From: Flavobacteriaceae bacterium
GTDB taxonomy: Bacteria; Bacteroidota; Bacteroidia; Flavobacteriales; Flavobacteriaceae
Assembly: GCA_017858055.1 (NCBI GenBank)
Contig: JAFMCA010000009.1
Location: 1-57,315 of the forward strand
Direction of reading: 5' to 3'
Length of the DNA stretch: 57,315 nucleotides
The translations under genes and the position numbers were made by a program. The notes below the pieces were generated by a model that was not told the origin of the DNA, searched no databases, and saw only the letters and a program-made list of their open reading frames with translations. Shown one piece after another: positions 1 through 57,315 of the stretch (its first letter is position 1; each line of letters opens with the position of its first letter).

Positions 1-216
<216 letters not shown>

Positions 217-282
217 TTTTTTGTCCATACGATACACTAAAAAAAATCTTAAACTACAAATCGGTATTTAAACACCACTTTG

Positions 283-314
283 TTTGATTTAAAAAAATAT
301 AGTTCCTACTTTTG
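283..314 (+). promoter_or_regulatory. Bacteroidota-type promoter for the metH-metF operon
   Basis: A -33 element TTTG at 283-286 is followed after 20 nt by TACTTTTG at 307-314, which fits the Bacteroidota -7 consensus TAnnTTTG exactly. A second TTTG at 279-282 is adjacent. Transcription would start near 320, just upstream of the SAM-I aptamer, so the whole riboswitch would be in the leader RNA. Confidence 0.75.
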
Positions 315-336
315 TAGCTAGTTCTTTAAATTATTA

Positions 337-475
337 GTTGTTATCAAGAAAGGTTGAGGGAATAGACCCTTTGAAGCCTTGGCAACCCTTTAGCAATAAA
401 GAAGGTGCTAAATTCTACTAGTAATTTTAATTACTAGGAAGATAACGAAGAGTACTCTCCACTTTTCTTGACAAC
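337..475 (+). promoter_or_regulatory. SAM-I (S-box) riboswitch with downstream competing strand
   Basis: The aptamer spans about 340-446. It shows the SAM-I core in order: TTATCAAGA, GAGGG, GACCC, TTTGAAGCC, TTGGCAACCC, then GAAGGTGCTAAATTC. The closing helix P1 is GTTATC (340-345) with GATAAC (441-446), a perfect match. S-box aptamers bind S-adenosylmethionine and normally turn off methionine-synthesis genes; this one precedes metH and metF. No intrinsic terminator is visible before metH. Downstream, bases 462-475 can pair with 337-353 (GTTG plus TCAAGAAA against TTTCTTGA plus CAAC, with a 3-nt bulge and outer G-U and G-C pairs). This would compete with P1. The aptamer identity is well supported; the switching mechanism is inferred. 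Confidence 0.88.
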
Positions 476-496
476 ATAAATATTTTAATATTCAGT

Positions 497-1504
497 ATGT
501 CAGATCTAGAACAAGCTTTACAGAAAAGAATTTTAATCCTGGACGGAGCCATGGGCACCATGATTCAGCAATATCCTCTTGAGGAAGCTGATTTTCGGTC
601 CAGTCGTTTTGAAAACCACCCCTATCCACTCAAAGGGAATAATGATTTACTTTCCCTTACTCAACCTGAACTTATAAAAGGAATTCACAGAGCCTATTTG
701 GAAGTTGGAGCAGACATTATTGAAACCAATACTTTTTCGTCCACCTCAATCGGAATGTCGGATTATCACATGGAGGATTTGGCTTACGAATTGAATTATG
801 AAAGTGCTAAAATCGCTAAAGAAGTAGTTTTAGAATTTAAACTAAGAACACCCAACCAACCCCGTTATGTAGCAGGCTCAATCGGTCCTACCAACCGCAC
901 AGCAAGCATGTCGCCTGATGTGAATGACCCTGGATTTCGTGCGGTTACTTTCGATCAGTTGGTTACTTCTTATATTGAACAAATAGAGGGGTTGATTGAT
1001 GGAGGTGTAGATGTTTTACTTGTAGAAACCATTTTTGATACACTTAATGCAAAAGCAGCGTTGTTTGCAATAGATCAAGTAAAAACAGAAAAGCAAATAG
1101 AACTTCCAGTTATGATCAGCGGAACCATTACCGATGCTAGTGGTAGAACACTTTCTGGTCAAACCGTTGAAGCGTTTAGAATTTCTTTAAGTCATGTGCC
1201 GATATTAAGTATCGGATTTAATTGCGCCTTGGGCGCTGATCAATTATTACCTTACCTCAAGCGACTCTCTTCTAAAAGCGATCAATTTATATCCGCTCAT
1301 CCTAATGCCGGACTTCCGAATGCTTTTGGAGAATACGATCAGACTCCAGAAGAAATGCGGGATTTGATTGAAGAATATCTCAAACAAAATGTAGTCAATA
1401 TTATTGGAGGATGCTGTGGAACCACTCCTGAGCATATTCGATTAATCGCTGAAGTCGCAAAAAAATACAGTCCTAGAAACCCCAAAAAAATAGAAGATGC
1501 CTGA
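497..1504 (+). CDS. metH: Methionine synthase, homocysteine-binding subunit (split MetH, N-terminal part)
   Basis: This 335-residue protein is the homocysteine S-methyltransferase domain that forms the N-terminus of cobalamin-dependent methionine synthase. It begins with [10 protein letters not shown] and carries the zinc-ligand cysteines in GFNC (about residue 243) and [10 protein letters not shown] (residues 306-307). In this genome the domain is a separate protein: the stop codon overlaps the start of the next ORF by 8 nt (ATGCCTGA), which suggests translational coupling and joint action with the remaining MetH modules. The pair would convert homocysteine and 5-methyltetrahydrofolate to methionine in the cytosol. 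The ATG at 497 follows the SAM-I riboswitch, so expression should fall when SAM is plentiful. A split MetH is known in Bacteroidota and is not by itself a sign of decay. Confidence 0.95.
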
Positions 1505-4181
1505 CTTCAAGAAAAAACCGTTGTTGTTATCAGGTCTCGAGCCGCTCGTAATCGATGAAACCACCAATTTTGTCAATGTTGGAGAACGAACTAATGTTAC
1601 GGGGTCGAGAAAGTTTCTACGGTTGATTGAAAATCAAAATTACACTGAAGCAGTTGAAATAGCCCGAGATCAGGTTTTAGGGGGAGCACAGATCATCGAT
1701 GTGAATATGGATGAAGGGATGATAGACGGTGCTGCTGCAATGACCACCTTTCTAAATCTTATCGCTGCAGAACCCGACATCGCACGAGTACCTGTTATGA
1801 TCGACAGTTCCAAATGGGAAATCATTGAAGCTGGACTCAAAGTTGTACAAGGAAAATGCGTTGTGAATTCCATTAGTTTGAAAGAAGGAGAAGCTAATTT
1901 TTTAAAGCAAGCTTCTACCATCAAAAAATTTGGTGCGGCAGTTATCGTCATGGCATTTGATGAAGATGGGCAAGCGGATTCTTTAGAACGCAGAATAGAA
2001 ATATGCAAACGCTCCTATGATCTTTTGGTCAACGCCATACAATTTCCACCCGAAGACATCATTTTTGATCCCAATATTTTTCCTGTTGCAACAGGGATGG
2101 AGGAACATCGTAAAAACGCTCTAGACTTTTTTGGAGCGACAAAATGGATTCGCGAAAATTTGCCCCATGCAAGTGTTAGTGGAGGGGTGAGTAATGTTTC
2201 TTTTTCCTTTCGAGGAAATGATACTGTCAGAGAGGCCATGCACGCTTCATTCCTTTTTCATGCCATACAGCATGGAATGAATATGGGTATAGTTAATCCA
2301 ACCTTATTGGAGGTATACGACGAAGTTCCCAAAGAATTGATGGAACATGTTGAGGATGTTTTGTTGGATCGGAAAGAAAATGCTACGGAACGATTACTCG
2401 AATATGCAGAACAACTTGTAAATTCAACAAAGACTCGAAAAAAACAAGACGACAGTTGGAGAAAAGAAGATCTTAAAAGTCGGATAAATCACGCCCTAGT
2501 CAAGGGGATCGATGCCTTTATAGAAATTGATACGGAAGAAGCCCGCCTTCAAGCGAATCGACCGATAGAAGTTATTGAAGGCCCTTTGATGGACGGCATG
2601 AATGTCGTAGGAGATCTCTTTGGAGCGGGAAAAATGTTTTTACCTCAAGTAGTAAAATCCGCTCGGGTAATGAAAAAAGCCGTGGCCTATCTTCAGCCAT
2701 TTATAGAGGCTGAAAAAAGTGTAGGTTCCCAATATGCTGGAAAAGTATTGATGGCAACTGTTAAAGGAGATGTTCACGATATCGGTAAAAATATTGTGAG
2801 TGTTGTATTAGCTTGCAATAATTATGAAATTATCGATTTGGGAGTTATGGTTCCTCCAGAAATCATCATTCAGCGTGCTATTGAGGAACAAGTCGATGTT
2901 ATTGGACTTTCTGGATTGATAACACCCTCATTAGATGAGATGGTGTATTTGGCAAAAGAACTGGACCGTCAAAACATAAAAATCCCTGTTTTGATTGGCG
3001 GTGCTACTACCTCAAAAGCCCATACTGCTGTAAAAATCGCACCTTATTCAAAAGCACCCGTAATTCATGTAAACGATGCTTCAAGGGCAGTAGGAGTGGT
3101 AAGTAATTTGTTACAAAAGGATAAAAAAGAGCCTTATGTACTTCAAATTCGTAAAGAGTATGAAATATTTAAAGAGAAATTTTTAGAGCGTACTTCTGCC
3201 AAAACCTATTTGAGCTATGAGGAAGCACAGAAAAATGCACTACAATTAGATTGGAGCAACTTTACACCAACCCCTCCTTCTGTTCAAGGAGGGATTACTT
3301 TAAATAACTTTCCTTTGGAGGAATTGGTTCCTTTTATTGATTGGTCCCCCTTTTTTAGATCATGGGATCTTCATGGAAAATATCCTGAAATTTTAGAAGA
3401 TGCTGTAGTAGGTGAACAAGCTCAGAGTTTGTTTGCAGATGCACAAGAGATGTTAAAACAAATTGTCAATGAAAAGTGGCTTGCTGCTAAAGCACGTTTT
3501 GGGATCTTTCCAGCAAACACTCAAGGAGACGATATTGAAATTTATACCAATTCGAATAGAACGGAGTTACAGGCTAAATGGCTTACACTCAGACAACAGT
3601 TAAAAAAAACCAAAGACCAACCCAACCTTGCCCTAGCCGATTTTATCGCTCCAAAGGGGTCAGGAATTCAAGATTATGTGGGAGCTTTTTGTGTTTGCAC
3701 AGGATTCGGTACTGCTGAAAAAGCTAAAGCTTTTGAAGAGGCAAATGACGATTACAACTCCATCATGATTAAAGCTCTAGCCGATCGTTTGGCTGAAGCT
3801 TTTGCAGAATACCTACATTTAAAGGTGAGAAAAGAATATTGGGGGTATGCTTCGGATGAAAATCTAACCAACGAGGATTTAATACAAGAAACTTATAAAG
3901 GAATTCGCCCAGCACCTGGTTATCCTGCATGTCCAGATCATTTAGAAAAAAAGACACTTTGGGAGCTGTTAAATGTAGAACAAGAGATTGGGGTAAAACT
4001 CACCGAAAGTTTGGCCATGTGGCCGGCTGCAGCCGTTTCCGGGTATTATTTTGCACATCCCGAGGCTAAGTATTTTGGATTAGGAAAAATTAAAGAGGAT
4101 CAGTTGGTTTCCTACAGCAAACGTAGGGGAATTCCTTTGGATGAAGCCCGAAAATGGTTGAACCCTAATTTAGCTGAATAG
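1497..4181 (+). CDS. metH: Methionine synthase, folate/cobalamin/activation subunit (split MetH, C-terminal part)
   Basis: This 894-residue protein carries the rest of cobalamin-dependent methionine synthase. The pterin-binding domain starts with [14 protein letters not shown] near residue 27. The B12-binding domain has the DVHDIGKN motif at 425-432, in which His427 should be the lower axial cobalt ligand, followed by the SGL and GGATTS segments. The C-terminal reactivation domain has the SAM-contacting [12 protein letters not shown] sequence near residue 804. It overlaps the homocysteine domain gene by 8 nt and is followed 23 nt later by metF, so all three form one operon under the SAM riboswitch. 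No frameshift or missing module was seen. The enzyme needs cobalamin, but no B12 uptake or synthesis genes lie in the window. Confidence 0.96.
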
Positions 4182-4204
4182 TGAATTATTTTAAGAATTG
4201 TTAG

Positions 4205-5161
4205 ATGAAAATAACGGAACATATCGCACAGTCTTCTGGTGCAACTCAATTTACATTTGAAATCCTACCTCCATTAAAAGGACAAAGCATTCACGCACTT
4301 TTTGGAGCCCTAGATGAATTGATGGAGTTTAAGCCCCCTTTTATTGATGTAACCTATCATCGAGAAGAGCATGTGTATAAAGAAGTAGGAAACGGACTTT
4401 TACAGAAGAAAGTGATCAGAAAGCGCCCTGGAACGGTAGGAATTTGTGCTGCGATTCAGAGCAAATACAAGGTAGATGCTATCCCACACATACTTTGTGG
4501 AGGGTTTTCTAAAGAAGATACCGAGAACTTTTTGATCGATTTAGATTTTTTGGAAATAGATAATGTAGTGGCTCTCCGAGGCGACGCTTTAAGCAACGAA
4601 ACCTATTTTAATCCGGATCCCGAGGGACATAGTTATGCTAATGAATTGGTGGAACAAATCGCCGCGTTAAACCAAGGAAAGTATTTAGATGAGTCCTTGC
4701 TCAATTCACATGCTACTAATTTTTGTATTGGCGTATCGGGCTATCCTGAAAAGCATATGGAGGCCCCTAGTTTGGAAAGTGACATTCACTTTTTAAAGAA
4801 AAAAATTAAGGCAGGCGCAGAGTATATTGTCACCCAAATGTTTTTTGACAACCAAAAGTTTTTTGATTTTGTAGCAAAAGTTCGTGCAGAGGGAATTGAC
4901 GTTCCCATTATACCTGGTTTAAAACCACTATCAACTCTTAAACAACTCAACATGATCCCCCATCGTTTCCATGTTGATTTACCCGAAGCCTTAATCAAAG
5001 AAATAATCAAGTGTAAAGACAATACAGAAGTCAAGCAAGTAGGTATTGATTGGTGTATTCAGCAAAGCAAAGAGTTAAAATCCGCTGGACTACCCTTTTT
5101 ACACTACTATTCTATGAGTAAATCGGATAACATCAAAGCAATTGCAAAATCTGTTTTTTAA
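4205..5161 (+). CDS. metF: 5,10-methylenetetrahydrofolate reductase
   Basis: This 318-residue protein is a MetF-type flavoprotein that reduces methylene-THF to 5-methyl-THF, the methyl donor used by the MetH proteins encoded just upstream. The N-terminus FTFEILPPLKG matches the family motif that starts the TIM barrel, DVTYH follows, and later TQMFFD and IIPGLKPL are the usual folate- and FAD-barrel segments. Length is slightly above that of E. coli MetF (about 296). It lies 23 nt after metH and should share the SAM-I-controlled transcript. Its stop codon overlaps the convergent gldA stop by 4 nt, so there is no separate terminator between them. Confidence 0.95.
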   Translation: MKITEHIAQSSGATQFTFEILPPLKGQSIHALFGALDELMEFKPPFIDVTYHREEHVYKEVGNGLLQKKVIRKRPGTVGICAAIQSKYKVDAIPHILCGGFSKEDTENFLIDLDFLEIDNVVALRGDALSNETYFNPDPEGHSYANELVEQIAALNQGKYLDESLLNSHATNFCIGVSGYPEKHMEAPSLESDIHFLKKKIKAGAEYIVTQMFFDNQKFFDFVAKVRAEGIDVPIIPGLKPLSTLKQLNMIPHRFHVDLPEALIKEIIKCKDNTEVKQVGIDWCIQQSKELKSAGLPFLHYYSMSKSDNIKAIAKSVF

Positions 5162-6051
5162 GAAGTCAATTCATTAAACAATTGCTCCAAACTTTCGTTT
5201 TTTAGCTGAAGGTTTAAAATTTTCAAACCGTTGTCATGAGCAAAATCAAATACAGCAGGGCGTAAATCTTTTTCTCCGTTGACATGGAGCTCGTAATCAA
5301 AATCATGTGGGTTTTTTACAAGGGCTACATTAGGAATCCGAGCAAGAGCCTCCGTCTCTACTCGATAGTCAAAACTTACTTCTATCTTTTGTTTCTGATT
5401 TTTTCTTAGATGTTCTAGGGGTTGATCCAGAACAATAGATCCTTTATTAATGATGATCACTCGATCGCAGATTGCATCGACTTCTTGTAAGATATGTGTG
5501 GAAAGAATCACAGTTTTTTCTTTACCTAAATCCCGAATCAGTTTTCTAATTTCAATTAATTGATTGGGATCCAGACCCGTTGTGGGTTCGTCTAAAATCA
5601 CAACTTCTGGGTTATGGAGCAAAGCTGCTGCTAGACCCACCCGTTGTTTGTAACCTTTAGAAAGGGTCTGAATTTTGTTTTGAGTATGGCTTTCTAATCC
5701 TGTTTTTTCAAGTAGATTTTTAAGTGGAGGATTCGAAATAGAATACAAGGAGGCGATGTATTGTAAATATTCTAGGACATACATTTCTGGATAAAGGGGA
5801 TTGTTTTCAGCCAAATACCCTGTTTTTTTCTGTATGCTCTGAACTTCGGTTCGGAGGTCGTGTTCAAAAAACTGTATCTTCCCTTCCCATTCGGAATAAT
5901 ATCCGGTAAGGATTTTCATTAGAGTCGATTTCCCAGCACCGTTTGGACCCAATAAGCCAACAATTTCGCCCTTTTTTAGCTTAAGATTGATTCCTTTCAA
6001 TGCTTGAAAATCCCCGTAATTTTTCGAAACATTTTCAATAACCAAACTCAT
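5158..6051 (-). CDS. gldA: ABC transporter ATP-binding protein, GldA type (gliding motility)
   Basis: This 297-residue ATPase has Walker A GPNGAGKST (35-43), the ABC signature LSKGYKQR (130-137), Walker B VVILDE (150-155) and the H-loop STHILQEV. Its length, the NPLYPEMYVLEYL segment after the Q-loop, and the LSKGYKQRVGLAAALLHNPE and GLDPNQL segments resemble flavobacterial GldA, the ATPase that pairs with GldF and GldG and is needed for gliding in Flavobacterium johnsoniae. No gldFG permease genes are in the window, so a role in another ABC-2 exporter remains possible. It starts with an ATGA overlap behind the EamA transporter gene and ends convergently with metF. Confidence 0.75.
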   Translation of the reverse strand: MSLVIENVSKNYGDFQALKGINLKLKKGEIVGLLGPNGAGKSTLMKILTGYYSEWEGKIQFFEHDLRTEVQSIQKKTGYLAENNPLYPEMYVLEYLQYIASLYSISNPPLKNLLEKTGLESHTQNKIQTLSKGYKQRVGLAAALLHNPEVVILDEPTTGLDPNQLIEIRKLIRDLGKEKTVILSTHILQEVDAICDRVIIINKGSIVLDQPLEHLRKNQKQKIEVSFDYRVETEALARIPNVALVKNPHDFDYELHVNGEKDLRPAVFDFAHDNGLKILNLQLKNESLEQLFNELTS

Positions 6052-6941
6052 ATTTTTTTGTTTAAAGATACTTTTTTATCTGGAGTGCTTCGTGTACTTC
6101 TTTGTTCGATGAGTACCGTAAGTATGATTAAGAGTCCCCCTAGGATACTTCGGTAGGAGGGGATTTCATTAAGAAAGAATAGACCCAAAAGGATTCCGTA
6201 GATAGGCTGAATTCCGCTCATGATGCTTACTGTACCAATACTGAAATGTTTAAAGCTATTTAAAAATAGGGTATGTCCAATGGCAGTGGTTAAAATACCC
6301 AGAAGGAAAATAAAAGGTAGTTTGGCTTGAAAACTCTCAGCTTCAAAATAATAGAGCGCAGGAAGTAATAGTAGTGCTGAAATCCCCATTTGATAAAACA
6401 TCAATACCGATCCATCCAAACTGGCAATCCTTTTTTTAAGCATGACATTTCTAAGGGAGTAACAAAATGAGGAAATCAATCCCATCAAAATGCCTTTGGT
6501 GATATCGTTGTCTAAGTTATAGGAGGGGGCTAATAAGAACACACCTAATAGAATCAAAACACCAAGCCCCAAATGTCTTTTTTGATATCGAATGGGAAAG
6601 AAGAAGGGTTCCATAAGAACCGTTAAAATTGGATAGGTAAATAAAGAAAGCATCCCTATGGCAACATTACTCCACTGTAGCGCAAAAAAATAAGTAACCC
6701 AATGAGCTGCCATTAGGACTCCACTTAAAAAAACCACCCCTCCATTTTTCCGAAAATTAATTTGAAAAGATATTTTTTTTAAAAAAACATAGCCACCAAG
6801 AAGTACAAAAGCGATAATAGAACGAGACCAAATTGTCAAGGGAGGAGGTAAGGCAATGATTCGGCCAAGTACCCCAGAGGTACTGACACAAAGCATGGAA
6901 ATATTTAATATGATGAAATTTTGAAGGTGTTTTTTTTCCAT
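6048..6941 (-). CDS. EamA/DMT-superfamily transporter
   Basis: This hydrophobic protein has about ten transmembrane helices in two repeated halves. It fits the drug/metabolite transporter (EamA) family: the first helix starts after MEKKHLQNF, and GILTTAIGHTLFLNSFKHFSIGTV and the motif near SGIQPIYGI belong to the second EamA repeat. I set the start at the ATG at 6941, giving 297 residues. The open frame extends to 7043, but that part would overlap the upstream DUF819 gene and adds a non-hydrophobic, Cys/Tyr-rich tail. The start lies 2 nt after that gene's stop and the stop overlaps the gldA start (ATGA), so the three are probably co-transcribed. The substrate cannot be told; family members export amino acids, nucleotide derivatives or drugs. 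Confidence 0.8.
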   Translation of the reverse strand: MEKKHLQNFIILNISMLCVSTSGVLGRIIALPPPLTIWSRSIIAFVLLGGYVFLKKISFQINFRKNGGVVFLSGVLMAAHWVTYFFALQWSNVAIGMLSLFTYPILTVLMEPFFFPIRYQKRHLGLGVLILLGVFLLAPSYNLDNDITKGILMGLISSFCYSLRNVMLKKRIASLDGSVLMFYQMGISALLLLPALYYFEAESFQAKLPFIFLLGILTTAIGHTLFLNSFKHFSIGTVSIMSGIQPIYGILLGLFFLNEIPSYRSILGGLLIILTVLIEQRSTRSTPDKKVSLNKKI

Positions 6942-6943
6942 AA

Positions 6944-8071
6944 TTAGGTGATCCAGTATTGAAGTAAGCCAATCGTCACCATACCCCAGAAGGTTCCTGT
7001 TGCCATGCTTAATACAGCTAGAATAATAGCGTGTGGCATCCATTTTTTTTCATAGGCAGCGGTTACGGCAGGAGCTGTAGCGATTCCGCCAACGTTTGCC
7101 ATGCTGGCAATAGGTACCCAAGCGGAATGCACGTTTAATATTTTTGCAACTCCCAGCATGACAAAGAAATGACTAGTTAACCAAACCACTAAAAACCCCA
7201 TAAACGCAGGGTTAAACTGGATCAGGTTGAATTGGAGTTTTAAACCCAAAACGGACATTACAATCAGTATGAATACACTCCCCAGTTTTAATGTAAATGA
7301 ATAATTCCAAGATTTAAAAATAACTCCTAAGCTCAAGCCGATAAGAGATAAAACAACGACTTTAGCAATAAAAGTTGGGAGCAAGACATGTGCTATAAAA
7401 ACAGCACCCAAAAGAATCAAAAAACTCAACAGGGGAGCATGGCTGTTTTCCTTAGCAGCGGTTATTTGCTCGGGAGGATTAAAGGATTTGATTTTCAAAA
7501 ATTGATTGATACGGTCACTCTTTTGGATACTTTGAAACATACCAATCGTCCAAAGATTAACTAAAATATTGTCTAAAACTAAAACAGTTAGAAAAAGGGC
7601 TTCGGAACAGGCTACAAGCTCTTTTAATACCAACTGACTCGTACTACCTCCAATCCAACTTCCTACTATAGGCGGTATTCCTTTCCAATATTCCTGACTA
7701 ATTAACAAATCTGAAACAAAGTCAGTACGCATAAAAAGGAGGATAAATCCAACAGGAAAAAGTGCAATCCACAACGAACCAGAAAAAAAAACGGCTATCG
7801 GTTTCCAACCGATAAGCTTGAGTTGAGGAAAAGAAAGGCTACTCATGACGGACACTATAGCTAGAGGAATAAACAAATCTTTACTCCATTGATGAAGAGT
7901 AACTTGTGAATAATCTTGATTCAAAAAAAATGAAATTGCGGCTGGAATTAGATAAGCGAGGAGTATAGAGGGGAGCCAATTAAATATTTTTTTAATTATG
8001 GGATTGTCTAAGCGCTCAAAAGTAAGTACAAAAAGCACTGTAAAAACAGTGATTGATACCGACGCAATCAT
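6944..8071 (-). CDS. DUF819 family membrane protein
   Basis: This 375-residue integral membrane protein has about ten hydrophobic segments. It carries the DUF819 family's conserved glycine-rich stretch VGSWIGGSTSQLVLKE near the middle, and SMANVGGIATAPAVTAAYE near the C-terminus. The two related GG-containing segments suggest an inverted-repeat transporter fold; substrates of the family are not firmly established. The ATG at 8071 starts directly in the first hydrophobic helix. It is the first gene of a probable operon DUF819-EamA-gldA, and it is transcribed away from the aromatic amino acid operon, whose promoter lies about 115 bp upstream. Confidence 0.82.
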   Translation of the reverse strand: MIASVSITVFTVLFVLTFERLDNPIIKKIFNWLPSILLAYLIPAAISFFLNQDYSQVTLHQWSKDLFIPLAIVSVMSSLSFPQLKLIGWKPIAVFFSGSLWIALFPVGFILLFMRTDFVSDLLISQEYWKGIPPIVGSWIGGSTSQLVLKELVACSEALFLTVLVLDNILVNLWTIGMFQSIQKSDRINQFLKIKSFNPPEQITAAKENSHAPLLSFLILLGAVFIAHVLLPTFIAKVVVLSLIGLSLGVIFKSWNYSFTLKLGSVFILIVMSVLGLKLQFNLIQFNPAFMGFLVVWLTSHFFVMLGVAKILNVHSAWVPIASMANVGGIATAPAVTAAYEKKWMPHAIILAVLSMATGTFWGMVTIGLLQYWIT

Positions 8072-8184
8072 ATTTAGTCTTCTTGTTAAACAGAATGAAG
8101 ATAGTTTTTTTGTGGTTGTTTTGTAAGTGTTTTAGAAAATAAGGAATAAATAGGAGAGAAAAAGTCAAAAAAATGGAGGAAGTG

Positions 8185-8215
8185 TTTGTTTTTTTAAAAA
8201 GCAATGCTACATTTG
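8185..8215 (+). promoter_or_regulatory. Promoter of the aromatic amino acid (pheA) operon
   Basis: TTTG at 8185-8188, a 19-nt spacer and TACATTTG at 8208-8215 match the Bacteroidota promoter consensus TTTG-N19-21-TAnnTTTG. The expected start near 8222 is only about 10 nt before the leader-peptide ATG at 8232, leaving a very short 5' UTR as in classical attenuators. Confidence 0.8.
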
Positions 8216-8231
8216 TGCCGATTAAAATACA

Positions 8232-8300
8232 ATGAAAAACAATTTTTCTTATTACAACGCTTTTTATTACTTCTATACAGAAGCTAAACGGACTTTGTAG
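8232..8300 (+). CDS. Phe/Tyr-rich leader peptide of the aromatic operon attenuator
   Basis: This 22-codon ORF begins MKNN, runs FSYYNAFYYFY at residues 5-15 and ends TEAKRTL before the TAG at 8298-8300. Eight of those 11 consecutive residues are aromatic: Phe at 5, 11 and 14; Tyr at 7, 8, 12, 13 and 15. It lies between a good promoter and an intrinsic terminator, directly upstream of genes for Phe and Tyr synthesis. This is the expected design of a leader peptide, analogous to E. coli PheL, whose translation senses charged tRNA-Phe and tRNA-Tyr. The product itself probably has no function. Homology was not tested; the call rests on composition, position and the RNA structures downstream. Confidence 0.88.
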   Translation: MKNNFSYYNAFYYFYTEAKRTL

Positions 8301-8333
8301 TAAGATTAATACATCATATATACTAAGGAGTCC
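8290..8333 (+). promoter_or_regulatory. Antiterminator helix of the pheA attenuator
   Basis: Bases 8290-8302 (GGACTTTGTAGTA) can pair with 8321-8333 (TACTAAGGAGTCC) at 12 of 13 positions, with two G-U pairs, one G-A mismatch and an 18-nt loop. The 3' strand contains the first five bases of the terminator stem (8329-8333), so the two structures exclude each other. The 5' strand covers the last codons and stop codon of the leader peptide. A ribosome that reaches the stop would cover it, whereas one stalled at the Tyr/Phe codons (8244-8276) would leave it free. Confidence 0.78.
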
Positions 8334-8356
8334 TGATTTTTCGGGACTTTTTTTTT
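8329..8356 (+). terminator. Intrinsic terminator (attenuator) before pheA
   Basis: AGTCCTGA (8329-8336) pairs with TCGGGACT (8341-8348) across a TTTT loop. This is an 8-bp stem with one U-G pair, followed by an uninterrupted T run ending at 8356. It sits 7 nt before the pheA ATG, after the leader peptide and before the whole operon, so it can only act as a regulated premature terminator. Confidence 0.9.
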
Positions 8357-8363
8357 GAATACA

Positions 8364-9194
8364 ATGGAAAAGCCAAAAATAGCCATCCAAGGAAATAAAG
8401 GATCGTTTCACCACGTTGTGGCGGAGCAGTGCTATACCGAAGGGTATGAGCTCGTAGTCTGTGAAACTTTCAATGACACAGTAAAAGCATTGCTGAACGG
8501 CTCAGCAGATCAGGCGGTTATGGCTATTGAAAATTCTATAGCGGGATCAATAATTCCAAATTATGCACTGATCGATCGCAATAACCTTCAAATTGTTGGG
8601 GAGTATAGTTTGAGTATTCATCATCAATTAATGGGACTCCCTGGTCAATCAATAGAAGCCATAAGGGAAGTACATTCCCATCCTATGGCTCTTTTGCAAT
8701 GTCAAGATTTTTTTCATCAATATCCACACATTCGTCTCATTGAAGCAGAGGATACTGCAGATGAAGCTCGTCGAATTTCAGAATTTCAACTCAAAGGAGT
8801 AGGAGCTATTGCTAGTCAACAAGCCGCAGAACTTTATGGAATGGAAGTTTATGCCTCTTCGATTCAGACCATAAAAAACAATGTAACCCGTTTTGTGATT
8901 ATTCAAAGTAAGGGGACTGTAATTTCAAAAGAACAAATCAATAAAGCAGCCTTAAAATTTATTTTAGATCATCAGCGAGGGAGTTTAGCTGCCGTATTAA
9001 ATGTGATGAGTGACTGCCAGTTGAATTTAACAAAAATTCAATCCTTACCTGTAATAGAGACTCCAGGCAAGTATGCCTTTTTTGTGGACGTAACTTTTGA
9101 TGATTTTGCGCATTACGAAAAAGCTACCAAGCTAATAGCAATCATGGCCTCTCAATTTAAAATATTAGGCGAATACGCTCAACATCAAAGATGA
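8364..9194 (+). CDS. pheA: Prephenate dehydratase
   Basis: Prephenate dehydratase decarboxylates and dehydrates prephenate to phenylpyruvate, the precursor of phenylalanine. The 276-residue protein starts IAIQGNKGSFHH, has the two-lobed periplasmic-binding-like catalytic fold, and contains the family's catalytic TRF motif in NNVTRFVII. A C-terminal ACT domain starts near residue 196 (GSLAAVLNVM, then NLTKIQSLP). The ESRP motif that binds Phe in many ACT domains of this family reads QSLP here, so feedback inhibition by Phe may be altered. I chose the ATG at 8364 over an upstream in-frame TTG at 8355, which lies in the terminator T run. It overlaps the next gene by 4 nt (ATGA) and is the first structural gene after the attenuator. 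Confidence 0.93.
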   Translation: MEKPKIAIQGNKGSFHHVVAEQCYTEGYELVVCETFNDTVKALLNGSADQAVMAIENSIAGSIIPNYALIDRNNLQIVGEYSLSIHHQLMGLPGQSIEAIREVHSHPMALLQCQDFFHQYPHIRLIEAEDTADEARRISEFQLKGVGAIASQQAAELYGMEVYASSIQTIKNNVTRFVIIQSKGTVISKEQINKAALKFILDHQRGSLAAVLNVMSDCQLNLTKIQSLPVIETPGKYAFFVDVTFDDFAHYEKATKLIAIMASQFKILGEYAQHQR

Positions 9195-10342
9195 AAACAA
9201 CAGCCCATCGTTTAGAAAGTGTTCAAGAATATTATTTCTCCAGAAAACTGAGAGAAGTAGGACAGTTGATTCAAGCTGGTCATCCTGTAATTAATATGGG
9301 GATAGGAAGTCCTGATTTGGCTCCACATCCAGAAGTAATTCGTGCCCTAGAAAAGGCAATGAATCATCCAAAAGCCCATATGTATCAGAGTTATCAAGGG
9401 CTTCCTGAACTAAGAGAGGCAATTGCTACGTTCTATAAAAAGTATTACCAAGTGGAGGTAAATCCAGATTCCGAAGTACTTCCCCTTATGGGATCTAAAG
9501 AAGGTATAATGCATCTTTCACTTGCTTTTTTAAATCCAGGGGATGAGGTACTGATTCCAAATCCAGGATACCCAACCTATGAATCTGTGACCCGTTTGGT
9601 AGAAGCAACCCCTGTTTTCTATGATTTAAAAGAATCAAATCAATGGCAACCCGATTTTGAAGCATTAGAGGCATTAGATACAAGTCGTGTAAAAATCATG
9701 TGGCTTAATTATCCCAATATGCCAACAGGTACTCCAGCTGATACCAAAACTTTCGATCGATTAATTCACTATGCTAGAGAGCGAGATATCGTATTGATAA
9801 ATGACAATCCCTATAGTTTTGTTTTAACCCAAACGCCACAGAGTATTCTCTCTAGACCAGGGGCGATGGATGTTACTATGGAGCTCAATTCATTGAGTAA
9901 ATCTTTTAATATGGCAGGTTGGAGAGTAGGAATGCTCTGTGGAAAAGCAGCCTTTATTCAAGCTGTACTCAAGGTAAAAAGCAACATGGATTCGGGTATG
10001 TTTTACGGAATTCAACAAGGGGCAATTGCCGCTCTGAAAATGACACCAGACTGGTTTGAAGATTTGAATTTGATTTATCAAAAGCGGAGAGATTTGGTTG
10101 AAATTTTAGCATTAAAACTGGGTACGGTTACAGATCCTAAAAGTGTTGGTCTTTTTGTTTGGGCTAAATTGCCAGATACAGCTCCTTCAGCAGAGGATTT
10201 TATAGATAAAATTCTTTATGAAAAGTATATTTTCATCACTCCAGGATCCATTTTTGGTAGTAATGGCGCTAGGTATATCCGTTTTTCATTATGTGTTACA
10301 GAAGCCACTATTTCAGAAGCGATTAAACGATTAGAGTCATGA
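9191..10342 (+). CDS. Class I/II aminotransferase of the Phe/Tyr operon
   Basis: This 383-residue PLP-dependent aminotransferase has fold type I motifs: the PNPGYPTY substrate loop, a WLNYPNMPTG stretch with the PLP-contacting Asn, and the Schiff-base lysine in SLSKSFNMAGWRVG (Lys237). It lies between pheA and tyrA with 4-nt overlaps at both ends. It is therefore most likely the transaminase that converts phenylpyruvate and 4-hydroxyphenylpyruvate to Phe and Tyr with glutamate as donor. The specificity is inferred from the operon; by sequence alone it could be an aspartate or other aminotransferase. Confidence 0.88.
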   Translation: MKTTAHRLESVQEYYFSRKLREVGQLIQAGHPVINMGIGSPDLAPHPEVIRALEKAMNHPKAHMYQSYQGLPELREAIATFYKKYYQVEVNPDSEVLPLMGSKEGIMHLSLAFLNPGDEVLIPNPGYPTYESVTRLVEATPVFYDLKESNQWQPDFEALEALDTSRVKIMWLNYPNMPTGTPADTKTFDRLIHYARERDIVLINDNPYSFVLTQTPQSILSRPGAMDVTMELNSLSKSFNMAGWRVGMLCGKAAFIQAVLKVKSNMDSGMFYGIQQGAIAALKMTPDWFEDLNLIYQKRRDLVEILALKLGTVTDPKSVGLFVWAKLPDTAPSAEDFIDKILYEKYIFITPGSIFGSNGARYIRFSLCVTEATISEAIKRLES

Positions 10343-11211
10343 AAATAGGAATCATTGGTTTGGGGCTTATTGGAGGATCATTTGCATTAGCAGCTAAAAA
10401 GCTTGTGGCTGATGCGGAACTTTATGGTGAAGACATCAATCCGAAACACCTTACAGATGCAGTAAGACTTGGAATAATTGAACATCCTTTAACCTCAGAA
10501 AGGTATGTGCAGATGGATGTAATCCTACTTGCAATACCAGTGCATGTAGCAACAGAACGCGTTTTGAATTTGTTGGATGCTATAAACGATAATGCTTTGC
10601 TTTTTGATGCGGGCTCAACAAAAGCCTCCATCTGTAAAAAAGTAGCCCTTCATCCTAAACGGAATCAGTTTTTAGCAACTCACCCCATAGCCGGGACAGA
10701 GTTTTCAGGACCTTCAGCAGCTTTCCCAGAATTATTTGAAAATCAAACTCAAATTATATGTGAAAGTCAAAAAACCAGACCCGATTTATTGGAGTGGGCA
10801 ATGCAATTTTTTAAGTCGTTACAAATGCGAATTGAGGAAATGGATGCAGAGGCCCACGATCAGCATATTGCTTACGTTTCCCATTTGTCTCATATTTCTT
10901 CTTTTATGTTAGGGAAAACAGTAATGGAAAAAGAGAAAGATGAACGCGCAATATTCGAAATGGCAGGAAGTGGATTTGCTTCTACCGTCCGATTAGCTAA
11001 AAGTTCCCCAGAAATGTGGGCGCCAATTTTTAGTCAAAACAAAAAAAACATATTGGATGTTCTCAAGGAATACATCTCGAATTTGGAACAGTTTAAGCAA
11101 CTGATGGAAAATGAAGATTGGGAACAATTACGACTTGAAATGAAAAAAATCAATGCAATACAAACCATTCTGGAGGGAATTCCAGTAAGAAACCGAACAA
11201 ATAATAACTAA
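10339..11211 (+). CDS. tyrA: Prephenate dehydrogenase
   Basis: This 290-residue enzyme oxidatively decarboxylates prephenate to 4-hydroxyphenylpyruvate, the tyrosine precursor. The N-terminal Rossmann fold starts GIIGLGLIGGS (GxGxxG at Gly7, 9, 12). HPIAGTEFSGP contains the conserved active-site His of the TyrA family, and HIAYVSHLSH belongs to the helical dimerisation domain. No ACT or chorismate mutase domain is attached; chorismate mutase is instead fused to the next gene's product. It starts with an ATGA overlap behind the aminotransferase gene and ends 21 nt before the DAHP synthase gene. Confidence 0.94.
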   Translation: MKIGIIGLGLIGGSFALAAKKLVADAELYGEDINPKHLTDAVRLGIIEHPLTSERYVQMDVILLAIPVHVATERVLNLLDAINDNALLFDAGSTKASICKKVALHPKRNQFLATHPIAGTEFSGPSAAFPELFENQTQIICESQKTRPDLLEWAMQFFKSLQMRIEEMDAEAHDQHIAYVSHLSHISSFMLGKTVMEKEKDERAIFEMAGSGFASTVRLAKSSPEMWAPIFSQNKKNILDVLKEYISNLEQFKQLMENEDWEQLRLEMKKINAIQTILEGIPVRNRTNNN

Positions 11212-11232
11212 TACGAATTAATACTTAACACC

Positions 11233-12315
11233 ATGGAAAACAAAAAAGAAATGCGCCAATGGCTCGATAATTTTGGATTAGATCACCCTTTAGTGATTGG
11301 AGGTCCTTGTAGCGCCGAAACAGAAGAGCAAGTTTTAAAAATCGCTCACGAGCTCAAAGATACCGACGTTACCGTTTATCGAGCAGGTATTTGGAAACCA
11401 AGAACCCGACCTGGAATGTTTGAAGGTGTTGGTGCAATCGGTTTAGAATGGCTGAGAAAAGTGAAAGAACAAACAGGTTTGTTAACCGCTACCGAGGTAG
11501 CCAATAAAGACCATGTAAAATTAGCCTTAGAATACGATGTTGATATATTATGGATCGGTGCACGTTCTACGGTGAGTCCTTTTATTATGCAGGAAATTGC
11601 GGATGCCTTGGAAGGAACAGATAAGATTGTTTTGGTAAAAAATCCCGTGAATCCAGATCTCGCACTTTGGTTAGGAGGAGTTGAGCGACTTTATACAGCG
11701 AACATAAAGAAGTTAGGATTAATTCATAGAGGATTCTCTACGTATGAAAAAACGAAATATAGAAACATTCCTGAATGGCAAATAGCAATAGAAGTAAAAA
11801 ATAAATTTCCAGACTTGCCAATGATCTGTGATCCTTCGCACATTGCAGGACGTCGTGATTTGATTTTTGATGTTTCACAAGCAGCTTTGGACTTGAATTT
11901 TGATGGTTTAATGATCGAAACCCACTGGGATCCAGATAATGCATGGAGTGATGCCGCACAGCAGGTAACCCCCTCAAGATTAGTCGAAATCATGCGCGAT
12001 CTAAAAGTACGTAAACAAACAACTGACGAGGAAGCCTATTTACAAACCTTGACCAATCTGAGAGCTCAAATAGATATATTAGATCAAACCTTATTGGACA
12101 CTATGGGGAAACGCATGAAGGTAGCCATGGAAATTGGATCTTTGAAAAAAGCGAATAATGTAGCGGTGCTTCAAAATAAACGATGGAACGAAATTCTAGG
12201 AAGAATGATTCTCGAAGGTCAAGAAAGAGATTTATCTGAAGAATTTATCTTGAGAGTATTTAAAGCAATCCATCAAGAATCAATAAATAAACAAGAAAAA
12301 ATTCTTAATGCATAA
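11233..12315 (+). CDS. Bifunctional DAHP synthase / chorismate mutase
   Basis: The 360-residue protein joins two enzymes. Residues about 1-260 form a type I-beta 3-deoxy-7-phosphoheptulonate synthase, with VIGGPCSAET (21-30), AGIWKPRTRPGMFEG and CDPSHIAGRRD near the metal site. It condenses PEP and erythrose-4-phosphate in the first step of the shikimate pathway. Residues about 270-355 are an AroQ-type all-helical chorismate mutase, with RAQIDILDQTLLDTMGKRM, then IGSLKKANN. The fusion places the pathway entry and the prephenate-forming step in one polypeptide, in which chorismate or prephenate may act on the synthase allosterically, as in related fusions. It ends the attenuator-controlled operon. 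Confidence 0.94.
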   Translation: MENKKEMRQWLDNFGLDHPLVIGGPCSAETEEQVLKIAHELKDTDVTVYRAGIWKPRTRPGMFEGVGAIGLEWLRKVKEQTGLLTATEVANKDHVKLALEYDVDILWIGARSTVSPFIMQEIADALEGTDKIVLVKNPVNPDLALWLGGVERLYTANIKKLGLIHRGFSTYEKTKYRNIPEWQIAIEVKNKFPDLPMICDPSHIAGRRDLIFDVSQAALDLNFDGLMIETHWDPDNAWSDAAQQVTPSRLVEIMRDLKVRKQTTDEEAYLQTLTNLRAQIDILDQTLLDTMGKRMKVAMEIGSLKKANNVAVLQNKRWNEILGRMILEGQERDLSEEFILRVFKAIHQESINKQEKILNA

Positions 12316-12351
12316 GAGTTTTTAAAAATTCTGCAAACCAAAATTAGACCC

Positions 12352-12951
12352 ATGGATTTATTGGAGTTAATGCGCCTATCCAGAGAAAAACTAAAACCTC
12401 ATTGGGGGTTGGCCTTCTTGATTTGTTTAATTTATGGAATAGCATTAGGGGTTCCCTCAGAATTAAACAGTTATGGAGAGCTTCTTTCATTTTTACTTGC
12501 AGGTCCCTTGCAATTGGGAATGTGTATTTTTTTCTTGAACAGTGCAAACAATAAACCCATTGCTATAGAGAATCTTATGGAGGGGTTCAAACCCCTCCTT
12601 CAAGTATTGTTAGCATATGCAGTCATGACAATTGCAATTTTAGTTGGTTTGGTATTGTTCCTATTTCCAGGGATAGTGGTTTCCTTGGGATTGTCAATGA
12701 CGTTTTTTGTAATGGCAGAAAATCCTGAAATTTCTTTTGGGGATGCTCTTCAAGAAAGTTGGAAACTCACAGAGGGCTACAAAATGGAATTGTTGGTTTT
12801 GTATCTTCGTTTTATTCCTTGGTATTTATTAGGATTACTTTTATTGGTGATTGGAGTCTTTATTGCCATGGCCTGGCATCAGCATACGCTTGCGATGTAT
12901 TATGAGTATTTAAAAGAGGAAAGAGCAAGAAAAGAAGCTCTTACTGAGTAG
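12352..12951 (+). CDS. Hypothetical membrane protein (DUF975/YciC-like)
   Basis: This 199-residue protein has an N-terminal amphipathic start (MDLLELMRLSREKLKPHWG) and about five hydrophobic helices. One pair, near residues 85-125, contains a FLFPGIVVSLGLSM turn, and it ends with a charged tail rich in Glu, Lys and Arg. A short start helix, a PGI turn and the EISFGDALQESWKLTEGYK loop resemble DUF975/YciC-type integral membrane proteins of unknown function. It follows the DAHP synthase gene by 36 nt with no terminator visible, so it may be read from the aromatic operon. The stop overlaps the convergent PPK2 remnant by 11 nt. Confidence 0.6.
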   Translation: MDLLELMRLSREKLKPHWGLAFLICLIYGIALGVPSELNSYGELLSFLLAGPLQLGMCIFFLNSANNKPIAIENLMEGFKPLLQVLLAYAVMTIAILVGLVLFLFPGIVVSLGLSMTFFVMAENPEISFGDALQESWKLTEGYKMELLVLYLRFIPWYLLGLLLLVIGVFIAMAWHQHTLAMYYEYLKEERARKEALTE

Positions 12952-13714
12952 AAATTTGATACGGAATTTTCTCAAGTATGTGTGCGATAGCCTCAAGGCG
13001 TGCTTTTGTTTTTTTATTTGCATCGATAATGTGCCAGGGGGCTAACTTGGTATTTGTGGCTTCAAACATTTTCTGTTTGTACAACGTATAATCGTCCCAC
13101 AAAATTTGTGCTTTTTCATCCAAAGGGGTAATCTTCCATCGCTTCAATGGATTACTTTTAATTTCCTCAAACCTTCTTGCTTGCTCTGGTTTTGAAATGG
13201 AAAAATACAATTTGATAAGATGGATATTCGACTGGATAAGCATCTTTTCAAAATCGTTGACTTGAGTCATAAAAATCTCGTATTCTTCTTTGGCACAAAA
13301 CTCATTTACGGGTTCTACGACCCTTTGTTGTACCAGCTTCGATCAAAAAACACTATTTCACCAGGGTTAGGTAATTCTTTGATGTAACGTCTGAAACACC
13401 ATTGTCCTAGTTCAATATCCGTAGGTTTTGTAAGGCTACTACCCTTGATTTTCTGGGATTTAAGTGCTCTTTAAATCGTTTGATAGAACCGCCTTTTCCA
13501 GCGGCATCTCTCCCTTCAAAAATGATTGCAACACGCATTTTTTTTGAGCGATCCATTTCTGAAGGTTTACGAATTCAGATTGTAATTTTCCTAACTCGAT
13601 TTCGTATTTCACTTTGTTTAAAGCTTTTTCTATGGGAATCTCATTTTCCTGAGCAAGACGAACAAGATCAGCTCTTTTTTGAATTTTATTAAAATGTTCT
13701 TGAGTTAAATCCAT
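12941..13714 (-). pseudogene. Polyphosphate kinase 2 (PPK2) family gene, broken by three -1 frameshifts
   Basis: Read on the minus strand and pieced across three frames, the sequence encodes a full-length PPK2-family protein. The N-terminus is MDLTQEHFNKIQKRADLV. The Walker A is [18 protein letters not shown], then [28 protein letters not shown] and the C-terminus VNDFEKMLIQSNIHLIKLY. Each break is one missing base: in the 8-T run at 13534-13541, near 13432-13435 (GTAAGGC) and near 13321-13324 (CCCTTT). All three are at or beside short homopolymers. Intact members transfer phosphate between polyphosphate and nucleotides. The pattern fits either recent decay or systematic sequencing errors; everything else in the product looks conserved. 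An upstream in-frame ATG at 13759 is also possible. Confidence 0.82.
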
Positions 13715-13880
13715 GGGGTTTTGAATTTTTGGGAATCCTATTTCTATTACCAATCGCATTAGGAGCTTCTCCTTTGATAAAGTAGTCTAAGAGTAAGAAA
13801 ATCTCATAGAAAAGAAGCAGGCATAACGAGAGGTTTTGTAAAAAGTCAAAGAGTTTTGGGGCTCATATAGCATTAAAGTT

Positions 13881-13920
13881 AAAAAAAAAATGCTTGGGCT
13901 GTGTTAAAACCCAAGCATTT
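13881..13920 (-). terminator. Intrinsic terminator after the aminotransferase gene
   Basis: On the minus strand AAATGCTTGGG and CCCAAGCATTT (13888-13898 with 13910-13920 in plus coordinates) form an 11-bp stem, followed by a run of T (the A run at 13881-13890). It lies 26 nt after the stop of the aminotransferase gene and ends the desaturase-aminotransferase transcript. Confidence 0.92.
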
Positions 13921-13946
13921 CCCATAAATCTTAAAAGATAGACTCC

Positions 13947-15131
13947 TTATTTAAGAGCCTCTGCCATTCTACGTGCAGCCGTCCGAATATTTTCCTCTGA
14001 AGCAGCATAAGAAATTCGAATGCAATTATCATTTCCAAAAGCTTCTCCTGTTACAGTAGCTACATGGGCTTCTTCCAGCAAGAAAAAGGCAAAGTCGGAG
14101 GCATTTTCTATAGTTTTCCCTTTGAGCGTTTTTCCAAAATAATAGGAAATATCAGGGAATACATAAAAAGCTCCCTGAGGTTTGTTCATCTTAAACCCAG
14201 GGATTTCACTGAGCAATTCGATGATAATTTCACGTCGTGTAGCAAACTCATCCACCATATATTGAATAGCACTTACCGGTGCAGAAACGGCTGCAATGGT
14301 AGCACGTTGTGCAATACAGTTGGCTCCACTGGTAATTTGACCTTGCATTTTATTACACGCTTTGGCGATCCAATCTGGTGCACCGATGTAACCTATTCTC
14401 CATCCAGTCATAGCAAAAGCTTTAGCAACACCATTTACCGTGATCGTTCTATCGTATAATTCTGGAATAGCCGCTATACTAAAATGGGGTGTTCCGTAGT
14501 TGATATGCTCGTAGATTTCATCGGATAGAATATAGATGTCTGGATACTTTTCCAATACTTTCCCTAAGGCTCTGTATTCGGCTTCAGTGTAAATCGTTCC
14601 ACTTGGATTGTTTGGAGAGTTAAACATTACCAATTTGGTCTTGGGAGTAATCGCTGCCTCTAATTGTTCAGGGGTAATTTTAAAATCCGTTTCAATACTG
14701 GAGGGTATGATGATGGATTTTGCTTCAGCTAAAGTGGCAATAGCGGAATAGCTCACCCAATAGGGAGCGGGTAAAAGTACTTCGTCACCAGGATTTAATA
14801 ATACTAAACAAACATTGGCAATGGATTGTTTTGCTCCGGTAGAAACCACGATTTGTGAAGGGGTATAGGAAATGTGATTATCCCTTTTAAATTTTTCGCA
14901 AATGGCTTCCTTAAGGTCCACATATCCATCTACTGGGGAATAGGAATTCCAATTGTCTTGAACTGCCTGAATAGCAGCATCTTTGATGAATTCTGGAGTG
15001 TTGAAGTCAGGCTCTCCTAAACTGAGGCCAATAATATCAATTCCTTGGGTTTTTAATTCTCTGGCTTTAGCAGCCATAGCTAGAGTTTCGGATACAGGAA
15101 GACTGTTAATTCTCTTTGATAATGCGTCCAT
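13947..15131 (-). CDS. Aspartate aminotransferase-like PLP enzyme (class I/II)
   Basis: This 394-residue enzyme has the AspC/AAT subgroup I-gamma pattern: ISLSLGEPDFNTP near the N-terminus (read here as IGLSLGEPDFNTP), STGAKQSI, FNSPNNPSGTIY, SDEIYEHINYG, and the PLP lysine in NGVAKAFAMTGWRIGYIG (Lys237), with a C-terminal arginine in NCIRISYAAS that would bind the substrate carboxylate. It probably interconverts aspartate/2-oxoglutarate and oxaloacetate/glutamate in the cytosol. The start is 9 nt after the desaturase stop, suggesting co-transcription, and a strong terminator follows. Prephenate transamination occurs in some members of this subgroup and cannot be excluded. Confidence 0.88.
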   Translation of the reverse strand: MDALSKRINSLPVSETLAMAAKARELKTQGIDIIGLSLGEPDFNTPEFIKDAAIQAVQDNWNSYSPVDGYVDLKEAICEKFKRDNHISYTPSQIVVSTGAKQSIANVCLVLLNPGDEVLLPAPYWVSYSAIATLAEAKSIIIPSSIETDFKITPEQLEAAITPKTKLVMFNSPNNPSGTIYTEAEYRALGKVLEKYPDIYILSDEIYEHINYGTPHFSIAAIPELYDRTITVNGVAKAFAMTGWRIGYIGAPDWIAKACNKMQGQITSGANCIAQRATIAAVSAPVSAIQYMVDEFATRREIIIELLSEIPGFKMNKPQGAFYVFPDISYYFGKTLKGKTIENASDFAFFLLEEAHVATVTGEAFGNDNCIRISYAASEENIRTAARRMAEALK

Positions 15132-15140
15132 TAATTTATG

Positions 15141-16235
15141 TTAGCTGGGTTGCATCCCCATTTGTTTTAGAAATCTGAAGTGAGAAAATAGGGCACTTCT
15201 AGTGGTTTTGTATTCGTTGTAAGGCAAGTTGAATTCTTGAGCCGTTTTCTTGACAATAGCCGCAATTTTAGTGTAATGCACATGGCTGATGTGTGGGAAA
15301 ATGTGATGCTCAATTTGGTGGTTTAGACCACCTGTAAACCAGTTTACAATTTTGTTTTTGGTAGAAAAATTTACTGTGGTCAACAATTGGTGTATTGCCC
15401 ATGTATTCTTCATAGTACCTGTTTTATCGGGTTCTGGCATTTCAGCATCTTCCATCACGTGAGCCAGTTGGAATACCAAACTCAATATTAATCCCGCGGT
15501 GTAATGCATGACAACAAAACCAATTAAAACTGACCACCAAGGGGCGTCAATAAGAATCATTGGAATGATGATCCATATAGAAAAATATAAAATTTTAGAT
15601 AAAAATAGTCCTGTCCATTGCAAACTAGGACGCTTGCTGTTGAGGTAGCTTAATTTTCTTTGGGTATAGCGCTTCATTTGTTGGAAATCAGTGAATATAG
15701 CCCAGTTGAGCGTTAGTAATCCATACAACAACACAGAATAATAATGTTGAAATTTATGGTGAGGCATCCACTCCGAATGTTTTGAAAAGCGCAATACTCT
15801 TCCTGCTTCTAAATCTTCATCGTGCCCATGAATGTTAGTGTAGGTATGATGTAGTACATTATGTTGAATTTTCCAGTTAAATACATTCCCTGCCAAAATA
15901 TAAATACTACTCCCCATAAAGGTATTGACCCAAGGATGTTTAGAAAAAGAGCCGTGGTTACCGTCGTGCATTACATTCATGCCTACTCCAGCCATACCAA
16001 TACCCATCACAATACAGAGTAGTAGTTTAACCCAAATAGTAATGTCTAAGGTAAGCACAAGTGCATAGGGAGCTATCATTAAAGAAAACATTACAAAGGT
16101 TTTGACATAGAGTTTCCAGTTTCCTGTTTTTTCTATTTGGTTTTCTTTAAAATATTGATTTACTCGTATATTTAAAGTCTTAAAAAATTCTTTTGGATCT
16201 TTCCTTGAAAAGCGGAGTCTTTGTTTAGCTTGCAT
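15141..16235 (-). CDS. Membrane fatty acid desaturase (acyl-CoA/acyl-lipid type)
   Basis: This protein is a front-end-type membrane desaturase of about 364 residues. Three histidine boxes are visible: HDGNHGS, HNVLHH and the C-terminal HQIEHHIFPHISH. The box with Q before IEHH is typical of delta-5/6 (linoleoyl-CoA desaturase-like) enzymes. Several hydrophobic segments lie between them. It would introduce double bonds into membrane acyl chains, using reduced ferredoxin or a similar donor. I set the start at the ATG at 16235 (MQAKQRLRFSRKDP). The open frame continues to 16310 but would then overlap the divergent rsmG start. The next gene downstream is the aminotransferase, 9 nt away. Confidence 0.9.
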   Translation of the reverse strand: MQAKQRLRFSRKDPKEFFKTLNIRVNQYFKENQIEKTGNWKLYVKTFVMFSLMIAPYALVLTLDITIWVKLLLCIVMGIGMAGVGMNVMHDGNHGSFSKHPWVNTFMGSSIYILAGNVFNWKIQHNVLHHTYTNIHGHDEDLEAGRVLRFSKHSEWMPHHKFQHYYSVLLYGLLTLNWAIFTDFQQMKRYTQRKLSYLNSKRPSLQWTGLFLSKILYFSIWIIIPMILIDAPWWSVLIGFVVMHYTAGLILSLVFQLAHVMEDAEMPEPDKTGTMKNTWAIHQLLTTVNFSTKNKIVNWFTGGLNHQIEHHIFPHISHVHYTKIAAIVKKTAQEFNLPYNEYKTTRSALFSHFRFLKQMGMQPS

Positions 16236-16301
16236 AAAATGAAATGTGAGTAAAAATAACTTAAAATTTAAAAAAAACAGCACTCCTTTTAAAAAAACAC
16301 T

Positions 16302-16919
16302 ATGAATCAATTGATAAAGGCTTTTCCAAATTTATCTCAAAAGCAACAATCCCAATTTAAATTACTTGAAAGCCTATACCAAGAATGGAATGCACAGATC
16401 AATGTGATCTCCAGAAAAGACATGAACGATTTTTATGAACGTCACGTACTCCATGCATTGGGTATAGCAAAAGTTATTGATTTTAAACCCGGAGCTCGTG
16501 TATTAGATGTAGGTACAGGGGGAGGATTTCCAGGGATTCCCTTAGCTATCCTTTTTCCTGAGACTCATTTTTATCTTATTGATTCCATAGGAAAGAAAAT
16601 TAAAGTGGTTCATGCTGTTCAAGAATCTTTAGGTTTAAAAAACGTGCAAGCTTCCCAGCTTCGAGCCGAGGATTTTAAGGAAAAAGTTGATTTTGTTGTC
16701 AGTAGGGCAGTAGCAAAAATGGATTCTTTTGTGCCTTGGATTCAGAAAAATATTCGCTCTACCCACAAACACAATCTAAAAAACGGAATCTTATATCTGA
16801 AGGGAGGTGATCTTACTGAAGAATTGGCATCTTTTCCTAAAGCACAAGAATACGATCTGAACCCCTTTTTTTCGACTCCTTTTTTTGAAACCAAAAAAGT
16901 GGTTTATTTACCCTTATAG
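16302..16919 (+). CDS. rsmG: 16S rRNA (guanine(527)-N(7))-methyltransferase RsmG
   Basis: This 205-residue SAM-dependent methyltransferase modifies G527 of 16S rRNA. It contains the RsmG/GidB motifs NVISRKDMNDFYERHVLHAL, the SAM-binding loop VLDVGTGGGFPGIPLAI, and FVVSRAVAKM. The length equals that of typical members (about 205-210). It is divergent from the desaturase gene with 66 bp between the two starts, and its stop overlaps the convergent downstream gene by 6 nt. Loss of RsmG is known to give low-level streptomycin resistance in other bacteria; nothing suggests it is damaged here. Confidence 0.95.
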   Translation: MNQLIKAFPNLSQKQQSQFKLLESLYQEWNAQINVISRKDMNDFYERHVLHALGIAKVIDFKPGARVLDVGTGGGFPGIPLAILFPETHFYLIDSIGKKIKVVHAVQESLGLKNVQASQLRAEDFKEKVDFVVSRAVAKMDSFVPWIQKNIRSTHKHNLKNGILYLKGGDLTEELASFPKAQEYDLNPFFSTPFFETKKVVYLPL

Positions 16920-17420
16920 TATTTTCTTTTGGGATGGATTAGTGGGTACAGGTTCTTTCCTGTAATTTTCAAAAAGCTCTTCAATTTCCTTTAAATGCTT
17001 TTCAAACAATTCATCCATCTTGTCAAAATCCAACAATGGGGGAGAATTAAAATACAAGGGATTGTTAAATAAGTATTGATTTAATAAGGAATCGACATCC
17101 ATTTGGCGATCTTGAAAAGGAAACGGTAGGGTATCCAGATGTTGAAGTCGCCCCAAGAGATCTTCGAAGGTATTCTGGAAAGTAGAATCTGGAATTTTGA
17201 AGTAGAACGGGCCTAAGGAGTCTGTTTTAAACTGGTAGTTAAAATAGCTATTTTGTCCTTTTCCTTTTTCTACTCGTGTAGAATCATACCTGATTAGGTT
17301 TCCGTCTTGATCGTAATCTTTCTGGACCTTAAACTCCACTTCGGGCTGTTTTTGTTGGGGTAAATTTTGAGCGCACAAAACACTCGGGATTAGCAGCGCT
17401 AAAAAAAATAGATTTTTCAT
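16914..17420 (-). CDS. Hypothetical exported protein
   Basis: This 168-residue protein starts with a clear Sec signal peptide (MKNLFFLALLIPSVLCAQ, probable cleavage after CAQ or before it). The mature part is acidic and aromatic with no motif I recognise. It includes YDQDGNLIRYDSTRVEKGKG, a feature seen in many flavobacterial exported proteins, and a Glu-rich helical C-terminus (FEKHLKEIEELFENYRKEP). It lies downstream of pruA on the same strand, with a long inverted repeat (17429-17460) immediately before its start codon. Periplasmic or surface location is likely; the function is unknown. Confidence 0.6.
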   Translation of the reverse strand: MKNLFFLALLIPSVLCAQNLPQQKQPEVEFKVQKDYDQDGNLIRYDSTRVEKGKGQNSYFNYQFKTDSLGPFYFKIPDSTFQNTFEDLLGRLQHLDTLPFPFQDRQMDVDSLLNQYLFNNPLYFNSPPLLDFDKMDELFEKHLKEIEELFENYRKEPVPTNPSQKKIL

Positions 17421-17428
17421 GGGACTTT

Positions 17429-17460
17429 TTTTTCGTTAACACTTCTGTAATAACGAAAAA
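17429..17460. repeat. Inverted repeat in the 5' leader of the exported-protein gene
   Basis: TTTTTCGTTA (17429-17438) and TAACGAAAAA (17451-17460) are perfect inverted copies around a 12-nt loop, 9 nt before the minus-strand start codon at 17420. No T run follows the stem on either strand, so it is not a standard terminator. It could be an RNA hairpin affecting translation of the downstream gene or the 3' end of pruA mRNA. Confidence 0.55.
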
Positions 17461-17481
17461 TTTGAAAAAATGTTACTGTGT

Positions 17482-19107
17482 TTATCCTAAAAAAGGATAG
17501 CGATAATCGTTTGCGGGAACAAAAGTTTCTTTGATCAATCGAGGAGAGACCCAACGCATTAGATTAGCTGCAGAACCGGCCTTGTCGTTTGTTCCTGATC
17601 CCCGAGCTCCTCCAAAAGGTTGCTGTCCTACTACCGCTCCAGTAGGTTTGTCATTTATGTAGAAATTCCCAGCAGCATTTTCCAGCGCATTCATGGCTTC
17701 TTCAAGAGCATAGCGATCTTGTGAATACACGGCACCTGTAAGTGCGTATTCTGAAGTTTGATCAACCAATTGAAGAGTGTCGCTCCAGGCACTATCCGGA
17801 AAAACATACAGAGTAACCAAAGGTCCAAACAATTCCCTCGTCATTGTAAAGTAGTTTGGATTGGTGGTTCGAACAACGGTAGGTTCAACAAAATAACCCA
17901 CGCGATCATCGTAATTTCCACCCGCAATAATTTCCGCATCAGTATCCTTACGAACTTGTTCAATGGCGTTCACTAAACGGTCAAAAGCTCCTTTATGAAT
18001 GAGTGCGGTTACAAAATTCTCAAAATTCTCAGGGGATCCCATTTTAATGGATTTCAAATCTGCTTGAACAATTGATATAATTTCATCTGCTAGAGATTCG
18101 GGCAAATAGACTCGAGATGCTGCAGAACATTTTTGACCTTGAAATTCAAAGGCCCCTCGAATGATTCCAGTAGCGACTTCTTTTGGTTTTGCTGAAGGAT
18201 GAGCTAGGATAAAATCCTTCCCACCTGTTTCACCTACAATTCTAGGATAGGATTTGTATTTTCCAATGTTTGATCCAATCTTCTTCCAAATATTTCTGAA
18301 GACTTCTGTGGAACCCGTGTAATGAATTCCTGCAAAATCTGGACTTTCAAGTACGGTATTTGTAATCATTTCAGGGTCTCCAAACACCATATTAATCACT
18401 CCATCGGGAAGTCCTGCTTCACGGAAAATTTCCATTAAGACCTGAGCAGAATAGATTTGATGATCACTCGGTTTCCATACTACAGTATTTCCCATCATAG
18501 CCGCACTTGCACAAAGATTTCCTGCGATAGCGGTAAAATTAAATGGGCTTACGGCATAAACGAAACCTTCTAAAGGTCGGTAACTTAACCGATTCCAAAT
18601 TCCTGGACCATTTTCAGGCTGATTTTCATAGATTTCTTGCATAAAGGATACATTAAACCTTAGAAAATCGATGTATTCACAAGCAGCATCAATTTCAGCT
18701 TGATGGATGGTTTTGGATTGTGCCAGCATGGTGGCAGCATTAATTTTTGCACGGAAAGGACCGGCAACCAACTCAGCAGCCTTTAAAAAGATGGACGCCC
18801 GAGATTCCCATGGCATTTTTGTCCAAGCAGACTTTGCCTCTAGAGCGGCTTTAATAGCTTTTTTAATATGTTGCTCCTCAGCCTTGTGATAGACGCCCAA
18901 GCTGTGTTTGTGATCATGAGGAGGATTCATGCTTGAGGTGTTTCCTGTTAGAACCTCTTCATTTCCAATCCGCATGGGAACCTCTAAAAAACTATTATAA
19001 AGCTTGGTATACGTTTTAAGAACGGCATCTTTTTCTGGACTTCCCGGAGCGTAGTCAAGGATAGGTTCATTAATTGGATAGGGTACTTGAAAAATGCTGT
19101 GAGACAT
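17482..19107 (-). CDS. pruA: L-glutamate gamma-semialdehyde (1-pyrroline-5-carboxylate) dehydrogenase
   Basis: This 541-residue aldehyde dehydrogenase oxidises glutamate semialdehyde to glutamate in proline breakdown. Conserved features are PFNFTAIAGN, the NAD-binding WKPSDHQ, the general-base Glu in VGETGGKDF, the catalytic Cys in FEFQGQKCSAASR, and PFGGARGSGTNDKAG near the C-terminus. These match the mitochondrial-type/P5CDH1 branch. I chose the ATG at 19107 (MSHSIFQVPYPINEP); the open frame has a TTG six codons earlier. A good promoter lies just upstream. No proline dehydrogenase gene is nearby, so the first step must be encoded elsewhere. Confidence 0.94.
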   Translation of the reverse strand: MSHSIFQVPYPINEPILDYAPGSPEKDAVLKTYTKLYNSFLEVPMRIGNEEVLTGNTSSMNPPHDHKHSLGVYHKAEEQHIKKAIKAALEAKSAWTKMPWESRASIFLKAAELVAGPFRAKINAATMLAQSKTIHQAEIDAACEYIDFLRFNVSFMQEIYENQPENGPGIWNRLSYRPLEGFVYAVSPFNFTAIAGNLCASAAMMGNTVVWKPSDHQIYSAQVLMEIFREAGLPDGVINMVFGDPEMITNTVLESPDFAGIHYTGSTEVFRNIWKKIGSNIGKYKSYPRIVGETGGKDFILAHPSAKPKEVATGIIRGAFEFQGQKCSAASRVYLPESLADEIISIVQADLKSIKMGSPENFENFVTALIHKGAFDRLVNAIEQVRKDTDAEIIAGGNYDDRVGYFVEPTVVRTTNPNYFTMTRELFGPLVTLYVFPDSAWSDTLQLVDQTSEYALTGAVYSQDRYALEEAMNALENAAGNFYINDKPTGAVVGQQPFGGARGSGTNDKAGSAANLMRWVSPRLIKETFVPANDYRYPFLG

Positions 19108-19122
19108 AATGCTATTTTTTTT

Positions 19123-19155
19123 CAAAAGTAGAAATTAATAAATGGTATGGACAAA
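19123..19155 (-). promoter_or_regulatory. Promoter of pruA
   Basis: On the minus strand TTTG (CAAA at 19152-19155) is followed after 21 nt by TACTTTTG (19130-19123), an exact TAnnTTTG match. The expected RNA start is about 10 nt before the pruA ATG at 19107. Confidence 0.72.
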
Positions 19156-19167
19156 TGAATGAATAAC

Positions 19168-19554
19168 TTAATTCAAAATATACGGAACACTAAGTTTGAA
19201 GTTAGGAACGTCTACGTTGAACTTTTTGGCTGTTGTAAAGTTAATCATGATGTAGGTACCAGACATACATCCTAAGGGAGAGGTAATTAAACATCCGGAT
19301 TGATAAGTGTGGCGTTCTCCGGGTCGGATGACGGGCTTTTTGCCAACCACGCCATTTCCATAAACATACTGGGGCCTGTTAATGGATTCTAATATTTTCC
19401 AATGTCGGGATAAAAGTTGTACAACGTCTTTGCTTTGGTTTTCAATGGTGATGAAATACATAAAGGCATGGTGCAGGATTTGGTCTTTTAAAAAACTTCC
19501 TTCAAATTTAGTCTCTACTGAGATTTTTATTCCTCTTGTAATTTGTTGTATCAC
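19168..19554 (-). CDS. apaG: ApaG domain protein
   Basis: This 128-residue protein is an ApaG family member (small immunoglobulin-like beta sandwich). It has VETKFEGSFLKDQILHHAF, YFITIENQS, LLSRHWKI and RPGERHTYQSGCLITSPLGCMSGTY, the usual Gly-rich loop region. The biochemical role of ApaG is not settled: older links are to Co2+/Mg2+ resistance in enterobacteria. The start appears to be the GTG at 19554 (MIQQITRGIKISVE), because this N-terminus matches the conserved beginning of Bacteroidota members and no ATG lies nearby. It has its own promoter-like sequence and follows the Plug-family gene. Confidence 0.9.
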   Translation of the reverse strand: MIQQITRGIKISVETKFEGSFLKDQILHHAFMYFITIENQSKDVVQLLSRHWKILESINRPQYVYGNGVVGKKPVIRPGERHTYQSGCLITSPLGCMSGTYIMINFTTAKKFNVDVPNFKLSVPYILN

Positions 19555-19584
19555 ACCTATTTAATGTCAAAATATTAGGTCATA

Positions 19585-19616
19585 TAAAGGTAGGAAAAAA
19601 GGTGTAGTACTCCAAA
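19585..19616 (-). promoter_or_regulatory. Probable promoter of apaG
   Basis: On the minus strand TTTG (CAAA at 19613-19616), a 20-nt spacer and TACCTTTA (19592-19585) match the Bacteroidota consensus except for the last base of the -7 element. It is about 30 nt upstream of the GTG start. Confidence 0.5.
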
Positions 19617-19625
19617 AAATAAAAT

Positions 19626-20882
19626 TTAATTTTGCAATGCAAAAGAATTTGCTCTTCCAACACCAACCAAAGCATCAAATTGCGCGCCTATATCCCTGTA
19701 ATACAATAAGATAAGATATTCGTTTTCGGTAACAGAATGAGACCCACTGACCCTGTTTTTTAGAATTACATCCCCTTGTTTAAGGGCATATTTGTAATTA
19801 TAGAACCCTTGTTTAAGGAGTATGATTCCTTCATAGAGGTCTAAGCTCGGATTATAGTATAATTTATTGAGCTCATTCAATTCAAAATTATTGAAGGCTC
19901 CATAAACAAAAAGCGATTCATTTTCTTCCAGCGGGGTGGGAAAAGCGAGACTAAAATGGACGAAGCTATAATCTGCTTCCACATGGGAATCACCCGGACG
20001 CATGGTGTTGCGAACTTGATAATTTCCATTGATGTCGGGTGCGTAGGTGTAATTCAAAAAACTTCTTCCAATGTCGATATTGAGATAGGTTTCATAGAGA
20101 TCAGCCCTTACAGAATAACTGATTTTAGGAGTAGAGATTCGGAGGTCTTTTGTGTCAAAAAATAAATATTCATTTCCTCCCTCGAATTGAGTAGGAGTCT
20201 CGTAACGATATTCTAGGGTTTTTCCTGAATAATATTGTGGGGTAATATGGGTGATTAAACTATTCCATTGCTGGTTTTGGAGTAAAACTACCTTCACATT
20301 TTCCTCAGGATTAACAAAAAACCTGTTGTTTGGTGTCACGGCAAAACGGACAGATTGATGGGTAGCAAACCGATCCATGTTTTGAGGTCTGTACACTGCT
20401 GCTTGAACGGTAGCAGAATTTTCATAAACACAAAATCTTCTTGAAAAGATCAACTCGTCATCGGCAGAATAGACTTCTATCATATAATTTCCAGAAACCT
20501 TGAGTTGAACGTCAGCGTTTGGGATAGTCAATTGATAATGGGTATATTTTTGCAGGGTGTTAAATGAGGTTTGATAGTTGTCAATTCTCAAATTATCATA
20601 GCCCTCCATGTATTCGTTTTGAAAAAGTATGGAGGGCGTCCAGTCGTAATTAAAATGTTTGATTTTATAGTAATAATCTGCCTCGTCTGCATGCAAATCA
20701 TCAAAACGCAGGGTGAAGGGTTCCCCAATTTGAACAACTGGGAAGAGATCAAGATCAACCGAAGTCGAAAATTGAATTGACTTAATATGATCTTCAACGG
20801 TAAATTCTTCGAACTCTTGAGCGTAGGTAAGAAGGCTTGTGAAAAACACGATAAATTTAAGAGAGTTCACTTGCATTTTCAT
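19626..20882 (-). CDS. Type IX secretion Plug-family protein (DUF5103)
   Basis: This 418-residue exported protein has a short signal peptide (MKMQVNSLKFIVFFTSLLTYAQ) and a long beta-rich body. It includes VVQIGEPFTLRFDDLHADEADYYYKI, KHFNYDWTPS and the C-terminal VYGAFNNFELNELNKLYYN segment, which look like DUF5103. Members of this family include Plug, the periplasmic protein that closes the SprA translocon of the type IX secretion system in Flavobacterium johnsoniae. The family is restricted largely to Bacteroidota. Whether this copy is the SprA-bound Plug is inferred from family and length. The third codon is also ATG and could be the true start. apaG lies downstream on the same strand, an arrangement I believe recurs in flavobacteria. 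Confidence 0.75.
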   Translation of the reverse strand: MKMQVNSLKFIVFFTSLLTYAQEFEEFTVEDHIKSIQFSTSVDLDLFPVVQIGEPFTLRFDDLHADEADYYYKIKHFNYDWTPSILFQNEYMEGYDNLRIDNYQTSFNTLQKYTHYQLTIPNADVQLKVSGNYMIEVYSADDELIFSRRFCVYENSATVQAAVYRPQNMDRFATHQSVRFAVTPNNRFFVNPEENVKVVLLQNQQWNSLITHITPQYYSGKTLEYRYETPTQFEGGNEYLFFDTKDLRISTPKISYSVRADLYETYLNIDIGRSFLNYTYAPDINGNYQVRNTMRPGDSHVEADYSFVHFSLAFPTPLEENESLFVYGAFNNFELNELNKLYYNPSLDLYEGIILLKQGFYNYKYALKQGDVILKNRVSGSHSVTENEYLILLYYRDIGAQFDALVGVGRANSFALQN

Positions 20883-20888
20883 TAATTG

Positions 20889-20920
20889 TAAATGTAGATG
20901 TTCATCTTATGATATCCAAA
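20889..20920 (-). promoter_or_regulatory. Promoter of the Plug-family gene
   Basis: On the minus strand TTTG (CAAA at 20917-20920) is followed by a 20-nt spacer and TACATTTA (20896-20889), one base off TAnnTTTG. It is 7 nt upstream of the first start codon, so initiation could be at the in-frame ATG two codons later. Confidence 0.55.
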
Positions 20921-21018
20921 TGGGAGTACTTTTTTAAAATAGTTAAACATCTATTTAGAACCAATATAAATAATCTTTTTTCCTTTAATTTTACTTCTAT
21001 TAAAGAACGGTTTATTAG

Positions 21019-21026
21019 TAAATTTG
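21019..21026 (+). promoter_or_regulatory. Possible -7 element of the nqr operon promoter
   Basis: TAAATTTG matches TAnnTTTG and lies 26 nt before the nqrA ATG. A clear TTTG is missing at the -33 position (only TTTTAC near 20989-20994), so the call is weak. Confidence 0.4.
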
Positions 21027-21052
21027 CATGATTTTAGATTTTATCTTTTTTA

Positions 21053-22411
21053 ATGGAAATAATTAAAAAAATTCAAATTCGAAGAGGGGCACAACTCAAC
21101 ATAAAAGGGGGTGCAGAAAAAATCTTCGGAAGAACGCCTTCTTCATCAACTTTCGCCCTTAAACCAGACGATTTTTTTGGAACAATTCCTAAGCTTCTCA
21201 AGAAAGAAGGAGAGAAAATAAAAACTGGGGAACCCCTTTTTTACAGTAAAAAAGATCCTAGGATTCAATTTGTTTCCCCTGTTACTGGACTCATTCAAAC
21301 CATACAAAGAGGAGCAAGACGAAAAATTGAAAAAATAATTATTAGCTCTGCTTCTACAGAAGAATTTGTCAAGCATGAGGTTTTAAATTGGCAGCAATTT
21401 GATCGGGATCAAATAAAAACAATATTGCTTGAAAGTGGAAATTGGCCTTTCATTCACCAGCGTCCCTATGGAACATTAGCAAATCCCTCTGATACTCCCA
21501 AGGCAATCTTTGTTTCTACTCACAGAACTAGTCCACTTAGTCCTGATTTCGATTTTATACTCAAAGAGGAAACTACCTCTTTTCAGGACGGAATTGAAGT
21601 ATTGAATAAACTTGTTGACCAAAAAGTTTTCTTAGGAACGGATGCTTCTTTTCCAGGTATATTTCAAACTATTAAAGAGGTTCAACATTATTCCATTTCA
21701 GGACCCCACCCAGCAGGGAACTTGAGTATTCATATTCAAGAGTTAGCTCCTCTTAATATGGGGGATCGAGTTTGGACGGTTAATCCGGAAGATGTGGTCA
21801 ACATTGGAAGATTTTTCAAATCAGGTAAATTTAGTCCTAAACGAACTATCGCAGTAACGGGAAATGCAATCGAGCAGGCGCGATATGTCCGAACAAAAAT
21901 TGGAGCTGAAATTCACCCCATACTCAAAGATTTCAATCCCGTAAGTTCGCAATATCGAATCATTAATGGGGATGTACTCACTGGAACAGCCGTTTCTGAA
22001 CAAGCCCATTTGGGGTATTACAACAATCAAATAACCATCATACCAGAGGGAAATAAATTTAGAATGTTCGGTTGGTTACCATTTAAAGACAATGGTATTT
22101 TAAGTTTGTCGAACACTTCTTTTTCAAGACTTTTCAATAAAAATGGTTTTGATGTAGATACCAACTTAAATGGGGAAGAACGCGCTTTAGTCGTTACCGG
22201 TGAAATGGAAAAAGTTTTCCCAATGGACATATTTCCAATGCAATTGCTTAAAGCATGTATGATCGAGGACATTGAAAAGATGGAGGCATTGGGAATTTAC
22301 GAGGTTGTACCTGAAGATTTTGGTCTAATAGATTACGCCAATACCTCAAAAATTGAGGCCCAAGAGATCATCCAGCAAGGAATAGAGTTAATGATAAATG
22401 AAGTAGGATAA
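21053..22411 (+). CDS. nqrA: Na+-translocating NADH:quinone reductase subunit A
   Basis: NqrA (452 residues) is the cytoplasmic subunit of the six-part Na+-NQR, the sodium-pumping entry to the respiratory chain. The N-terminus (KIQIRRGAQLNIKGGAEKI), the KPDDFFGTIPKLLKKEGEKIKTGEPLF segment, GNWPFIHQRPYG and FVSTHRTSPLSPDF are typical; the C-terminus FPMDIFPMQLLKACMIEDIEKMEALGIYEV is strongly conserved. It is the first gene of nqrABCDEF, which have 2-10 nt between stops and starts. This set is common in marine and host-associated Bacteroidota and would generate a sodium motive force. Confidence 0.97.
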   Translation: MEIIKKIQIRRGAQLNIKGGAEKIFGRTPSSSTFALKPDDFFGTIPKLLKKEGEKIKTGEPLFYSKKDPRIQFVSPVTGLIQTIQRGARRKIEKIIISSASTEEFVKHEVLNWQQFDRDQIKTILLESGNWPFIHQRPYGTLANPSDTPKAIFVSTHRTSPLSPDFDFILKEETTSFQDGIEVLNKLVDQKVFLGTDASFPGIFQTIKEVQHYSISGPHPAGNLSIHIQELAPLNMGDRVWTVNPEDVVNIGRFFKSGKFSPKRTIAVTGNAIEQARYVRTKIGAEIHPILKDFNPVSSQYRIINGDVLTGTAVSEQAHLGYYNNQITIIPEGNKFRMFGWLPFKDNGILSLSNTSFSRLFNKNGFDVDTNLNGEERALVVTGEMEKVFPMDIFPMQLLKACMIEDIEKMEALGIYEVVPEDFGLIDYANTSKIEAQEIIQQGIELMINEVG

Positions 22412-22421
22412 ATTTTTTAAT

Positions 22422-23582
22422 ATGAATGCATTAAGAAAACGTTTAGATTCACTTAAAAGGCCTTTTGAAAAAGGACAGAAATTAGAAAAGTTTGCTCCAG
22501 CAATTAATGCTTTTGACACTTTTTTATTTGTTCCAAATCACACGACCAAAAAAGGAGCACATATCCGGGATGCTGTTGATTTAAAACGGACAATGGTAAC
22601 GGTAATTATTGCCTTATTGCCTGCATTGATATACGGTATTTACAACACAGGGTATCAGTACTACATTCAGACAGCAGAACCGTTCACCTTTATGGATGCT
22701 TTTATTCATGGAGCTTGGAAAATAGTTCCCATGATTATTGTCTCCTATGTAGTAGGTCTTTCCATAGAATTTGGGTTTGCTGTTTACCGCGGACATGAAG
22801 TAAATGAAGGATATTTGGTAACAGGTTTGTTAATTCCTATGATCATGCCCGTGGACATCCCACTTTGGATGGTAGGGATTTCTACCGCGTTTGCCGTTTT
22901 GATTGCCAAAGAAGCTTTTGGAGGAACAGGAATGAACATTTTAAACCCCGCATTAACGGCAAGGGCTTTTGCTTTTTTTGCCTATCCTACTTACATGTCT
23001 GGTAATAAAGTGTGGGTTTCAGAAGCCAGTTCAGTTGATGCCATTTCTGGAGAAACTATTTTGGGAAGCCTAGCTGCTGGACAAGATGTAAAGTATTCTA
23101 TGTTGGAAATGTTCCAAGGATCAATCCCTGGATCAATAGCGGAAACGTCCACACTTTGGGTGGCTGTAGGAGCTTTGATATTAATTTTTACAGGCATAGG
23201 AAGTTGGCGAATTATCACAGGAGGAATTATTGGAGCTGCAGTGATGGGAATGTTGTTTAACCTATGGGGAGCAAACGCTTTAATGAGTTTTTCATGGATG
23301 AACCATTTAGTTGTAGGTGGTTTTGCTTTTGGAATTGTTTTTATGGCTACAGATCCAGTATCTGCTGCACAAACAAATAAAGGAAAGTGGATCTATGGTA
23401 TTTTAGTGGGAATTTTCTGCATCATGATTCGCGTGTTTAATCCTGCCTATCCAGAAGGGGTTATGCTCGCCATTTTACTGATGAACGTTTTTGCACCTAC
23501 AATAGATCATTACGTGGTCAATGCCAATATTAGCAAGAGAAAGAAACGTTGGATTAGTGCACAAGAATTAAAAACAGCTTAA
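22422..23582 (+). CDS. nqrB: Na+-translocating NADH:quinone reductase subunit B
   Basis: NqrB (386 residues) is the main membrane subunit, with about ten helices. It carries a covalently bound FMN, attached to the Thr in a SGxT motif (here SGET, about residue 212). Characteristic sequences are LKRTMVTVIIALLPALIYG, GMNILNPALTARAFAFFAYP and FMATDPVSAAQTNKGKW. It lies 10 nt after nqrA and 2 nt before nqrC. The ApbE flavin transferase needed for the FMN attachment is encoded downstream at 27359-28387. Confidence 0.97.
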   Translation: MNALRKRLDSLKRPFEKGQKLEKFAPAINAFDTFLFVPNHTTKKGAHIRDAVDLKRTMVTVIIALLPALIYGIYNTGYQYYIQTAEPFTFMDAFIHGAWKIVPMIIVSYVVGLSIEFGFAVYRGHEVNEGYLVTGLLIPMIMPVDIPLWMVGISTAFAVLIAKEAFGGTGMNILNPALTARAFAFFAYPTYMSGNKVWVSEASSVDAISGETILGSLAAGQDVKYSMLEMFQGSIPGSIAETSTLWVAVGALILIFTGIGSWRIITGGIIGAAVMGMLFNLWGANALMSFSWMNHLVVGGFAFGIVFMATDPVSAAQTNKGKWIYGILVGIFCIMIRVFNPAYPEGVMLAILLMNVFAPTIDHYVVNANISKRKKRWISAQELKTA

Positions 23583-23584
23583 CA

Positions 23585-24313
23585 ATGAACAGAGATAGTA
23601 ATACCTATACTTTTTTGTTTGCTACCGTAATGGTTTTAGTAGTAGCATCCGCATTAGCCTTTACAGCAAGTTCATTAAAGGATCTTCAAGCTTCCAATGT
23701 ACGTAAGGAAAAAATGCAAAATATTTTAGCTACGATTGGTATTGAAACAGATCGAGAGCAAGCTGAAAAATTATACAACCAATACATTACTGCTGAAATT
23801 TCACTCACTGCCTCGGGAGAAATTGATCAGGAGGTAAAGGCTTTTGAAATTAAATTAAACAATGAGCTTAAAAAACCAGTAGATGTACAGCGTTTTCCCT
23901 TATATGAAGCTACCGTTGACGGTGCTAAGTACTACATTGTTCCATTAAGAGGAGCGGGATTATGGAATGCCATTTGGGGATATATTGCTTTGAAAGACGA
24001 TAAAAACACCATCCAAGGGGCTGTTTTTGATCATACAGGAGAAACCGCAGGCTTAGGTGCTGAAATCACTCAGCAATGGTTCCAAGATCGTTTTGTGGGC
24101 GAAAAAGTTTTTGATGAGCAAGGAAATCTTGTCGGTATTAACGTTTCTAAAACCAACAACGATCCCAAGGATACCGATAAAAATGATCATGAGGTGGATG
24201 CCATCTCTGGCGCAACCATTACTGGAGATGGAGTCACAGCGATGATTAAAGAACGATTGACCCACTACTTGCCTTATCTTAAGGGAGAACAAACAGTGGC
24301 ATTAAACCAATAA
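23585..24313 (+). CDS. nqrC: Na+-translocating NADH:quinone reductase subunit C
   Basis: NqrC (242 residues) has one N-terminal membrane helix (YTFLFATVMVLVVASALAF) and a soluble FMN-bearing domain. The FMN attachment site is the Thr in the S(T)GAT motif, here DAISGATITGDGVTAMI near residue 210. VPLRGAGLWNAIWGYIAL and HTGETAGLGAEI are family hallmarks. It receives electrons within the NQR complex, between the NqrF iron-sulfur site and NqrB. The gene is tightly packed (2 nt after nqrB, 4 nt before nqrD). Confidence 0.97.
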   Translation: MNRDSNTYTFLFATVMVLVVASALAFTASSLKDLQASNVRKEKMQNILATIGIETDREQAEKLYNQYITAEISLTASGEIDQEVKAFEIKLNNELKKPVDVQRFPLYEATVDGAKYYIVPLRGAGLWNAIWGYIALKDDKNTIQGAVFDHTGETAGLGAEITQQWFQDRFVGEKVFDEQGNLVGINVSKTNNDPKDTDKNDHEVDAISGATITGDGVTAMIKERLTHYLPYLKGEQTVALNQ

Positions 24314-24317
24314 TTTA

Positions 24318-25013
24318 ATGGAAGATAAAAAATCAACCCCCGAAAAGAAAGCAACAGTCCTTTTTGTAAATAAGGAAAAAGAGCCCTTATTTTCGAAAAA
24401 GAATAAGAAGTTACTTTCTGATCCTATGGACGACAACAACCCCATTACTGTTCAGGTACTAGGGATTTGTTCCGCATTGGCGATAACAGTTCAATTGAAA
24501 CCTGCAATTGTGATGAGTATTTCAGTAATGGTTGTAATGGCAGCAAGTAATGTCATTATTTCCTTATTAAGAGACTTAATTCCCAATCGTATTCGAATAA
24601 TCGTACAGCTTGTAGTTGTAGCCTCTATGGTAATTTTGGTGGACCAAGTATTGAGAGCGTATGCCTATGATGTGAGTAAGGAACTTTCTATTTTTATTGG
24701 ATTAATCATCACCAACTGTATTGTGATGGGACGTTTAGAAGCTTTTGCCCTTGGAAATGGCGTATGGAAATCCTTCCTTGACGGAATCGGTAATGCTGCA
24801 GGATATGGGGTTATTTTGATCATTGTAGCGTTCTTCCGTGAGCTTTTGGGTTCTGGAAAACTTTTTGGTTTTCAAGTTATCCCGGATGCCATTTACGAAT
24901 TAGGGTATGTAAATAATGGATTGATGTTGTTATCCCCGATGGCTTTAATTACCGTGGGTATTTTGATATGGATTCAGCGATCACGCAACCGGAAGTTAAT
25001 TGAAAAAAATTAA
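24318..25013 (+). CDS. nqrD: Na+-translocating NADH:quinone reductase subunit D
   Basis: NqrD (231 residues) is a six-helix membrane subunit of the NQR complex related to RnfE/NqrE. The first about 35 residues (KKSTPEKKATVLFVNKEKEP) are a charged extension before the usual start (LLSDPMDDNNPITVQVLGIC), so this protein is longer at the N-terminus than E. coli/Vibrio relatives (about 210). The segment LIPNRIRIIVQLVVVA and NCIVMGRLEAFAL with the Cys that binds the intramembrane Fe centre are present. It lies 4 nt after nqrC. Internal starts could give a shorter protein, e.g. near MDDNNP. Confidence 0.95.
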   Translation: MEDKKSTPEKKATVLFVNKEKEPLFSKKNKKLLSDPMDDNNPITVQVLGICSALAITVQLKPAIVMSISVMVVMAASNVIISLLRDLIPNRIRIIVQLVVVASMVILVDQVLRAYAYDVSKELSIFIGLIITNCIVMGRLEAFALGNGVWKSFLDGIGNAAGYGVILIIVAFFRELLGSGKLFGFQVIPDAIYELGYVNNGLMLLSPMALITVGILIWIQRSRNRKLIEKN

Positions 25014-25022
25014 GACTATACA

Positions 25023-25640
25023 ATGGAAGCCTATTTAAACTTATTTGTAAAAAGTATCTTTATAGAGAACATGATCTTCGCCTATTTCTTGGGGATGTGT
25101 TCTTATTTAGCAGTTTCAAAAACGGTGAAAACAGCGGTTGGACTGGGTCTTGCGGTTATCTTTGTATTAGCCATTACCGTACCTATCAACTTTTTATTGG
25201 ACACCTATTTACTTCGACCTGGGGCTTTAACTTGGTTGAGTGACTCCTATGCAACTCTTGATTTGAGTTTCTTGAGTTTTATCATGTTTATCGCAGTGAT
25301 TGCCTCCATGGTGCAATTGGTGGAAATGGTCGTAGAAAAATTTGCACCAGCATTATATGGAGCATTGGGAATCTTCCTTCCCCTAATTGCAGTAAACTGT
25401 GCCATCTTAGGGGGTTCATTGTTTATGCAACAAAAAGATTTTTCAGGAGTAGCTGAATCTGCTGTATATGGTTTGGGTTCTGGTATAGGATGGTTGTTGG
25501 CCATACTTGCTATAGCGGCTATACGTGAAAAAATAACCTATTCAAACGTTCCGGCACCTTTACGTGGATTGGGGATTACGTTTATTATCACAGGGCTGAT
25601 GGCTTTAGGATTTATGAGTTTTATGGGAATTAAATTATAA
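25023..25640 (+). CDS. nqrE: Na+-translocating NADH:quinone reductase subunit E
   Basis: NqrE (205 residues) is the six-helix partner of NqrD. Conserved stretches are [21 protein letters not shown] (with the Cys of the first metal site), [40 protein letters not shown] and [19 protein letters not shown]. Together with NqrD it forms the membrane core that binds an iron centre between the subunits and helps conduct Na+. It begins 9 nt after nqrD. Confidence 0.96.
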
Positions 25641-25646
25641 TGTGAG

Positions 25647-26942
25647 ATGGATTATTCAGTGGTATTAGCGAGTGTTGTTGTTTTTTTAGTAATCACCTTT
25701 TTGTTGGTTGGGATGCTGCTTGGTGCAAAAGCCAAGTTATTGCCTTCTGGGCCTGTTTCCTTGTTGATCAATGGAGACAATAAAGTAGAGGTCTCCTCTG
25801 GAAGCACCTTATTAAGCACTCTTGGTAATAATAAAATATTTTTACCCTCAGCTTGTGGTGGAGGGGGAACATGTATTCAATGTAAATGTCAAGTTTTGGA
25901 GGGTGGAGGAGAAATTTTACCTACTGAAGCTCCGCATTTTTCAAGAAAAGAAATAGCTGAAGGATGGCGATTGGGATGTCAGGTAAAAGTAAAACAGGAC
26001 ATGGTGATTCAGGTACCTGAAGAGGTTTTCGGGATCAAAAAATATGAAGCTACGGTTGTCCGTAACTGGAACGTTGCCTCTTTCATCAAAGAATTTGTTG
26101 TAGAAATTCCTGAGGCGATGGATTATAAAGCGGGAGGATATATACAAATTGAAATTCCAGCTTGTGAAGTGAAATATGCAGATATTGATATCACTGCACA
26201 TCCTGAAGAACACCCGGGGGAGCCTGATAAATTCAAACTTGAATGGGATAAATTTAAGTTGCGTCCTTTAGTCATGAAAAATCCAGAGACTGTAGAGCGT
26301 GCCTATTCCATGGCCTCATATCCAGCGGAAGGAAAAGAGGTTATGCTCAATGTTCGGATCGCGACCCCACCTTTTGATCGTGCTAAAAACGATTGGGCAG
26401 ATGTGAATCCTGGTGTGGCCTCCTCTTATATCTTTTCAAAAAAGGCAGGGGATAAAGTAACCATCTCAGGACCTTATGGAGAGTTTTTCATTAATGATTC
26501 CGATGCAGAAATGCTCTATGTAGGTGGAGGAGCAGGAATGGCTCCAATGCGTTCACATTTATACGAATTGTTTAGAACTCTAAAAACAGGAAGAAAAGTA
26601 ACTTTCTGGTATGGGGGTCGATCAAAAAGAGAATTGTTTTACATCGATCATTTTAGAGCTTTGGAAAAAGATTATCCAAACTTTAAATTCTATATCGCTT
26701 TATCTGAACCTATGGAAGAAGATAATTGGAAAGTAAAAGACGGTTTAGACGGTGAAGGAGATGGATTTACTGGTTTTGTTCATCAGGTGGTAATAGACAA
26801 TTACTTATCGAAACACGAAGCACCCGAAGACATCGAGGTTTATTTCTGTGGACCTCCACTCATGAACCAAGCTATAGAGCGAATGGCAGAAGATTTTGGT
26901 GTCCCACCAGAGAATGTTCGTTTTGACGACTTTGGAGGATAA
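25647..26942 (+). CDS. nqrF: Na+-translocating NADH:quinone reductase subunit F
   Basis: NqrF (431 residues) is the NADH-oxidising subunit. It has an N-terminal membrane helix, then a plant-type [2Fe-2S] domain with Cys70, Cys76, Cys79 (CGGGGTCIQC; Cys81 is adjacent) and Cys111 in LGCQVK. An FAD domain follows with ERAYSMASYP, then the NADH-binding part with GGGAGMAPMRSH and VYFCGPPLMN. Electrons pass from NADH through FAD and the iron-sulfur cluster to the other subunits. It is the last of the six nqr genes; a terminator-like hairpin begins about 9 nt after its stop. Confidence 0.97.
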   Translation: MDYSVVLASVVVFLVITFLLVGMLLGAKAKLLPSGPVSLLINGDNKVEVSSGSTLLSTLGNNKIFLPSACGGGGTCIQCKCQVLEGGGEILPTEAPHFSRKEIAEGWRLGCQVKVKQDMVIQVPEEVFGIKKYEATVVRNWNVASFIKEFVVEIPEAMDYKAGGYIQIEIPACEVKYADIDITAHPEEHPGEPDKFKLEWDKFKLRPLVMKNPETVERAYSMASYPAEGKEVMLNVRIATPPFDRAKNDWADVNPGVASSYIFSKKAGDKVTISGPYGEFFINDSDAEMLYVGGGAGMAPMRSHLYELFRTLKTGRKVTFWYGGRSKRELFYIDHFRALEKDYPNFKFYIALSEPMEEDNWKVKDGLDGEGDGFTGFVHQVVIDNYLSKHEAPEDIEVYFCGPPLMNQAIERMAEDFGVPPENVRFDDFGG

Positions 26943-26950
26943 CATACAAA

Positions 26951-26978
26951 AAAAAAGAGGTTTTAAACCTCTTTTTTT
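26951..26978 (+). terminator. Intrinsic terminator after nqrF
   Basis: AAAAAAGAGG (26951-26960) pairs with CCTCTTTTTTT (26968-26978) around TTTTAAA, and the T run of the 3' arm continues after the stem. The structure is near symmetrical. Read-through to the following small gene and apbE is possible, since there is no good promoter before them. Confidence 0.8.
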
Positions 26979-27036
26979 ATATCCCTCCTAGAGGGAATTG
27001 AAGTTGTGATCTAATTTAATTTATCTTTACAACAGC

Positions 27037-27393
27037 ATGAAACAGCTTACCAAACAAGAAATTCATCAACTCGCCATGCAAGAAGTGGGGGATTATTTGA
27101 AGTCCGAGGGATACGAATTTTTAGCGGTCAATTCTCAGATGAAACGCTCCCCTCAATTTGTTTGTGTTAAAGAAAAAAAGTTATTTTTTATCCTTGTGCA
27201 AGGTTCATTATACCCAGCGGCACCAACTACTTTTGATAGGGATTTAGTTACTAAAGTAAAAGAACATGCAACAAAAAATAATGCAGCCCTGTTTTTTGCT
27301 GGTGTTGGATTTGCTCATGCTGAAAATTATGACTACCCATTAACCAAAAAAGACCCCTATGCAATTAATTTTCAAGGACTTCAAGCGATTTAG
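27037..27393 (+). CDS. Conserved hypothetical protein (often called NQR subunit F-associated)
   Basis: The 118-residue soluble protein starts MKQLTKQEIHQLAMQEVGDYLKSEG. It contains FLAVNSQMKRSPQFVCVKEKKLFFILVQG and ends YAINFQGLQAI. It has no Fe-S, flavin or membrane motif. I recall that similar small flavobacterial proteins are named NADH-quinone reductase subunit F in automatic annotation only because they lie next to nqrF; that name is not supported by the sequence. It is 94 nt after nqrF and overlaps apbE by 35 nt, so it may serve NQR assembly, but this is inference. Confidence 0.7.
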   Translation: MKQLTKQEIHQLAMQEVGDYLKSEGYEFLAVNSQMKRSPQFVCVKEKKLFFILVQGSLYPAAPTTFDRDLVTKVKEHATKNNAALFFAGVGFAHAENYDYPLTKKDPYAINFQGLQAI

Positions 27394-28387
27394 TAAACTT
27401 GCAGTTGGGTTGCTATTTCTTTGGAATTGTTCGTCAGAGCAGCCGACCTCTCAACAGTTACAAGGCTATGCTTTGGGAACTTCATATTCTTTAACGTATG
27501 TTTCGGCTACACTTTCTAAAGAGGATTTGACAGTAGAGATTGATTCTCTTTTCCAAGCTTTAAACCAATCGTTATCTACCTATATTCCGGATTCGTCGAT
27601 TTCAAAAATTAATGCAGGTGATAGTCTGTTGGTTGTCGATGAACATTTTGTGAATGTTTACCAAAAAGCCTCCGAAGTTTGGGAACGATCTTCTGGGTAT
27701 TTTGATCCCACTGTTGGAGCTCTCGTAAATGCATATGGTTTTGGTCCAGGAAAACAATTGAACCAAGTAAGTCAAAAACAACGGGATAGTTTATTATTGA
27801 TTACAGGTTGGTCAAAAACAAAACTTAGTCCGCAGCATAGGGTTCAGAAAAAGTATCCTAATATGTATTTTGATTTTAATGCAATTGCAAAAGGGTATGC
27901 AGTGGATGTCCTGGCAAACTTTTTAAAAAGTAAAGGGGTAAAATCTTTCCTGGTAGAAATTGGTGGAGAAATCGTAGCCCAAGGGAAAAGTCCGAGATCA
28001 GGGCAATTTTGGAAGATTGCTATTGACGATCCTCAACAAGGTCAAGAGCGAAAATTTATCCGAACAGTTACCCTTCAAAATGAAGCACTTGCCACTTCAG
28101 GGAACTATAGAAAATATGCAATAGACGAGGCAACGGGACTTCGAATTGCACATTCCATAAACCCCATGACGGGTATGGCGATTCCCAGTCAAGTTTTGAG
28201 CGCCTCGGTGATTGCCCCCGACTGTATGACTGCTGATGCCTATGCTACTGCACTCATGGTGATGCCACTTGAAGAATCTAAAAAACTTATAGAAATCTCT
28301 CCTGAATTAGAGGCGTATTGGATTGTGTCTAACCCCGATTTAGGATTGATAGAGGTCTTTTCTAGTGGTTTTCCTAAGGGAGACTAG
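27359..28387 (+). CDS. apbE: FAD:protein FMN transferase (ApbE), lipoprotein
   Basis: ApbE cleaves FAD and attaches FMN to Thr residues of exported or membrane proteins, including NqrB and NqrC encoded just upstream. The 342-residue protein has a lipoprotein-type signal (basic KDFKRFSK, hydrophobic LAVGLLFL, lipobox LWNC). The conserved sequences GYFDPTVGALVN, FDFNAIAKGYAVD, FLVEIGGEI, HSINPMTG and DCMTADAYATALM follow. The AxDAxxTA-type sequence near the C-terminus matches the Mg2+ site. The ATG at 27359 lies inside the preceding gene (35-nt overlap), but it gives a good signal peptide. The pairing with nqr is functionally coherent. Confidence 0.94.
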   Translation: MQLIFKDFKRFSKLAVGLLFLWNCSSEQPTSQQLQGYALGTSYSLTYVSATLSKEDLTVEIDSLFQALNQSLSTYIPDSSISKINAGDSLLVVDEHFVNVYQKASEVWERSSGYFDPTVGALVNAYGFGPGKQLNQVSQKQRDSLLLITGWSKTKLSPQHRVQKKYPNMYFDFNAIAKGYAVDVLANFLKSKGVKSFLVEIGGEIVAQGKSPRSGQFWKIAIDDPQQGQERKFIRTVTLQNEALATSGNYRKYAIDEATGLRIAHSINPMTGMAIPSQVLSASVIAPDCMTADAYATALMVMPLEESKKLIEISPELEAYWIVSNPDLGLIEVFSSGFPKGD

Positions 28388-28394
28388 TGCTTAA

Positions 28395-29147
28395 TTATTT
28401 TGTAGCTACGGGGATTTTTTCTGCTTCAGGTAGTGCAAATCGCCTTTTTTCTTCAGGACGAAGGTCTTTTAAAAAATCAATTGCTTTAGTTTTAAACCCC
28501 ACATTTTGAAGTCGGGTATAATAGTCCATTCCATACACACGAACATGGTCGTATTGTCCAAATATTTCAGTACGTTTTGCTTTGTTGGTAATACTGTTAT
28601 CCTCAAAGGTATTTTTCAGATCTTCTTTCAAAGGGACTTGGGCAATTAAGGTACCCCCAGATTTCAAAACCCGAAAAAGCTCTTGCATTGCTTTTCGATC
28701 GTCTGGAATATGCTCAAGCACATGATTACAAAAAATCAAATCAAAACTTGTATCCTCAAAAGGAAGCTGGCAAATATCAGCTTTAACATCTGCCAAAGGC
28801 GAATTCAAATCGGTAGTGGTATAGTCCCAATGGGTAAAGGATTTGAATTTGCTATAAAAAACTTGCTCTGGAGCAATATGCAATACGGCAAGCGAGTCTT
28901 CAAGGAATGTCGTTTTTCTTTTTAAATACAACCAAAGCAAACGGTGTCTTTCCAAGGACAGCGTGCCCGGGCATAAAGCATTGGGTCTGGAGGTTTTGTA
29001 CCCATAAGATAAAAAGCGACGATATGTACTCCCGTCTATTGGATCGGTAAAACGATCCCCTTTATAATACCATTTTATCAGCGGGCGAAACCAAATACTA
29101 AGAGAAATAAGCCAGGGTCTTGGAAGTAAATTTAGTATTCCTTTCAT
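28395..29147 (-). CDS. Class I SAM-dependent methyltransferase
   Basis: The protein (about 250 residues from the ATG at 29147) has a methyltransferase-11-like Rossmann core. AVLHIAPEQVFYSKF is the SAM-binding first strand, DICQLPFEDTSFDLIFCNHVLEHIPDDRKAMQEL is the motif II-III region and LKSGGTLIAQVP follows. The N-terminus contains an unusual stretch (LISLSIWFRPLIKWYYKGDRF) before the fold. An upstream in-frame TTG at 29192 is a weaker start. The substrate cannot be told; methyltransferases of this type act on small molecules, lipids or glycans. It is 86 nt downstream of map on the same strand and may close that operon. Confidence 0.72.
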   Translation of the reverse strand: MKGILNLLPRPWLISLSIWFRPLIKWYYKGDRFTDPIDGSTYRRFLSYGYKTSRPNALCPGTLSLERHRLLWLYLKRKTTFLEDSLAVLHIAPEQVFYSKFKSFTHWDYTTTDLNSPLADVKADICQLPFEDTSFDLIFCNHVLEHIPDDRKAMQELFRVLKSGGTLIAQVPLKEDLKNTFEDNSITNKAKRTEIFGQYDHVRVYGMDYYTRLQNVGFKTKAIDFLKDLRPEEKRRFALPEAEKIPVATK

Positions 29148-29233
29148 CTGTTTAATTTTTATTTTTTTTATTGGTCTGATGAAATTTGCCAATATTGATT
29201 TCGATTGGTATCAACTTTTTGTTGGCCCCCATA

Positions 29234-30058
29234 TTACAGTACCAACGGCTGAGAACGAAAGGCTACTTCTTCATCACTGCTTATCCCTAATGCTTTATAG
29301 ATGTACTCAAACGTAGAGAGTAATTCAGGTTTCCCATCGATTAGCGCCACATTGTGTTCAAAGTGAGCTGAGGGTTTCCCATCTGCAGTGAGTATGGTCC
29401 ATCCATCTTTCAACTGTTTGATACGATGTGTTCCCATATTGATCATGGGTTCAATCGCTAAGACCATACCGTCTAAAAATTGTTTTCCACGTCCTCTTTT
29501 TCCGTAATTTGGAACTTCAGGGGCTTCGTGCATGGTTCTTCCTAAACCATGTCCTACCAACTCTCGAACCACACCATAACCTTCATTTTCACAATGGTAT
29601 TGTATTGCATATCCCAAATCACCAATTCGGTTTCCACGCTTAAAAGCTTCAATTCCTTTATAGAGGGATTCTTTCGTAATTCGTAATAGTTTCTCGGTCT
29701 TGGCAGAAATTTCACCTACAGAAAATGTATAGGCATGATCACCATAAAACCCATTTTTATAGGCTCCACAATCTATGGAAATGATATCTCCCTCTGCTAA
29801 GGGGGTATGGTTTGGAATGCCGTGAACCACTTGGGAATTGGGACTCATACACAACGTATTTGGAAAATCGTAGAGTCCTAAAAATCCCGGTTCAGCATAG
29901 TGATCTTTGATAAAGTCATGAGCCAAAGCATCTAAAGTTAAGGTGGTTACCCCTGGTTTGATTTCAGAGGCCAACATGCCCAATGTTTTGGAGACTATTA
30001 GTGCGCTTTCACGCATCAATTCAATTTCTTCTTCTGTTTTGAGTATAATTCCAGACAT
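29234..30058 (-). CDS. map: Methionine aminopeptidase, type I
   Basis: This 274-residue enzyme removes the initiator Met from nascent proteins. All five metal ligands are visible in context: Asp in SIDCGAY and GDHAYTF, His in LVGHGLGRTMHE, Glu in AIEPMIN and Glu in AHFEHNVALI. VVHGIPNHTPL contains the substrate His. There is no N-terminal zinc-finger extension; the length is slightly above the 250-264 of typical type I enzymes. It starts 1 nt before the stop of the thioredoxin-like lipoprotein gene on the minus strand and is probably co-transcribed with it and gpmI. Confidence 0.96.
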   Translation of the reverse strand: MSGIILKTEEEIELMRESALIVSKTLGMLASEIKPGVTTLTLDALAHDFIKDHYAEPGFLGLYDFPNTLCMSPNSQVVHGIPNHTPLAEGDIISIDCGAYKNGFYGDHAYTFSVGEISAKTEKLLRITKESLYKGIEAFKRGNRIGDLGYAIQYHCENEGYGVVRELVGHGLGRTMHEAPEVPNYGKRGRGKQFLDGMVLAIEPMINMGTHRIKQLKDGWTILTADGKPSAHFEHNVALIDGKPELLSTFEYIYKALGISSDEEVAFRSQPLVL

Positions 30059-30059
30059 A

Positions 30060-30620
30060 TCAGAAATCTGCGTAGGAGTCTTTATACTCTTCCTTTTTTA
30101 AGATTTTTGAAAAATCTTCGATTAAACTCTCTACAGGGAATTCTACAATACGGTTATTTTCCTTACCGTTTTCGATAAAAATTAAAGTAGGGATATTAAG
30201 GATAGCATATTCTTTCTCATAACTCAATGGGCTGTCTTTTTGTTCTGAAATGGCATACATTTCCAGTTGTTTTTCAGTTACTCCCAAAGCATCCAAAAGC
30301 TTAAACATGCCTCCTAATTCCCGTTGCGTGTCACCACACCAAGTCCCAAGAAATAATTTAAACTCAAGATTTTTTGCTAAAGGTGCATGCTCCTCTGCCC
30401 ATCCTTCTGGAACCTTCAATTGGTCGTACTCCAATTGAAACCAGGCTTTAAACTCCTCTGTGTTAAGATTGGCTCGATTCATATAGCCTAAAATCACAGT
30501 TTCACCCTCTTCTCCAATAATAGTTTTTACTTCCATGGGCTCAGAACTGTAGGCAGGAGCTTGGGATTGTTTACAACTTAAAAGATGAAGACCAATAAAA
30601 AGAAGAAGGAGCTGTTTCAT
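30060..30620 (-). CDS. Thioredoxin-family lipoprotein
   Basis: This 186-residue protein starts with a lipoprotein signal (MKQLLLLFIGLHLLSCKQS, lipobox LLSC). It contains a thioredoxin-fold segment: FKLFLGTWCGDTQRELGGMFKLLD, then ILNIPTLIFIENGKENNRIV with the cis-Pro loop (IPT). The usual CxxC is replaced by a single Cys (WCGD), so it is probably not a classical disulfide oxidoreductase; the family includes peroxidase-like or mixed-disulfide proteins. It would be anchored in the outer or inner membrane facing the periplasm. Its start overlaps the gpmI stop by 4 nt and map follows immediately, indicating a gpmI-trx-map operon. Confidence 0.75.
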   Translation of the reverse strand: MKQLLLLFIGLHLLSCKQSQAPAYSSEPMEVKTIIGEEGETVILGYMNRANLNTEEFKAWFQLEYDQLKVPEGWAEEHAPLAKNLEFKLFLGTWCGDTQRELGGMFKLLDALGVTEKQLEMYAISEQKDSPLSYEKEYAILNIPTLIFIENGKENNRIVEFPVESLIEDFSKILKKEEYKDSYADF

Positions 30621-32143
30621 GATTTAACGAGTAATGATTTTTGAGTCATATTTTTGGGTTGTGGGATTTCCATTAAATCCAAAAGGGTAGGAGCCACATC
30701 TCCTAAGACTCCAGATTTGATTTTCTTTTTTTCTGGATCTACCAAAATCACTGGCACTGGGTTTGTGGTGTGAGCCGTATTTGGGCTACCATCGGGATTG
30801 ATCATGGTTTCGCAATTACCGTGATCAGCGATAACCAAGGTAGCATATCCTTGCACTAATGCAGCCTTGAGTACATCACCAGCACATTCATCTACCGCTT
30901 CGCAAGCTTTTATTGCTGCCTGTAAATCCCCTGTATGGCCTACCATATCGGGGTTTGCAAAATTCAAACAAATAAAGTCTGGAGGGTCATTTTTAATTTT
31001 ATCTACAATTGCATCACGGATTTCATAAGCACTCATTTCAGGCTTTAAATCGTAGGTGGCCACTTTAGGAGAAGGGCATAAAATCCGTTCTTCTCCATCA
31101 AATGGAACTTCTCTGCCTCCATTGAAAAAGAAGGTAACATGAGGGTATTTTTCGGTTTCTGCAATTCGTACTTGAGTTTTGCCCGCTTTAGCTAAAACCT
31201 CACCCAAGGTGTCTTGAAGATTATCTTTATCAAAAACTACGTTTACCCCTTTGAACGAATCATCATAGTTGGTAAGAGTAACATAGTATAACTCTAAGGG
31301 TTTCATTTCGTATTCTGGGAAGGCCCTCTGGGACAAAACTTCAGTTAGTTCTCTACCTCGATCTGTTCTAAAATTAAAGAATAAAACAACATCTCCATTT
31401 TCTATAGTAGCAAGGGCATTGCCCTCCTTGTTTATTTTAACCAAAGGTTTGATGAATTCATCGGTTATTCCTTCACCATAACTTTCTTGAAGACTTTTTA
31501 CAAAATCAGCAGAGGGACTGCCTTTTCCATGAATTAAAAGATCGTAAGCAAGTTTTACTCGTTCCCATCGTTGATCCCGATCCATAGCGTAATACCTTCC
31601 TATGAGTGAGGCAAATAGGGCTTGTTTTCCTTCTAGTTTTTTTTCTATTCTACGAACGAAATTGATGCCTGATTGAGGATCAACGTCCCGTCCGTCTGTG
31701 AACGCATGAAGATAAACCTGTGGAAGGTCATAGCCTTCAATTAGATCGAGTAAGCCTTCGAGATGGTTGATGTGAGAATGCACGCCTCCGTCTGAGAGTA
31801 GACCGAGTAAATGGACTTTTTTACCTTCCTTTTTTGCGTATTCAAAACTGTCCGTTAAAACTTTTTCGTTTTGTAATTCTTTATTTTGGACGGCTAGATT
31901 GATTTTAGCTAAATCTTGATATACTATTCTCCCCGCACCTAAATTCATGTGACCAACTTCGCTATTTCCCATCTGACCTTCAGGTAAACCAACGTGTAAT
32001 CCGTCCGTTCTTAAGCTACTGTAGGAATAGTTTTGATATAACGCATCAATATTTGGGGTATGCGCTTGATCTAAGGCGGATACTTTTGGATCAGGAGCAT
32101 TTCCCCAACCATCTAAGATCATTAAGAGAGTTTTTTGGGCCAT
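30617..32143 (-). CDS. gpmI: Phosphoglycerate mutase, 2,3-bisphosphoglycerate-independent
   Basis: This 508-residue iPGM converts 3- and 2-phosphoglycerate in glycolysis. The N-terminal metal-binding MILDGWG (Asp11) is present, as is the catalytic Ser61 in MGNSEVGHMNLGAGR. RDQRWERVKLAY, FFFNGGRE and VIADHGNCE (metal site near the C-terminus), with HTTNPVPVILV, complete the alkaline-phosphatase-like fold. It overlaps the thioredoxin-like gene by 4 nt. It is divergent from rsgA with 86 bp between the starts, which include a perfect 14-nt palindrome (32160-32173). Confidence 0.96.
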   Translation of the reverse strand: MAQKTLLMILDGWGNAPDPKVSALDQAHTPNIDALYQNYSYSSLRTDGLHVGLPEGQMGNSEVGHMNLGAGRIVYQDLAKINLAVQNKELQNEKVLTDSFEYAKKEGKKVHLLGLLSDGGVHSHINHLEGLLDLIEGYDLPQVYLHAFTDGRDVDPQSGINFVRRIEKKLEGKQALFASLIGRYYAMDRDQRWERVKLAYDLLIHGKGSPSADFVKSLQESYGEGITDEFIKPLVKINKEGNALATIENGDVVLFFNFRTDRGRELTEVLSQRAFPEYEMKPLELYYVTLTNYDDSFKGVNVVFDKDNLQDTLGEVLAKAGKTQVRIAETEKYPHVTFFFNGGREVPFDGEERILCPSPKVATYDLKPEMSAYEIRDAIVDKIKNDPPDFICLNFANPDMVGHTGDLQAAIKACEAVDECAGDVLKAALVQGYATLVIADHGNCETMINPDGSPNTAHTTNPVPVILVDPEKKKIKSGVLGDVAPTLLDLMEIPQPKNMTQKSLLVKS

Positions 32144-32229
32144 TATTTTTTTTGTAAAGATACAAATTTGTATGGTCTCCCTTAAATCGAGTAAGCTGAA
32201 AAAAAATCTGTTACTTTGTAAAAAAACAG

Positions 32230-33156
32230 TTGAAAAAAGGCCTTGTTTATAGATCTACAGGAAGTTGGTATTCAGTTGAATCCGATGGGTGTTTCTATGC
32301 TTGTAGGATTAAGGGTAAACTTCGATTAAAAGGAATTAAAAGCACAAATCCTATTGCGGTTGGTGATCGTGTTTGGTTTGAAGTAGACGAGAATGCAGTG
32401 GAACCTGAGGGGACAATCGTAGGGATAGAGGAACGACAAAATTATATTGTAAGAAAGTCCGTAAACCTCTCCAAACAAACCCATATTATAGCCTCAAATA
32501 TAGATCAAGTATTTTTGCTGATAACGCTTCATAACCCACCCACCTTCACTGCTTTTATTGATCGTTTTCTGGTTACCGCAGAGGCATATCACATCCCAGC
32601 TGTTTTGGTGTTTAATAAGATGGATACGTGTTCGCCTGAACAAGAAAATGAAATTGATGCTTTGGCAACTATTTACCAAACTATCGGTTATAAAACTCTA
32701 AAAATATCTGCGACAGAGGGACAAAATATTGACGAAATTAAATCCATGATGCAAGGCAAAGTAAGTATGTTCTCTGGTCATAGCGGAGTTGGAAAATCCA
32801 CTTTAATTAATGCCATTGCCCCCGATTTAAATTTAAAAACAGCTGCACTGTCGGATCAGCATCAACAAGGAATACATACCACTACTTTTGCTGAAATGTT
32901 TGCATTCCCTAACGGGATGAAACTTATTGATACTCCTGGAATAAAAGGTTTTGGAGTAGTGGATATGCAGCCTGACGAAATCGGGAACTACTTTCCAGAA
33001 TTTACTCCTTTACGATCAGCATGTAAGTTTCACAATTGTATGCATCAAAACGAGCCCCAATGTGCTGTAATTGAAGCTTTTGAAAATGGAATAGTCGCAG
33101 AATCACGCTATCATAATTATCTCCAGATGTTGGAAACGGATAGCACCTACCGCTAA
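32230..33156 (+). CDS. rsgA: Ribosome small subunit-dependent GTPase A (RsgA)
   Basis: RsgA (308 residues) is a circularly permuted GTPase that acts in late 30S maturation. An N-terminal OB domain (GLVYRSTGSWYSVES) is followed by FNKMD (G4, near residue 130), GHSGVGKSTLINA (G1, near 183), a TTF switch I and DTPGIKGFG (G3). The C-terminal zinc site is CKFHNCMHQNEPQC. The start is a TTG at 32230: the preceding bases have no in-frame ATG, and the encoded MKKGLVYRSTGSWY fits the conserved beginning of the family. It is divergent from gpmI; dtd follows 9 nt after the stop. Confidence 0.95.
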   Translation: MKKGLVYRSTGSWYSVESDGCFYACRIKGKLRLKGIKSTNPIAVGDRVWFEVDENAVEPEGTIVGIEERQNYIVRKSVNLSKQTHIIASNIDQVFLLITLHNPPTFTAFIDRFLVTAEAYHIPAVLVFNKMDTCSPEQENEIDALATIYQTIGYKTLKISATEGQNIDEIKSMMQGKVSMFSGHSGVGKSTLINAIAPDLNLKTAALSDQHQQGIHTTTFAEMFAFPNGMKLIDTPGIKGFGVVDMQPDEIGNYFPEFTPLRSACKFHNCMHQNEPQCAVIEAFENGIVAESRYHNYLQMLETDSTYR

Positions 33157-33165
33157 ATAAGAACA

Positions 33166-33618
33166 ATGAGAGTAGTCCTTCAAAGAGTCAACCAAGCTAA
33201 AGTTACAATTGAAAATAAGGGAAGTGAAAACATCTCTAAGGGTATCGTGGTATTACTAGGGATTGAAATGGCCGATAATTCTGACGATGTGGATTGGTTA
33301 GTAAACAAAGTGCTGAACTTAAGAATTTTCGATGATGCAAATGGAGTAATGAATAGATCATTGATGGATATCCAAGGGGAGTTGATGGTGGTAAGTCAAT
33401 TTACATTACTGGCAGCCACCAAAAAAGGAAATCGTCCCTCCTATATTCGAGCGGCAAATCACAGCCATGCTATACCGCTTTACGAGGCTTTTATTGAAAA
33501 GGCTCAACTTCTTTTGGGATCTAAGGTAGCCTCGGGAAGTTTTGGTGCGATGATGCAAGTAGCATTAGAAAATGACGGACCGGTCACGATTTGGATTGAT
33601 TCCAAAAACAAAGAATAA
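33166..33618 (+). CDS. dtd: D-aminoacyl-tRNA deacylase
   Basis: This 150-residue protein hydrolyses D-aminoacyl-tRNAs, such as D-Tyr-tRNA, for translation quality control. The N-terminus MRVVLQRVNQAKVTI, the SQFTLLAATKKGNRPSY active-site region and GSFGAMMQVALENDGPVTIWID near the C-terminus are diagnostic. The Gly-x-Pro motif that is normally LNxGPVT reads ENDGPVT. It follows rsgA by 9 nt in a likely operon, and its stop is 11 nt from the convergent murB gene. Length and motif order match E. coli Dtd. Confidence 0.95.
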   Translation: MRVVLQRVNQAKVTIENKGSENISKGIVVLLGIEMADNSDDVDWLVNKVLNLRIFDDANGVMNRSLMDIQGELMVVSQFTLLAATKKGNRPSYIRAANHSHAIPLYEAFIEKAQLLLGSKVASGSFGAMMQVALENDGPVTIWIDSKNKE

Positions 33619-33629
33619 AACCTCAATAT

Positions 33630-34637
33630 TTACAATATATTGACCTCTGTCTCTAGGGTGATTTCGAAGATTTCTTGTACCGCTTTTTGAATTTGTTGTG
33701 CCAAAGCTAAAATGTCCTTACCGCTGGCATTCCCATGATTAACCAATACCAGAGCTTGTTTTTCATGTACCCCAGCAGCGCCGTGTTGAGTTCCCTTGAA
33801 TCCCAATTGATCAATTAGCCACGCAGCGGGAATCTTTACAAGTGGTTCATCTAAAGGATAGTTCGGAATTTCTGGATATTTCAGTAAAAGTTGTTCAAAA
33901 TGAGTTTGGGTGATCATTGGATTTTTAAAAAAGCTACCACTGTTTCCGAGGATTTTAGGATTAGGTAGTTTGGACTCTCTAATAGAGATTACTGCTTTTG
34001 CAATTTCTTGAATACTGGGTACCGAAGTACCAAAATAATCTTTCAAAGGACCGTAATCAATTTGATATTGGTGAGGAGGTTTTTGAAGTTCAAAACACAC
34101 TGAGGTAATGATATAGTTCCCTTTTTGATGAGTTTTAAATATGGAAGAACGATAATCAAATTCGCAAGCTTCTTTAGGAATACGCTCTTCCTCTAAGGAT
34201 TTTAAATTCAGCGCTTTACAATAGTTGAAAACAGACGTTAATTCCACTCCATAGGCTCCAATATTTTGTATGGGAGTAGCTCCTACACTCCCTGGAATCA
34301 GAGCTAAATTTTCTACACCTCCGTAATTTTGATCCAAGCACCAACAAACAAAATCATGCCAATTTTCTCCAGCTTGTACCTCAACGAGTACTTTGTTTTG
34401 TGTTTCTTCTACAAGTTCAATACCCTTGTTTGCAATATAAAGGGTAAGCCCATCAAAGTTTTCCGTAAACAATACATTACTGCCGCCACCAAGTATTCGA
34501 ATTGGAAGAGTTGGATTTTGATTGAGTATCTCTTTTAAAATAGAGGCGCTGGTTACTTTGAAAAAGTATTTGGTTTGAACTTCAATCCCAAAGGTATTAT
34601 AAGGCTTTAAAGAAACGTCCTCTTCGAATCTGAGCAT
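33630..34637 (-). CDS. murB: UDP-N-acetylenolpyruvoylglucosamine reductase (type I MurB)
   Basis: This 335-residue flavoenzyme reduces UDP-GlcNAc-enolpyruvate to UDP-MurNAc in peptidoglycan synthesis. It shows the FAD domain with RILGGGSNVLF, GGVENLALIPGSVGATPIQNIGAYG, and the active-site Ser in ILGNSGSFFKNP. The type I form is supported by an Asp/Glu-rich middle and a C-terminus GKDILALAQQIQKAVQEIFEITLETEVNI. It starts 4 nt after the aminotransferase stop on the minus strand. Confidence 0.96.
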   Translation of the reverse strand: MLRFEEDVSLKPYNTFGIEVQTKYFFKVTSASILKEILNQNPTLPIRILGGGSNVLFTENFDGLTLYIANKGIELVEETQNKVLVEVQAGENWHDFVCWCLDQNYGGVENLALIPGSVGATPIQNIGAYGVELTSVFNYCKALNLKSLEEERIPKEACEFDYRSSIFKTHQKGNYIITSVCFELQKPPHQYQIDYGPLKDYFGTSVPSIQEIAKAVISIRESKLPNPKILGNSGSFFKNPMITQTHFEQLLLKYPEIPNYPLDEPLVKIPAAWLIDQLGFKGTQHGAAGVHEKQALVLVNHGNASGKDILALAQQIQKAVQEIFEITLETEVNIL

Positions 34638-34640
34638 GAT

Positions 34641-35840
34641 TCAAGATACAAAATTCTTATAGGCTTCCAATGCTTTCTCAAGAATAGTTGCTGCACGTAT
34701 CAGTTTATCTTGGCTCAAAATAAAAGCAATTCGAACCTCATTTAGCCCGACATTAGGCGTGGAATAAAAGCCTTTTGCTGGAGCCAACATAACTGTTTGC
34801 TGATCAAGATTAAAATCGGTTAGTAAGAATTTTGAGAAATCTTCGGCATCAGCCACAGGCAACTTTACTATACAATAAAAAGCGCCCATAGGATGGGAAA
34901 CCTCAACATTGGGTATTTTCTCTAATTGCTCGATGAGAACATTTCTTCGTTGACCATATTCCTTTACGACTTCTTTTAGATAGGAATCTGGAGCACTTAA
35001 TGCAGCTTCACTTGCCATCAAGGCAAAAGTAGGAGGGGAGAGTCTTAAATGGGCAAATTTTAGCACATTCTGAATCAATTTTTTATTTTTTGAAACGATA
35101 CAACCCACCCGTGCACCGCACAAACTGTATCGTTTAGAAACGGAGTCGATCATCACAGTGTGATCTGCAGCGATTGGATTTATTAAAACGGAATAATGAG
35201 GCTCATTTCCGTGAATGAACTCTCGGTAGACTTCATCGACGATCAAAAATATATCGTGCTTTACTGCCAGCTCACAGAGTGTATCGATTTCTTGTTTGCT
35301 GTAAACATAACCCGTTGGATTACTCGGATTACACAATAAAATCGCACGAGTTTTTGAGGTGATTTTTTTATTGATATTTTCAAGTGACGGTAGTTCGAAT
35401 TGACTGTGAAATTCTGAAATTACTGGGACTACACGAACACTTGCTGCACTAGCAAATCCATTGTAATTTGCATAGAACGGTTCCGGAATGATGATTTCAT
35501 CACCTGCATCACAGATCACATTGAGTGCAAAGGTAAGGGCTTCACTTGCTCCGGTAGTAACGATAATGTCTTCTGAAGAAACGTCTATACCGTGTTTACT
35601 GTAATAAGTAACTAATTTTTCTCTATATGTAAGTGTTCCTTGAGAAGGACCGTAGGGTAATAAATCAAGGTCAGAATTTTTAACAGCAGCTATTGCTTCT
35701 TTTGGAGCAGCAATGTCAGGCTGCCCTATGTTGAGATGAAGTACTTCTATACCCTTTGCTTTTGCTTGATCTGAATATACGACTAGCTTTCGGATGGGAG
35801 AAGTTGGAAGGTCTATTCCTTTTTTGGATAACTGTGGCAT
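34641..35840 (-). CDS. Pyridoxal phosphate-dependent aminotransferase
   Basis: This is a 399-residue fold type I aminotransferase. Its features are HLNIGQPDIAAP near the N-terminus, TTGASEALTFALN, LCNPSNPTGYVYS, LIVDEVYREFIHGN and the PLP lysine in DSVSKRYSLCGARVG (Lys236). The Cys-rich-looking CGARVG segment is part of the usual loop after the lysine. The start is the ATG at 35840 (MPQLSKKGIDLPTSP); the open frame continues upstream to 35867, past the promoter. Substrates are uncertain: members near murB have been called aspartate or alanine aminotransferases. murB follows 4 nt after the stop. Confidence 0.82.
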   Translation of the reverse strand: MPQLSKKGIDLPTSPIRKLVVYSDQAKAKGIEVLHLNIGQPDIAAPKEAIAAVKNSDLDLLPYGPSQGTLTYREKLVTYYSKHGIDVSSEDIIVTTGASEALTFALNVICDAGDEIIIPEPFYANYNGFASAASVRVVPVISEFHSQFELPSLENINKKITSKTRAILLCNPSNPTGYVYSKQEIDTLCELAVKHDIFLIVDEVYREFIHGNEPHYSVLINPIAADHTVMIDSVSKRYSLCGARVGCIVSKNKKLIQNVLKFAHLRLSPPTFALMASEAALSAPDSYLKEVVKEYGQRRNVLIEQLEKIPNVEVSHPMGAFYCIVKLPVADAEDFSKFLLTDFNLDQQTVMLAPAKGFYSTPNVGLNEVRIAFILSQDKLIRAATILEKALEAYKNFVS

Positions 35841-35864
35841 CGCATTAATAAAGATGCAAAAATG

Positions 35865-35896
35865 CAAAATTATTAAGTTAAATAACGCAGCTCCAA
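35865..35896 (-). promoter_or_regulatory. Promoter of the aminotransferase-murB operon
   Basis: On the minus strand TTG (CAA at 35894-35896), a 21-nt spacer and TAATTTTG (35872-35865) match the Bacteroidota consensus. The -7 element is exact. It is 24 nt before the proposed ATG at 35840, which supports choosing that start over the upstream extension. Confidence 0.62.
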
Positions 35897-35938
35897 TTAA
35901 TTTTTTTACAAATCAATGAAATCAAAAATTATACAAGA

Positions 35939-35958
35939 TCCCTGTTATTGAACAGGGA
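35939..35958 (-). terminator. Hairpin spanning the DUF1573 stop codon (possible weak terminator)
   Basis: TCCCTGTT (35939-35946) and AACAGGGA (35951-35958) form a perfect 8-bp stem with a 4-nt loop; the loop includes part of the TAA stop of the DUF1573 gene. On the minus strand it is followed by an AT-rich but interrupted stretch, not a full T run, so its termination efficiency is unclear. Confidence 0.45.
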
Positions 35959-36331
35959 GTACAGTTCCTTTTATTTTTAATGCAATAATGGCATCCGTTG
36001 CCTGATTGGTCGTCACGGTTATTGTTTTTCTAAAGGGTCCTTCTCTTTTTGTGTCATAACGGACAATAATTTCACTTTTTTCTCCAGGTGCTATTGGACC
36101 CTCTGGTTTTTTGGGTATGGTACAACCGCAACTGGACTGGACATTGGTGATGATTAAATCTGCATTGCCAACATTTGTAAAGCTGAATATACGTTCGCCA
36201 TCACTTCCGTTTTCTATGGTACCATAGTCGATAGTCGTTGTTTCAAATTCAATGATGGGTGCTGATTCTTGTGCGTAGGCAGTAAAACTCAGAAGCGCTA
36301 AAAAAAGGTAGATTGGAAATTTTGTAGTCAT
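35945..36331 (-). CDS. DUF1573 family exported protein
   Basis: The 128-residue protein starts with a Sec signal peptide (MTTKFPIYLFLALLSFTAYAQ) and contains one DUF1573 domain, an immunoglobulin-like fold related to ASPM/SPD-2/Hydin modules. The family pattern FSFTNVGNADLIITNVQSSCGCTIPK, then PIAPGEKSEIIVRYDT, is clear. The SSCGCT cysteine motif is the hallmark. Members are found in large numbers in Bacteroidota and are thought to be exported or periplasmic; no enzymatic function is known. A hairpin overlaps its stop codon. Confidence 0.85.
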   Translation of the reverse strand: MTTKFPIYLFLALLSFTAYAQESAPIIEFETTTIDYGTIENGSDGERIFSFTNVGNADLIITNVQSSCGCTIPKKPEGPIAPGEKSEIIVRYDTKREGPFRKTITVTTNQATDAIIALKIKGTVLPVQ

Positions 36332-36403
36332 GTTTGGGTTTTTGTTTTAAAAATAAAAAATTTCTTTATTAATGCGTCATTATGTTTATAACGTTTGTGT
36401 TGC

Positions 36404-36411
36404 TACTTTTG
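36404..36411 (+). promoter_or_regulatory. Possible -7 element of the valS promoter
   Basis: TACTTTTG matches TAnnTTTG exactly, 28 nt before the valS ATG. The -33 element is poor (TTATG at 36380-36384 with a 19-nt spacer), so only the -7 part is convincing. Confidence 0.45.
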
Positions 36412-36439
36412 TATTTCAAAATTAGACTAAAATATTCAC

Positions 36440-39070
36440 ATGGAAATCCCTTCCAAATTTGATGCTAAAGGCATAGAAAGCAAATGGTATGCCTTTTGGC
36501 AGGAAAATAATTTTTTTAAATCTGTCCCCGACGAACGCGAACCCTACACAATCGTTATTCCACCACCAAATGTTACAGGGATCTTGCACATGGGACATAT
36601 GTTGAATAATTCTCTTCAAGACATCATTATACGTCGTGCAAGAATGAGGGGTTACAATGCTTGTTGGGTTCCCGGAACGGATCATGCCTCTATAGCTACT
36701 GAGGCTAAAGTTGTCGCGAAACTCAAAGCAGAAGGGATAGAAAAAAGCGATTTGACACGTGAAGAATTTCTTACTCATGCATGGGATTGGACCGAAGAAT
36801 ATGGAGGAGTCATTTTAGAGCAATTAAAAAAATTAGGCTGCAGTTGTGATTGGGATCGAACAAAATTTACTTTAGATCCAGAAATGACAGAGTCTGTACT
36901 TCAGGTTTTTGTTAAATTGTACAGGGAGGGCCGTATATACAGAGGTTATCGAATGGTAAATTGGGACCCTGAAGCCCAAACCACCTTATCAGACGAAGAG
37001 GTAATTTACGAGGAAAAAAAAGGAAATCTGTATCATATTGCCTACCCGATTGTAGGTTCTAATGAGCAGGTAATTATTGCTACGACAAGACCAGAAACTT
37101 TGCTTGGTGATACTGCAGTGTGTATTCATCCAGAAGACGAACGCTATTACCATCTCAAGGGAAAGTCGGTTCAAGTCCCACTTGTCAATAGAATCATTCC
37201 TATTATTGAAGATGATTATGTAGCAATGGATTTCGGAACAGGATGTTTAAAAGTAACTCCAGCCCACGATCCAAACGACAAAGTTTTAGGTGAAAAACAC
37301 AAGCTCGAACAAATTGATATTTTCAATCCTGATGCAAGCATAAATGAAAACGGGGGGAGTTATCAGGGATTGGATCGGTTCAAGGCTCGAAAAATTATTG
37401 TTCAAGATCTAGAAGAACAAGGTCTTTTAGTAAAAGTAGAGACGCATTTACACAAGGTTGGAGTGTCTGAACGCACAAAGGCTGTTATTGAACCTCGACT
37501 TTCCGATCAGTGGTTTCTGAAAATGGAAGAACTAGCAAATCCTGCGATCAAGGCTGTGCTAGAAACAAATGAGATTGAATTGCTTCCAGAAAAGTTTAAA
37601 AACACCTACCGTCATTGGATGGAAAACATTCGTGATTGGAACATTTCAAGACAGTTGTGGTGGGGGCAGCGAATTCCAGCGTATTATTTCGGGACTGGGA
37701 AAGAAGATTATGTAGTTGCCATTACTCCTGAGGAGGCTTTGAAATTAGCTCAACAAAAAAGCGGTAATTTCAATTTAACTAGCGCAGAGCTCAGTCAGGA
37801 TCAGGATGTTTTGGATACCTGGTTTTCCTCTTGGCTATGGCCGATTTCTGTATTTGACGGAATTCGTAATCCAGAAAACGAAGAAATTCAATATTATTAC
37901 CCCACACAAGATTTAGTGACTGGACCAGATATATTGTTTTTTTGGGTAGCTCGGATGATCATGTCAGGATACGCTTTTCGAGGTGAAAAGCCTTTTTCTA
38001 AGGTTTATCTTACAGGATTAGTTCGAGATAAAAAGGGGCAAAAAATGTCCAAGCAATTGGGAAATTCACCGGATGCATTACAATTGATAGAGGATTACGG
38101 AGCAGACGCAGTTCGAGTAGGTTTAATGTTGAGTTCTGCTGCGGGCAATGATTTGCTTTTTGATGAAATTTTGTGTCAGCAAGGCAAAAATTTTGCTAAT
38201 AAAATATGGAATGCCTACCGACTTATAGAAGGTTGGGAAATTCATGACAATTTACCTGCATCAAAAGCAGCTCAAGAAGCTTTAAACTGGTATGAAAATC
38301 ACTTTAATAAAACCCTTGCTTGGGTGGATGAAAACTTCGATAAATATCGAATTTCAGACGCTCTGATGTCTATTTATAAATTACTGTGGGAGGACTTTTG
38401 TTCATGGCTTTTGGAATTGATCAAACCCGAATACGGTCAGCCCATAGATCGAGAGACCTATGAAAAGGTGCTTCTGCTTTTTGAAAACAACCTCAGGATT
38501 TTACATCCTTTCATGCCTTTTCTCACCGAAGAATTATGGCATTTTATTGCAGAGCGCAAACCCGGGGAAGCTTTGACAGTTTCTTCCTGGCCAAAGCCAA
38601 ATGTATATGATTCTAATCAAATCATGGATTTTGAATTTGCTCAAGAAATTATAGGAGGGATTCGAAACTTTAGAAAGGAGAAGAATATTTCGTTCAAAGA
38701 GGAAATCACGCTATATGTAAACACTTCTAAGGATGAGTTTAAATTTGGAGCGAGTATTATCAAATTAGGTGGAATTGCAGAAATTCATTTTTCTTCACCG
38801 CCCAAAGAAGCTATGGGGGGTAGTTTTAGATTAAATAACTTGGAATTTTTTATTCCTACAAAAGCAGCGGAAGATCCAGAAGCTGAAAAAGAAAAATTAA
38901 CCCTAGAATTGAAATATACCCGAGGATTTTTAGCTTCTGTTGAAAAGAAGTTATCAAACGAACGTTTCGTAAAAAATGCCCCAGCTCAAGTAATAGATTT
39001 AGAACGAAAGAAAGCGGCAGATGCCCTCGAAAAAATCAGTCTATTAGAAAAAAGTTTAAATGCGTTTTAA
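36440..39070 (+). CDS. valS: Valyl-tRNA synthetase
   Basis: ValRS (876 residues) charges tRNA-Val. The class I signatures are PPPNVTGILHMGHM (HIGH region, near residue 46) and KMSKQLGNSPD (KMSKS region). GTDHASIATEAKV (read here as TDHASIATEAKVV) and the editing-domain TTRPETLLGDTAVCIHPED are present, as is a C-terminal coiled-coil arm (PEAEKEKLTLELKYTRGFLASVEKKLSNERFVKNAP). Length agrees with bacterial ValRS. The stop overlaps the convergent psd gene by 4 nt. No T-box or leader-peptide control was found upstream. Confidence 0.97.
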   Translation: MEIPSKFDAKGIESKWYAFWQENNFFKSVPDEREPYTIVIPPPNVTGILHMGHMLNNSLQDIIIRRARMRGYNACWVPGTDHASIATEAKVVAKLKAEGIEKSDLTREEFLTHAWDWTEEYGGVILEQLKKLGCSCDWDRTKFTLDPEMTESVLQVFVKLYREGRIYRGYRMVNWDPEAQTTLSDEEVIYEEKKGNLYHIAYPIVGSNEQVIIATTRPETLLGDTAVCIHPEDERYYHLKGKSVQVPLVNRIIPIIEDDYVAMDFGTGCLKVTPAHDPNDKVLGEKHKLEQIDIFNPDASINENGGSYQGLDRFKARKIIVQDLEEQGLLVKVETHLHKVGVSERTKAVIEPRLSDQWFLKMEELANPAIKAVLETNEIELLPEKFKNTYRHWMENIRDWNISRQLWWGQRIPAYYFGTGKEDYVVAITPEEALKLAQQKSGNFNLTSAELSQDQDVLDTWFSSWLWPISVFDGIRNPENEEIQYYYPTQDLVTGPDILFFWVARMIMSGYAFRGEKPFSKVYLTGLVRDKKGQKMSKQLGNSPDALQLIEDYGADAVRVGLMLSSAAGNDLLFDEILCQQGKNFANKIWNAYRLIEGWEIHDNLPASKAAQEALNWYENHFNKTLAWVDENFDKYRISDALMSIYKLLWEDFCSWLLELIKPEYGQPIDRETYEKVLLLFENNLRILHPFMPFLTEELWHFIAERKPGEALTVSSWPKPNVYDSNQIMDFEFAQEIIGGIRNFRKEKNISFKEEITLYVNTSKDEFKFGASIIKLGGIAEIHFSSPPKEAMGGSFRLNNLEFFIPTKAAEDPEAEKEKLTLELKYTRGFLASVEKKLSNERFVKNAPAQVIDLERKKAADALEKISLLEKSLNAF

Positions 39071-39720
39071 GCAAGATGGGCTATAGGCTGAACTCCGCCT
39101 TTTACAACATCTCCTAAGGAAATATCTAGAGGGGTCCCGATCGGCAGAAATAAATCTACTCTTGATCCAAACTTGATGAATCCGGCATCCTCACCTTGAA
39201 TTACCTCCAGGTTCTCCTCAGCGTAATTTACAATTCGGCGGGCTACTGCACCAGCTATTTGTCGGTATAAGATTTCACCAAAAGTTTCATTTTTTAGAAC
39301 GACAGTTGTTCGCTCATTCAATTCGGAGGATTTGGGATGCCAGGCAACCAAATATTTTCCTGGATGATATTTGCTGAAACGCACGATTCCACTCATGGGA
39401 TACCGAGTCACATGTACATTAAGTGGAGACATAAAAATGGAAACTTGTAATCTTTGGTCTTTAAAGTATTCTTTTTCAAAAACTTCTTGAATAATGACTA
39501 CTTTACCGTCGACGGGGGAGATGAGTTGTTGGTCATTTTTTAAGGTGACTCTTTTGGGATTTCTGAAAAATTGAAGAACCAAAACAAAAAGGACGAGTGC
39601 AGTAATCTGAATGAGCATTTTGATCCAATTTGTGGAAATAAAATATTCTGCTACAACTGCAAAAAAAGTGACTAACAGAAAGGTGTTGATAATAATCCGA
39701 TATCCTTCTTTATGAAACAT
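39067..39720 (-). CDS. psd: Phosphatidylserine decarboxylase family protein
   Basis: This short, archaeal/Bacteroidota-type phosphatidylserine decarboxylase (217 residues) would form phosphatidylethanolamine. It has two N-terminal membrane helices, SPVDGKVVIIQEV, FMSPLNVHVTRYPMSG (catalytic His) and the self-cleavage site in IKFGSRVD: cutting before the Ser gives the pyruvoyl group. It starts inside the end of cdsA (11-nt overlap) and probably acts in the same phospholipid pathway. It ends convergently with valS. The alpha/beta maturation is inferred from the family. Confidence 0.88.
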   Translation of the reverse strand: MFHKEGYRIIINTFLLVTFFAVVAEYFISTNWIKMLIQITALVLFVLVLQFFRNPKRVTLKNDQQLISPVDGKVVIIQEVFEKEYFKDQRLQVSIFMSPLNVHVTRYPMSGIVRFSKYHPGKYLVAWHPKSSELNERTTVVLKNETFGEILYRQIAGAVARRIVNYAEENLEVIQGEDAGFIKFGSRVDLFLPIGTPLDISLGDVVKGGVQPIAHLA

Positions 39721-40513
39721 AGTCTGTGAATTTTATAAATAAATATACAAAGGGGGCTGAATATAAAACACTATCCATACGGTCATAAAACCCTCCATGA
39801 CCTGGAATCAACGTGCCGCTGTCTTTGACGTTTGCTTGCCGTTTAAATTTGGATTGAATAAGATCCCCCAAAGTGGCAGAAACTACGATGATCAAAGCCA
39901 AAACTGGAAATGTCCATTTGGGATAGGGCGATTCAAAAAGCATTAAACCTATCCCCAACAGAAAGCAAAGGAGTGCTCCCCCTAAAAAACCTTCCCATGT
40001 TTTTTTGGGTGAGATGGAAGGGAATAATTTGTTTTTCCCCCAACGTTTCCCAAATAAATAAGCAAAACTATTGTTGAACCAAATCAGGAGATACATGATA
40101 ATGGCTATTGAGTTTTTATGAATACCCTCTAATTGGATACACGCCATGATAAAATAAGCGGAACCTATCAAATAAAAAATTGTCAATCCACTTTTCTGAA
40201 AAGGGGCAATAGAAATTTCTTTGTGAGCTAAAAGGCAGTAGGTTAGATAGCCACTCGTCATTAAAGTTAGCCACAGAAGCATGAAATGGAGGTTTGGAAC
40301 AAGTTTTTCCTGATACAATTGAAAAGTAAGTAATCCAAACAAAAGGAAAGTGATGGGGCTTCTGTGTTGGATTAGTTTTTGAAATTCCCACAGCGCTAGA
40401 GATGAAAAAACAAAGACCACACTAAAAAATGCAAAATCAGACCATCCAGCAGAAGAAACCAACAGTGCCACATAAAGTAGACCAGAAATACTCCTTAGAT
40501 GAAGTTCAGTCAT
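39710..40513 (-). CDS. cdsA: Phosphatidate cytidylyltransferase
   Basis: CdsA (267 residues) makes CDP-diacylglycerol, the precursor of phosphatidylserine and phosphatidylglycerol. It is a multi-helix membrane protein; the family signature is seen near the C-terminus as SKFKRQANVKDSG followed by LIPGHGGFYDRMD. Also conserved are NNSFAYLFGKRWGKNKLFP and SPKKTWEGFLGG. It overlaps the start of psd by 11 nt; together the two genes cover two steps of phospholipid synthesis. It lies downstream of the LUD gene with an 84-nt gap that includes a possible 20-codon ORF. Confidence 0.94.
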   Translation of the reverse strand: MTELHLRSISGLLYVALLVSSAGWSDFAFFSVVFVFSSLALWEFQKLIQHRSPITFLLFGLLTFQLYQEKLVPNLHFMLLWLTLMTSGYLTYCLLAHKEISIAPFQKSGLTIFYLIGSAYFIMACIQLEGIHKNSIAIIMYLLIWFNNSFAYLFGKRWGKNKLFPSISPKKTWEGFLGGALLCFLLGIGLMLFESPYPKWTFPVLALIIVVSATLGDLIQSKFKRQANVKDSGTLIPGHGGFYDRMDSVLYSAPFVYLFIKFTDYVS

Positions 40514-40597
40514 TCAATTAATTTTTCTCATTTACAAAAGTTTAACTATTGCTTCCCAATGAGCTGTATGGAATTCTGAAAAAAAAGCTAGCATGGG

Positions 40598-41191
40598 TTA
40601 AAAGTCTTGTAGGAGCAAATATATATTTTTTGCACTTGTGTAAAGTTCGGGTGTGCTCTTTTCTTCCCCAGAATCCGACTTTATTTTGAGTGTCGTGATG
40701 TTGGTAGGGATGGCCTTATCGTATTTGTTTTTGAGCAAGGTCATGCCCTGACTCACATCCCTTACCAATTGATTTACGTGAGCGACAACGATCACCGTTT
40801 CGGGTAAGTCTGTTAATTTGAAGTGTTTGATTTGATTTTGACTCAACAAGATCTTTGCCGTGTTGGAAATAAGATATTCACATCCGATGACAGCAGCTTT
40901 ATAGGCTTTTAAATTCCCCGAGGTTTGCTCAATATAAGTCGAACCAAATTGAGTTGAAAATTCTGGATTTAAAGTTAAAATCTGTTCGGATTCCCAAGCA
41001 TTTTCAACACCAATATCTTGGTAGTTTTGATGGAGCCTGAGTTCGGAGTCAATGTATAAGAATCGCCCTCCTTTTTGAGTAAAATTTTTAGCAAACTCAA
41101 TATCTACAGGCTCTTCTTTGGGAGGTAAAAAAGGGCTCTTTACTGGCTTTATCGCTTTGTTTTTGCCAAAAAGATTTTCCCAAATTCCCAT
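40598..41191 (-). CDS. LUD domain-containing protein
   Basis: The 197-residue protein belongs to the LUD (lactate utilisation/LutC-like) family. Sequences such as KGGRFLYIDSELRLHQNYQDIG, VIGCEYLISNTAKILLSQNQ and the C-terminal LKIKSDSGEEKSTPELYTS agree with this group, although the LutC-type nucleotide-binding features are not well marked. It does not carry Fe-S motifs of LutB. Its function is unknown here; the gene lies directly after ftsH (10 nt) and before cdsA, an order seen in other flavobacteria, so a link to membrane quality control or lipid synthesis is possible but not shown. Confidence 0.72.
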   Translation of the reverse strand: MGIWENLFGKNKAIKPVKSPFLPPKEEPVDIEFAKNFTQKGGRFLYIDSELRLHQNYQDIGVENAWESEQILTLNPEFSTQFGSTYIEQTSGNLKAYKAAVIGCEYLISNTAKILLSQNQIKHFKLTDLPETVIVVAHVNQLVRDVSQGMTLLKNKYDKAIPTNITTLKIKSDSGEEKSTPELYTSAKNIYLLLQDF

Positions 41192-41201
41192 TCTAATTCG
41201 A

Positions 41202-43151
41202 TCATTTATTTTCCTTGGCCTCTTCTATTTTTTCAAAGTTTGTTTTGTAAGGTCTTTTGCCAAGGATTTTTTCTAAATCATCCTTAAAAATAACTTCTTT
41301 TTCTAAAAGACGCTCTGCTAATTGAATTAATTTGTCTTTAGATTCTGCTAACAACGAAATTGCACGCTCGTATTGTTTCTCTATTATACTTGAAATTTCG
41401 TGATCAATTTTCTGAGCGGTTTCTTCAGAATAGGGTTTTGTAAAATTGTATTCAGACTGACCTGAGGAATCGTAATAGGTTATATTTCCTAAGGTATCGT
41501 TCAGACCGTAGATGGAAACCATCGCTCTGGCTTGGCGAGTTACTTTCTCCAAATCACTTAACGCACCAGTAGAAATTTTGTCAAAAATTACTTTTTCCGC
41601 TGCACGCCCACCTAAAGCAGCACACATTTCATCCAGCATTTGTTCTGATCGTACAATTTGTCTTTCTTCGGGAAGGTACCAAGCTGCTCCCAAGGACTGA
41701 CCACGAGGAACGATGGTCACCTTAACGAGTGGTGCGGCATGTTCTAATAACCAGCTTACTACAGCATGTCCAGCTTCGTGGAAAGCAATTGTTTTTTTCT
41801 CCTCAGGGGTGATGATTTTATTTTTCTTTTCAAGACCTCCAATTATTCGATCTACAGCGTCAAGGAAATCTTGTTTTCCAACTGATTTTTTGTTTTTCCT
41901 TGCAGCGATTAGTGCTGCTTCGTTACAAACATTCGCGATATCAGCTCCAGAAAAACCAGGAGTTTGCCTAGCTAGAAAATCAACATCTAGGTTTTTAACT
42001 GACTTTAAGGGAGTTAAATGAACTTTGAAAATTTCTTTTCTCTCATTTAGATCAGGTAAATCCACATAGATTTGACGATCAAATCGACCGGCTCGCATCA
42101 ATGCTTTGTCCAATACATCCGCACGGTTAGTGGCAGCCACTACGATTACGTTTGTATTTGTGCCAAAGCCATCCATCTCAGTGAGAAGTTGGTTTAATGT
42201 ATTTTCTCTTTCATCATTAGAGCCTGTGATGTTGCTTTTCCCTCGAGCACGTCCTATTGCATCAATTTCATCTATAAAAATAATAGCAGGGGATTTGTCT
42301 TTAGCTTGTTTAAATAGATCTCGTACACGAGAAGCACCAACCCCTACAAACATCTCGACAAAATCAGACCCAGACAAAGAAAAGAAGGGAACTTTTGCCT
42401 CTCCGGCTACTGCTTTGGCTAATAAGGTTTTTCCAGTTCCAGGAGGTCCTACCAATAAGGCTCCCTTAGGAATTTTACCACCGAGAACTGTATATTTAGT
42501 TGGATTCTTGAGAAAATCTACAATTTCTTGAATCTCTTCTTTGGCTCCTTCGAGTCCAGCGACATCTTTGAAGGTAGTTTTGACGTCGGTATTTTTATCA
42601 AAAAGTTTGGCTTTGGATTTCCCAATGTTAAAGATCTGACCACCAGCTCCTCCAGCTCCACCTCCAGACATTCTTCGCATTAAGAAAATCCATACCCCTA
42701 TAATGATAATGATCGGGAGGAATCCAACAAGAGCGTCTATCCATCTGTTTTCAACAGTTATAAATTCTAGTCTGAATGAAATTCCTTTTTCTTCAGCCTC
42801 TTGTAGTTTTTTTTCAAAAAGTTCCAAACTACCGACCTCAAATTGATAGTGTGGACCCTGAGTATTCTCTTGTCCAAATATATTTTTAGAGGCCAAACCT
42901 TGATGATCGCTTTTTCCTAACGCATCTTGTTTTAAGGTAACACGGACACTGCTTTTATTTCGAATGACAATTACTTCACTTACATCACCTGCATTGAGGT
43001 ATTTTTCAAAGTTCGAAATATTAGTTTTACTAATTGGATGTAAAGAATCACTTCCTCCAAAAAGGCTCATGCCCAATAATACAAAAATAATAGCACCATA
43101 CAGCCAATAGATATTGAACTTAGGTGAGGTTGGTTTTTTTTCTTCTTTCAT
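41202..43151 (-). CDS. ftsH: ATP-dependent zinc metalloprotease FtsH
   Basis: FtsH (649 residues) is a membrane-anchored AAA+ protease that degrades unfolded or regulatory membrane proteins. It has two N-terminal transmembrane segments (YWLYGAIIFVLLGMSLFG and LVGFLPIIIIIGVWIFLM) around a periplasmic loop, then Walker A GPPGTGKTLLAKA, Walker B IIFIDEIDAIG, the second region of homology RAGRFDRQI, and the zinc motif HEAGHA (His458-His462). The C-terminus is charged and Lys/Glu-rich. It is 5 nt after rsfS and 10 nt before the LUD gene on the minus strand. Confidence 0.97.
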   Translation of the reverse strand: MKEEKKPTSPKFNIYWLYGAIIFVLLGMSLFGGSDSLHPISKTNISNFEKYLNAGDVSEVIVIRNKSSVRVTLKQDALGKSDHQGLASKNIFGQENTQGPHYQFEVGSLELFEKKLQEAEEKGISFRLEFITVENRWIDALVGFLPIIIIIGVWIFLMRRMSGGGAGGAGGQIFNIGKSKAKLFDKNTDVKTTFKDVAGLEGAKEEIQEIVDFLKNPTKYTVLGGKIPKGALLVGPPGTGKTLLAKAVAGEAKVPFFSLSGSDFVEMFVGVGASRVRDLFKQAKDKSPAIIFIDEIDAIGRARGKSNITGSNDERENTLNQLLTEMDGFGTNTNVIVVAATNRADVLDKALMRAGRFDRQIYVDLPDLNERKEIFKVHLTPLKSVKNLDVDFLARQTPGFSGADIANVCNEAALIAARKNKKSVGKQDFLDAVDRIIGGLEKKNKIITPEEKKTIAFHEAGHAVVSWLLEHAAPLVKVTIVPRGQSLGAAWYLPEERQIVRSEQMLDEMCAALGGRAAEKVIFDKISTGALSDLEKVTRQARAMVSIYGLNDTLGNITYYDSSGQSEYNFTKPYSEETAQKIDHEISSIIEKQYERAISLLAESKDKLIQLAERLLEKEVIFKDDLEKILGKRPYKTNFEKIEEAKENK

Positions 43152-43156
43152 AATTT

Positions 43157-43528
43157 TTAATAGTTTGAGGCAATTTGAGTGGTCTTGGCATCACCCCAAA
43201 GCTCCTCAATATTGTAATATTCACGAATTTGCTTCTGAAAAACGTGCACTACTACGTTCACATAGTCAATTAAAACCCATTCTGCATTTTCCAACCCCTC
43301 CGTATGGAATGGTTTTTCTTTTATGGTTTTGCTTACTGTTTTTGTAATGGAATTTACAATGGCTGAAACCTGAGTGTTTGAGTTTCCAGAACAAATAATA
43401 AAAAAGTCGCAAGGGGTGTTATCCAACTCTCTCAAATCCAATTTATGAATCTCTTCTCCTTTTACATTTTCTATACCAAGTATGATTTCTTCTACTAACT
43501 GGATATCCTTCTCTTTTTTATTTGCCAT
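43157..43528 (-). CDS. rsfS: Ribosomal silencing factor RsfS
   Basis: This 123-residue member of the RsfS/Iojap family binds the 50S subunit through uL14 and prevents subunit joining under starvation. It has KLDLRELDNTPCDFFIICSGNSNTQVSAIV, GLENAEWVLIDYVNVVVHVF and the C-terminal REYYNIEELWGDA, all typical. ftsH follows 5 nt later and the gene may lead the rsfS-ftsH-LUD-cdsA-psd transcript. A TAAATTTG -7-like element is found upstream on the minus strand (43548-43555). Confidence 0.93.
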   Translation of the reverse strand: MANKKEKDIQLVEEIILGIENVKGEEIHKLDLRELDNTPCDFFIICSGNSNTQVSAIVNSITKTVSKTIKEKPFHTEGLENAEWVLIDYVNVVVHVFQKQIREYYNIEELWGDAKTTQIASNY

Positions 43529-43547
43529 TAAGCCGATTTATTTATCA

Positions 43548-43555
43548 CAAATTTA
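43548..43555 (-). promoter_or_regulatory. Possible -7 element for the rsfS-ftsH operon
   Basis: On the minus strand TAAATTTG matches TAnnTTTG, 20 nt before the rsfS ATG at 43528. A -33 TTG is seen only at 15 nt spacing (43571-43573), shorter than usual, so this is a weak call. Confidence 0.35.
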
Positions 43556-43585
43556 TTACATTTTCAACCGCAATCCACTACATCT

Positions 43586-44329
43586 ATGGGCTATTTTAAC
43601 ATAATCAAACTTAATGCCACTACTTCTACAAACGAATATTTGAAAGACAAGCGTGCTAAAGGGGATTGCCGGGATGGAGATCTTGTATGGACGACACACC
43701 AAACCGCTGGAAGAGGAAGGCTTAATAAAACCTGGGAATCGGAGCCCCATAAAAACATTGCCATGAGTGTTTACAGGGACTACGATGAAAATCCCCCACA
43801 ATTTCCCTATCTGATTTCAGTAGCTTTTTCCGTAGCAATCCTCCGTGGACTTGACCGTCTTGGGGTTCCTGAATTAAAGATTAAATGGCCGAACGACATT
43901 TTGTCATGCAATAAAAAGATCGGTGGAATATTGATCGAAAATAGAGTTTCAAAGGGTGTTGTAAAAGATTCGGTCATCGGATTTGGTCTCAATGTGAATC
44001 AAAAACACTTTGAAAACCTCGACCACGCAGCTTCGCTACATACTGTTACTCAAAAAAAATGGGAGATCGATCTGGTGCTTCAAAGTCTTTGTGTGTTTTT
44101 CAAAGAAGCCCTTTATTTAGATTTCAATAAAAACAACGCTAGTCTTTTAGCTTCTTTTAATTCATTCCTTTGGCAAAGAAATTTACAGTCTATGTTTGAG
44201 GGAACCGAGGGTTTTTTTAAAGGCTTGCCCTTGGAGGTCAATCATGAAGGTCAACTAAAAATCATAAATCTAGAAACAGATCGGGTTTCTCTGCTAGATT
44301 TTTCCGAGTCGAAAATGCTGTATGTATAA
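43586..44329 (+). CDS. birA: Biotin--[acetyl-CoA-carboxylase] ligase
   Basis: This 247-residue protein attaches biotin to the carboxyl carrier protein. The catalytic core is clear: TTSTNEYLKD, HQTAGRGRLNKTWES (biotinyl-AMP loop), LKIKWPNDILSCNKKIGGILIE and VIGFGLNVNQ. There is no N-terminal DNA-binding winged-helix domain, so it is a class I (monofunctional) ligase and is not the biotin repressor. It is divergent from rsfS with 57 bp between the two starts; pyrE lies convergent 3 nt after the stop. Confidence 0.95.
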   Translation: MGYFNIIKLNATTSTNEYLKDKRAKGDCRDGDLVWTTHQTAGRGRLNKTWESEPHKNIAMSVYRDYDENPPQFPYLISVAFSVAILRGLDRLGVPELKIKWPNDILSCNKKIGGILIENRVSKGVVKDSVIGFGLNVNQKHFENLDHAASLHTVTQKKWEIDLVLQSLCVFFKEALYLDFNKNNASLLASFNSFLWQRNLQSMFEGTEGFFKGLPLEVNHEGQLKIINLETDRVSLLDFSESKMLYV

Positions 44330-44332
44330 GTC

Positions 44333-44977
44333 CTACTGAGGGTTCCAATTTGCTGGATCTTCTCTCCAAACACTTAAGTTTTCTAATTCCTCTGGAGTAA
44401 TTTTTTTCTGACTTGAAGCAACAGCCAACAAGTTTGCGTAGTCGCAAAGAGTTTGAAGGGAAACACCACTTTTTTCGAAAGCTCCTGCAGCTACTGGAAA
44501 TCCATAAGTAAACAGTGCCAACATTCCGAGCACCTCATTCCCAGCTTCTCTAAGTGCATCTACTGCAATCAGACTACTTTTTCCAGTACTGATAAGATCT
44601 TCAATAACAACTACTTTTTGGTTTGGATCTAATTTTCCTTCAATTTGATTTTGCCGTCCGTGTTTTTTTGGTTCAGGTCTGACATAGATAAAAGGAAGCT
44701 TCAATTGCTGTGCGACCAACATCCCAATTCCTATAGCCCCAGTGGCAACTCCTGCAATTACAATATCCCTTCCAAATTGTCTCTCAATTTCTTGCGCTAA
44801 GGATGCACTTAAAAAAGTTCGTACTTCAGGGTAGGACAAGGCTACGCGATTATCACAATAGATTGGAGATTTCCATCCGCTCGCCCAGGTAAATGGATTT
44901 TTCGGATTCAATTTAATTGCATTAATTTGTAAAAGTGATTCGGCGGTTTGCTGAGCAATTTTTTGATTAATGATCAT
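44333..44977 (-). CDS. pyrE: Orotate phosphoribosyltransferase
   Basis: PyrE (214 residues) converts orotate and PRPP to OMP in pyrimidine synthesis. It has the substrate-binding SGWKSPIYCDNR loop, IAGVATGAIGIG, YVRPEPKKHGRQNQIEG and the PRPP signature VVVIEDLISTGKSS. The start is only 7 nt away from the divergent Nudix gene start, so each promoter must lie within the neighbour's coding region or be very compact. The stop is 3 nt from the birA stop (convergent). Confidence 0.96.
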   Translation of the reverse strand: MIINQKIAQQTAESLLQINAIKLNPKNPFTWASGWKSPIYCDNRVALSYPEVRTFLSASLAQEIERQFGRDIVIAGVATGAIGIGMLVAQQLKLPFIYVRPEPKKHGRQNQIEGKLDPNQKVVVIEDLISTGKSSLIAVDALREAGNEVLGMLALFTYGFPVAAGAFEKSGVSLQTLCDYANLLAVASSQKKITPEELENLSVWREDPANWNPQ

Positions 44978-44984
44978 TCTTTAG

Positions 44985-45581
44985 ATGTATAAAGTTTTTT
45001 ATAACCAGAAGCCAATTTACTTGACTTCAGATTTGATTGAAAATTCAGATGAGTTTCCATTATTTTTTGCCAAATATACTACAGTTGTCAGCTTAATGAA
45101 AGCTTTAAAATCAAAGAAGGTTTCTGGTGTGTACTTTTACCATCCCAAAAAAGAAAAATTAGAGCAACATTTTTTTAGATTATTTCCAAAGGTTGAAGCT
45201 GCTGGGGGTCTTGTTACTCATTCCAATGGGAAAGTTTTATTTATCTATCGGAACGACAAATGGGATTTGCCCAAAGGGAAAATTGAAAAAAAAGAAATCA
45301 TTATCGACGCTGCCCTCAGGGAAGTGTCCGAAGAAACAGGAGTCGCAGATTTAATTGTAAAAAAATCACTACCCAATACCTATCACCTCTACAAAGCGAA
45401 TGGAAGGTATAAGTTGAAATTGACCCATTGGTTTTTGATGAAAACAACTTATGAAGGAATGTTGATCCCTCAACTAGAGGAAAATATTCAAAAGGTGGAA
45501 TGGAAAGCCAAAGGTGAAATTTCAGCCACTTTAAATAATGCTTACGAGAATATTAAAATTGTTGTAGAATCGGTACTCTGA
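44985..45581 (+). CDS. Nudix hydrolase
   Basis: This 198-residue protein has a complete Nudix box: GKIEKKEIIIDAALREVSEE then TGV, which fits GX5EX7REUXEEXGU at all catalytic positions. An N-terminal region of about 80 residues (YKVFYNQKPIYLTSDLIENS) precedes the fold and looks specific to a Bacteroidota subfamily. WKFDLPKGK-like NDKWDLPKGK comes just before the box, which is common in diadenosine- or nucleotide-pyrophosphatases. The substrate is not known. It is divergent from pyrE (7 nt between start codons) and converges with coaD. Confidence 0.88.
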   Translation: MYKVFYNQKPIYLTSDLIENSDEFPLFFAKYTTVVSLMKALKSKKVSGVYFYHPKKEKLEQHFFRLFPKVEAAGGLVTHSNGKVLFIYRNDKWDLPKGKIEKKEIIIDAALREVSEETGVADLIVKKSLPNTYHLYKANGRYKLKLTHWFLMKTTYEGMLIPQLEENIQKVEWKAKGEISATLNNAYENIKIVVESVL

Positions 45582-45592
45582 TTTAAAGCAAA

Positions 45593-46054
45593 CTACTTTT
45601 TTTTGTAGTGAACTTCTCTTGGAACTAATGAGGAATACTCCCCACCGTGCTGCATGATCTCACGAACAATACTACTGCTTATAAAAGCGTGTTCTGCTGA
45701 GGTCAGAAAAAATACAGTATCTATCCCAGACAGTTTGCGATTCATTTGAGCGATACTTTTTTCAAATTCAAAGTCAGCGGGATTTCTAAGACCACGAACC
45801 AGGGCGTTTGCTTGGATGGTTTTACAGAAATCTACGGTTAGCCCTGAATAGGACTTTACAATAATCTCGGTATGTTTTGTAAGGGTTGCACGAATAAATC
45901 CCATCCGTTCTTCTAAGGAAAAGAGGTGTTTTTTTTCCTTGTTTTCACCAACAGCAATAATGAGTTCATCACAAAAGGGAAGTGCTCTTTCAATTATTTC
46001 TTGATGCCCCAGGGTAATCGGGTCGAAAGAACCAGGAAAAACAAATCGTTTCAT
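45593..46054 (-). CDS. coaD: Phosphopantetheine adenylyltransferase
   Basis: This 153-residue enzyme makes dephospho-CoA from 4'-phosphopantetheine and ATP. The (T/H)xGH nucleotidyltransferase motif is in FPGSFDPITLGHQEII near the N-terminus, and the other conserved parts are LVRGLRNPADFEFE and ISSSIVREIMQHGG near the C-terminus (the family usually has ISST or ISSS). It lies 11 nt after ddl on the minus strand, suggesting a two-gene operon. Confidence 0.95.
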   Translation of the reverse strand: MKRFVFPGSFDPITLGHQEIIERALPFCDELIIAVGENKEKKHLFSLEERMGFIRATLTKHTEIIVKSYSGLTVDFCKTIQANALVRGLRNPADFEFEKSIAQMNRKLSGIDTVFFLTSAEHAFISSSIVREIMQHGGEYSSLVPREVHYKKK

Positions 46055-46065
46055 CTTTTCTTAAT

Positions 46066-47046
46066 TTAATGTTCTAAAGCTTTATTCAAAAGGGAATTAA
46101 AAAAATCGGACAACTCCATTCCCATAGTTTTGACCTGCTGAGGAATGATGCTGCTGGAAGTCATTCCAGGTACGGTATTGATTTCTAAAAGATGAGGCAC
46201 ACCGTCAACAAAGATAAATTCACTTCGAACAACACCTTTTAGATTCAGTTTTTTATAAATGATTTCACTCCATTTTTTAACCTGATCTTCCCATGGTTTT
46301 GGAAGTTCTGCTGGGGTGATTTCTTGCGCTTTTCCCTCGTATTTTGCTGCATAATCAAAGAAATCATTTTCACTGATTATTTCCGTGATTGGCAAAACTT
46401 GAACCGTATTATTTAGCCTTGCAACACCTACAGAGACCTCCCTGCCAAGCAGCGCACTTTCTATAATTAATTGATGATCTTCTTCAAAGGCCTTGTGAAT
46501 TGCTTCTACTAAACCCTCCTTTTGATTCACTTTATAGACCCCAAAACTACTCCCTGCACGATTGGCCTTAACAAAACAAGGAAACCCCACAGCTTGTTCG
46601 ATCGTTTTTATCTCTATAGGATCTCCATGGTCTAGGGTAATGTTTTTAGCCATAGGAACGTTCCATTTTTTTAAGACCGCTAAACAATCTCTTTTGTTAA
46701 AGGTGAGGGCGGCATTGTAACTATCACAGCTAGTAAATGGAATCTCCAAGATTTCCCAAAGAGCCGCTAATTGACCATTTTCCCCTGGTGCTCCATGAAC
46801 AACATTAAATATCACATCCAAAACGATGATTTGATCCCCTCCATGTAAAGAAAAATCACCTGAACTTACCCTATAGGTCAAACCTTGATCATCTTGAGCG
46901 ATCCAACTGTTTTTTTTGATTGTGATTAGGTAAACCTCCCAAACATTTCGATTTAATTCTTTGTAAACCGTGTTCCCACTTTGAATAGAGATATCGAATT
47001 CAGAACTGAATCCTCCACAAACAACACCTACCTTTTTTTTGGCCAT
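46066..47046 (-). CDS. ddl: D-alanine--D-alanine ligase
   Basis: Ddl (326 residues) joins two D-Ala for peptidoglycan. ATP-grasp features are visible: GGFSSEFDISIQSG near the N-terminus, FNVVHGAPGENGQL (catalytic Glu), FVKANRAGSSFGV and the metal-binding EINTVPGMTSSSIIPQQ near the C-terminus. A Gly-rich loop, then the Lys in FNKRDC, fit the family. The start is at 47046, shortly after a good promoter. Length agrees with bacterial Ddl enzymes (300-370). coaD follows. Confidence 0.95.
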   Translation of the reverse strand: MAKKKVGVVCGGFSSEFDISIQSGNTVYKELNRNVWEVYLITIKKNSWIAQDDQGLTYRVSSGDFSLHGGDQIIVLDVIFNVVHGAPGENGQLAALWEILEIPFTSCDSYNAALTFNKRDCLAVLKKWNVPMAKNITLDHGDPIEIKTIEQAVGFPCFVKANRAGSSFGVYKVNQKEGLVEAIHKAFEEDHQLIIESALLGREVSVGVARLNNTVQVLPITEIISENDFFDYAAKYEGKAQEITPAELPKPWEDQVKKWSEIIYKKLNLKGVVRSEFIFVDGVPHLLEINTVPGMTSSSIIPQQVKTMGMELSDFFNSLLNKALEH

Positions 47047-47064
47047 TATTTTTCTGCTATTTTA

Positions 47065-47094
47065 CAAAGGTATAGCATTTCAAATCAACCCAAA
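47065..47094 (-). promoter_or_regulatory. Promoter of ddl-coaD
   Basis: On the minus strand TTTG (CAAA at 47091-47094), an 18-nt spacer and TACCTTTG (47072-47065) match the Bacteroidota consensus, with a slightly short spacer. It is 18 nt before the ddl ATG. Confidence 0.6.
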
Positions 47095-47109
47095 AAACAT
47101 TGGTTTTAT

Positions 47110-47117
47110 TATCTTTG
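47110..47117 (+). promoter_or_regulatory. Possible -7 element of the PASTA protein gene
   Basis: TATCTTTG is an exact TAnnTTTG match 15 nt before the ATG at 47133, in the intergenic region shared with the ddl promoter. No TTTG was found at the right upstream distance. Confidence 0.4.
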
Positions 47118-47132
47118 ATCAGATTTAAAAAC

Positions 47133-47684
47133 ATGAATTTTTTACGTTTTATATTCAGTACTAGTTTTTTGAAGCAAATCCTCTACCTGGGTGGGTCAAT
47201 CCTTGTGCTTTTTGGAGTACTCACTTTTGCATTAAAAGTATATACGCTTCACCAAGAGTATTTGAAGGTTCCTGATCTTAAAGGGATTTCAATAACTGCG
47301 CTTCCCAGTATTATGCAACAAGAACATTTGCGATTTGAAATTATTGATTCAACTCGTTTTGTGCCGGATCTTCCTCCACTTTCAGTAATTGAACATTTGC
47401 CTGCAGCGGGTAGCGAAGTCAAGAAAAACAGAAAAATATATTTAACCGTAAACCCATCAGGATACAGAACCCTTACGGTTCCTAATTTGATTCAAATTAC
47501 CCGAAGAAATGCGGAGTCCATGATAAAAGCTGTCGGTTTCGAATTAGGAGAGATCACCTATGAAGATAACATTGGAAAAGACATGGTATTAGCAATAGGG
47601 TATCAGGGCAAAAAAATAACTCCCGGCACATTACTTCCTAAAACGAGTAAAATTGATTTAGTTTTGGGGAATGGAAAAAGATAG
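47133..47684 (+). CDS. PASTA domain-containing protein
   Basis: The 183-residue protein has an N-terminal membrane helix (QILYLGGSILVLFGVLTFAL) and then tandem PASTA-like repeats. The first repeat is VPDLKGISITALPSIMQQEHLRF, the next TVPNLIQITRRNAESMIKAVGFELG, ending GTLLPKTSKIDLVLGNG. PASTA modules bind muropeptides or beta-lactams in penicillin-binding proteins and kinases, but here no kinase or transpeptidase domain is attached. It is probably an inner-membrane-anchored protein facing the periplasm. I chose the ATG at 47133; the open frame begins at a TTG at 47100. It overlaps rluD by 14 nt and lies divergent from ddl. Confidence 0.85.
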   Translation: MNFLRFIFSTSFLKQILYLGGSILVLFGVLTFALKVYTLHQEYLKVPDLKGISITALPSIMQQEHLRFEIIDSTRFVPDLPPLSVIEHLPAAGSEVKKNRKIYLTVNPSGYRTLTVPNLIQITRRNAESMIKAVGFELGEITYEDNIGKDMVLAIGYQGKKITPGTLLPKTSKIDLVLGNGKR

Positions 47685-48714
47685 TTTTATCAATGACAAT
47701 GAGTCTACCGATTCGGAAATGCTCTATGAACATTACGCATTTACCGCAGACTCTGGTCAAGCACCCTTACGAGTCGATAAATTTTTAATGTCTCGTATTG
47801 AGAAAGTAACTCGAAATAAAATCCAACAAGCAGCCAAGGCAGGGAGTATATTTGTGGCGGATCATGCGGTAAAGTCAAACTATAAAGTTAAAGGTGGAGA
47901 TGAAGTAAAAGTTCTTTTTGCACATCCTCCTTATGAACACCTTCTGGTTTCAGAACAATTGGATTTAGATCTTGTTTATGAAGATGATGCGTTGGTTGTT
48001 ATAAATAAACCTGCGGGTATGGTAGTGCATCCTGGTCATGGAAATTATTCAGGAACACTATTAAATGGATTGATTCATCATTTCGAACAATTACCCACAA
48101 ATTCAAATAATCGCCCGGGCTTGGTTCATCGAATTGATAAAGATACCAGTGGATTGTTGGTAGTGGCCAAGACGGAAGAAGCCATGACCCATCTTGCAAA
48201 ACAGTTTTTTGATAAAACCTCAGAGCGGAAATACATTGCTTTGGTTTGGGGAGATTTTGAAGAAGAGGAAGGTAGGATTGAGGGATCGATTGGAAGGCAT
48301 CCAAAAAACAGATTACAAATGACCGTGTTTGAGGACAACAGTCAAGGAAAAGAGGCCGTAACGCATTATAAAGTCCTTGAACGATTTGGCTATGTGACCC
48401 TAGTTGAGTGTCAGTTGGAAACGGGGAGGACACATCAAATTCGAGCTCATATGAAGCATATTGGTCATACCCTTTTTAATGATGCACGATACGGAGGAGA
48501 CAGAATTTTAAAAGGGACTAGTTTTACAAAATACAAACAGTTTGTGGAAAACTGTTTTAGTCTTCTTCCTCGACAAGCACTTCATGCGAAAACGTTAGGT
48601 TTTGACCATCCCGTAACCGGTAAGAAAATGCAGTTTGATACCTCCATTCCCGAGGATTTTGAAAATGCAATTCAAAAGTGGAGACAATATTCCCAGCATA
48701 AGAATTTACAATAG
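47671..48714 (+). CDS. rluD: RluA-family (RluD-like) ribosomal large subunit pseudouridine synthase
   Basis: This 347-residue pseudouridine synthase has an N-terminal S4 RNA-binding domain (APLRVDKFLMSRIEKVTRNKIQQAAKAG) and the catalytic Asp in HRIDKDTSGLLVVAK. The other conserved parts are NKPAGMVVHPGHGN and QLETGRTHQIRAHMKHIGHTLFNDARYGG. It would modify 23S rRNA, by analogy with RluD (1911/1915/1917). The N-terminus has an acidic extension (EKDSFINDNESTDSEMLYE). It overlaps the PASTA gene by 14 nt. Confidence 0.92.
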   Translation: MEKDSFINDNESTDSEMLYEHYAFTADSGQAPLRVDKFLMSRIEKVTRNKIQQAAKAGSIFVADHAVKSNYKVKGGDEVKVLFAHPPYEHLLVSEQLDLDLVYEDDALVVINKPAGMVVHPGHGNYSGTLLNGLIHHFEQLPTNSNNRPGLVHRIDKDTSGLLVVAKTEEAMTHLAKQFFDKTSERKYIALVWGDFEEEEGRIEGSIGRHPKNRLQMTVFEDNSQGKEAVTHYKVLERFGYVTLVECQLETGRTHQIRAHMKHIGHTLFNDARYGGDRILKGTSFTKYKQFVENCFSLLPRQALHAKTLGFDHPVTGKKMQFDTSIPEDFENAIQKWRQYSQHKNLQ

Positions 48715-48741
48715 TAGTATTTAAAGCAATAATTTATTTTC

Positions 48742-48773
48742 CTTGGTTAGGCAATCAAAAGCGGTTACTTTTG
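48742..48773 (+). promoter_or_regulatory. Promoter of yaaA
   Basis: CTTG at 48742-48745 and TACTTTTG at 48766-48773, with 20 nt between them, match the Bacteroidota promoter consensus (-33 TTG, -7 exact). The RNA would start near 48780, leaving a leader of about 44 nt before the yaaA ATG. Confidence 0.65.
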
Positions 48774-48823
48774 AAAAAAGAGTTTGTCTTTGATACATAA
48801 AATGCAAACTAAAGAACAAAATT

Positions 48824-49585
48824 ATGAAGCTATTAATTTCTCCAGCTAAATCATTGGATTTTGAAAAACCAGTTCCAATAAATACGATTTCTACTCCTGT
48901 TTTCGCAAAAGAAGCGGCATATATAAATCGTATTTTAAAAGATAAAACTCCTAAAGAATTAGCCCATATGATGCATCTATCTGATGCCTTGGCTGAATTG
49001 AACTGGGAAAGAAATCAAAAATTTAATGTAAAAGAGCATTCCAAAACCGCCAAGGGTGCTGTTTTTGCATTTAATGGGGATGTATATACGGGTTTAGACG
49101 CCTATACCTTGAAGGAGGAACAGTTAAACGCTTTACAAAATAAGTTGCGAATTCTATCGGGTCTTTATGGAATTCTAAAACCCTTGGATGTAATACTGCC
49201 CTACCGATTGGAGATGGGAACTGCTCTCCAAATAGACACTCACAAGAATTTGGTCTCCTTTTGGAAAAGTAAAATTACAGCTCAGTTAAACAGTGAATTA
49301 AAAGAGGGAGAACTCCTAGTAAATTTAGCAAGTACGGAGTATTTCAATGCCGTAGATCACAAAGCAATTCATTCACCCATCATTACGCCTGTTTTTAAGG
49401 ACTACAAAAGTGGAAAACTTAAAGTAATCTCTTTTTTCGCAAAAAAAGCAAGAGGGATGATGGTGCGCTACCTCATAGAGCACAATGCATCAACACTTGA
49501 GGAGCTCAAAGGGTTTACCTTTGGAGGGTATGCTTTCAGTGCTGCAGAAACTTCAGAGGAATTCAGTCCAGTTTTTGTCAGATAG
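48824..49585 (+). CDS. yaaA: Peroxide stress protein YaaA (DUF328)
   Basis: The 253-residue protein matches the YaaA/DUF328 family from its first residues (MKLLISPAKSLDFEKPVP), with KTAKGAVFAFNGDVYTGLDA, LRILSGLYGILKPLDVILPYRLEMG, LVNLASTEYF and FAKKARGMMVRYLI. In E. coli YaaA lowers free intracellular iron under hydrogen peroxide stress and binds DNA. It has its own promoter after rluD. The stop codon at 49583-49585 directly abuts the stop of the convergent bTHX gene. Confidence 0.94.
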   Translation: MKLLISPAKSLDFEKPVPINTISTPVFAKEAAYINRILKDKTPKELAHMMHLSDALAELNWERNQKFNVKEHSKTAKGAVFAFNGDVYTGLDAYTLKEEQLNALQNKLRILSGLYGILKPLDVILPYRLEMGTALQIDTHKNLVSFWKSKITAQLNSELKEGELLVNLASTEYFNAVDHKAIHSPIITPVFKDYKSGKLKVISFFAKKARGMMVRYLIEHNASTLEELKGFTFGGYAFSAAETSEEFSPVFVR

Positions 49586-49690
49586 TTATTTTTTGATTGC
49601 TTTCTTTTTCGACTTTTTTTGAAGGCGTCTAACGCCATAACTGCCGATAATAATCTTTCCCCTGCGGGTTTTTCGGTCGCCTTTTCCCAT
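49586..49690 (-). CDS. 30S ribosomal protein THX (bTHX)
   Basis: This 34-codon gene on the minus strand encodes MGKGDRKTRRGKIIIGSYG followed by VRRLQKK and a Lys-rich tail. MGKGDRxTRRGKI-x-x-G-x-YG-x-x-R is the signature of the tiny 30S protein THX (also S31e/Thx), first described in Thermus and common in Bacteroidota. It binds at the top of the 30S head. The protein is very basic (about 15 Lys/Arg in 34). It lies 43 nt after the VanY-like gene on the same strand and abuts the convergent yaaA stop. It is easily missed because it is so short. Confidence 0.93.
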   Translation of the reverse strand: MGKGDRKTRRGKIIIGSYGVRRLQKKSKKKAIKK

Positions 49691-49733
49691 GGTATTTATC
49701 GATTTGGTTCCCCCTAAAATACAACTTTTAAGA

Positions 49734-50456
49734 CTATTTTAATCGACCATCAATCCCTAAAATATTTTTTTCAAAATATTCTTTAACAAATACAGGAGTC
49801 AGAGAGGCCCTTCCTTCCAATCCATCTGTGATTAAAACCTTATTTAAATCCATCTTGAGGTAGGATTGAAGTAGAGGGATTGAAAGCGGAGCATAACTGT
49901 AGTGCCAGGGCTCATAGTAGAAACCCGGTCGTAAGGAATCGTTGGTATAGGGTAAGAAAAATCCGAAGCGATTTGCATTTTGATCCATCCAAGACTTCAT
50001 CCTGACATAAGGACCGTTCCCATGAAATTTTTCAGCTACCAAAACATCTCCTTCTTTAGTTTTTGATCCGTCTATTAAATCTACATCTGTACCCCAATGA
50101 TGTCTGGAGGTTCCTGGCAATGTGGAGTATTCAATAATTTTTTTTATGTTTTCCGAGGGAGATAAACCTGCAGCTTCGTTGGCTTTGTACTTTCTGTTCC
50201 ATATACTTTTTTGCCTTTCATAAGACCGATATCCAGACACAATCTCTAAAAGTATTCCCTCTTTTTTTGCTGCTTTGTACATTTTTATAAAAGCCTTTGC
50301 GGCGGGAATAGCAAGAGGAAGGGTATCGTTGTAAAGTTGGGCTTCACTTTTTCCAAGAAGGATATCTTCTGTGTAATGCACTTCATTTTTACCTTGAGAA
50401 AATAAGGGTAAAGTGTACAAACTAAAAAGGAAAAGAAGTAGGAGGCTAGATTTCAT
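49734..50456 (-). CDS. D-alanyl-D-alanine carboxypeptidase (VanY/M15B family)
   Basis: The protein (about 240 residues from the ATG at 50456) has a signal peptide (MKSSLLLLFLFSLYTLPLFSQG) and a peptidase M15B domain. The motifs are EIVSGYRSYERQ, TSRHHWGTDVDLI (His and Asp zinc ligands) and YEPWHYSY (Glu and His). It would trim peptidoglycan stem peptides in the periplasm. The C-terminal extension after residue 200 is not part of the catalytic core. An earlier in-frame start at 50492 would lengthen the N-terminus by 12 residues and spoil the signal. The start overlaps the end of the acetyltransferase gene by 11 nt. Confidence 0.87.
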   Translation of the reverse strand: MKSSLLLLFLFSLYTLPLFSQGKNEVHYTEDILLGKSEAQLYNDTLPLAIPAAKAFIKMYKAAKKEGILLEIVSGYRSYERQKSIWNRKYKANEAAGLSPSENIKKIIEYSTLPGTSRHHWGTDVDLIDGSKTKEGDVLVAEKFHGNGPYVRMKSWMDQNANRFGFFLPYTNDSLRPGFYYEPWHYSYAPLSIPLLQSYLKMDLNKVLITDGLEGRASLTPVFVKEYFEKNILGIDGRLK

Positions 50457-50901
50457 GATGCAACTGTTTGATAAAACGCTGGTGTAATCCAATAGGTTTT
50501 ATTTCAAAGGGGATTCCTATGGGTTCAAACCCATTTTTCAAATATAAGGGATTTGCTAGAACTCGAGAATTCAGCCAAACCGTTTTAACGGTACTCTTTT
50601 CTTTTACTTGATTTAGGACGGCTTGGATCAGTTGGGAGGCAACTTTCATTCCTCTATACTCAGGATGTACCGCCATAGCTCTGAGTTGAAAGGATCGATG
50701 TTTTGTGAAATCCGGACATGGGTTAGGCATGGCACTTATTATACCGATGAGTTTGGAATTAAAAAACGCCCCCAAATGGAGGGTTTGTGGATCCTCGTCT
50801 TTTTCCAGCACACAACTTTCTAGGGGTTGGCCTTCTCTCAAATAAGGATGTCTGAGCGGGTAGGTTTCCCTCGAAAGAATTTCTTTAATTTGTAATTCCA
50901 T
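50446..50901 (-). CDS. GNAT family N-acetyltransferase
   Basis: The 151-residue protein has a typical GNAT acetyl-CoA-binding region: QLRAMAVHPEYRGMKVASQLIQAV, with the R/Q-x-x-G-x-G/A variant RGMKVA. It is preceded by GAFFNSKLIGIISAMP and followed by VWLNSRVLANPLYLKNGFEPIG. The substrate is not known. It overlaps the VanY-like gene by 11 nt on the same strand, so the two are probably co-transcribed. It is divergent from the exported carboxypeptidase-like protein gene. Confidence 0.82.
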   Translation of the reverse strand: MELQIKEILSRETYPLRHPYLREGQPLESCVLEKDEDPQTLHLGAFFNSKLIGIISAMPNPCPDFTKHRSFQLRAMAVHPEYRGMKVASQLIQAVLNQVKEKSTVKTVWLNSRVLANPLYLKNGFEPIGIPFEIKPIGLHQRFIKQLHHEI

Positions 50902-50961
50902 TAGTAAAAAATTAACACCTAAAAAAGAAGCAGTTTTGATGGGTAAAGCTATCTTTAAAGA

Positions 50962-51693
50962 ATGAAAATTACAGTTTTTTTATGGGTTTCCATACTCTTT
51001 TCCACAATCCTTTTGGGTCAAGAGCGAAGACCAATTAAAGGAGTGTTGCTTTATAAAAATACCGTGGTAGTTGCGGCCAATGTGGTAAATAATACCGCTC
51101 AAATCAATACCATTACCAATAGTGATGGAGAGTTTGAAATCGAGGTTGCCGAGGGAGATGAGGTTATTTTTTCTTCCGTACAATACCAAATAAAAGCAGT
51201 AAAAGTAACTGCTGAAATCTTGGCTTTAAACCGAATGGTTGTCAGTGTAAATGAAAATATTACCGCCTTGAAAGAAGTAGTGGTGACCACCGAAGATGTA
51301 GAGAAATTTTTAAATCTCAAAGAAGAAGAATTCAAGGGCTTTGATTACGAACAAGACAAATCAACCCGGATAAACAATGAATTGACGGACGACCGATTGC
51401 TTTCTAATGGAATCAACTTTGTAAACATTGCAAAGCTTATTATGAAAGCCCTAAGTAATAAAACTGAGGAAGAGCAAATGCGAATGAAACCCAGTGAAGT
51501 TCTGCCTCTAGTTTTTGAAACTTCTTTTTTCGAACAAGATTTAGAACTTCAAAAAGATCAGGTGGTTGGATTTTTAGAATATATCGACACGCAAATGAAA
51601 ACCAGTTCTTTGTTAAAACAAAGTCAACAATTCCAATTGATTGATTTTTTAATAAGCAAAAGTAAAGCCTACAAAGAAACCCTGAAGGAATAA
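50962..51693 (+). CDS. Exported carboxypeptidase-like regulatory domain protein
   Basis: The 243-residue protein has a signal peptide (MKITVFLWVSILFSTILLGQ) and an N-terminal carboxypeptidase-like regulatory (CarboxypepD_reg-like) beta domain: PIKGVLLYKNTVVVAANVVNN, TITNSDGEFEIEVAEGDEVIFSSVQY and LNRMVVSVNENITALKEVVV. This module is commonly found at the N-terminus of SusC/TonB receptors, but here the barrel is missing. The rest is acidic and helical. It is followed by a DUF6702-like gene and an M1 metallopeptidase gene, which may be part of the same exported system. Function unknown. Confidence 0.75.
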   Translation: MKITVFLWVSILFSTILLGQERRPIKGVLLYKNTVVVAANVVNNTAQINTITNSDGEFEIEVAEGDEVIFSSVQYQIKAVKVTAEILALNRMVVSVNENITALKEVVVTTEDVEKFLNLKEEEFKGFDYEQDKSTRINNELTDDRLLSNGINFVNIAKLIMKALSNKTEEEQMRMKPSEVLPLVFETSFFEQDLELQKDQVVGFLEYIDTQMKTSSLLKQSQQFQLIDFLISKSKAYKETLKE

Positions 51694-51706
51694 GAGATCT
51701 ATTGCC

Positions 51707-52213
51707 ATGCAACTACTGCTTTTTTTGTGGATATCCCATACTCTTTTGGGAATTAATGAACCAAACCCCTCACATAAATTTTATGTCAGTACCACTGAAA
51801 TTGAATTTAAAGAGGATTCAAAGTCCCTTCAGATTACCTCTCAGCTTTTTATTGATGATATCGAATTGCAGTTGAGATCCAATCAAAATGACCTAAAACT
51901 GGCCCCTGATTCCAATGCAGTTTTGGTGGACAGTTTGCTAAGAAATTATTTTGAAAATGCACTTCAATTTTCCGCTCAAGGAAAGGAATTCAATTTCACT
52001 TTTTTAGGTAAAGAATATAAAAACGATATCGTTCAATGTTATCTTGAGCTCCAATTTGAGGAGGTTCCTGTACAAATCGAATTGAAAAACACGTTGCTTT
52101 TCAATCTTTTTGAGGAACAACAAAATATCGTTCATTTTAAATTCCAGGGGCAACGTAAGAGCTTTTTATTACATCAAAAAAAGCCAAGTGTTTCTCTTTC
52201 ATTGTCTCCTTAA
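51707..52213 (+). CDS. DUF6702-family-like exported protein
   Basis: This 168-residue protein starts with a hydrophobic signal-like segment (MQLLLFLWISHTLLG) and continues as a beta-rich exported domain: HKFYVSTTEIEFKEDSKSLQITSQLFIDDIELQLR, DSLLRNYFENALQF, and a Gln/Glu-rich C-terminus. The HKFYVSxTxIExxxxxxxLQIT pattern resembles a small Bacteroidota family of unknown function (DUF6702) that often lies next to M1 peptidases. The gene is 13 nt after the carboxypeptidase-like gene and 58 nt before the M1 peptidase gene. Confidence 0.65.
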   Translation: MQLLLFLWISHTLLGINEPNPSHKFYVSTTEIEFKEDSKSLQITSQLFIDDIELQLRSNQNDLKLAPDSNAVLVDSLLRNYFENALQFSAQGKEFNFTFLGKEYKNDIVQCYLELQFEEVPVQIELKNTLLFNLFEEQQNIVHFKFQGQRKSFLLHQKKPSVSLSLSP

Positions 52214-52271
52214 TTTTTGCGTTTTTAATGAATGCTGAATTATGTATATTTAGCCAAAACAAATCCCAATT

Positions 52272-54557
52272 ATGATAAATTTCTCTTGTTTACGAAACTC
52301 AACCGTGGTGATTTTATCCCTGACAGCTCTAATGCTTTCAGCACAAACACCTCAAGGACATACAAATGGCAATAAGTTCAGACAACTTTACGACCAATTT
52401 GCAGATCCCAATAAATATCACACTGCCTCTGGTGCACCTGGGGTCGAATACTTCCAACAGCAAGTTGATTATGTCATGGATGTTGAGTTGGATGATGAAA
52501 AAAGTAAATTATATGGTGAAGAGACAATTACCTATACGAACAATTCTCCTGATGCATTACCCTATTTATGGCTTCAATTGGATCAAAATATTCGTAAAAA
52601 AGATGCCCCTGCTTTAGAAAAAAATGGGGCGAATAGCGCGATTACGTTGAGTCCCTCGTCTTTTGTTAGCGATTACGTTAAAGAGCCCTTTGATGGAGGT
52701 TTTAATATCGAATGGGTACAAGATGCAAACGGTAACACCTTACCCTATAAGATTAACCAAACCATGATGCGAGTTGATTTGCCAGAAGCCATCCAACCCG
52801 GAGGGATCTATGTGTTTAAAATAAAATGGTGGTACAACATTAATAACCACGTAGAAGGAAGAGGCCGTTCGGGGTATGAATATTTTGAAGAGGATGGAAA
52901 CAAAGCCTATGTTATCGCTCAATTTTTTCCCAGACTTTGTGTATATAATGACGTAGAAGGGTGGCAAAACTATCAGTTTTGGGGAAATGGAGAGTTTGCC
53001 TTGGAATTTGGCGATTATAAAGTCAACATCACCGTTCCCTCCGATCATATTATGGAAGCTACTGGAAGGTTACAAAATCCAAAGGAGGTTCTTAGTAAAG
53101 AGGAGTACGCTCGATTTCAGGCATCCGAAAAAAGTTATGATAAACCTCTTTTAATTGTAACGGAAGAGGAAGCAAGAGCAAAGGAATCCTCTTTTTCAAA
53201 AAAGAAAACTACTTGGAAATATCAAGCAAAAAACGTTCGTGATTTTGGATTTGCCACTTCTCGAAAATTTATATGGGAGCGACAAGCCGTACAAGTTGGG
53301 AATCAGAAAGTGATGGCCGTATCTCTATATCCGAAAGAGGGAAATCCCCTTTGGGAAGAATATTCCACTAAAGCAGTGGTCCAGACACTACAAACCTATT
53401 CCAAGTTCACTTTTGAGTATCCTTACCCCAAAGCTGTTTCAGTTCACGCAAAAAATCAAGGAATGGAATATCCAATGATTTGCTGGAATTATGGTCGTCC
53501 AGATAAAGACGGTCAGTATTCAGATCGAACTAAATTTGGAATGATTAGCGTCATTATTCACGAGGTAGGGCATAACTTTTTCCCGATGATTGTCAATTCA
53601 GACGAGCGACAGTGGGGCTGGATGGACGAGGGATTGGACACCTTCGTTCAATATTTAACTGAACAAGAGTTTGGTGAAACCCATCCTGAAGCCATATTGG
53701 GTTTTCAAAAATATCCTTCTCGTAGAGGCGCTCCACAAAATATCGTTCCCTATATGGCAGGGGATCAAGAATTTATTTCGCCGATCATGTCAAACCCAGA
53801 GAATGTATATCAGCTGGGTCCAAACGCTTATGCAAAACCTGCCACAGCGCTCAATATTCTGAGAGAAACCGTTATGGGGAGAGAAGCTTTTGATCATGCA
53901 TTTAAAACCTATGCGCAACGATGGATGTTTAAACACCCAACTCCAGAGGATTTTTTCAGAACTATGGAGGATGCCTCAGCAATTGATTTAGATTGGTTTT
54001 GGAGGGGTTGGTTTTACACCACTGATGTGGTGGATATTGGGGTAAAAAAAGTTAAAAAATACTATTATTCAGATACACCCGATGCAAACGCAAAAGAGCG
54101 TTTAAAGGAATATGATTACAACTTGGACGACCTCCCAGAGATGGTTTTTAAGATCGATGAAGACAGTGAAATGTTTGATCCTAATAAAATTAAGAACAAT
54201 GCTTTGGAGGGATCTGAACTGTTAAAAAACCATTTGGAAAAAGAAGGGATCTCTGCCGATCGAATTCCAAAATATTTTTATGAAGTAGAATTCGAAAAAC
54301 CAGGTGGTTTAGTCATGCCTCTTATTGTGGAGTATGCCTATGCCGACGGATCTAAGGAGCGGGTTACCTACCCTGTGCAACTTTGGAGAAAAAATGATGC
54401 TAGCGTAAAAAAAGTCATAACCTCTGATAAAGAGTTGATCAGCGTAACCGTTGACCCCGATCAGGAAACAGCAGATATAAATTCTGATAACAACAGTTGG
54501 CCAAGAAAAGAAGCGCCTTCCGACTTTGAAAAATTTAAAGAAAAAATTAAAGGATAA
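52272..54557 (+). CDS. M1 family metallopeptidase, exported
   Basis: The 761-residue protein has a signal peptide (NFSCLRNSTVVILSLTALMLSAQ), an N-terminal beta-sandwich domain (VDYVMDVELDDEKSKLYGEETITYTNNS) and a gluzincin catalytic domain with HEVGHN (His430, Glu431, His434) and the third zinc ligand Glu453 in WMDEGLDTF. The typical GAMEN loop is replaced by QGMEYP, which fits the LTA4-hydrolase-like group of Bacteroidota. It would be an aminopeptidase in the periplasm or at the cell surface. A terminator-like hairpin follows. Confidence 0.88.
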   Translation: MINFSCLRNSTVVILSLTALMLSAQTPQGHTNGNKFRQLYDQFADPNKYHTASGAPGVEYFQQQVDYVMDVELDDEKSKLYGEETITYTNNSPDALPYLWLQLDQNIRKKDAPALEKNGANSAITLSPSSFVSDYVKEPFDGGFNIEWVQDANGNTLPYKINQTMMRVDLPEAIQPGGIYVFKIKWWYNINNHVEGRGRSGYEYFEEDGNKAYVIAQFFPRLCVYNDVEGWQNYQFWGNGEFALEFGDYKVNITVPSDHIMEATGRLQNPKEVLSKEEYARFQASEKSYDKPLLIVTEEEARAKESSFSKKKTTWKYQAKNVRDFGFATSRKFIWERQAVQVGNQKVMAVSLYPKEGNPLWEEYSTKAVVQTLQTYSKFTFEYPYPKAVSVHAKNQGMEYPMICWNYGRPDKDGQYSDRTKFGMISVIIHEVGHNFFPMIVNSDERQWGWMDEGLDTFVQYLTEQEFGETHPEAILGFQKYPSRRGAPQNIVPYMAGDQEFISPIMSNPENVYQLGPNAYAKPATALNILRETVMGREAFDHAFKTYAQRWMFKHPTPEDFFRTMEDASAIDLDWFWRGWFYTTDVVDIGVKKVKKYYYSDTPDANAKERLKEYDYNLDDLPEMVFKIDEDSEMFDPNKIKNNALEGSELLKNHLEKEGISADRIPKYFYEVEFEKPGGLVMPLIVEYAYADGSKERVTYPVQLWRKNDASVKKVITSDKELISVTVDPDQETADINSDNNSWPRKEAPSDFEKFKEKIKG

Positions 54558-54566
54558 CTAAAAATA

Positions 54567-54606
54567 AAAACGATTGAATCCCTACTTTTTTCAACCGTTT
54601 TTTTAG
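54567..54606 (+). terminator. Intrinsic terminator after the M1 peptidase gene
   Basis: AAAACGATTGAA and TTCAACCGTTTT pair at 11 of 12 positions (one A-C mismatch) around a short loop, followed by a run of T. The stem starts about 10 nt after the M1 stop codon and lies upstream of the tatA promoter. Confidence 0.82.
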
Positions 54607-54615
54607 GAAACATTC

Positions 54616-54623
54616 TATCTTTG
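54616..54623 (+). promoter_or_regulatory. Possible -7 element of the tatA promoter
   Basis: TATCTTTG fits TAnnTTTG and is 16 nt before the tatA ATG. The only -33-like T-rich sequence (TTTTTTC at 54586-54592) is inside the preceding terminator and at a long spacing, so the promoter is only partly supported. Confidence 0.42.
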
Positions 54624-54639
54624 TTTAAAATTCTTGTAC

Positions 54640-54918
54640 ATGCTTTTATTTATTAGCGGGGCAGAAATCGTTTTTGTTTTCTTTATTGTGCTGCTTGTTT
54701 TTGGTGCTGACAAAATACCTTCTATTGCAAGAACTCTTGCAAAAGGAATGACCCAAGTGCGTCAAGCCACAAATGATATCAAAAGCGAAATTCAAAAATC
54801 TGTAGACGTCGACATCGAAAATCCTACCAAATCAATTACTAAAGAAATAAAAAAAGAAGTGGATGGAGTAAAAAAGGATTTTCTGGATTTAGAAGATTCT
54901 ATTCGACGTGATTTGTAA
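54640..54918 (+). CDS. tatA: Twin-arginine translocase subunit TatA/TatE family
   Basis: The 92-residue protein has one N-terminal membrane helix (ISGAEIVFVFFIVLLVFGADKIPSIARTL) followed by the amphipathic helix that starts with FGADKIP, a variant of the TatA FGxxKLP hinge. The charged C-terminal tail (Lys, Glu, Asp; KSITKEIKKEVDGVKKDF) is typical. It is part of the pathway that exports folded proteins. The start is the ATG at 54640; a TTG two codons upstream is less likely. No tatC gene is near. Its stop overlaps the convergent O-methyltransferase gene by 20 nt. Confidence 0.88.
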   Translation: MLLFISGAEIVFVFFIVLLVFGADKIPSIARTLAKGMTQVRQATNDIKSEIQKSVDVDIENPTKSITKEIKKEVDGVKKDFLDLEDSIRRDL

Positions 54919-55594
54919 GCACTCTACTCAGTGTTAACCCATCTCTTAGTGGAAGTAATATCGTTTGAACCCTTGGGTCTTCCCTTAATTTTGTATTGTA
55001 TTTTTGTAATGCTAACGTATTGTAGTCTTTTGGATCTGCTTGATGCAGTACCTTTCCGCTCCACAAGACATTGTCTGATAGGATTAATCCTCCCACTCTC
55101 ATTTTTGGGAGTACAGCTTCAAAATAGGCTTCGTAGTTTTCTTTATCTGCATCAATAAAAACGATATCGAAGGGGCCTTTAATTCGGGGGAGGACTTCTA
55201 ATGCGAAGCCTATATGTCTTATTATTCTGGAATCATATATACTTCTTTTGAAGTAACGTTCTTGGATGCTCACAAGTTCTTCATTACAATCTATGGTGTG
55301 TAGCACTCCATTTTCAGCCAATCCCTCGGCTAAACACAAGGTGGCATATCCTGTAAAAGTTCCAATTTCAACTATGGTTTTCGCTTGAGTAAGGTGAGAT
55401 AATAAGCTCAAAAAACGACCTTGTAATCTTCCGCTCATCATTCGAGGCTGCAATACTTTTTGATGGGTTTCTTTTTCTAATTCGATCAGCAAGTCTGGAA
55501 TGACTTCGCTGTGTTCTGTAGCGTATGCAAACCAGTTGGGATCAGATCCCTCAGAATTTGTTGAAAGTTTATTTTTTGGGTCTGGCATACTCAA
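54899..55594 (-). CDS. O-methyltransferase (class I SAM-dependent, catechol-like)
   Basis: The 231-residue enzyme is close to bacterial catechol/caffeoyl-CoA-like O-methyltransferases. It has MMSGRLQGRFLSLL, the SAM site IVEIGTFTGYATLCLAEGL, HTIDCNEELVSIQ, and the metal-binding FDIVFIDADKENYEAYFEAVLPKMRVGGLILSDNVLWSGKV. The start is either Met1 (55594) or Met3 (55588); both overlap the end of the flavin reductase gene. Family members methylate catechols; the substrate here is unknown. It is co-directional with the flavin reductase gene, with which it may be co-transcribed. Confidence 0.85.
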   Translation of the reverse strand: MSMPDPKNKLSTNSEGSDPNWFAYATEHSEVIPDLLIELEKETHQKVLQPRMMSGRLQGRFLSLLSHLTQAKTIVEIGTFTGYATLCLAEGLAENGVLHTIDCNEELVSIQERYFKRSIYDSRIIRHIGFALEVLPRIKGPFDIVFIDADKENYEAYFEAVLPKMRVGGLILSDNVLWSGKVLHQADPKDYNTLALQKYNTKLREDPRVQTILLPLRDGLTLSRVLTNHVE

Positions 55595-56186
55595 AACGTT
55601 CTAATAAAGCGGGGAGTGCATAGCCATCCAATCCATTGATACTGACGATTTCTCCTTGATCCAATTGAACCCAACCGTCCTCCCCTAAAAGGGGCGAGTC
55701 TATATATAAATGTTCGATTTGGGCTACGATCAAGATGGTGTCGTTTTCTAGAATTGAATATTCATTCAGGTACCGACAACCCATTTGAATAGGCGCACCA
55801 TGAACATAGGGCGCTTCCCATCCCTCTTTATATTGAGGCTTCAATTGCGTTTGATCAAATTCTGAAATTTCTTCAGAGTATTTTGCTGAAGTGTGGTGGG
55901 CATCTTCTATTTGTCCCTTGGAAATAGCATTTAAAGTAAAGATACCGTTGGCTTTCATATTCGCATGAGAATGTCTTGGAACGGTTGTAGGACGTAAAAT
56001 AAATCCAAGGAGAGCTGGATTGCTCCCCAAATGAACTACAGAGCTTAAGACAGCAAGGTTTTCGATTCCAGAGTGGGAAACGGTACCCAGTAAGTGTGCC
56101 GATTTATAGCCTGTTACGCTGTTGATTAAATTGAGACGATAAATTTTTGAAAACCCTTCGAGGTCCTCTTTTTGAAAATAGTGCAT
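55569..56186 (-). CDS. Flavin reductase-like domain protein
   Basis: The 205-residue protein belongs to the flavin reductase/FMN-binding split-barrel group: NLINSVTGYKSAHLLGTV, LAVLSSVVHLGSNPALLGFILRPTTVPRHSH, and NGIFTLNAISKGQIEDAHHTSAKY. It probably binds FMN and reduces flavin with NAD(P)H or acts as a subunit of a two-component monooxygenase. The stop lies 26 nt inside the O-methyltransferase gene. An aromatic substrate is tempting because of that neighbour, but there is no direct evidence. Confidence 0.8.
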   Translation of the reverse strand: MHYFQKEDLEGFSKIYRLNLINSVTGYKSAHLLGTVSHSGIENLAVLSSVVHLGSNPALLGFILRPTTVPRHSHANMKANGIFTLNAISKGQIEDAHHTSAKYSEEISEFDQTQLKPQYKEGWEAPYVHGAPIQMGCRYLNEYSILENDTILIVAQIEHLYIDSPLLGEDGWVQLDQGEIVSINGLDGYALPALLERFEYARPKK

Positions 56187-56224
56187 TTTTCTTTCAAAGA
56201 TAAGGAGTTTAAAACCTCTGTGTT

Positions 56225-56419
56225 TTATGAATTGGACTTCTTATCAAACTGAAGCACCAAATAGATAATGACTCCTACAGCAATTACTAAAACACCCAGA
56301 TAGCGATAATGATCTAGAGTTTCTCCTGTAGATAAAAAACCTTCCAAAATCTCTTTATCAAGAAATGAGATAAAAAGTGCTAAGGGAAGAAGGAAAAGTA
56401 AAAAACGAAATTTTTTCAA
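56225..56419 (-). CDS. Small hypothetical membrane protein
   Basis: This 64-residue ORF starts with TTG at 56419 and encodes two hydrophobic segments: KFRFLLFLLPLALFISFL and GVLVIAVGVIIYLVLQF, the second followed by a basic end (DKKSNS). There is no in-frame ATG that would keep both helices. It may be a real small membrane protein between the flavin reductase and the divergent DUF2147 gene, or a chance ORF; the two well-placed helices favour it. No function is recognised. Confidence 0.5.
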   Translation of the reverse strand: MKKFRFLLFLLPLALFISFLDKEILEGFLSTGETLDHYRYLGVLVIAVGVIIYLVLQFDKKSNS

Positions 56420-56490
56420 ACGGATAGGATTAAAATTGCTATTTTACGAATATAGTCATAGATTTTAAATTAATTAAAACAAACAAGACG

Positions 56491-56910
56491 ATGATACTAT
56501 TCTATTCTTCCTTATTTTTTCTTTTTTCTACCTTCTTTCAAACGACTTCTGTAGAAGGGATATGGATTACCAAAGACGATGAAACGGGTTTGGAAAAATC
56601 AGAAGTTTTAATCTACATGGAAAAGGGTAAACTCTATGGGAAAATAACCGAACTGCTCCTTCCCGAAGATCAAGGGAAAAAATGTGTTAACTGTAAGGGG
56701 AGCAATAAAGATCTGCCTATGGTTGGCATGATCATTATAAATGACATGCAGTTGGATGAGGAAAGCTGGGAAGAGGGTACCATATTGGATCCCAAATCGG
56801 GGAAAGTATATGATTGTTCACTTAGCCTAGAGGATGAAAACACGCTAAAAGTTAGGGGATATTTAGGTTTTTCAATTTTAGGAAGGACGCAGACTTGGCG
56901 AAGAAAATAA
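56491..56910 (+). CDS. DUF2147 domain-containing exported protein
   Basis: The 139-residue protein has a hydrophobic N-terminus (MILFYSSLFFLFSTFFQTT) that acts as a signal peptide, and a DUF2147 domain. VEGIWITKDDETGLEKSEVLIYMEKGKLYGKITELL, CVNCKGSNKDLPMVGM, then ILDPKSGKVYDCSLSLEDENTLKVRGYLGFSILGRTQTW are the family's conserved beta strands. It is probably periplasmic or surface exposed, and its function is unknown. A strong terminator follows 4 nt after the stop. Confidence 0.85.
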   Translation: MILFYSSLFFLFSTFFQTTSVEGIWITKDDETGLEKSEVLIYMEKGKLYGKITELLLPEDQGKKCVNCKGSNKDLPMVGMIIINDMQLDEESWEEGTILDPKSGKVYDCSLSLEDENTLKVRGYLGFSILGRTQTWRRK

Positions 56911-56914
56911 AAAT

Positions 56915-56952
56915 AAAAAAATCGCCAGGAGATAAATTCTAGGCGATTTTTA
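56915..56952 (+). terminator. Intrinsic terminator after the DUF2147 gene
   Basis: AAAAATCGCC pairs with GGCGATTTTT (ending near 56951) around a 15-nt loop, a stem of 10 bp or more with a T-rich 3' arm. It directly follows the stop codon and ends the transcript. Confidence 0.85.
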
Positions 56953-57260
56953 ACTTTAAACTAAAAACAAAAAATTGAATTAATTGAACTAAAATCTATA
57001 ATTAATTAATTATAATTCAAAGATAGTTTCAATACATTGATTTTGTTTTATCAAAACAAGCAAAAAGAGCATTTTTATTGAATAATCAATAATCGCTTCA
57101 TGAATTTAGGGAATCACCATTGAAGTTGAAGTCCTATGTGAATATCATAAAGAATTGAGGTTTGTGATTTTTTTAATTTTTTAAAATTTCAATTCAAAAA
57201 TTTGGAGGAGGATTTCAGTAGAAAAGAATATCTTTGTTTTTCTACTTCAAGTAAATTTGA
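56953..57260. other. AT-rich intergenic region before the tRNA
   Basis: The 308 bp between the terminator and the tRNA have no ORF with coding features, and are very AT-rich, including a TAATTAATTAATTATAATT-like stretch near 57000 and a GTTTTATCAAAAC inverted repeat near 57049. Towards the right end a promoter-like sequence appears (57229-57236). No attachment site, tandem repeat array or small RNA was recognised. Confidence 0.5.
57229..57236 (+). promoter_or_regulatory. Probable -7 element of the tRNA promoter
   Basis: TATCTTTG matches TAnnTTTG, 24 nt before the tRNA. A TTTG (57201-57204) is upstream at 24 nt, longer than the usual 19-21. A second TAAATTTG (57252-57259) directly abuts the tRNA and is probably too close to act as a promoter. 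Confidence 0.5.
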
Positions 57261-57315
57261 GGGTGTTTAGCTCAGTTGGTTTAGAGCGCTACCTTGACAG
57301 GGTAGAGGTCATAGG
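57261..57315 (+). tRNA. tRNA-Val (anticodon GAC), 3' end outside the window
   Basis: GGGTGTTTAGCTCAGTTGG gives the acceptor strand, D-stem and D-loop. The anticodon arm is CTACC-TTGACAG-GGTAG with anticodon GAC (Val). The variable region and the beginning of the T-arm follow, then the window ends. The start was set at the first G of GGGTGTT. The T-loop and 3' acceptor strand cannot be checked. Confidence 0.9.

Follow-up and report, generated by a model that had tools for sequence, protein, structure and literature searches.

The locus described here raises the question of how a Flavobacteriaceae bacterium could adjust its aromatic amino acid operon to the supply of Phe and Tyr. It was found in a 57,315-nucleotide stretch of DNA, the whole of which we call the window, and an earlier sequence-only reading had proposed that the operon is preceded by a leader peptide and an attenuator. 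Following up this proposal, we consider it very probable that a ribosome-mediated transcription attenuator controls the pheA-aminotransferase-tyrA-DAHP synthase/chorismate mutase operon.

The leader, its promoter and the operon

The leader is located between a divergent gene for a membrane protein (DUF819) and pheA. The features read upstream of pheA and in the operon are the following.

8185-8215 (+): promoter TTTG-N19-TACATTTG, read from the sequence
8232-8300 (+): leader peptide ORF MKNNFSYYNAFYYFYTEAKRTL, 22 codons, with 8 aromatic codons in residues 5-15
8364-9194 (+): pheA, prephenate dehydratase (PF00800, E 3.2e-56)
9191-10342 (+): class I/II aminotransferase (PF00155, E 3.9e-61), overlapping pheA by 4 nt
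10339-11211 (+): tyrA, prephenate dehydrogenase (NF006307, 361.5 bits, above the cut-off of 295)
11233-12315 (+): DAHP synthase-chorismate mutase fusion (PF00793 and PF01817)

The two promoter elements lie where they had been placed, TTTG at 8185-8188 and TACATTTG at 8208-8215, and we take this promoter to be of the Bacteroidota type. Of 114 unique upstream stretches, 53 have the pattern TTG-N17..21-TANNTTTG within 70 nt 5' of the leader start codon, compared with 10 of 1636 window tiles, and the spacer was 19 in most of the matching stretches. The 61 misses came mostly from Flavobacterium, having TANNTTCG at that place.

Re-reading of the ORF gave the same result as before, namely 22 codons at 8232-8300 with 3 Phe and 5 Tyr codons, which make up 8 of the 11 codons across residues 5-15. 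A short ORF rich in codons for the products of the operon, as found here, is one of the features of leaders of the TrpL/PheL/HisL kind. For ORFs of 8-34 codons with at least 8 Phe/Tyr/Trp in 12 residues, dinucleotide shuffling of the 260-nt upstream region produced an ATG example 3 times in 2000, and 5 times in 2000 when GTG and TTG starts were added. On both strands of the whole window, three ATG ORFs had at least 8 aromatic residues in 12, including the pheA leader. The other two (43304-43366 and 43445-43498) were rejected as chance occurrences, both being antisense within the ORF 43157-43528. The antisense aromatic-rich ORFs of this 123-aa ORF (- strand) show that a chance origin is possible.

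Profile matches agreed with the gene set that had been named, that is pheA, an aminotransferase, tyrA and DAHP synthase-chorismate mutase. For pheA the best NCBIfam model was a prephenate dehydratase (209.8 bits, below the cut-off of 219). Among the 25 matches listed for the aminotransferase (9191-10342), the best NCBIfam models were LL-diaminopimelate aminotransferases, below their cut-offs; its position in the operon suggests that it probably catalyzes an aromatic or prephenate step. The genes are tightly packed, with a 4-nt overlap also between the aminotransferase gene and tyrA, and 21 nt between tyrA and the DAHP synthase-chorismate mutase gene. The order pheA, aminotransferase, tyrA, DAHP synthase-chorismate mutase was present in 88 of 100 loci, and some of the others end at the edge of a contig or stretch.

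Competing helices and the proposed mechanism

Four segments of the leader RNA take part in three mutually competing helices.

8247-8257 (+): segment 1, 5' arm of the 1:2 protector hairpin, over codons Ser6-Tyr7-Tyr8-Asn9 (minimum free energy fold of 8221-8356 and RNAalifold consensus)
8290-8305 (+): segment 2, pairing with segment 1 (through 8295-8305) or with segment 3 (through 8290-8302) (sequence and folding)
8321-8336 (+): segment 3, pairing with segment 2 (through 8321-8333, antiterminator) or with segment 4 (through 8325-8336) (sequence and folding)
8341-8356 (+): segment 4, 3' arm of the terminator and T-run (terminator search, folding and alignment)

The intrinsic terminator at 8325-8356 was recovered as claimed, with a stem 8325-8336/8341-8352, whose 5' arm is the 8325-8336 part of segment 3, and a T-run that ends at about 8356, leaving 7 nt before the pheA ATG at 8364. 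It thus sits between the leader ORF and the first gene, as in the attenuator class. The alternative helix of the sequence-only reading, 8290-8302 with 8321-8333, was also confirmed: 12 of its 13 positions pair, and the segment folded alone reached -11.4 kcal/mol, which 14 of 200 shuffles equaled. In the window alone the antiterminator is mildly better than shuffles, and its support is comparative. The leader stop codon (8298-8300) sits inside segment 2 and, as had been read, is covered by the 5' arm of the antiterminator.

The leader RNA (8221-8356) has a folding energy of -32.6 kcal/mol, whereas its shuffles average -14.1 (z -6.5), none of 200 being as good. This best fold corresponds to the default state, in which the 1:2 hairpin (8247-8257 with 8295-8305, enclosing a small hairpin 8270-8274/8279-8283) and the 3:4 terminator are formed and the antiterminator is not. 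The earlier reading of the helices was therefore right for 2:3 and 3:4 and had overlooked the 1:2 protector hairpin.

The resulting layout 1:2, 2:3 and 3:4 is that of TrpL/PheL-type attenuators. In E. coli TrpL, hairpins 1:2, 2:3 and 3:4 compete, segment 1 contains the control codons and the stop codon lies at segment 2. The pheA leader shares this scheme of segments, whereas the amino acid sensed, the sequence and the phylum differ. Using customary ribosome footprint lengths for the placement, the antiterminator, mutually exclusive with the terminator, would be masked by a ribosome at the stop codon and free when the ribosome is at the control codons. In the window, segment 2 begins 16 nt 3' of the start of the last aromatic codon.

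The general scheme of leader-peptide attenuation is outlined in PMC1183508, and we infer translation of the leader, ribosome stalling and read-through from this established scheme. A ribosome at the leader stop codon would mask segment 2, so that the terminator forms. After release of the ribosome, or if the leader is not translated, the 1:2 hairpin would sequester segment 2 from segment 3. On the contrary, a ribosome stalled on the aromatic codons 5-15 would disturb segment 1 and segment 2 would remain free, able to pair with segment 3, and RNA polymerase would then read through into pheA.

Conservation in relatives

We looked for the same arrangement at 163 partly redundant pheA loci from three sources (43 + 80 + 40). 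A set of 60 related genomes, together with the own genome (2.0 Mb), supplied the 43 loci; the 80 named loci were the best 80 of 206 confirmed stretches and partially overlap with the 43-locus set; the last 40 were chosen among the matches listed, from the 172 of 198 genomes that matched in a phylum-wide search. As a leader we counted an ORF of 8-34 aa with at least 6 Phe/Tyr/Trp in 12 residues.

Results showed a leader and a terminator before pheA in 145 of the 163 partly redundant loci; close relatives inflate such raw counts, and the 145 loci reduce to 121 unique segments. Both elements were present at all 33 pheA loci analyzed from the own genus (a pheA match was absent in 4 of 36 related genus genomes), at 80 of the 80 named loci, mostly from Flavobacterium and taken as the best 80 of 206, and at 14 of 14 loci from other Flavobacteriaceae. 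The proportion was 6 of 10 in other families of the order and 12 of 15 in other families of the class, and no leader was detected before pheA at the 11 loci from other classes of the phylum. These 11 loci, together with 7 from the class, make up the 18 of 163 that fell below the cut-off. Leaving aside the 80 named loci, 7 of 72 class-level loci were without a leader by this cut-off, and one of the 7 (L033) carries a weaker aromatic ORF, MNRLENTFNSFYFIYDR. An example from a named species is Flavobacterium johnsoniae CI04 (L110), whose pheA leader is MAANRFYFSNNFYFFFSRSQDCAMVI. The recurrence before pheA for which the sequence-only reading had proposed to look was thus observed at every genus locus and at most class loci sampled, and the interpretation as attenuation is supported overall.

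Several of the leaderless loci hold fewer operon genes in the stretch analyzed: three f22 loci were without the DAHP synthase gene and two f5 loci had pheA alone. At L038 / L237 (G047), with the order pheA, tyrA, DAHP synthase-chorismate mutase, an aromatic leader was not detected. Two loci holding just pheA and DAHP synthase-chorismate mutase do carry the leader. The RNA model R1 had a single copy in the own genome; applied to 100 Flavobacteriaceae genomes, it matched 58 at E<=0.01, a tally that includes weaker matches and is not usable as a distribution.

We then considered covariation within the genus, using an alignment (A1) of 35 rows, made of 32 of the 33 genus loci and of L057, L058 and L122; L006, which contains N, was omitted. 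RNAalifold on these 35 sequences returned the 1:2 hairpin and the terminator. In the 1:2 helix 5 pairs had changed on both sides, with 21 such cells, and 0 of 500 shuffles matched its cells, its percentage paired or its covariation score; its pair number was reached in 137 of 500 shuffles, its pair types, reached in 464 of 500, showed no excess, and 67% of cells were still paired when the partner was slid by +3. When codon order was permuted, the 1:2 pairing stood out at p<=0.05 in 19 of 121 leaders, most clearly, among the leaders listed, in several from outside the genus. The protector hairpin is thus found in the minimum free energy and consensus folds and carries compensatory changes, and in the window codon-order permutations pair just as well (p 0.44).

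The other two helices behaved differently. The terminator had 96% of cells paired with pairs that hardly vary, and the 2:3 helix had 71% of cells paired versus 35-51% when slid, with one compensatory cell and a score below shuffles. Judging from this alignment, neither the 2:3 helix nor the terminator is proved by covariation in the genus. The sequence-only reading had looked to these two helices for compensatory changes, and within the genus this part did not hold, as it is the 1:2 helix that carries them there.

Because covariation of the 2:3 helix in the genus was uninformative, we used tests of the antiterminator across clades. Compared with dinucleotide shuffles, its pairing was significantly stronger (p<=0.05) in 110 of the 121 unique leaders, and the 11 that fell short came from the genus (7), the genus-like clade (3) and Flavobacterium (1). 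Outside the genus-like and Flavobacterium-like clades, all 26 antiterminators were at p<=0.05, some of these leaders being mutually close. Families differ strongly in leader RNA sequence, and the partner of the terminator 5' arm is still found just 3' of the aromatic block. In particular, counting from the start of the last aromatic codon, the antiterminator arm begins at a median of 11 nt downstream, within 9-17 nt in 118 of 121 leaders (the exceptions are L008, L039 and L041). In 120 of 121 leaders it also overlaps the region from -10 to +12 nt relative to the start of the stop codon. The search for the arm began at the last aromatic codon; redone over the whole ORF, it returned the identical arm in 120 of 121. 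In an arm-swap test with 32 representatives, own arms averaged -17.7 kcal/mol versus -10.4 for swapped arms, the own partner being the single best in only 10 of 32.

The codons of the leader were compared in 34 aligned sequences (A1 minus L057). Most changes in the aromatic codons are third-base substitutions or Phe/Tyr exchanges; Tyr7 is TAT in 14 and TAC in 17, and codons 13 and 14 are nearly invariant. Residues 2-4, 16, 18 and 19 drift, Glu17 is kept and Arg20-Thr21-Leu22 are kept less strictly, at places where the RNA is paired. This pattern appears to be that expected of a translated peptide whose aromatic content matters.

Such coding-type constraint argues against readings that make the short ORF incidental, namely a riboswitch, a T-box or an RNA attenuator bound by a protein. 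A terminator with an antiterminator would by itself be compatible with regulators of that type, which we nonetheless consider very improbable here: the leader had no match to Rfam riboswitches or to the T-box at gathering score, and six relaxed matches (E up to 10) all stayed at or below 54% of the family cut-off. Moreover, the ORF takes about half of the leader, leaving little space for an aptamer, and aromatic ORFs persist across families with very different leader RNA.

It is also hard to believe that the terminator is constitutive and ends a short independent transcript, an sRNA or the mRNA of a functional micropeptide, with pheA expressed from another promoter. A second promoter farther upstream or inside the leader would be compatible with the sequence, but the 7 nt from the T-run to the ATG are too short for a promoter, the recurring antiterminator would be without a role, and the peptide drifts apart from its aromatic content and its RNA-paired parts. 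Attenuation by a translating ribosome therefore remains our preferred reading.

The sequence-only reading had called a mixed Phe and Tyr leader unusual. This was not borne out, as 89 of 90 distinct leader peptides hold both residues (means of 4.6 Phe and 3.8 Tyr, with Trp additionally present in 17 of 90), and a Phe-Tyr-Phe leader has been described in Corynebacterium glutamicum (PMC11802643). In our 34 sequences, Phe/Tyr exchanges occur at leader positions 5, 7, 8, 11, 12, 13 and 15. This interchange of Phe and Tyr codons leads us to suggest that a shortage of either amino acid alone may suffice for read-through (a logical OR).

The same attenuator could instead effectively sense just Phe or just Tyr, with the codons for the other amino acid carried along as passengers. 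C. glutamicum AroR is a precedent, since this Phe-Tyr-Phe leader answers Phe limitation and not Tyr limitation (PMC11802643). We regard such single sensing as unlikely in the present case, without dismissing it, as Tyr codons exceed Phe codons 5 to 3 in a leader whose relatives nearly all hold both, exchange between the two affects seven positions, and the operon makes both Phe and Tyr.

Precedents, other leaders and further observations

In E. coli, PheL (RF01859) likewise combines a short Phe-rich ORF and an attenuator before the prephenate dehydratase gene (PMC11802643). Unlike in PheL, most of the aromatic codons here are for Tyr, and tyrA and DAHP synthase-chorismate mutase belong to the operon as well. 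The match to the RF01859 Phe_leader model reached 15.8 bits, versus a gathering score of 55; the pheA leader would work like Phe_leader and is not filed as a member of that family. AroR, as described in PMC11802643, resembles our leader in being a mixed Phe/Tyr leader before a DAHP synthase operon (aroF), and differs in having a Phe-Tyr-Phe stretch only, in responding to Phe and in belonging to another phylum.

Leader-peptide control had also been said to be sparsely documented in Bacteroidota, and this has to be qualified. The accessible text of PMC9723704 reports strong indications that leader peptides attenuate amino acid operons of Flavobacterium psychrophilum, together with structured 5' elements before pheA and hisG that occur in other Flavobacteriaceae genera too and are without Rfam hits. 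The F. psychrophilum element precedes the same gene in the same bacterial family; the peptide, the competing helices and the sensed amino acids, worked out here, are not given in that part of the account. For Bacteroides thetaiotaomicron, PMC7366714 mentions short ORFs resembling leader peptides. Apart from PMC9723704, the mainly open-access literature that we searched contained no account of a Phe/Tyr leader in Bacteroidota. Attenuation at the pheA leader is thus not unprecedented; with counterparts in many relatives, it appears to be a widespread form of a textbook mechanism rather than a one-off.

We also looked at other amino acid operons. In the own genome, the leader ORF MNRTIILRNGWWYRLQQ, which contains Trp codons in tandem, starts about 130 nt upstream of trpE (L195, C42); it is followed, as read by eye, by a terminator-like hairpin with T-run. 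Among strong trpE-type loci in the class, 15 of 16 had a short ORF with at least 2 Trp upstream, a count made without chance control. The own-genome hisG (L194, C20) has a weak His-His leader followed by a terminator-like hairpin with T-run, again by eye. At least 3 consecutive His codons in a short ORF before hisG were found at 22 of 24 Flavobacteriaceae loci (L194 and L201-L223; likewise without chance control), the exceptions being the own genome, with two His, and L215. The own-genome hisG leader is perhaps a decaying control. At three HMGL-like loci of the own genome, a scan for Leu/Ile/Val leaders, with reading before one of them, gave none that was convincing. Since Trp and His leaders are also found before trpE and hisG, leader-peptide control looks general in this bacterial group.

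These results work out the anatomy of a textbook mechanism, best known in Proteobacteria, and extend it to a wide range of the Bacteroidia sampled. They also offer a testable prediction, that two amino acids are read by one leader. Because such control requires a ribosome close behind RNA polymerase, the leaders would provide a natural assay of transcription-translation coupling in Bacteroidota. A broader view, on which our own judgment is evenly divided, is that Bacteroidia would generally rely on leader attenuation to control the synthesis of aromatic amino acids (probably along with His and Trp), and that the Phe and Tyr leader would be an old, class-wide OR-gate whose signals are interchangeable. 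If true, this OR-gate would need tight transcription-translation coupling at the 5' ends of genes. Ribosomes of Bacteroidia hardly use Shine-Dalgarno signals.

Two further observations were made elsewhere in the window. A polyphosphate kinase 2-like gene at 12941-13759 (- strand) is apparently split into several ORFs, a 109-aa ORF matching the C-terminal half of PPK2 models and ORFs of 49 and 99 aa lying upstream; this seems to reflect a pseudogene or assembly errors. In addition, a SAM riboswitch (RF00162, 88.9 bits) lies at 338-448 (+) and is, with a tRNA, the only Rfam match at gathering score in the window. The ORFs 497-1504 and 1497-4181, which overlap by 8 nt, are located 3' of it and presumably encode methionine synthase.
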